Shown here in pieces: positions 1-26,314 of a stretch of 26,314 nucleotides of DNA. The stretch's first letter is position 1. Each line of letters begins with the position of its first letter. The notes beneath the pieces were generated by a model. That model saw only the letters and a program-made list of their open reading frames with translations, was not told the origin of the DNA and searched no databases. Made by a program: the position numbers and the translations under genes. The DNA is from a virus, in IMG/VR virus record IMGVR_UViG_3300010883_000370, positions 1-26,314 of that record; one strand, written 5' to 3'.

Positions 1-89
1 CCATTGTAATCATACTCAGTTATCTTATCTATTAGTATGCGATGCTTATTATACAATACGTTTATTATGTTATCGTTAGTTGTCTTCAT
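1..89 (-). CDS. Partial hypothetical early protein (C-terminus beyond window)
   Basis: An open frame starts with ATG at 89 and runs leftward off the window edge with no stop in its 29 visible codons (begins MKTTNDNIINVLYNK). Function is unknown. Support comes mainly from context. A perfect sigma-70 type promoter lies just upstream at 128-156. The leader contains an AACACTAACG element that is also found before the gene ending at 820. A GAGAG stretch 7 bases before the ATG could act as a weak ribosome site. It is too short to judge by composition, and a chance open frame is possible. Confidence 0.5.
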   Translation of the reverse strand, partial: MKTTNDNIINVLYNKHRILIDKITEYDYN

Positions 90-127
90 TGTGTTACTCT
101 CTCGTTAGTGTTACTTGTTATACCTAT

Positions 128-156
128 ATTATATACTATAGGCTAGTATGTGTCAA
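128..156 (-). promoter_or_regulatory. Sigma-70 type early promoter P1
   Basis: On the minus strand TTGACA (156-151) is followed by a 17-base spacer and TATAAT (133-128), the full consensus. It lies just past the stop of the 38-residue gene and reads into the partial gene at the window edge. TTGCCC immediately precedes the -35, as at the promoter at 1189-1217. Confidence 0.85.
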
Positions 157-165
157 GGGCAATCG

Positions 166-282
166 TTAGTATTTTAAAAGAAAATCACCTATTTCTCCAA
201 TCCACCAAGCTAGTGAAAATGTCATAATGACAAGGATAAGTAAACCGCCGCCAAGTCCAAACGCATCAAAAAACTTCTTCAT
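166..282 (-). CDS. Small single-span membrane protein, 38 residues
   Basis: ATG at 282 to TAA at 166 gives 38 residues starting MKKFFDAFGLGGG. A strong AAGGAG ribosome site sits 8 bases before the ATG. Residues about 13-29 form one hydrophobic helix (LLILVIMTFSLAWWIG), preceded by two lysines and followed by an acidic and then a basic residue, which fits a single membrane span with a short tail. A consensus promoter lies 40 bases upstream (322-350). Function is unknown. Tiny early phage membrane proteins often act on host envelope or superinfection processes, but nothing here shows which. I trust it as a gene because promoter, ribosome site and membrane pattern agree. Confidence 0.75.
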   Translation of the reverse strand: MKKFFDAFGLGGGLLILVIMTFSLAWWIGEIGDFLLKY

Positions 283-321
283 ATCAAATCTCCTTAAGAT
301 TGCTTAACTTCTTATATGTTA

Positions 322-350
322 AGTATACTATATATATCGACACATGTCAA
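322..350 (-). promoter_or_regulatory. Sigma-70 type early promoter P2
   Basis: Minus-strand TTGACA (350-345), a 17-base spacer, then TATACT (327-322). The predicted transcript starts near 315 and carries AAGAAGTTAAG at 313-303, an element repeated after the promoter at 776-804. It drives the 38-residue membrane protein. Confidence 0.85.
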
Positions 351-453
351 GCTAAACATTAGAATAAAGTAGAAAATAAAGAAAGTATTTTCCTTAGTGA
401 GACTCAATCTCAACAAGGGGGGCCGGCCCTCCCGTTTCGCAGTTTGTCAAGCC

Positions 454-723
454 CTAATTTGAACCGTATTGATTACAGTAAGCCTGCTTGAGCTTACCGT
501 ATTCGTTACGTCCAACCTTGAACGCGGCAACTTGCCAATGCGGGGCGTACTCTGTATTGAGTACGATTTCAACATCACCAAATTCAGCGATGTAATTGGC
601 GGCGGCTTTGGGATTGCTCACCATTCTATGAGCGTCTGTTTTGGGCATCTCAACAGAGTGACCCTTCCAAACGTCATTTAACATCTCGGTAGTAAACTTT
701 AGGTTGGAGATTTTCATAGTCAT
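454..723 (-). CDS. Hypothetical early protein, 89 residues
   Basis: ATG at 723 is chosen over the ATG two codons later because AAGGA sits 8 bases before it. The product is a small soluble protein with no membrane segment and no motif I recognise. It has a mixed charged N-terminal half and a C-terminal part rich in aromatic residues (Tyr, Trp and Phe around residues 58-86). It has its own consensus promoter (776-804) with a conserved leader element, like its neighbours, which marks it as one of a set of separately transcribed early genes. A host-takeover role is plausible by position only. An open frame on the other strand (469-681) is an antisense shadow. Confidence 0.8.
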   Translation of the reverse strand: MTMKISNLKFTTEMLNDVWKGHSVEMPKTDAHRMVSNPKAAANYIAEFGDVEIVLNTEYAPHWQVAAFKVGRNEYGKLKQAYCNQYGSN

Positions 724-775
724 ATTGTTGTTCCTTTCAAGAACGGGTTGTAATGTCTTAACTTCTTATGTTCTT

Positions 776-804
776 ATTATACTATTATTATCGGCATATG
801 TCAA
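776..804 (-). promoter_or_regulatory. Sigma-70 type early promoter P3
   Basis: Minus-strand TTGACA (804-799), a 17-base spacer, then TATAAT (781-776), a full consensus match. CTTAACTTCTT on the plus strand at 757-767 places the AAGAAGTTAAG leader element at the same distance from the -10 as in P2 at 322-350. It drives the 89-residue protein. Confidence 0.88.
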
Positions 805-819
805 GGGTAAACTTTAACA

Positions 820-1032
820 TTAACCAATTAAACTATGGAATACTTCAAGTTTATTTTGAGCATTCAATCGCAAACGAACACCGTCTGCATTGACTACATA
901 CCAACTATCGTTAGCGAAGTCCATACGTCGCATGTAATCTAGTGCATCTTGCACTGTAGTAAAGTTAGCATACACATCATAGCTAGTGCCGATGTGCTTG
1001 ATAACTCTTACGTCGTGGGCTTTAGTAGTCAT
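820..1032 (-). CDS. Hypothetical early protein, 70 residues (or 105 from the upstream start at 1137)
   Basis: The frame is open back to an ATG at 1137, but I prefer the ATG at 1032. A consensus promoter (1075-1103) lies inside the longer version, and the extra 35 residues are Asn/Thr low-complexity sequence that reads as leader rather than protein. A GGAG motif stands 11 bases before the 1032 ATG. The leader shares the AACACTAACG element with the gene at the left window edge. The 70-residue product (MTTKAHDVRVIKHIG...) has a mixed alpha/beta look with no motif I know. Function is unknown. The longer form could still be made from the second promoter at 1189-1217. Confidence 0.7.
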   Translation of the reverse strand: MTTKAHDVRVIKHIGTSYDVYANFTTVQDALDYMRRMDFANDSWYVVNADGVRLRLNAQNKLEVFHSLIG

Positions 1033-1074
1033 AGTCTTGGTTACTCCGTTAGTGTTGTTGTTTGTCATGCTTGT

Positions 1075-1103
1075 ATTATATACGTTGTTGTTGTTGTCGT
1101 CAA
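1075..1103 (-). promoter_or_regulatory. Sigma-70 type early promoter P4
   Basis: Minus-strand TTGACG (1103-1098), a 17-base spacer, then TATAAT (1080-1075). It lies within the N-terminal extension of the longest open frame and therefore argues for the internal start at 1032. Confidence 0.8.
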
Positions 1104-1188
1104 GAGCAATCTGAATTTTATTTGTATTATTTGTCATCTTTATTATTGCCTTTGTTTGTTGCTTAACTTCTCTATTACTTATATCGTC

Positions 1189-1217
1189 ATTGTATCATAA
1201 TAACTTTAGTCCGTCAA
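1189..1217 (-). promoter_or_regulatory. Sigma-70 type early promoter P5
   Basis: Minus-strand TTGACG (1217-1212), a 17-base spacer, then TACAAT (1194-1189), followed by a variant AGAAGTTAAG leader element at 1171-1162. It stacks upstream of the promoter at 1075-1103, so the 820-1032 gene may have two promoters. It could also produce the longer protein starting at 1137. Confidence 0.7.
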
Positions 1218-1384
1218 GGGCAACTAGTATATTTTATAGGAATAATGGCAAGTATTTCGGGAGGCGCCACCCCCACGCCTTTTAACTCCAAACTCAAAAA
1301 CATCCCTTCTTGCCTGAAAAAGGCCGGGTGGTTCAAACACAATTCGCTGACGCTCAACAGTATGTCTTACTCAAACCTCCACCA

Positions 1385-2230
1385 TCAGCCCCCTTTCCTG
1401 TCGATGAACTTAAGCATCGAATCAGCCCCTCTAGAATCCCACGAGGCTCCCTTGGCCATATTGTCCTCAGCCCAGAGTGGCTGCAAGTTGGAATAGTGAA
1501 AGCAAATATACACCTGTTTCTCGTCGGTGAAGTCAAATGAAGCGCATGGTCTTATGTGGTCTATATGCCACCCTCTGAGACCGTAGTTGTCCCAACCCAT
1601 TCCCGGACTAAACTGTCTCTCAAAGTGCAGCACGAGCTCCCTTGCTGTGCATCCGATGTACTTCAGGGTTGTGTCTGACTTCCTCAACCCCATGTCCCCC
1701 AACACCCTCTTGATTCTCTTGCTTTGGTTTCTTTTGATCTTAACATGAAGTCGCTTTCTGTATTCTGATAGCTTATCGGGGTTATCTTTTCTGTATCTGC
1801 CCTGCCATTTCTTACGATATTCTTTGTTTTTCTGATAGTAGTCCTTGTGGTACTGCTTCTTGTCTTCATATGTTTCAAAATGGCGTTTCTTGGCGTATCC
1901 TTTACTGCAGGTAATGCACATTGCCGTTTTTCTATATCTGTGAGAGGGGTAAAACGTATCTACTGGTTTCCTCTCGCCGCAAACTTTACATGGTTGCCCG
2001 TTTTTATCACAATCTTCTTTTAATTCAGCGGCACGCTCTAATCTAGCTGCACAGGTTCTCGCCGGGATTAGTTTCCCCTCTCCGCGTCGCCGTCGATCCT
2101 CCCACGCTCTGCTTACAGCGTTATGGCATTTTTTGCATTTAGCGCGTAGTTTCCCCGCACTCGCAACAGGAAAGAACTCCCTAGTATATTCCTTAGCCTC
2201 GCCACACCCACTACATTTCTTAAATTCCAT
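1385..2230 (-). CDS. HNH homing-type endonuclease with two zinc ribbons
   Basis: The product is 281 residues from ATG at 2230. I chose this start because AAAGGAGAG lies 5 bases before it. The frame is open further to 2323, but no ribosome site supports that start. Two CxxC...CxxC zinc-binding stretches lie in the N-terminal third (CSGCGEAK...CKKC and CKVCGERK...CITC). A long Lys/Arg/Tyr-rich DNA-binding middle follows. The C-terminal HNH nuclease core has WHIDHIRPCASF, then FHYSNLQPLWAEDNMAKG. This is the layout of free-standing phage HNH endonucleases that cut DNA at specific sites and spread by homing. It has no consensus promoter of its own, unlike its neighbours, and somewhat higher GC, both consistent with later insertion. 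A host-DNA degradation role is the alternative. Confidence 0.88.
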   Translation of the reverse strand: MEFKKCSGCGEAKEYTREFFPVASAGKLRAKCKKCHNAVSRAWEDRRRRGEGKLIPARTCAARLERAAELKEDCDKNGQPCKVCGERKPVDTFYPSHRYRKTAMCITCSKGYAKKRHFETYEDKKQYHKDYYQKNKEYRKKWQGRYRKDNPDKLSEYRKRLHVKIKRNQSKRIKRVLGDMGLRKSDTTLKYIGCTARELVLHFERQFSPGMGWDNYGLRGWHIDHIRPCASFDFTDEKQVYICFHYSNLQPLWAEDNMAKGASWDSRGADSMLKFIDRKGG

Positions 2231-2677
2231 TTTCTCTCCTTTGTATCTATAGACCCCCGGCTTTCTACCCTCCACGCAATAATACGCGGGGCACAAATCT
2301 ATCATCAGTGGGCAGCCTTTCAATACTATTGCGCGGATGGTGTGTGAGAAAGCTTACAACTCACAAGTATTGTCCACAGGCTTGCATAGATGGGTGATCT
2401 CATGCCTACCCGCCCCTGACCATCACGTTTTCTAACCCGCTCATCTTCCGCAACATAAAGTTACCATAGAACTGCAATGCCTAGACAGCAGAATTTATTT
2501 TACTAGGCCATATTTCGGTGAGAGATCACGATCTGATAGATCTTCTAGTAGATTATAGTGTCTCACCTATGTAAATGCAACAATCTTCGGTAGAATTCTG
2601 CCATAATCGTGCAATTTGCTTCGTTAGGGTGTATAATAGAGTAATGAAACAAACAATCTAACTGATTAGAGATCATT
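2231..2677 (+). other. Divergent gene-free region rich in inverted repeats
   Basis: No convincing gene lies here. Three dyads are visible: TGTGAG/CTCACA (2343-2348 with 2360-2365), GCCTAG/CTAGGC (2479-2484 with 2503-2508) and GGTGAGA/TCTCACC (2517-2523 with 2561-2567, enclosing 37 bases). A GCAGAATT near 2488 recurs inverted as AATTCTGC near 2594. The left arm leaves leftward and the right arm leaves rightward from here, and a promoter-like site (2629-2639) closes the region. A regulatory hub or replication origin would fit, but neither is shown. I found no tRNA. Confidence 0.5.
2629..2639 (+). promoter_or_regulatory. Putative late promoter L1 (GTGTATAATAG)
   Basis: GTGTATAATAG ends 38 bases before the first plus-strand gene. 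The identical 11 bases occur before the portal gene (9637-9647), and both copies continue with one variable base and GTAA. No -35-like hexamer stands at the right distance (GTGCAA is there), unlike the left-arm promoters. It probably serves the operon starting at 2678, which includes the sigma-like factor itself. Confidence 0.6.
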
Positions 2678-2833
2678 ATGAATGACAAGAAAAAAGAAGA
2701 ACCCACCAGAACCTTCAGCTGTATGTTCACAAAGGGCACGGCCAAGCTGGAAGAGGAAGTGGAAAAGGAATTAGACGCCGAGGATAAATCTTTAGGAGAA
2801 CTTTTGGATGAACAACCCGAAGAGCAAGAATGA
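2678..2833 (+). CDS. Small acidic hypothetical protein, 51 residues
   Basis: ATG at 2678 to TGA at 2833 encodes 51 residues, starting MNDKKKEEPTRTF and ending in a run of Glu and Asp (about a third of all residues are acidic). It is the first frame after the promoter-like site at 2629-2639 and overlaps the next gene by 26 bases, whose ribosome site AGGAG lies inside it. No motif is recognised. The ribosome site is weak (AGAG, 6 bases upstream). It may be a small virion or regulatory protein, or a leader frame coupling translation of the next gene. Confidence 0.6.
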   Translation: MNDKKKEEPTRTFSCMFTKGTAKLEEEVEKELDAEDKSLGELLDEQPEEQE

Positions 2834-3641
2834 TTTCACTACTGGGTACTTAGAATCCGCCGGTTCTAGCTATGACAAACAGAGATTAGTGCTACTTGGT
2901 AAAAGTAACTTCGCTCATTGCCCACCGCAGTACCGTGATGGAGCAACGGAAGGTAGATTTGACGAACTTCTCCTTAGAAATGCTTACAAAATTGGCATAA
3001 GGTTCTTCTACCACTTAGAACAATTTAAAAGAGACAGTCCCCATGTGGAAAAATCGGTCACTTTTGCCGAACAAGGGGTAGGTTACATCGAAAAAGAAGA
3101 CGACAAGCTATTCTTCTGCCGAGAAAACTCATGCTACAGTGGTCGAGATGCCTTTTCTCTAACTTATAACACTATAGGCGTACCCCCTGAGCATATATCT
3201 GGTGATGACCCCCTAATTATCCACTCCATTGCCCCAAAAAACTACATACACGCACTTGCCACGCCCCATTCCATCATAGCTTCTATCGACTCTTTCACCC
3301 CTACTCCAGTCGAGCTCGAAGAAAACTCCCTTCTAGGTCGCAAAGACAATAGGGTCCAGTCAATAGACAAGGATGAACTTAGAGAGATATTAACAGATGA
3401 AGCAATTATTGACTCAGTAAAGAAAACCCAATCACAACTCGCCCTTTCCAGCCGCCGAGTCAATCTAACTCGTAAGAATTCTGTCTTATCAGCCCCAATC
3501 ATTCGAGCCTATCCCCCGTATAAAGACAATCAGAAGCCAAAAGCACAAAAGGGATCAATAATATATAACGAGACCACCGATTGTCTAGAATATTTCACAG
3601 GAACTCAATGGAGAATTATAAAGTCGGAGCTAAGTGATTGA
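2808..3641 (+). CDS. Probable virion structural protein, 277 residues
   Basis: ATG at 2808 follows AGGAG by 9 bases. No enzymatic motif is visible. The last 25 residues (KGSIIYNETTDCLEYFTG, then a TQW) match a short motif I know from many phage tail and fibre proteins, where a GSIIYN strand is followed by a turn and an aromatic-Gly-x-x-W strand. That suggests a virion component such as a neck, tail-completion or fibre-associated protein. The central part is of mixed composition with no coiled coil. Its stop overlaps the TTG start of the next gene by 3 bases. Exact role is unknown. Confidence 0.7.
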   Translation: MNNPKSKNDFTTGYLESAGSSYDKQRLVLLGKSNFAHCPPQYRDGATEGRFDELLLRNAYKIGIRFFYHLEQFKRDSPHVEKSVTFAEQGVGYIEKEDDKLFFCRENSCYSGRDAFSLTYNTIGVPPEHISGDDPLIIHSIAPKNYIHALATPHSIIASIDSFTPTPVELEENSLLGRKDNRVQSIDKDELREILTDEAIIDSVKKTQSQLALSSRRVNLTRKNSVLSAPIIRAYPPYKDNQKPKAQKGSIIYNETTDCLEYFTGTQWRIIKSELSD

Positions 3642-4141
3642 AAATACCTGCGAATATGACAGAACAAGAGGTAATGGACACCATAATGCTCGTTGTTAAC
3701 AGAACCGCCCCTAAATATACATTTTACGGCTACACTGTTGATGATATAAAACAAGAATCCTTTATTATATGCATGGATGCCCTTAAGAGATACCAAGAAG
3801 GACGCCCATTAGAAAACTTCCTAGCAGTACATCTCTCCAATAGACTAAAGAACTTCGTAAGAGATAATCACTTTACCAAAAAAGAAGAACAAAAGGCTAA
3901 GGTTATAATGCCCGGCCAACTTTCCAATGACAACACTATCGTTTCGCCGCAAAGCCTGCAGGCTAAACATCAGAACAAAATAGATACAAAAGAAATGCAG
4001 AAAATCGTGGACAGCAAATTACCAGCAGAGTACAGAGCGGATTATTTGAAAATCGTGAATGATGTATACGTACCAAAAAAGCAACGAGAGGAAGTACTCG
4101 GTTGTATTTACCAAATTTTAGAGGAGCATGGTCATGCGTAA
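3638..4141 (+). CDS. Compact sigma factor, probable late-gene sigma (T4 gp55-like)
   Basis: The product is 167 residues. The start is TTG at 3638, overlapping the upstream stop, with CGGAG 8 bases ahead; the next ATG (3656) has no ribosome site. Residues about 33-77 (YTVDDIKQESFIICMDALKR, then FLAVHLSNRLKNFVRDN) match sigma-70 region 2, which binds the beta' coiled coil and the -10 element. No region 4 is recognisable afterwards, and the total length is close to T4 gp55 (185 residues), the late sigma that reads only a TATAAATA box. I infer that it directs host RNA polymerase to the GTGTATA(A/T) sites in the right arm. Membership of the sigma family is likely; equivalence to gp55 is inference. 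Confidence 0.72.
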   Translation: MKIPANMTEQEVMDTIMLVVNRTAPKYTFYGYTVDDIKQESFIICMDALKRYQEGRPLENFLAVHLSNRLKNFVRDNHFTKKEEQKAKVIMPGQLSNDNTIVSPQSLQAKHQNKIDTKEMQKIVDSKLPAEYRADYLKIVNDVYVPKKQREEVLGCIYQILEEHGHA

Positions 4142-4919
4142 GGGACGTATCTCTAAAAAAGAGGCAGATTTCATACAAAAAAATATCAGAGTACTTTCAC
4201 ATGAGGAAATTGCTGAACACCTAGATAGGGACCCTGCTAGCATCAAGGACTTTATCAAGCGCAAGTTCAAGGTGGGATTAACCTCTGAAGAAGAGGCAGC
4301 CTACGAGCTGGAGACACGACCCTACTGGTCAGAACTAAAGCAGCAGTTTTCAGAACAGGAATTAGAACTATTTAAGTATCATTGGTCCAGAGTCATATCA
4401 CAGTTTAAGGACGACGTGATTCCTACAGAAGAGATACAAGTTGTTGATCTTATTAAATTGGAGCTACTCATGAACAGGTGCCTCAAAATAAATAAGAGTA
4501 ACATGGACCAGATAGATGCATTTACACTACTTATAAGCGAGGAGAGGTCTCTTGATCCAGACCAGCAGGATGTGGACACTATAATTAACCTAGAACGGCA
4601 AGTGGCATCCCTGAGGGCGGCTCAAGAGTCCCTGAATCGTGACTACAGAGACTTACAGACTAAGAAGAACTCTATGCTTAAAGAGATGAAGGCGACGCGA
4701 GAGCAGCGTGTGAAGCGCTATGAGGATAGTAAGCACAGCTTCACTGGCTGGGTCATACATCTCATCAGCAATCCAGAGATAACTCGTTCTTATGGAAGAG
4801 AGATGGAGAAGATGCGTCTCGCTATGGAGAAGGAGAAGGAGCGACTGGGGCAATTTCACCAATACGAGGATGGACAGGTGGATCAGCCCTTCCTGACTCC
4901 TGAAACAGCTAAGGATTAA
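4134..4919 (+). CDS. Helix-turn-helix and coiled-coil protein, candidate small terminase
   Basis: I take the ATG at 4134 because GAGGAG lies 7 bases before it; the ATG at 4128 is only one base away from that site. The product is 261 residues. Residues 1-45 form a DNA-binding helix-turn-helix (SKKEADFIQKNIRVLSHEEI, then AEHLDRDPASIKDFIKRKF). Residues about 145-240 are a long charged coiled coil. An N-terminal HTH plus oligomerising coil, encoded in the same operon as the large terminase, is the pattern of a small terminase subunit that recognises phage DNA for packaging. Six genes separate the two, and no family signature is conclusive, so a transcription regulator remains possible. Confidence 0.5.
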   Translation: MRKGRISKKEADFIQKNIRVLSHEEIAEHLDRDPASIKDFIKRKFKVGLTSEEEAAYELETRPYWSELKQQFSEQELELFKYHWSRVISQFKDDVIPTEEIQVVDLIKLELLMNRCLKINKSNMDQIDAFTLLISEERSLDPDQQDVDTIINLERQVASLRAAQESLNRDYRDLQTKKNSMLKEMKATREQRVKRYEDSKHSFTGWVIHLISNPEITRSYGREMEKMRLAMEKEKERLGQFHQYEDGQVDQPFLTPETAKD

Positions 4920-4930
4920 AAGGAAACAAG

Positions 4931-6001
4931 ATGAAGAAAGCAATTATATTTGGGGTAACGGGCCAAGACGGTAGTCATTTAGCTGACTTGCTGTTGAGCA
5001 AGGGTTACAATGTAATCGGAGTAAACAGGAGAGCCAGTACAGATAATACTGAACGAATTAGTCACGTCTTGGATCACACAAGTTTCAATCTGGTTCAAGC
5101 GGACATAACAGATGCTCATAGTGTATATCAGGTGTTTAAAGATAACGATGATGTAGATGAAGTCTATAATCTTGCAGCACAATCCCATGTAGGAGTGTCT
5201 TTTAAGCAACCAGCACTAACTTGGGATATAACAGGCAAAGGATGTTTAAATATCTTACAGGCTATTGTGGAACTAGGTGTATTTGGATGCAGGTTTTATC
5301 AAGCATCTAGCAGTGAGATGTTTGGTGCTTCATATGATATCGACAGGGATCAAGTGAAATATCAAAACGAAGAAACTAAGTTCCTGCCTCAGTCACCGTA
5401 TGCTATTGCTAAGTGCGCCTCTCACTACATGACGAGACTTTGCAGAGAAGGATACGGAGTTCACGCAAGCGCGGGAATACTATTCAATCACGAAGGCCCC
5501 AGAAGGGGCGTAGACTTCGTAACTAGAAAAATAACAAAGTGGATTGGAGAGTTTCTTAGTTGGTGCAAATCAAAAAAAATCGAACCCTCCGAGTTAGTAT
5601 TTGATGGTGGAAATGTCTATATTCCGGGAAGAACGAACAAAGACCAAGGATTTCAGTTTCCAAAGCTGCGTCTGGGAAACCTTGAAGCATTTAGGGATTG
5701 GGGGTATGCGGGAGATTATGTTGAAGCAATGTGGATCATGCTACAACAGGAACAACCAGATGATTATGTTATCTGTACCGGGGAGACCCATACTATTCGA
5801 GAGTTTCTCAGCGTGGCATTTGGATACGCTGGGTTAGGGGAGTACAACGACTTTGTAGTACAGGACCCTGAATTCTATAGACCAGCTGAAGTGGACTACC
5901 TAAGAGGAGATAATACAAAAGCGAAAACCAAATTAAACTGGGAGCCTAGACACTCTTTTGAGGATCTAGTTAAGCTGATGGTGGACCATGACTTACAATG
6001 A
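4931..6001 (+). CDS. gmd: GDP-mannose 4,6-dehydratase
   Basis: A full-length (356-residue) NAD(P)-dependent short-chain dehydrogenase of the GMD family, which converts GDP-D-mannose to GDP-4-keto-6-deoxy-D-mannose, the precursor of GDP-fucose, GDP-rhamnose and related sugars. The nucleotide-binding loop GVTGQDGS lies at 8-15, SSSE at 126-129, and the catalytic YAIAK (Tyr157, Lys161) follows. Family signatures FNHEGPRRG (186-193), GNLEAFRDWGYAGDYVEAMW (249-268) and YRPAEVDYLRGD (316-327) are all present, so it should be active. AAGGAA precedes the start. It is embedded between a DNA-binding protein and packaging genes. It could modify phage glycans or alter host surface sugars. No partner reductase or glycosyltransferase is in the window. 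Confidence 0.95.
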   Translation: MKKAIIFGVTGQDGSHLADLLLSKGYNVIGVNRRASTDNTERISHVLDHTSFNLVQADITDAHSVYQVFKDNDDVDEVYNLAAQSHVGVSFKQPALTWDITGKGCLNILQAIVELGVFGCRFYQASSSEMFGASYDIDRDQVKYQNEETKFLPQSPYAIAKCASHYMTRLCREGYGVHASAGILFNHEGPRRGVDFVTRKITKWIGEFLSWCKSKKIEPSELVFDGGNVYIPGRTNKDQGFQFPKLRLGNLEAFRDWGYAGDYVEAMWIMLQQEQPDDYVICTGETHTIREFLSVAFGYAGLGEYNDFVVQDPEFYRPAEVDYLRGDNTKAKTKLNWEPRHSFEDLVKLMVDHDLQ

Positions 6002-6246
6002 AAACTTATAAAGTCTATATGGATTTGACTTTGGTAATATACCAATTGAAAAAGTTTGACTTAAAGGAATACAACACAGCTTTTCCAATAGTATTTGTTG
6101 AATCAGACGACCCTGATGGAGCATGTTACAAGGCTATCTACAAATTAATGCAAGTCATATTAAAACAAGACGATTCCCTTGAGACAGCAATTTTATGCAA
6201 AAGATTAAAAGATGATACCAGAATAATAAAAGTTTTTGTACCATGA
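5998..6246 (+). CDS. Hypothetical protein, 82 residues
   Basis: The start ATG overlaps the gmd stop (ATGA), and the stop overlaps the next start in the same way, so it is a translationally coupled member of the operon. The sequence (MKTYKVYMDLTLVIYQLKKF...) alternates beta-strand-like and helical stretches and is soluble. No domain is recognised and no function can be assigned. Confidence 0.8.
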   Translation: MKTYKVYMDLTLVIYQLKKFDLKEYNTAFPIVFVESDDPDGACYKAIYKLMQVILKQDDSLETAILCKRLKDDTRIIKVFVP

Positions 6247-6527
6247 GAAGAAATTACAGCGATCCAGTATACAAGGACTGGCGAAAGAAAGTTTACAAGC
6301 GAGATGGTTACAAATGCCAGATGCCGGGTTGTAGCTCGAAGTTTAGATTACAAGCACACCATATAAAAAAGTGGTCAACCGCCGCTGCGTTGAGATACGA
6401 TGTTGATAACGGAATAAGCCTATGTCGTGAATGTCACGATGGAATAAATGGGTCAGAGTCACATTACGAAACAACATTTCACTTAATAGTATCTAAAACA
6501 AATGCCAAAATACGCAAAAGCACCTAA
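6243..6527 (+). CDS. Small HNH endonuclease, packaging-associated type
   Basis: The product is 94 residues. A zinc-binding pair C25/C30 and C61/C64 brackets the HNH core: H39-H40 in LQAHHIKKW, N56 in DVDNGISL, and H65 in CRECH. The N-terminal WRKKVYKRDGYKCQ is the usual lead-in of this family. Small HNH proteins next to terminase genes are known to assist cutting of packaged DNA in HK97-like phages (gp74), and that is the role I favour given the terminase four genes downstream. The start overlaps the preceding stop (ATGA) and its end overlaps the next gene by 26 bases. A homing function is less likely at this size. Confidence 0.88.
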   Translation: MRRNYSDPVYKDWRKKVYKRDGYKCQMPGCSSKFRLQAHHIKKWSTAAALRYDVDNGISLCRECHDGINGSESHYETTFHLIVSKTNAKIRKST

Positions 6528-7005
6528 GTATACAGTAATAAGAGACACGAGAGAACAAGAGGGTTATCACTTTAGCGAGTATGACCTATGCCTTGGTATG
6601 ATAGACCAGAAACTAGACACTGGTGATTACTCTATACTGGGCATGGAAGATAAGATATGTATAGAAAGAAAAGGTTGTGTGGAAGAACTAGCAATAAACT
6701 TGGGACAAAAGAAACATCCGTTCCTAAGAGAAATCGATAGAATGAAAGAGTTCCCGCACAAATTTATAATATTAGAGTTTAGCCTATCTGACTTAATAGA
6801 CTTCCCTGAGAATAGCAGAATACCTGAGAAGAGTAAAGGCTCTGTTAAGATATCAGGAAAGTATTTATTAAAGTGCCTAATGGAATTTCAGCTGTATGAC
6901 AAGGTTCATGTGATATTTTGCGGAAATAAATACAATGCGTTTTTAACTGTTAGTAGCTTATTGAAGAGAGTCAATGAACTGTACACTATTGGAAGAAAAA
7001 AATGA
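6502..7005 (+). CDS. ERCC4-type nuclease
   Basis: The product is 167 residues, essentially one ERCC4 (XPF/Mus81) nuclease domain. D15 in VIRDTREQ, G41-D42 in LDTGDYSI, and ERK at 55-57 followed by Glu61 reproduce the family metal-binding pattern GD...ERKx3D, with Glu in place of the final Asp. No helix-hairpin-helix domain follows, so it would be a minimal version. This family cuts branched or flapped DNA, so resolving replication or recombination forks ahead of packaging is plausible here, which is inference. It overlaps both neighbours (26 bases upstream, 4 bases downstream). Confidence 0.85.
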   Translation: MPKYAKAPKYTVIRDTREQEGYHFSEYDLCLGMIDQKLDTGDYSILGMEDKICIERKGCVEELAINLGQKKHPFLREIDRMKEFPHKFIILEFSLSDLIDFPENSRIPEKSKGSVKISGKYLLKCLMEFQLYDKVHVIFCGNKYNAFLTVSSLLKRVNELYTIGRKK

Positions 7006-7646
7006 ACGACGTCATAGACTCAATACATGGGCAAAATATAGATACCGACCAGAGGGAAATCTACCTCCATGGTCACTACGGGCCTTTTGAAGATGACCCC
7101 GGAGTTGAGTATCGCATGGCGACGACCTTCATTAAAAACATCAGATATTTAGACGCGATAAAAAACGAACCAATCCTTGTCCATATGCATAGCCTTGGTG
7201 GAAACTGGGCTGATGGAATGGCTATCTACGACGCTATCAAAGTCTCAAGGTCACACGTCACAATCATAACCTATGGTCAAGCGGAATCCATGAGCAGTAT
7301 TATGCTACAAGCCGCAGATGTCAGAATAATGACTCCCAACTCTTACTTCATGTGTCACTACGGAAGCAGCTGTAATGCTGGAAGTTTTCTAGACACTCAA
7401 AACTGGGCTGAGTTTGAATCAAGAATATTAGATTCGATGCTTGATATATATGTTGAACAATGCATAAAGGGCAAGTTTTTCAGAGAAAGATTTGAAGACC
7501 TAAGTGAGTCTAAAGTTAGATCTTTCATAAAAAGAAAACTAAAGGATGGGGACTGGTATATCAATAGTAACGAGGCTGTGTATTACGGTTTTGCAGACGG
7601 TGTTTTATCAACTAGAAAGTACGAAGGCATATCAAGCCTAAAATGA
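7002..7646 (+). CDS. ClpP-like serine protease
   Basis: The product is 214 residues, the length of ClpP. The ClpP fold signatures are clear: HMHSLGGNWADGMAIYDAI (oxyanion region), GQAESMSSIML with nucleophile Ser96, MCHYGS with His119, and GDWYINSNEAVYYGFADG with Asp184, so the Ser-His-Asp triad appears intact. In many phages such a protein matures the capsid and is fused to or placed beside the scaffold. Here it lies upstream of the large terminase, and a different protease-scaffold gene exists at 11759-13279. Its target is therefore unclear: prohead processing, host proteolysis or another assembly step. ATGA overlaps join it to both neighbours. Confidence 0.9.
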   Translation: MNDVIDSIHGQNIDTDQREIYLHGHYGPFEDDPGVEYRMATTFIKNIRYLDAIKNEPILVHMHSLGGNWADGMAIYDAIKVSRSHVTIITYGQAESMSSIMLQAADVRIMTPNSYFMCHYGSSCNAGSFLDTQNWAEFESRILDSMLDIYVEQCIKGKFFRERFEDLSESKVRSFIKRKLKDGDWYINSNEAVYYGFADGVLSTRKYEGISSLK

Positions 7647-9634
7647 ATAAAGAGCTAAAAAAAATAGACGAAGCTTGGCTAGGGTTAGATGTATCGGAAA
7701 AAGATCTATTCAACCCAATGGACATATTAAATCCAACCGACGATGATTACCATCTAAAGTTATCATGGTTGATGTTCAGGCCAGAATACTTTTCTTTCCT
7801 TTGCAAGCAAATATTTAACATACAGATCCTGCCTTCCCAAGCATTAATGCTGCAAGAGATGTGGAACAGAAGATTCCCCATGCTTATAGCTAGCCGTGGT
7901 TTCGGTAAATCGTTTATGCTCTCCCTATACGCTATGATGAGAGCCCTCCTACTCCCAAACAGGAAGGTCGTTATTGTCGGCGCTGCCTTTAGGCAATCTA
8001 AAGTTCTATTTGAGTATATGGAGACGATATGGAATAACTCTCCTATACTTAGGGATATCTGTGATAGCAACAGTGGCCCACGTAGAGACGTAGATAGGTG
8101 TGTGATGAGAATCAATGATAGCAGAGTGACATGCTTGCCTCTCGGTGATGGTCAAAAAATTCGTGGCCAACGAGCCAATGATATCATATCTGACGAATTC
8201 GCATCAATACCTAGAGATATCTTTGAGACGGTTGTTGCTGGATTTGCGGCTGTTAGTGCAGACCCAATAGACAATGTCAAAAGAATAGCCGCCGAAAAGA
8301 AAGCTAAAGAACTAGGTGTAACCCTAGAAGCGAAAGAGGAGGATGTAACAAGCAACAAAGACAATCAAATCATACTTTCGGGTACGGCATATTATGACTT
8401 CAATCACTTTTCAACGTATTGGAAGAAGTGGAAATCTATAATTAAAAGCAAGGGACATATCTCAAGACTAAGAGAGGTGTTTGGAGGAGAAGACCCACCA
8501 AAAGACTTCGACTGGACCGAGTATTCAGTTATAAGGATTCCTTATGAGTTATTGCCAGAAGGATTTATGGATGCGGCTCAAGTTGCCAGATCTAAAGCTA
8601 CGGTCCATGCAGGTATCTATCAAATGGAGTTTGGGGCTTGCTTCACAAGGGACTCACAGGGGTTTTTCAAAAGATCTCTAATAGAACGCTGTGTCGCTTC
8701 TGAGCAGGAGCCTATAAAGACAATTAACGGGGACACCATATCCTATAGCGCGTCAATAATTGGGGACGCAAATAAACATTATATATTTGGTGTTGACCCA
8801 GCTTCTGAAGTTGACAATTTTTCTATTGTTATTTTGGAAGTTAATGCGGATCATAGACGTATAGTCCACTGTTGGACTACAACTAGATCTGAACATAGGA
8901 AGAAGGTAAAGAAGGGATATTCAACAGAGACTGACTTCTATGCGTATTGCGCAAGGAAGATAAGAGATCTAATGAAGAGATACCCCTGTCTACACGTCGC
9001 TATGGATGCTCAAGGTGGAGGTATAGCTGTCATGGAATCGCTTCACGACAAAGATAAAATACAAGACGGCGAACACGCTATATGGCCAGTCATAGATGAA
9101 GACAAGGAGAAGGACACAGACGACGAAAAAGGTTTGCACATACTTGAGATGTGTCAGTTTGCTAAATATGACTGGCTCTCTGAAGCAAATCATGGTCTGA
9201 GAAAAGACTTTGAAGATAAAGCTTTATTATTCCCACACTTCGACGCAGTAAGTATAGGCATTTCAAATGCTGAAGATGGACTTAAAGGCAGAGTGTTTGA
9301 CACGTTGGAAGAATGTGTCTTAGATATAGAAGAACTTAAAGATGAATTATCTATGATACAGATAACACAGACGACAAGCGGTAGAGACAGGTGGGACACT
9401 CCTGAGATTATAGTTGCTGCTGGTAAAAAGAGCAAGACTCGTAAAGATAGGTATTCCGCTTTGCTGATGGCCAACATGGCTGCTAGGTGTCTAGCCAGAA
9501 CGCCGTCCCCCGCACAATATAACTTCTATGGGGGATTTGCTACGATATCAGAAGCCGAAAAAAAGGCGGCTCTATCAGGAGAAGACTTCTCTGGACCGAA
9601 CTGGTTTACTGAAAATATGAAAGATATTTATTAA
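7643..9634 (+). CDS. terL: Terminase large subunit
   Basis: A 663-residue DNA-packaging motor protein with an ATPase domain and a headful or site-cutting nuclease domain. The Walker A variant SRGFGKS lies at 84-90 and Walker B IISDE at 181-185. A coupling motif LSGTAYY follows near residue 250. The RNase H-like nuclease starts with FGVDPAS (Asp385), and its second acidic residue is Asp455 in VAMDAQGGG. Length and order are normal for the family. The start overlaps the ClpP-like gene (ATGA). The operon ends here, and a new promoter-like site follows the stop by two bases. Translocation into the procapsid occurs through the portal encoded next. Confidence 0.95.
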   Translation: MNKELKKIDEAWLGLDVSEKDLFNPMDILNPTDDDYHLKLSWLMFRPEYFSFLCKQIFNIQILPSQALMLQEMWNRRFPMLIASRGFGKSFMLSLYAMMRALLLPNRKVVIVGAAFRQSKVLFEYMETIWNNSPILRDICDSNSGPRRDVDRCVMRINDSRVTCLPLGDGQKIRGQRANDIISDEFASIPRDIFETVVAGFAAVSADPIDNVKRIAAEKKAKELGVTLEAKEEDVTSNKDNQIILSGTAYYDFNHFSTYWKKWKSIIKSKGHISRLREVFGGEDPPKDFDWTEYSVIRIPYELLPEGFMDAAQVARSKATVHAGIYQMEFGACFTRDSQGFFKRSLIERCVASEQEPIKTINGDTISYSASIIGDANKHYIFGVDPASEVDNFSIVILEVNADHRRIVHCWTTTRSEHRKKVKKGYSTETDFYAYCARKIRDLMKRYPCLHVAMDAQGGGIAVMESLHDKDKIQDGEHAIWPVIDEDKEKDTDDEKGLHILEMCQFAKYDWLSEANHGLRKDFEDKALLFPHFDAVSIGISNAEDGLKGRVFDTLEECVLDIEELKDELSMIQITQTTSGRDRWDTPEIIVAAGKKSKTRKDRYSALLMANMAARCLARTPSPAQYNFYGGFATISEAEKKAALSGEDFSGPNWFTENMKDIY

Positions 9635-9636
9635 TT

Positions 9637-9647
9637 GTGTATAATAG
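9637..9647 (+). promoter_or_regulatory. Putative late promoter L2 (GTGTATAATAG)
   Basis: The same 11 bases as at 2629-2639, located in the 57-base gap between terminase and portal genes, 45 bases before the portal start. No -35 hexamer is found at the usual distance. Its position in a short gap between two essential genes supports a real site. Confidence 0.65.
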
Positions 9648-9691
9648 TGTAACCATTCCAATTACATTCCAACTGTTAAGAAGAGAAAAAA

Positions 9692-11698
9692 ATGAGCGAT
9701 AATCAACAAATGCTAACTTGGGGAAACGACGATGAAAGAAGCAAGGCTTTCGCAGCTCACAGCGAAAACGTAGCGTCGTATGATGGAATATCGAAATCTC
9801 AGGGTAATCACTTTAGGAACTTTATTGGCATAGAGCCAAACAAGTCGGTTCGTCCCGGATTTAGAAGTTCTGACTACTATGCGTTTAGGCCTGATGAAGA
9901 TATACCTAGAGAGCAGAAGAGAGTAATGAAGATGTGTATGGATGCTTACGACAAAGTAGGTATCATCCGTAACGTCATCGATCTCATGGGAGATTTTGGG
10001 AGTCAAGGGATTAGCCTTGTACATGAAAACAAAAGCGCAGAGTCCTTCTTCAAACAATGGTTCAAAAAGATAGATGGTAAAGAGAGATCTGAGAGATTTC
10101 TAAACACGTTATACAGATGTGGAAACGTAATAGTGTACAGAAGTAATGCTGACATGACTCCAGAGCTTGCCAAATACATGAGATCTGTTGCTAGTGATAT
10201 CAAAGTCGAAGTTCCAGACATCAAGAAGAACGAGATACCTTGGAGGTATAATTTCTTTAATCCGACTACTGTAGATCTAAAAGATGGAAACCTATCCTTA
10301 TTTTTAGGGAGAAAAAGTTTTAACATCTCTACAACATCGATCCTCGACAATTATAAGAATGGAGCTATACCATCACAGGTATTAAACACCCTTCCACCAG
10401 ACACTAAGAGAAGAATAGAACGGGGAGACAAGGAGATACCCTTAGATCCCGACAGAGTATCTGTTTTCTATTATAAGAAAGACGACTGGAGGCAGTGGGC
10501 AAACCCAATGATATATGCAATATTAGATGATATTGTAATGTTAGAAAAGATGAGACTTGCTGACATGTCCGCTCTTGATGGGGCGATATCAAACATAAGA
10601 TTGTGGACTCTTGGTAATTTAGATCATAAGATCCTGCCAAACAAGTCTGCCATTAATAAGTTGAGAGATATCTTAGCTAGTAATGTTGGTGGAGGTACAA
10701 TGGAATTGGTTTGGGGTCCTGAACTTTCATATACAGAATCAAACAGTCAAGTTTATAAATTCTTAGGATCTGAAAAGTATAGTTCTGTTCTCAATAGCAT
10801 TTACGCCGGACTAGGAGTTCCTCCCACCTTGACCGGAATGGCTGGAAACGGCGGCGGGTTCACCAATAACTTTATATCTCTAAAGACTCTTGTAGAAAGA
10901 TTGCAGTATGGTCGTGACATGCTCATCAAATTCTGGCAGAAAGAGATTGAGATTGTAAGAAAAGCCATGGGTTTCAGAAAGGGCGCTTATGTCCAATTTG
11001 ACCAAATGAGTCTATCTGATGAGACTGCTGAGAAAAACCTTCTTATTCAACTTGCTGATAGAGATATAATCAGCCATGAGACAATACTTGAAAGATTCAA
11101 AGAGGTTCCTCAGGTTGAGAAGATCAGACTTAAAAGAGAAAGCAAAGAGAGAGACAAGGATAACCTTCCAGACAAAGCTAGTCCTTTTCATAACGGTAAC
11201 CACCAACAAGATATAGAAAAGATAGAGAAGCAGTCTGAAATAAACCAGAAGGAACAAGAAAACCAACCAAAACCAACCAAAGACAATGGTAGACCACCGT
11301 TTAAAAAAGATGAAAAGCCAAGGAAAAAGAGAGTAGAAACTCCAAAGTCTAAGCCCGGAGTTGCTAATACTCTTGTTTGGCTAGAGGATTCTTGGGACAA
11401 GATATCATCAATAGTAAACACTGCATATCTTGGAACCAAGAAAAAGAAAAACCTAAGACAGTTAACTAAGTCAGATGTTGCTGATTTAGAAAACATAAAG
11501 CTTTCTGTCCTTACAAACACAAAGGTTTTTTCTGAAGTTACTAGTGAGTCAGTTCATCAGACAATAATTGATGGTAAGCAGACCCCCAACTCATTTAGAA
11601 AGACGCTTAGTGAAGACGGGATTGACACCTACAGTCTTAACATAGATGAATACAGACGCAAGACTTTAGGATGCTTTCTAGAGTTCCTGCTTTCTTAA
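9692..11698 (+). CDS. Portal protein
   Basis: A 668-residue dodecameric head vertex protein through which DNA enters and leaves. Typical portal sequence runs from about 60 to 480: an N-terminal wing, NVIDLMGDFGSQGISLV, a DPDRVSVFYYKKDDW region, the stem/crown region with YAILDDIVMLEKM, and YAGLGVPPTLTG, a very characteristic portal stretch. After residue 480 comes a Lys/Glu/Gln/Pro-rich, probably disordered linker (about 485-560). A final globular part of about 100 residues follows that I do not recognise and that most portals lack. The gene lies directly after the large terminase, as usual. The ribosome site is modest (AGAAGAG). Confidence 0.92.
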   Translation: MSDNQQMLTWGNDDERSKAFAAHSENVASYDGISKSQGNHFRNFIGIEPNKSVRPGFRSSDYYAFRPDEDIPREQKRVMKMCMDAYDKVGIIRNVIDLMGDFGSQGISLVHENKSAESFFKQWFKKIDGKERSERFLNTLYRCGNVIVYRSNADMTPELAKYMRSVASDIKVEVPDIKKNEIPWRYNFFNPTTVDLKDGNLSLFLGRKSFNISTTSILDNYKNGAIPSQVLNTLPPDTKRRIERGDKEIPLDPDRVSVFYYKKDDWRQWANPMIYAILDDIVMLEKMRLADMSALDGAISNIRLWTLGNLDHKILPNKSAINKLRDILASNVGGGTMELVWGPELSYTESNSQVYKFLGSEKYSSVLNSIYAGLGVPPTLTGMAGNGGGFTNNFISLKTLVERLQYGRDMLIKFWQKEIEIVRKAMGFRKGAYVQFDQMSLSDETAEKNLLIQLADRDIISHETILERFKEVPQVEKIRLKRESKERDKDNLPDKASPFHNGNHQQDIEKIEKQSEINQKEQENQPKPTKDNGRPPFKKDEKPRKKRVETPKSKPGVANTLVWLEDSWDKISSIVNTAYLGTKKKKNLRQLTKSDVADLENIKLSVLTNTKVFSEVTSESVHQTIIDGKQTPNSFRKTLSEDGIDTYSLNIDEYRRKTLGCFLEFLLS

Positions 11699-11726
11699 AA
11701 AAGGGCTTTATCACATTATTTTTTAA
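11695..11726 (+). terminator. Possible weak terminator after the portal gene
   Basis: TTAAAAAA (11695-11702) pairs with TTTTTTAA (11719-11726) around a short loop, ending in a T run just beyond the portal stop. The stem is all A-T, so termination would be weak. It may simply be AT-rich spacer. Confidence 0.25.
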
Positions 11727-11731
11727 ATTTT

Positions 11732-11742
11732 GTGTATAACTA
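11732..11742 (+). promoter_or_regulatory. Putative late promoter L3 (GTGTATAACTA)
   Basis: It shares the first eight bases GTGTATAA with the sites at 2629 and 9637 and lies 27 bases before the protease-scaffold ATG. The GTG of this motif opens the longest reading frame, so a naive start call at 11732 would place the start codon on the promoter. Confidence 0.5.
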
Positions 11743-11758
11743 TTCTAGAGGTAATACA

Positions 11759-13279
11759 ATGAAAATATATCAACCAGAAATCGATGCCGGAATTGGCGAT
11801 CTAATCACAGCTTCAGCTTCAATAGCTTACTGTTCAGTAGCTAATGTTGTTGGCACCACTACGGCCAGCGAACTAGCTGAAGCAACAGATCCCAACATCG
11901 AAAAACTTATAGCTGGAAGCAATCCAGATCAGGTAGATCTATATTACCTTGACTCCGTTCTAGTTTCTACTGGATGGAATAAAAACGACGATGTTTTCCT
12001 TTCTGCGTCCACTTGGGCTGCTAGAAAAACCCCGGAAGACAAGCAGTTTAATTTCATGCATGACGAAAACGACATTATTGGCCATATAACTGGATGTTAT
12101 GTAGTTGATAAAGATGGTAGCAAAGCAGAAGGAGAATTATCTCCTGAAGCCTTTGATATAATAACGGAAGCAGTTCTCTACAACAGTTGGATAGATCCAG
12201 AAAACAGAGAACGCATGCAAAACATAATAGCTGAAATCGAAGATGGGAAGTGGTTTGTCTCGATGGAATGCTTATTTTCAGATTTTGATTATGCCATAAT
12301 TGATCCTCAAGGCAAACATCAACTTCTTGAAAGAGATCAGGCTTCGGCGTTTTTAACTAAGCACCTAAGAGCCTACGGGGGAGAAGGAAAGTACGAAGGA
12401 TATAAGATAGGTAGGGCTTTACGCAATATTGCTTTTTCAGGTAAAGGCTTGGTTTCAAATCCAGCTAATCCAAGAAGTGTCATTCTTAACTCTACTAAAG
12501 CTTTTGACATTTCAGAAGAAGAAAAAATCACCATATTTTCAGGAGAAATTAACATGTCAAACGACAATACTAATGTTTTAGAACAGCAAGTCGCTGACCT
12601 TAAAGAAGGTCTAGCAACGGCTCGTGTCGAAAACGAAGCTATTAAAGCTAAGATTGAAGAGGCAAAAGATAAAGAATTTGCTTCTACAGTTCAAGCTTTT
12701 GAATCTGATCTTGCATCGAAAGATGAAAGCATCGCAACTTTGGAAGAGGCCGTTAAAGCTTCTGACGAAAAAATTTCTGAACTTGAAGATGCGTCAGCAC
12801 AGAAAGACGAAGCACTTGCAGAAGCAGTCGCAAAGATTGAACAGCAAGAAGCCGAAGCTAAACTGACTGCACGCAAAGCCGCTTTAATTGAAGCTGGTGC
12901 CGAAGAAGAAGAAGCTGAAGAAACTTTAGCTGCTTTTTCAGAAGCCACAGACGAAATGTTCGAGCAAGTTATTGCTCTTACAAAATCTGCGGTTAGTAAG
13001 TCAGGAACGAAAAAGAAGGGTGAATTCCCTCCAAAAGATGAAGAAGACGACAAGAAGAAGAAGAAAGACGAAGACAGTAACATGAAAAAAGGTTACTCTG
13101 AGTCTGACAAAGCAGCTGAAGAAACAGAAGAAGAAGCTGTCGAAGCGTCTGATGAAACTTTTGAAAACTTAGAATCTTCTGAAGCGACTCTCGTCGAGGC
13201 TTCACAAGAAGAAGATAAACTGCAGTCCACAAGAGCTAGTGTAGCTGAGTGGTTAACAGAGAATGTCCTCTCAAACTAA
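11759..13279 (+). CDS. Prohead protease fused to scaffold
   Basis: The start is ATG at 11759, with AGAGG 7 bases ahead. Residues about 60-245 look like a phage prohead protease: FNFMHDENDIIGHI (His101), a WFVSMECLFSDFDYAI strand with candidate nucleophile Ser168, and ALRNIAFSGKGLVSNPANP, an ending typical of that family. From residue 266 the chain becomes a Glu/Lys/Ala coiled coil (to about 390), then a Lys- and Glu/Asp-rich acidic tail, as in scaffolding proteins. The protease would clear the scaffold and trim capsid proteins. The catalytic residues are my reading, not certain. Its position directly before decoration and capsid genes fits. An internal start for scaffold alone is likely. Confidence 0.82.
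   Translation: MKIYQPEIDAGIGDLITASASIAYCSVANVVGTTTASELAEATDPNIEKLIAGSNPDQVDLYYLDSVLVSTGWNKNDDVFLSASTWAARKTPEDKQFNFMHDENDIIGHITGCYVVDKDGSKAEGELSPEAFDIITEAVLYNSWIDPENRERMQNIIAEIEDGKWFVSMECLFSDFDYAIIDPQGKHQLLERDQASAFLTKHLRAYGGEGKYEGYKIGRALRNIAFSGKGLVSNPANPRSVILNSTKAFDISEEEKITIFSGEINMSNDNTNVLEQQVADLKEGLATARVENEAIKAKIEEAKDKEFASTVQAFESDLASKDESIATLEEAVKASDEKISELEDASAQKDEALAEAVAKIEQQEAEAKLTARKAALIEAGAEEEEAEETLAAFSEATDEMFEQVIALTKSAVSKSGTKKKGEFPPKDEEDDKKKKKDEDSNMKKGYSESDKAAEETEEEAVEASDETFENLESSEATLVEASQEEDKLQSTRASVAEWLTENVLSN
12554..13279 (+). CDS. Nested in-frame scaffold protein, 241 residues
   Basis: An in-frame ATG at 12554 (codon 266 of the protease-scaffold gene) is preceded by AGGAG with 8 bases spacing, a stronger ribosome site than the gene's own. 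It falls exactly where the protease-like part ends and the coiled coil begins (MSNDNTNVLEQQVADLKEG). The free product would be pure scaffold. Phage lambda makes its scaffold Nu3 from an internal start in the protease gene C in just this way. Expression is inferred from sequence only. Confidence 0.65.
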   Translation: MSNDNTNVLEQQVADLKEGLATARVENEAIKAKIEEAKDKEFASTVQAFESDLASKDESIATLEEAVKASDEKISELEDASAQKDEALAEAVAKIEQQEAEAKLTARKAALIEAGAEEEEAEETLAAFSEATDEMFEQVIALTKSAVSKSGTKKKGEFPPKDEEDDKKKKKDEDSNMKKGYSESDKAAEETEEEAVEASDETFENLESSEATLVEASQEEDKLQSTRASVAEWLTENVLSN

Positions 13280-13297
13280 TTAAAGGAGAATCATATA

Positions 13298-13789
13298 ATG
13301 GCTCTTAAAGCAGACAGATATGAACTACAAACTGACATCAGTTTCTTCTGCGACGAAGTTACCACGCGAGGCGGCATTGTCCACCTTAGCGGCGGCGGCT
13401 CTGGCGCAGCAATGGATCAAGGTGTAAACAAGGTTGTGACTAAAGCACTTCCTGTAAACGCCGATGTACCCATGGGAATCCTTTTGAACGATGTTGTCAA
13501 TAAAGACTTGACAAGAACACATCTAAATCAGTACAAGGATGAAGTCCAAAAAGGTGGTAAGGTTACAGTCCTTAGAAAAGGTTATGTCGTAACAGACAAA
13601 ATCAGCGGAACTCCAACAGCAGGTCAATGGGCTCTAGCTAGCTCAGCAGGAACTATTTCCGGCATTAGTGATCTTAATAATCACTCGCTTGTTGACGTTT
13701 ACCAATCTGGTGTAAACATGGTCGTTGGTAAATTCCTCTCAGTCAAGGATAGTGATGGATACTGCAAAGTTGAAATCAACCTTCCATAA
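13298..13789 (+). CDS. Probable capsid decoration protein
   Basis: A 163-residue protein with AAAGGAG before its start. It is rich in Gly, Ser, Val and short beta strands. The N-terminal arm (MALKADRYELQTDISFF) is followed by a compact beta domain ending in GKFLSVKDSDGYCKVEINL. I do not recall its family by name. Size, beta content and its place between scaffold and major capsid genes match head decoration or stabilisation proteins such as lambda gpD. A minor head protein is the alternative. Confidence 0.68.
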   Translation: MALKADRYELQTDISFFCDEVTTRGGIVHLSGGGSGAAMDQGVNKVVTKALPVNADVPMGILLNDVVNKDLTRTHLNQYKDEVQKGGKVTVLRKGYVVTDKISGTPTAGQWALASSAGTISGISDLNNHSLVDVYQSGVNMVVGKFLSVKDSDGYCKVEINLP

Positions 13790-13816
13790 CATTTTACTCT
13801 TGAAGGAGAAAAAATA

Positions 13817-14824
13817 ATGTCATATTCAAACAGACCTACTGATGAATTCATTGCTCTGCTAAAGCAGTCCGGCGATGGAGACATCAATACTGCGCAAGCA
13901 GCACAGAGAGAGTTCGCTAAGGCTCTTGAATTGCCACTCCGAAAGGGTGTTTTGGCAGGAGATGTTCTTGGTAACATCTTTGAAACCATTAGCGTCGAAG
14001 CTGGGAGCTCAACTGAATTTCCTCTCGACTTAATTTCCCCCGGCATGGAAGGCGAACACATCGCTTATACAAACCCGGGCCACGGTAGAATTCCTGAACG
14101 TGCAGTCGAAAGTGACTACGTCATGATTCCAACCTATAGCATCACGTCATCAATCGATTACTTACTTCGATATGCCCGTGAAGCTCGTTGGGACATTGTT
14201 GGTCGCGCAATGCAAGTTCTCGAAGCTGGCTTCACTAAGAAGCTCAATGACGATGGATGGCACACTCTTCTCGCTGCTGGCGTAGATAGAAACATCCTCG
14301 TTTACGATGGCGATGCCACTCGTGGTATGTTTAGCAAGCGTTTAGTTTCGTTGATGCAGACGGTCATGCGCCGTAATGCCGGTGGTAACACAGGTTCTGC
14401 CAACAGAGGACGCTTAACAGATCTCTACGTTAGTCCAGAAGCACTTGAAGATGTGCGCAACTGGGGACTAGATCAAGTAGATGAAGTCACACGACGTGAG
14501 ATCTATACGGCGAATGAAGGCGGAGCACCAATTACCCGCATCTTTGGTGTAAACCTTCATGACCTTGACGAACTTGGCGAAGGCCAAGAGTACCAAGTCT
14601 TCTTTGAAGGAGACTTAGCCGGTGACTTGCAAGGGTCAGACGACGAATTAGTCGTTGGCTTAGACCAGTCCGCCAATGACAGCTTTGTAATGCCTGTTAA
14701 AGAGCAGCTTCAAGTATATGAAGATCCTACTCTACACAGACAACAGAGAGCTGGATACTATGGTTGGATGGAAATGGGCTTTGGCGTACTTGATAACAGA
14801 AGAATTATTCTGGGATCATTCTAG
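13817..14824 (+). CDS. Major capsid protein
   Basis: The product is 335 residues, with GAAGGAG before the start. An N-terminal arm of about 60 residues leads into a sequence with HK97-fold features: an E-loop-like PLDLISPGMEGEHIAYTNPG stretch, a spine-helix region (ARWDIVGRAMQVLEAGFTKK), and a C-terminal domain with LYVSPEALEDVRNWG and AGYYGWMEMGFGVLDN. It lies after portal, protease/scaffold and decoration genes and is closed by a strong terminator, as expected for a highly expressed coat protein. Whether the N-terminal arm is cleaved by a phage protease cannot be told. The fold assignment rests on pattern and position. Confidence 0.88.
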   Translation: MSYSNRPTDEFIALLKQSGDGDINTAQAAQREFAKALELPLRKGVLAGDVLGNIFETISVEAGSSTEFPLDLISPGMEGEHIAYTNPGHGRIPERAVESDYVMIPTYSITSSIDYLLRYAREARWDIVGRAMQVLEAGFTKKLNDDGWHTLLAAGVDRNILVYDGDATRGMFSKRLVSLMQTVMRRNAGGNTGSANRGRLTDLYVSPEALEDVRNWGLDQVDEVTRREIYTANEGGAPITRIFGVNLHDLDELGEGQEYQVFFEGDLAGDLQGSDDELVVGLDQSANDSFVMPVKEQLQVYEDPTLHRQQRAGYYGWMEMGFGVLDNRRIILGSF

Positions 14825-14854
14825 TCGTCAGTTTTAACTGCCGTATTCATAAAG

Positions 14855-14887
14855 GCCACCTCCATATATGGGGGTGGCTCTTTTTTT
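14855..14887 (+). terminator. Rho-independent terminator after the capsid gene
   Basis: GCCACCTCC pairs with GGGGGTGGC (9 pairs, one G-U) around a short AT loop, followed by TCTTTTTTT. It ends the head transcript 30 bases after the capsid stop. A short CAGTTTTAACTG palindrome lies just before it. Confidence 0.92.
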
Positions 14888-14889
14888 AC

Positions 14890-14901
14890 GTGTATATATA
14901 A
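14890..14901 (+). promoter_or_regulatory. Putative late promoter L4 (GTGTATATATAA)
   Basis: GTGTATA followed by TATAA starts immediately after the T run of the capsid terminator and 61 bases before the next ATG. No -35 is possible, because the terminator stem occupies that place. It would restart transcription for the fibre genes. Confidence 0.5.
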
Positions 14902-14950
14902 ACTAGAAAGATATCTTTTTTTAGGATTTAACCACACATAGGAGATAAAA

Positions 14951-15406
14951 ATGGCCGCGCTTTCAGATTATTTTGAATCTGGTTTGCTGAACCACGTATT
15001 TAGAGGAGGGACATTTAGTAAGCCTTCCAATATATCACTGGCACTTACTAGTGGAGTTCCGTTAGACTCTAATACTGGACAGACAATACCTGAGATTCCT
15101 AGCGGTATTAATGGATCTGGTACTGGGTATTACCGTGTTGACCTAGGAGCTCCTGAAGACTCTACTTGGTCACACCTTGCTGCAGACATAGCCTCAGGAA
15201 TTGGCACCATTCGCAATAGCGGACAGTTGGTTTTTCGTACTGCTCTACTAGATTGGGGATGGGTTTCAGGCATAGCAATAGTAGACCATGCAACAGTAGG
15301 GTCTGGTAACCTTCTAATGCATGCTCAGTTAGACAATCCCAGAATTATATATACTGGTGATAATGCTAAATTTGACGCCAGTACTTTGGAAATAAGCTTT
15401 AAGTAA
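14951..15406 (+). CDS. Small virion protein, fibre-associated family
   Basis: The product is 151 residues, with GGAG 6 bases before the ATG. The pattern is one I know from a widespread phage structural family usually next to fibre genes: an N-terminal LSDYFESGLLNHVFRG helix, a PSNISLALTSGVP strand, a central GTGYYRVDLG, and a C-terminal WGWVSGIAIVDHATVGSGNL beta sandwich ending in FDASTLEISF. Exact function in that family is unknown to me. It stands between the post-capsid promoter-like site and the 2297-residue fibre, so a fibre base or capsid-attached spike role is likely. Confidence 0.72.
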   Translation: MAALSDYFESGLLNHVFRGGTFSKPSNISLALTSGVPLDSNTGQTIPEIPSGINGSGTGYYRVDLGAPEDSTWSHLAADIASGIGTIRNSGQLVFRTALLDWGWVSGIAIVDHATVGSGNLLMHAQLDNPRIIYTGDNAKFDASTLEISFK

Positions 15407-15417
15407 GGTAGTTAATA

Positions 15418-18400
15418 ATGATTGTAGATAAGCAAGCGCTTGTACTTAAGATAAATCAACAATTAGCAGACAACTCAACACAGGAAATATCTCCCAGAGA
15501 TATAAGAGACAACCTGCTGGACATTATTGATTCAGTACACTTATTCACAGCTGATCAAGACATTACCGCTAGAAATTTCGCAACCCCTCCCACTAGAACA
15601 ACGAGGGCTGGGGATGGAGCTCTAGACAGTCTAAAACTTGCAGGCTACAGCAGTGTAGATAACTCTGCATTTGGAGCTTCCGCATTAAGAGGTAACTATA
15701 CTGGTGTAAAAAATACAGCCATTGGAACTTACTCCATGAGCTGTAACCTTTACGGTTCTACCAATGTTGCTCTTGGTTATAATTCTCTCGCGGGAAATGT
15801 TTTTGGTGACAATAATGTAGCCATTGGTTCCTATACGATGCAGTCCAGTAAAAAGGGCGACAACAATATAGCCATTGGGCATGGAGCTGGATACTACATA
15901 GGCGAGAATGATAACTACAAATTATTCATTGCTAGTCATAACATCAACAACGATGACTTATGTTCTGTTACTCCCGGATCTGGTCCTAACCCACTTATTT
16001 ACGGAGATCTTCTAGGAAACAAATTAGGAATAAACACTACCTTACTACACTCCTTTGGTACGTTACAGGTAAATGGAATTCTATCTCCAACATCTGGAAA
16101 TAAGCATGACTTAGGATTCTTCTCACCTGCACATGATTACAGGTGGAGAAATGCATACCTAGCAAACTCCATAAATGACAATATATATTTTAATGACATT
16201 TCTGCTGCTAGAGTCAAGGGTGATATAGTACCTGATGCCACCAACATCTACAAAATAGGCGACTCTGGTAGAGGTCTGCTCTGGGATGGTTTCTTTAATG
16301 ACCTCACCGTTAGCGGTGTTGCTAATATAACCAACCTAAACTGGACGACTATAAATGACTGCACCTACGACTGCAGAACTCTATATCTTGCTTCTAGCGG
16401 TATCTGTAGCCCCAACAGCGGTCCTTGTGGATATCTTTCTGACACACAAGTAGAGGGTGGAGGCTTAGTACTTCAGGCCAGTGGAACAGATTACAAGAGA
16501 GATTATCACTGGACCTTCTTAGCTCCAGACTATAACCAGACATGCTTAGATCCAGATTTAAGTGGTGACAATTCAGCCATGGCTCATGCTAGCTGGTATA
16601 GCAACATAAGCTTAAAGCTAGAATCTGGTAGGCATATTAAGACTGATAGAGTGATAGGTAGAGACACCCTAGCTCTCACCAACACAAACGATTGCTTCGG
16701 TGTCTTTATAAAGAAAGACTCTGATATAATAAGGACTGGCAAAAACTGGAGAAATGAACAGCAAAGGTTATTGATATCTGCCGTCTCTGGAACGTTTAAG
16801 ATAATCTTTAAAGAGACAGCATCATCTGCGTCTTCCACAACAGCTGCAATACCATACAACGCAACGGCTAGCGATATACAAGCAGCTCTTTTGGCTATAG
16901 GGGTAACTGTCTCAGTATACCAATCAGGTAACACTGATTACTACTACGGCATAGGGGCAAGAACTTTCATACTAGAGTTTGCGGGATCTCTCTCCCGGAA
17001 AGACGTACCACTAATGACCGTGGACGCGAGCTCTTTAGTTGGGGCTTCTTTCGGCTCTGGATCAATAAGCCAATGCAGAACAATCCCCGGAATTGACGAG
17101 ACACAAAAGATCGAAGTTGTCGCCAATGGCGGTAACTGGACTCTTAAAAAAGATGCTGAGCCTGTAATACACAGCTCCTTTGGGGAATGGAACCTAATAA
17201 ATCAGCTGATACCATATAATGTTTCAGCGGCGATCCTAAAGGAAGCTCTAGAAGATATCTTTGGAGACACAACGATAACTGTCACTAGATCTTCACTATC
17301 CGAGGGATTTTCTTACAAAATCGTCTTTAGTGGGAACCTTGGAGAGCAGAACCACAACCTCCTAATACCAGCAGATCATAGCTTGACATCTGGAGGTGGT
17401 ACTACAGGTACAGGCGCTAGAAATGAACGCAAGAAGATAAAGGTTATTGGAGATGACGGAAAGTGGAAGATAGGCTGGGATGCATCTGGAGCTGGAAGCT
17501 ATACCTACTCTTCCTTACTTGATGCTTCCGCCACCCTATCTGAAGTCGATGCAGCTCTCGACGGCCTGCTTGGTGATTCTAACCACCAAACCACCTTCAA
17601 CTCCTCCACTGAAACAGATCCAGACGGTTCAACTTGGATAGTAAAAGAGTATGAAGTAACATTTATCGGTTCCCTTGGCGACCAAGATATTGGTGACGAC
17701 CAGTTAATAGCTGTTTCCGACACATCTGACCCATTGAGAAAGTCAGGAACAACTTCAAATGTTACATTTAGGCCACAGACCTATCATTTCATAGACGGCT
17801 TTCATAAAAAGCGTACAAATATTGCCATGGATAATTTAGTGGGCTTGTGCACGGTTGTCTTTCCAAAATCCTCCAGAAACAAGTACAATGCTGCCGGTGA
17901 TCGCATTTGGATGACTGAAGCAGAAGTTCAATCGCAGATTGGCAACGTCCAAGACGATTTATATTTATTCTTACCTTTCAAGATACAAGAAGTTGGTTTG
18001 CCTAATGTAAACTCTGCTACTGAGACCTCGCATATTAGGGAGGTTTTTGCAGAAATCAGTATACCACTCGAAAAAGACTCTTTGGGAAACATATTAGCCG
18101 TTGAGGTTTCTGATATTTCTGACGCAGTCTCTACACAATTGCGCACAAGAAATGTCTTAAACGTTACGATGTCTACCTATTCCCCATGGGTCTATAGAGA
18201 CAGCCGTTCCCGACAAGAAGGCATTCAAAATACCAGTCGGGAACTTCCCCAAAGCTATTTTATGCATGAGACCGAAGACGCAAAGCTTGTGCAAGCTGCT
18301 CAACAAAGCTATTCACTAGAACAAGAACCCTCAATGATGATTCTGTATAATGGTCCGGTAGTCATAAACAGGTTCAGCAAAAGCACAACACAGGGAGGCC

Positions 18401-21400
18401 AGACTGAGTACGAATTTAAGTTTGGTCCAGAAGTTCATGTAGTCTTCGGCTCTAGTAACGCAGTAGGCATGCTCAATACCCCGGAGATAGGAACTCTCGC
18501 TCAAAAGAGGGCAGAAAATTTATACTCTTGGGGGATGATAAGAGGAGGGGATTGCCCCCTAATAGAAGACGACCTTCATGACAAAGTCCACAGGCCGTAC
18601 CCTATAGATCAGGTTACTACCAGAAATAATGATTTGAGCGGTTTCCCCAATGATAGGGACGAAATCTACTACAAACTTCAAATTATAAAATCAGATTTCA
18701 CTGGTGGAGTTAATGACAACGACTTACTTAAGAGCACGCATGAAATTGCGTACACAAGTGATGTCCTAAACAACGGCAGTAATCCGTCCTCACTGCAAGT
18801 CCAACTTGACAAGTTTTACAGCGGCTACGTTAGAGTTTTATCTCAGATGGCCACAAATGACTTTGGCGCCACAGATCGTACAATAGCTAGACAGAAGTCC
18901 AACTGGAATAACAAGGTTGCTGGAAAAGACTTCGTGGTTGGTTACACCGACAACAACCAAGACAGGGCACGCTATGGCTTAATTTTTGAGGTAATCGATC
19001 CAACCCTTAGCGCAGCATTAGGCTCTGCCGCAAGGAGAGATTATGGTCATGTCTCAGTGACTGACCCATCAAATCAAGAAGAGAAGTTCATAAGCAAGAT
19101 GTCATCAGACTCCGTTAATCAGTATCATATGTATATAAGATACTGTGACTCAAACGGAAATGACCTTCCTCATACAAGATTGAGTCCAGAGTTTAATGAC
19201 TTCTCCGTAAGAAATAGCAACAAGAGAATAGTCCAAGCAGACGGAACTCTTGCCGATACTTTTAGATATGAGGGGGTAAAGCAGCGACCCTATGTAGGCC
19301 AATCGGTTGACTATAACCGCCTAGACAACAAACCTCACTTCGTTGTTCACAAGGCGCATCAAGGGGGCAAAGGAGCCTTAATCGGGTCAGCAAATGTTAC
19401 CACGTTAATAGAGGGTAAGCCTGCCACCCCCGGCACTGGAGGTAGGGTTGTGTCAACAGAGACACACGACGGTAGAGCCGATTCAGAAGAATGCATAACA
19501 CTAGAGGGTAGAGAAATAGCCCCCGTACTAACCATCACAGAAATTCAAGATGGTACAGATCTGATAGACGACAGCGCAGAATGCAAGGACAATATAGCTT
19601 ACATAACAGAAGAGCCAATAATAACACCTAACCCATTAACTCCTTCTGGAACTTTAGGAAACATAGGAGATGTGAACTTTATATCCTCCGGATGTTCCTC
19701 AGACTACATAGTAGCTTATTCAACTCTGGATTCTGGAAATAACATAACACAGAGATATGTAAGCAATATACAAACTACCGTAAATGATAACAAGTTTAAA
19801 GAAAAGATATCTGGCTTTGACTTGACCTATAGAGACGAAGGCGAAGTTATAGATGATATAACGGAACAGAAGAAAGATAGATTTTTAGTTTCTGCCTATG
19901 ACAACTCAACTATCCCCGTCAATGCCTTAACAATAATGAGAAACAGGAACATTGGCCTTGTTGGAATAACTGATATAGCGGGAATTTCTGAAGAGATACT
20001 TCCTGAAACGATATTTAACATACAAGCAACAGGAATTCCAGAAAACAGAACGACTGGGGATGGAGGTGCTAAGCTTCAACTTTTAGGTGGATCAAACAAC
20101 AAGAAAAAAGACGGTGTCGAACTTGAGTTTATCCAAGGCTCCCGAGTAGCCAATATAAACATGTTCAGAGATTATGACAAGCAGCAAGCCGTGCATATAT
20201 CTTCTGAAAACCACGTTGCTATCGGAAACCGACATGCAAACGAAATGCTTACAATAGGAAGTGGCGTACAAACGGGGACAAGAGCCGCCATATCTATGCT
20301 CCAGTCTTCTGGAACCATAAACCCATCTACAGACTTTGGAAAAGTATATGTAAAAGAAGTTTCTAAAAACAACCAGTGTCAAACCATCTATTTCTTAGAC
20401 GATTGCGGCAATGAGTTTGACTTAGTAGGAAACAAATTTGCAACCTCAGGCGATAGAATCTATACCGATGAATTTTGCAATACTCACGTTGGCGATCACT
20501 CACCAGACGATAGGCACCTTATTGCTTCCAGAGGTGCTTTTGGAAACACAACATTAGGTAGTCACGCGCTTCAAGACTCTATTGGCAGCGCAGACAATAT
20601 AGCAATCGGTTGTAAAGCTGGCTCTGGCGTAACTCATGGTTGGCAGAATATTTTAATCGGTAATAATGCTGGAGCACATACCGGAGACAATACCCCTGAA
20701 CCTCTTACTACTGGATTTAGAAACACTGTCTTAGGGCATAACTTAGATGCTGCAAACTCAAGCTACAGGCTTCTTGTCGGCAACGACAGACAACTTTTAA
20801 TGAGTGGCATCATGGGTCCAGATCGTTCTGACAAGATTCTTACTCTACCACACGGTAGACTATCACTCACGTCTGCAGACGATTTTGACGCTTTAACAAT
20901 TGATTCAAAGTCAATCAACTTGACAGATAACGCTAATCAGTATCCAGATCAAGCCATGGACTTCTTGTTCACTGGTCCTAATTCTAGCAACGTGCTTGCA
21001 TCCAACACTCTTCTTTCCCTTAAGCATCACGTTTCTCCAATGGACCCAGATTGCTGTACATATACAGTCCCTTCTCCGGAAAGACCATACGCAGAGGTCC
21101 ACGGCGACTTTAGGCTAGCAGGAGCAATTAGATTCTGTGACGGAACAAGCATGGAATCCGCTAGTATCCTTAGCGGCTTTAGTATTGTTGGCCGAAGTGG
21201 AATAAGAACAGAAATTGGTACTAGTGAAACTTCAATAGACTTAGCTATTGACAAGCTCTCACTCAACACTGCCGCAAATGCTACTGATTTCTATCTAGCA
21301 GTTGCTAGTGGAACCACCCATAGTAGAATAAACTTCACTGACTTGGCTGGATACATAAGCCCACTATCCGCTAGAATAGACAACTGTGAAGACGGCCAAG

Positions 21401-22311
21401 CGGGTTATAGATATATGTTTACCAACAATAGTGTCCTAGGTCCTTTGGGGTGCAATAGTGTTTACATGGGCAATGAGGCTGGCCACGATTCAAACGGTTG
21501 GAATCACTCTGTGATGATTGGTACACATGCCGGAAGAAGCGCAACGATAAGTTATTCCTCAGAAAGCGAGCACGCATCTGTATTCATTGGCCACCAAGCT
21601 GGTGAAAACACAACGGGGTGCTACTCGTCTACGTTTATCGGTCCTAACGCAGGATTTAATGCAGATGGTTCTTACAGGTCAGTATTTATTGGTGACGAAG
21701 CTGGACAAAACGCCAGTTCTTATCGCTCAGTTGGTATCGGTGACAACGCCCTAGAAGGGGTAACTGGTACTCACAACTTAGAGATATGTACGGGCATTGG
21801 TAAAGACGGTGCTCAACCTTGGGAAACAAGACTCATGACCGGAAATATGAGCTACAAGATGAACATTGGAGATATCCTTGCTGGCGATATGGGCGTAAGG
21901 AGAATGAGCGTTGGAGCCGCAACCGTCCACTCAGAGGATGCTGTGTGGTCAGTAAGAAAGGATTCTTATCAAGGTCACAATGACATTGACTGGATTCAAG
22001 ACTCGCAACAAGATGACGTTAGAGTGGCGGGTGTACAGAAGGACGGCGTTCCATTCGCCGCGTTTACGTATGACTCAGGCGACGTTGTGGGAAGAATATA
22101 TGTAGAGGGGTATGCTCAAGGAAGTATTGCCAAACCATCCTCTGCAAGCTCAGCAACAACAGGTCAGATCATGATTAAAAAAGAAGGCTGGGCTGATGAC
22201 AAGCTTGTAAGTATACACAATAGAGATACGACTCTAAATATAGTATCCGGCGACTACGTTATTGCGATATTAATAAATGGAGAGTATCGTCCTATATGGG
22301 TAAGCTGTTAG
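15418..22311 (+). CDS. Giant modular tail fibre or adhesin, 2297 residues
   Basis: Residues 1-45 (INQQLADNSTQEISPRDIRD) resemble the N-terminal attachment segment of phage fibres. Three blocks of YadA-like head repeats (NxAIG, NVALGYN, VFIGxxAG) lie near residues 80-165, 1705-1780 and 2005-2120. These build left-handed beta rolls in trimeric adhesins. Residues about 449-775 hold three tandem copies of a beta module with the consensus G.W.L...IPYNASA...AL...V.FSGSLG. A large middle part (775-1650) is unrecognised. The C-terminus (GQIMIKKEGW...IWVSC) may be the tip. Likely role: trimeric host-recognition fibre. A GGTAG ribosome site precedes the ATG by 6 bases. Confidence 0.85.
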   Translation: MIVDKQALVLKINQQLADNSTQEISPRDIRDNLLDIIDSVHLFTADQDITARNFATPPTRTTRAGDGALDSLKLAGYSSVDNSAFGASALRGNYTGVKNTAIGTYSMSCNLYGSTNVALGYNSLAGNVFGDNNVAIGSYTMQSSKKGDNNIAIGHGAGYYIGENDNYKLFIASHNINNDDLCSVTPGSGPNPLIYGDLLGNKLGINTTLLHSFGTLQVNGILSPTSGNKHDLGFFSPAHDYRWRNAYLANSINDNIYFNDISAARVKGDIVPDATNIYKIGDSGRGLLWDGFFNDLTVSGVANITNLNWTTINDCTYDCRTLYLASSGICSPNSGPCGYLSDTQVEGGGLVLQASGTDYKRDYHWTFLAPDYNQTCLDPDLSGDNSAMAHASWYSNISLKLESGRHIKTDRVIGRDTLALTNTNDCFGVFIKKDSDIIRTGKNWRNEQQRLLISAVSGTFKIIFKETASSASSTTAAIPYNATASDIQAALLAIGVTVSVYQSGNTDYYYGIGARTFILEFAGSLSRKDVPLMTVDASSLVGASFGSGSISQCRTIPGIDETQKIEVVANGGNWTLKKDAEPVIHSSFGEWNLINQLIPYNVSAAILKEALEDIFGDTTITVTRSSLSEGFSYKIVFSGNLGEQNHNLLIPADHSLTSGGGTTGTGARNERKKIKVIGDDGKWKIGWDASGAGSYTYSSLLDASATLSEVDAALDGLLGDSNHQTTFNSSTETDPDGSTWIVKEYEVTFIGSLGDQDIGDDQLIAVSDTSDPLRKSGTTSNVTFRPQTYHFIDGFHKKRTNIAMDNLVGLCTVVFPKSSRNKYNAAGDRIWMTEAEVQSQIGNVQDDLYLFLPFKIQEVGLPNVNSATETSHIREVFAEISIPLEKDSLGNILAVEVSDISDAVSTQLRTRNVLNVTMSTYSPWVYRDSRSRQEGIQNTSRELPQSYFMHETEDAKLVQAAQQSYSLEQEPSMMILYNGPVVINRFSKSTTQGGQTEYEFKFGPEVHVVFGSSNAVGMLNTPEIGTLAQKRAENLYSWGMIRGGDCPLIEDDLHDKVHRPYPIDQVTTRNNDLSGFPNDRDEIYYKLQIIKSDFTGGVNDNDLLKSTHEIAYTSDVLNNGSNPSSLQVQLDKFYSGYVRVLSQMATNDFGATDRTIARQKSNWNNKVAGKDFVVGYTDNNQDRARYGLIFEVIDPTLSAALGSAARRDYGHVSVTDPSNQEEKFISKMSSDSVNQYHMYIRYCDSNGNDLPHTRLSPEFNDFSVRNSNKRIVQADGTLADTFRYEGVKQRPYVGQSVDYNRLDNKPHFVVHKAHQGGKGALIGSANVTTLIEGKPATPGTGGRVVSTETHDGRADSEECITLEGREIAPVLTITEIQDGTDLIDDSAECKDNIAYITEEPIITPNPLTPSGTLGNIGDVNFISSGCSSDYIVAYSTLDSGNNITQRYVSNIQTTVNDNKFKEKISGFDLTYRDEGEVIDDITEQKKDRFLVSAYDNSTIPVNALTIMRNRNIGLVGITDIAGISEEILPETIFNIQATGIPENRTTGDGGAKLQLLGGSNNKKKDGVELEFIQGSRVANINMFRDYDKQQAVHISSENHVAIGNRHANEMLTIGSGVQTGTRAAISMLQSSGTINPSTDFGKVYVKEVSKNNQCQTIYFLDDCGNEFDLVGNKFATSGDRIYTDEFCNTHVGDHSPDDRHLIASRGAFGNTTLGSHALQDSIGSADNIAIGCKAGSGVTHGWQNILIGNNAGAHTGDNTPEPLTTGFRNTVLGHNLDAANSSYRLLVGNDRQLLMSGIMGPDRSDKILTLPHGRLSLTSADDFDALTIDSKSINLTDNANQYPDQAMDFLFTGPNSSNVLASNTLLSLKHHVSPMDPDCCTYTVPSPERPYAEVHGDFRLAGAIRFCDGTSMESASILSGFSIVGRSGIRTEIGTSETSIDLAIDKLSLNTAANATDFYLAVASGTTHSRINFTDLAGYISPLSARIDNCEDGQAGYRYMFTNNSVLGPLGCNSVYMGNEAGHDSNGWNHSVMIGTHAGRSATISYSSESEHASVFIGHQAGENTTGCYSSTFIGPNAGFNADGSYRSVFIGDEAGQNASSYRSVGIGDNALEGVTGTHNLEICTGIGKDGAQPWETRLMTGNMSYKMNIGDILAGDMGVRRMSVGAATVHSEDAVWSVRKDSYQGHNDIDWIQDSQQDDVRVAGVQKDGVPFAAFTYDSGDVVGRIYVEGYAQGSIAKPSSASSATTGQIMIKKEGWADDKLVSIHNRDTTLNIVSGDYVIAILINGEYRPIWVSC
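16762..17745 (+). repeat. Three tandem copies of a ~95-110 codon beta module within the giant fibre gene
   Basis: Three successive stretches begin with QRLLISAVSGTFKI, TQKIEVVANGGNWTL and ERKKIKVIGDDGKWKI. Each continues with a Tyr/Asn/Ala-rich turn, an AAL or EAL helix and an FAGSL/FSGNL/FIGSL strand. The protein copies are clearly related but the DNA has diverged, so this is an old duplication. The same module, often with IAYNASAAAVQAAL, recurs in phage tail and bacterial surface proteins. Confidence 0.75.
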
Positions 22312-22329
22312 TCTTAACGAGGAAATAAA

Positions 22330-23742
22330 ATGGGCAGACCACGAAAGTGTAATTGTAAGTGCGGGGAAGATGTAACCGATCCGCCGGATTTCGACGCCCA
22401 ATTCTTTGTTCTTATTTTTCAAGATGAGTCCCATCCTCTCTATGTGGATCAAAATTCCGGTGGCGGCGATGGTCGAGGCGAGTTTATACCAGACCTTGCA
22501 TATTTCAGACAAAAAGAGCAATCCATTGGTAGGATTAATATGGCTATATTGCAGCCCCATGCTACTTGGGGAATTCCTTCAATTAAGGCGGAAAGTTTTA
22601 ATGGGGGTGGCCCAGGAGGTCTTCCGGTAGAGGTTTTATATCATAATAGATGCTCCAGAAATACAGTTACAAGCGATGATAGAACTAAGTTAATATATAT
22701 TACAAACGAGCTGATAAGAGGAGATTACGAGTGTGTTGGCGTTTTTATTGATATTTCTGGGTCGATGAGACGAGCCACCGTAGAGGCAATAGTAGACGAG
22801 TGGTATTGGAACATATCAACATCAGAAGCAAGCCACTCTACCTACACGAGATATATAGTAGATTCGGCTGGTGATCCATGGCCATTACCTTCCTGTACAG
22901 CAGGAGAGCTCGGTTTGGGAACAGCAGGCGGATGTGTCAAAGAGATAGGGACTGGAGCAGAAAACTGGCTGAGAATAGCAGCGGATAATGCACAATCAAT
23001 ACACGACGACCCTGATGGTTGTATTGGGGGAAATGTTAGTGGCTGTGACTGCACTCAGAAAATAGGATGGCCTGAAATATGTGCTGTCTTTATGGATAAG
23101 TCGAAAGTTCCCACAACTGTAAACTTCAACATAAGCTGGATAAAAGCTGGCACACTATCAGATGATAGCTCTCCTTTCGTAGAACTAAAAGACACTTATG
23201 GGAACGTTTCAAATTCTAATTTTAAGGCTGATATAATAGAAGCGTTTGCTGTCTGGAAAGCCGCCCTTGAATCCGCCTGCTCTTGGTTGACTGTTAATTT
23301 TACAGACATAGGAGACGAGACCATAACGACCCTACCAAGCGCCACTGTCGCCGGAACATATAAGTTCTCAGATTATCCCGGCGCAAATATAGGAGACATA
23401 AGAATAGGGATGCATACGATTCAGTCGTCGGCCATAGCCCACGCCTATTATCCCGGAGCTGCTTTAGGGATAACTGGAAACCAAGGTGGAGATATGCACT
23501 TTGATAGTGCAGACAAGTTTAGAAAAGATGACCAATCTGTAAGTGGCGCATACAGCATTAAGGTGGTGGCTGTTCATGAAATAGGCCACTCGCTTGGTTT
23601 AGCACACCTAAGCGCAGCAAGCAGTGTAATGTACAGCAGAGCCAAGCCACCCGAAACAAACTACGACGATGAATGGTCCGGTGGCGTGATTGGCGACACT
23701 GCCACATTTAACGCCCTAAAAGAACTTTACTGCGGAGTATAG
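22330..23742 (+). CDS. Matrixin-type zinc metalloprotease with MIDAS motif
   Basis: The product is 470 residues, with GAGG before the start. Residues about 300-470 are a matrixin (MMP-like, M10) catalytic domain: GDIRIG (355-360), AHAYYPG (370-376), GGDMHFD (386-392) for structural metal binding, then the zinc site HEIGHSLGLAH (His416, Glu417, His420, His426) and Met-turn Met434 in SSVMYS. All key residues are present. Around 137-146, VGVFIDISGSM carries DxSxS, the metal-ion adhesion site of von Willebrand/integrin A domains. The rest of that fold is not obvious. The N-terminus has Cys7, 9 and 11, and there is no signal peptide or Cys-switch. It lies between two adhesin genes, so it is probably a virion protein that cuts surface protein. 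Confidence 0.88.
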   Translation: MGRPRKCNCKCGEDVTDPPDFDAQFFVLIFQDESHPLYVDQNSGGGDGRGEFIPDLAYFRQKEQSIGRINMAILQPHATWGIPSIKAESFNGGGPGGLPVEVLYHNRCSRNTVTSDDRTKLIYITNELIRGDYECVGVFIDISGSMRRATVEAIVDEWYWNISTSEASHSTYTRYIVDSAGDPWPLPSCTAGELGLGTAGGCVKEIGTGAENWLRIAADNAQSIHDDPDGCIGGNVSGCDCTQKIGWPEICAVFMDKSKVPTTVNFNISWIKAGTLSDDSSPFVELKDTYGNVSNSNFKADIIEAFAVWKAALESACSWLTVNFTDIGDETITTLPSATVAGTYKFSDYPGANIGDIRIGMHTIQSSAIAHAYYPGAALGITGNQGGDMHFDSADKFRKDDQSVSGAYSIKVVAVHEIGHSLGLAHLSAASSVMYSRAKPPETNYDDEWSGGVIGDTATFNALKELYCGV

Positions 23743-23744
23743 AG

Positions 23745-26314
23745 ATGTTAAAATTAGCGAATAGAGTCAAGGAAACTACCTTAAGTCAGGGTACGGGCTC
23801 CGTTATACTAGGAGGTGGTTTTGGAGCTTTCCAGACATTCTCCTCAGCTATAGGTAATGCCAACGAAACCTTTTATACTATTGAAAATGAATCAAAATGG
23901 GAAGTAGGCATAGGCACTTACACCTCTGCGACAAACAGCCTATCAAGAGACACTATTATCAGCAGTAGCAGTTCAGGATCTAAAATAAATCTTAACGGCT
24001 TATCTATCGTATTTTGTACTCTCCCAGCAGAGAAAACAGTATTCTTTGGAGCGACTAACTATCTCCCAGATGGTATGCCGCTTACTCTTGGACGAACCGA
24101 TGCGGGAAATCTCATACATGCTTATGTAGATAACGCGACTGACGAAACCGTTGCTCTACATATAACCAACGAGTCTTCCCCAACATGGAAGCTTGGGTTC
24201 AAAGATTCTCCTTCATCCAATACGTCTGCACCAACCTATGGGTATGTTCACGGGGCAAATGGCACAGCAGGTCTTTACGGAGATTCTGACGCATATGCTT
24301 ATATGGATGTAAACCTTGGATTTTACATAGTTCACGAAACTGTAAACCTAGTTCAGGTAACAAAAGATGGTGGCACTCAAATAAAAAACGGCTCAGCCGC
24401 CGTCAATGCTTTAACCGTTAAGGGCGCTTCAGCACAGTCCTATCCACTTCAAGTGTGGACAAACTTTGCTGGCACAACGTTATCCTCCGTTAGTTCTGAT
24501 GGCTCTCTAGCACTGGGTAAAGCCACAGCTCCTAACTACACGCTAGATGTAAACGGAACAGCTAATCTTACAACATTGAGGTTTGCAGACGGCTCTAGTC
24601 AAACAACGGCCTCAAAGCCTTCAGGAGAATTTGTAGCCCTTAGTGGTGTGGCTGAGACAAACAAAACTAACATAGCGACAAACACTGCTCAAATAGTAAT
24701 AAACAAGGCCACAACTGTTGGTGTATCAGGCTTACTAACGGGTGTACTAACCGCAACCAGTGGAGCATTAATAAACGCTAACTTTATGCCCTTAGTTAGC
24801 GGCCAAGTAATAAACACCATGTTGGCTGCACACGACTACCTGCCAGTAGCTAGTGGTGCTGTAATTAACACAATGCTTGCCGCTCATGAACAAGGCGGCT
24901 CAAGCGCTCTTCCTGTCTCCAGTGGGGCAGCTATCAATTCTCACTTTATGCCTTTAGTGAGTGGTGATAACTTCATGCCTATCCTTAGTGGTGTAGCTAT
25001 AAACACGTTCTTTGCGACGAAGCAAGACACCATAACGGGGAGTAATCGAATAGACGCTGCGCACATCAGCGCTGGCAATGTGAGCAACACAGAATTTGGT
25101 TTCCTGAGTACCGTAACCGACGATATACAAACACAGCTAGATTCAAAGATTCCTACGTCTAGCGGGTATCTTCCAATCAGTAGCGGGGATGTAATCAACA
25201 CCATGCTAGCAGCTCACAGCCAAGGGGGAATGCCGGTGTCTAGTGGTGCTGCTATCAATGCTCACTTTATGCCTTTAGTGAGTGGTCAGGTTGTAATGCC
25301 AATCTCTAGTGGAGCAGCAATCAACACCATGCTCGCCGCGCACAGTCAGGGTGGAATGCCAGCATCCAGCGGAGCCGTCATCAACACAGCACTCACAAAC
25401 GTGCTTGCTGGTAGTCTACCAGTCAGTAGTGGCGCAGCAATCAATGCTCACTTCCTGCCAATGGTGAGTGGGGACGCTAAGTACATACCAGTCAGTAGTG
25501 GAGCCGTAATCAACACTATGCTAGCAGCTCATAGTCAAGGGGGAATGCCGACATCTAGTGGGGCCGTTATCAACACAGCTCTAACAAACGTCCTTGCTGG
25601 CAGCCTACCAGTCAGCAGTGGGGCAGCAATCAATGCTCACTTTATGCCCATGGTCAGTGGGGATGCTAAATTCCTACCCGTCGCCAGTGGAGCAGTCATC
25701 AACACTATGCTCGCCGCGCACAGTCAGGGTGGAATGCCAACGTCTAGCGGAGATGTCATCAACACAGCTTTGACAAACGTGCTTGCTGGTAGCATACCAG
25801 TTAGCAGTGGCTACCTTCCAACAGCCAGTGGAGCAGTCATCAACACCATGCTCGCCGCGCACAGTCAGGGTGGAATGCCGACATCTAGTGGGGCCGTAAT
25901 CAACACAGCTCTAACAAACGTCCTTTCTGGCAGCCTACCAGTCAGCAGTGGGGCAGCAATCAATGCTCACTTTATGCCGATGGTCAGTGGGGACGCCAAA
26001 TTCCTACCCGTAGCCAGTGGAGCCGTAATCAATACCATGCTGGCTGCCCATGAGCAAGGTGGTTCGAGCTCTCTACCCGCTACTAGTGGCGCTAAAATAA
26101 TCTCTGACTATATGAACGTCAAAACCAGTGGAGACGCAATCGCATCACACTTCATGCCACTCCACAGTGGTATAGCCATAAATGCTGATTACATGCTTGC
26201 AGCCAGCGGTGCAGTGATTAATGCTCACTTTGGTCCTCTAGCAAGCGGGGATGCTAAATTCCTTCCTATAGGCAGTGGGGCAGCAATCAATGCTCACTTT
26301 ATGCCCATGGTCAG
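23745..26314 (+). CDS. Repeat-built tail fibre, partial (runs off the right edge)
   Basis: ATG at 23745 (GGAG 7 bases before it, two bases after the protease stop) opens a frame with no stop in its 856 visible codons. Residues 1-100 (LANRVKETTLSQGTGSVIL, YTIENESKWEVGIGTYTS, LSRDTIISSSSSGSKINL) are a virion-attachment domain I know from many phage tail proteins. Residues about 100-330 hold beta-rich sequence including APNYTLDVNGTANLTTL, a common fibre element. From about 337 the chain is built of 20-23 residue units with SSGAxIN. A long repetitive shaft is likely, with the receptor tip beyond the window. It is the second giant fibre beside the protease. Confidence 0.85.
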   Translation, partial: MLKLANRVKETTLSQGTGSVILGGGFGAFQTFSSAIGNANETFYTIENESKWEVGIGTYTSATNSLSRDTIISSSSSGSKINLNGLSIVFCTLPAEKTVFFGATNYLPDGMPLTLGRTDAGNLIHAYVDNATDETVALHITNESSPTWKLGFKDSPSSNTSAPTYGYVHGANGTAGLYGDSDAYAYMDVNLGFYIVHETVNLVQVTKDGGTQIKNGSAAVNALTVKGASAQSYPLQVWTNFAGTTLSSVSSDGSLALGKATAPNYTLDVNGTANLTTLRFADGSSQTTASKPSGEFVALSGVAETNKTNIATNTAQIVINKATTVGVSGLLTGVLTATSGALINANFMPLVSGQVINTMLAAHDYLPVASGAVINTMLAAHEQGGSSALPVSSGAAINSHFMPLVSGDNFMPILSGVAINTFFATKQDTITGSNRIDAAHISAGNVSNTEFGFLSTVTDDIQTQLDSKIPTSSGYLPISSGDVINTMLAAHSQGGMPVSSGAAINAHFMPLVSGQVVMPISSGAAINTMLAAHSQGGMPASSGAVINTALTNVLAGSLPVSSGAAINAHFLPMVSGDAKYIPVSSGAVINTMLAAHSQGGMPTSSGAVINTALTNVLAGSLPVSSGAAINAHFMPMVSGDAKFLPVASGAVINTMLAAHSQGGMPTSSGDVINTALTNVLAGSIPVSSGYLPTASGAVINTMLAAHSQGGMPTSSGAVINTALTNVLSGSLPVSSGAAINAHFMPMVSGDAKFLPVASGAVINTMLAAHEQGGSSSLPATSGAKIISDYMNVKTSGDAIASHFMPLHSGIAINADYMLAASGAVINAHFGPLASGDAKFLPIGSGAAINAHFMPMV
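24756..26314 (+). repeat. Coding tandem repeats with SGAxIN core, including a 189-base higher-order unit
   Basis: Three unit types alternate: INTMLAAHSQGGMPTSSGAV, INTALTNVLAGSLPVSSGAA, and INAHFMPMVSGDAKFLPVA plus SGAV. Together they make 63 codons (189 bases). The HSQGGMP block recurs at 25230, 25356, 25545, 25734 and 25875, that is at spacings of 42, 63, 63 and 47 codons. The copies at 25545 and 25875 share about 150 bases with six differences by my count, so some duplication is recent. Units toward 24756 are more degenerate. Confidence 0.9.

Follow-up and report, generated by a model that had tools for sequence, protein, structure and literature searches.

A Phage Matrixin with an Invariant DxSGS Motif Encoded Between Spike-like and Fibre Genes

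Introduction

Phages are well known for cutting sugars at entry, and proteins much less so. Several described systems come close to the protein considered here. In the CLCA metalloproteases a zincin and a vWA domain are joined in one chain, and CLCA_X relatives occur in phages and plasmids (PMC3650047). In the Mtz/Tim system of Listeria, the phage-borne metzincin Mtz alters the cell wall and enhances virion release (PMC8235301). Haloarchaeal tailed viruses encode vWA-MIDAS proteins, which are reported as CobT-like or AAA-ATPase partners (PMC8651126, PMC7911831). Our literature search found no report of a phage matrixin in the virion.

Here we describe a gene for a 470-aa protein in a viral record of 26,314 nt (IMG/VR IMGVR_UViG_3300010883_000370, positions 1 to 26,314; the whole stretch is hereafter called the window). 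With the matrixins of family M10, such as MMP-14 and karilysin, the protein shares the HExxHxxGxxH motif, the Met-turn and the AHAYxPG and GDxHFD loops, but neither a PRCGxPD switch nor a signal peptide is seen, it lacks the HxD half of the structural-zinc site and it has an unrelated N-terminal domain. As in the CLCA proteins, a zincin and a vWA-type motif share one chain; however, CLCA_N belongs to another zincin family and precedes the vWA domain, whereas the M10 domain of the phage protein is C-terminal, after the vWA-like motif, and a full A domain is here only putative. Like Mtz it is a metzincin on a phage element, although Mtz carries a signal peptide, is paired with a TIMP-like protein and affects the cell wall at lysis, and no DxSGS domain has been described for it. 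The haloarchaeal proteins likewise place a MIDAS motif in a tailed virus, but they are encoded in the replication/accessory region and lack a protease domain. Overall we consider the observation real and of interest: the first-pass annotation was right about the protease and about the motif, and its A domain and function are putative.

The Gene and Its Surroundings

The gene and its principal neighbors are as follows.

22330..23742, plus strand: gene of the matrixin/DxSGS protein, an ORF of 470 codons with a ribosome-binding site and syntenic homologs in contigs L002 (56%) and L003 (34%)
22320..22323, plus strand: ribosome-binding site AGGA, 6 bases 5' of the start codon, read from the sequence
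22330..22383, plus strand: conserved N-terminal tail MGxPxxCxC...PP, from the three-way alignment
7002-7646: head maturation protease
15418..22311, plus strand: giant spike/virion-like protein of 2297 aa with AIGxxAG-type repeats and PHROG virion structural and tail spike matches
23745..26312, plus strand: downstream fibre protein with an N terminus of the tail-fibre anchor type, at least 856 aa long and cut by the end of the window

The ORF was recovered as first annotated; its ribosome-binding site, together with syntenic relatives on two other viral contigs, leads us to take the 470-codon gene as genuine. A ribosome-binding site stands at the equivalent place in the relatives as well (AGGAGG and AAGGAG in L002 and L003). 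No signal peptide was recognized by eye in the 470-aa protein. The distal part of the upstream region holds a minus-strand endonuclease VII-like gene, a nucleotide-sugar epimerase-like gene, nucleases, the head maturation protease, terminase and portal, followed toward the matrixin gene by a scaffold-like coiled protein, a cement-like protein, a weak major-head-protein match, a gp80-like protein and the 2297-aa protein, homologs of which occur in L002, L003, L005, L007, and L008. On the other side, the fibre gene starts after a gap of 2 bases, and residues 2-109 of its product match phage tail fibre and peptidase S74-like proteins. The early description of the gene as lying between two giant adhesins thus holds in outline, with a spike/virion-like protein upstream and a fibre-type protein downstream.

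Several features of these neighbors vary within the lineage. The giant spike-like protein ranges from 2344 to 1351 aa, the shortest being without much of its middle (window 15418-22311; L003:5935-9990), and in two contigs its parts are split over two consecutive ORFs (L007:10001-15936 and L008:10001-13272). The fibre protein (window 23745-26312; L003:12473 onward) contains numerous degenerate repeats that follow the scheme xSSGAVINTxLxxxxxGSLPVSSG, and relatives differ in their repeat content. A GDP-mannose 4,6-dehydratase (nucleotide-sugar epimerase) gene is kept in the lineage, 5' of the packaging genes (window 4931-6001; L014:2820-3821).

Relatives and Their Divergence

Relatives were sought in IMG/VR by protein, alignments and peptide patterns. 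The search returned two, L002 (56% over the best segment) and L003 (34%), both with the gene order of the window and the matrixin gene between the spike and fibre genes. Beyond these, no relative was found in IMG/VR, GTDB contigs, INPHARED phages (no isolate homolog) or 395 genomes of one bacterial phylum, the pattern-seeded searches being non-exhaustive. A scan with the pattern VFIDNSGS returned known vWA types and unrelated proteins, and zero relatives. Three contigs of the same lineage that were found through the giant protein (L005, L007, and L008) carry no matrixin copy and appear to stop before the locus.

Between the window and L002 the N-terminal domain is 51% identical and the protease 74%, with similar third-position change. 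Against L003 the values are 42 and 36%, so that the halves are about equally diverged and the protease is the less similar. The L003 protein is the longest of the three; its N-terminal domain carries a Calx-beta-like insertion (L003:10934-11350; Pfam E 5e-4, below the curated cut-off), and a further insertion precedes the Met-turn.

The Matrixin Domain

23113..23739, plus strand: matrixin (peptidase M10) catalytic domain, residues 262-470, from Pfam PF00413 and PDB MMP-14
23437..23457, plus strand: AHAYYPG loop, residues 370-376 (H371), aligned to AHAYFPG of MMP-14
23488..23505, plus strand: GDMHFD loop, residues 387-392 (H390), aligned to GDTHFD of MMP-14
23575..23607, plus strand: catalytic zinc motif HEIGHSLGLAH, residues 416-426 (H416, E417, H420, H426), ligands invariant in the three homologs
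23629..23631, plus strand: Met-turn methionine M434, from the alignment to MMP-14

Judged by its sequence, the C-terminal half is beyond doubt a matrixin. Residues 294-439 match Pfam PF00413 with E 8.2e-17 and 62 bits, against a cut-off of 24, and the relatives match the same family (E 2.1e-18 in L002, 2.4e-9 in L003). Among PDB entries phmmer returned MMP-14 (E 1.4e-9), MMP-8, MMP-12, and karilysin, the MMP-14 alignment spanning AHAYxPG, GGDxHFDSA, HExGHxLGLxH, and the Met-turn. In the alignment, H416, E417, H420, and H426 are unchanged across the three diverged relatives, and the equivalent methionine lies in IMYS in L002 and in SIMA, after an insertion, in L003.

The initial claim that the domain has every hallmark of a matrix metalloproteinase core stands for the zinc motif, the Met-turn and the AHAYYPG and GDMHFD loops; the ligands of the accessory metal sites are retained in part. 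Of the structural-zinc site, H371 and H390 are kept and the HxD half is missing (GMHT here, GADD in L003), while the acids of the calcium loop vary, D392 and D395 being lost in L003; stability requirements may thus differ from those of the animal enzymes. The cysteine-switch propeptide PRCGxPD is absent from the 470-aa sequence, which does not disqualify the protein as a matrixin, since to our knowledge the switch is not universal among bacterial matrixins. An N-terminal KCNCKCG was considered as a cysteine switch and dropped, its second CG being lost in L003.

The N-terminal Domain and the DxSGS Motif

22384..23103, plus strand: N-terminal domain, residues 19-258, of alternating strands and helices, vWA-like by motif only (invariant columns; low-confidence AF2 secondary structure)
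22750..22764, plus strand: DxSxS motif D141-I-S143-G-S145, MIDAS-like (invariance, serine codon-class switches, vWA profile alignment)

The DISGSM of the first-pass annotation (residues 141-146, bases 22750-22767) was there read as the metal adhesion motif of an integrin-like A domain. The motif itself is well founded. D141, S143, the glycine and S145 are invariant among the three relatives, with a hydrophobic strand (CVGVFI) before and a helix after, as in vWA domains. The serine codons are TCT/AGC/AGC at S143 and TCG/AGT/TCA at S145; serine has been kept through two-base switches between TCN and AGY, which indicates selection for serine at both sites. Across 439,594 residues from other viral ORFs, the combination of hydrophobic strand and DxSGS was seen in two places only, each time in a vWA-looking protein. 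When a vWA profile built from 13 proteins, chosen independently of the DxSGS peptide, was compared by hhalign, it aligned best exactly at the D141 site with a score of 27.0, against maxima of 18.6 in 200 column shuffles and 16.8 with the reversed profile, over a short alignment of 15-16 columns. A MIDAS-like motif is thus present beyond chance, as far as its sequence goes, and it comprises only the DxSxS part of the site; D226, D240, and D256, all invariant, are candidates for the second MIDAS aspartate.

The integrin-like A domain fared less well and is at most a candidate. Pfam and PDB searches of the N-terminal domain gave no match at E<=10, and no invariant threonine that could be the canonical MIDAS threonine lies within residues 165-262 in the three relatives. 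Assignment to the integrins or to the CLCA proteins was rejected, given the lack of a profile match and the domain order. Two AlphaFold2 models from 3-sequence alignments had pLDDT of 34-36, too poor to read, and Foldseek on the second, low-pLDDT model gave generic alpha/beta folds at best (E 0.08). In the low-confidence secondary structure the motif follows the third strand instead of the first, a topology that would fit a circularly permuted A domain or another alpha/beta fold.

The N-terminal domain may therefore not be a vWA/A domain at all; DxSGS would then be a local metal-binding or structural turn in some other alternating alpha/beta fold, and the protein a phage matrixin with an unassigned partner domain. 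We give this nearly an even chance. The missing profile matches, the 15-16 columns of vWA similarity, the lack of a conserved threonine and the position of the motif speak for it, whereas the rarity and specificity of the motif and the selection on its serines speak against it, and a permuted A domain would account for the same topology. It concerns the N-terminal domain only and can be combined with each of the functional readings below.

Matrixins Among Viral Contigs

The annotation knew of no standard phage protein with this combination, which is right for the combination and wrong for the protease by itself. A scan of IMG/VR for HExGH[AS]LGLxH found at least 120 viral-contig stretches with the metzincin signature, and 10 out of 10 chosen contigs, some of which may not be phages, passed the Pfam M10 cut-off, so that matrixins of phages and viruses are not rare. 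Among the matches listed (104 motif ORFs), only one belongs to the DxSGS matrixin family, agreeing with the L003 protein at every residue of the stretch covered, and DxSGS is absent from the remaining 103. The pairing of a matrixin with DxSGS in a phage fibre module appears to be new. The matrixins of L027, L047, L056, L076, L129, and L140 resemble the present protein in passing the M10 cut-off on viral contigs, but they are mostly small and none has DxSGS.

One matrixin type recurs (L076:6777-7607, with similar ORFs in L038, L047, L055, L056, L080-L082, L113, L121, L122, L125, and L126). It has an N-terminal endolysin-type (peptidoglycan-binding-like) region and a cysteine-switch-like RRCGLPD, read in L076, and resembles a complete pro-MMP layout; the genes beside it look alike from contig to contig.

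Possible Function and Alternative Readings

We propose that the 470-aa protein most likely belongs to the virion, as part of the tail or fibre apparatus, and would be produced along with the giant spike-like protein and the fibre protein. By way of a metal-dependent contact around D141/S143/S145, the N-terminal domain would hold a virion partner or a host surface protein, and the C-terminal matrixin would cut a receptor or a surface layer made of protein when the phage adsorbs. As a whole, a tail- or fibre-borne protease that binds and then cuts a host surface protein is our best explanation, held tentatively and at somewhat under even chances; our confidence is moderate for the location and low for the substrate.

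That the protein is part of the virion is probable. The gene lies in a structural module beside fibre genes, a location conserved between the window, L002 and L003, and the setting, with terminase, portal and capsid genes, a spike-like gene before it and a fibre-anchor gene after it, favors a virion part, as does the lack of a signal peptide by eye, which is expected of a protein leaving the cell in virions. A matrixin in this location is most naturally read as an enzyme that would cleave a host surface protein during entry, a possible reading that we would not call probable. Recognition domains often diverge faster, and the faster change of the N-terminal domain than of the protease between the window and L002, with DxSGS fixed, counts for a recognition domain, on one pair only. 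Calx-beta domains are common in surface adhesins, and the Calx-beta-like insertion in L003 counts for adhesion. A more specific form is rather unlikely: a tool on the virion whose metal-dependent adhesion domain, perhaps circularly permuted, would hold the host surface protein for cutting by the matrixin of the same chain. If true, it would be a phage case of the CLCA-type protease-plus-adhesion architecture and a protein-cutting counterpart of polysaccharide depolymerase spikes, and such a matrixin, sitting in a fibre module and equipped with a recognition-like domain of its own, would open the penetration of protein layers to direct tests.

Phages often use proteases to process their virion proteins, and the matrixin might instead be a morphogenetic protease that processes the adjacent giant spike or fibre protein, either inside the cell during infection or on the virion as it assembles, with the N-terminal domain docking on that protein. 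This general habit of phages, the fixed place of the gene in three of them, flanked by the two largest virion-like genes, and the lack of a signal peptide by eye all fit; nevertheless we think it improbable, since the window already has a separate head maturation protease and the usual site of action of matrixins is extracellular.

A protease released at lysis, outside the virion, and acting on host envelope proteins or neighboring cells like Mtz would agree with the reported cell-wall-altering phage metzincins (PMC8235301) and with the endolysin-type region of the recurrent viral-contig matrixin. It is somewhat less probable still, as the gene lies in the fibre region and not in a lysis cassette, and neither an obvious signal peptide nor a TIMP-like partner beside the gene was recognized, both of which Mtz has. 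Finally, loss of catalysis, with the protease domain kept for binding, is very improbable, because all three relatives preserve the glutamate, the Met-turn and every catalytic ligand, even though structural-zinc and calcium ligands are partly lost and the CLCAs include zincins whose active sites are substituted (PMC3650047).

Other Observations on the Viral Contigs

Two metzincin-motif ORFs lie close together on one viral contig (L071:5475-6670; L030). A 400-aa DUF932-like protein is encoded at L015:507-1706 and L016:7817-9016, its first 50 residues being identical between the two while the other genes of both contigs are far more diverged, which suggests either strong constraint or recent exchange.
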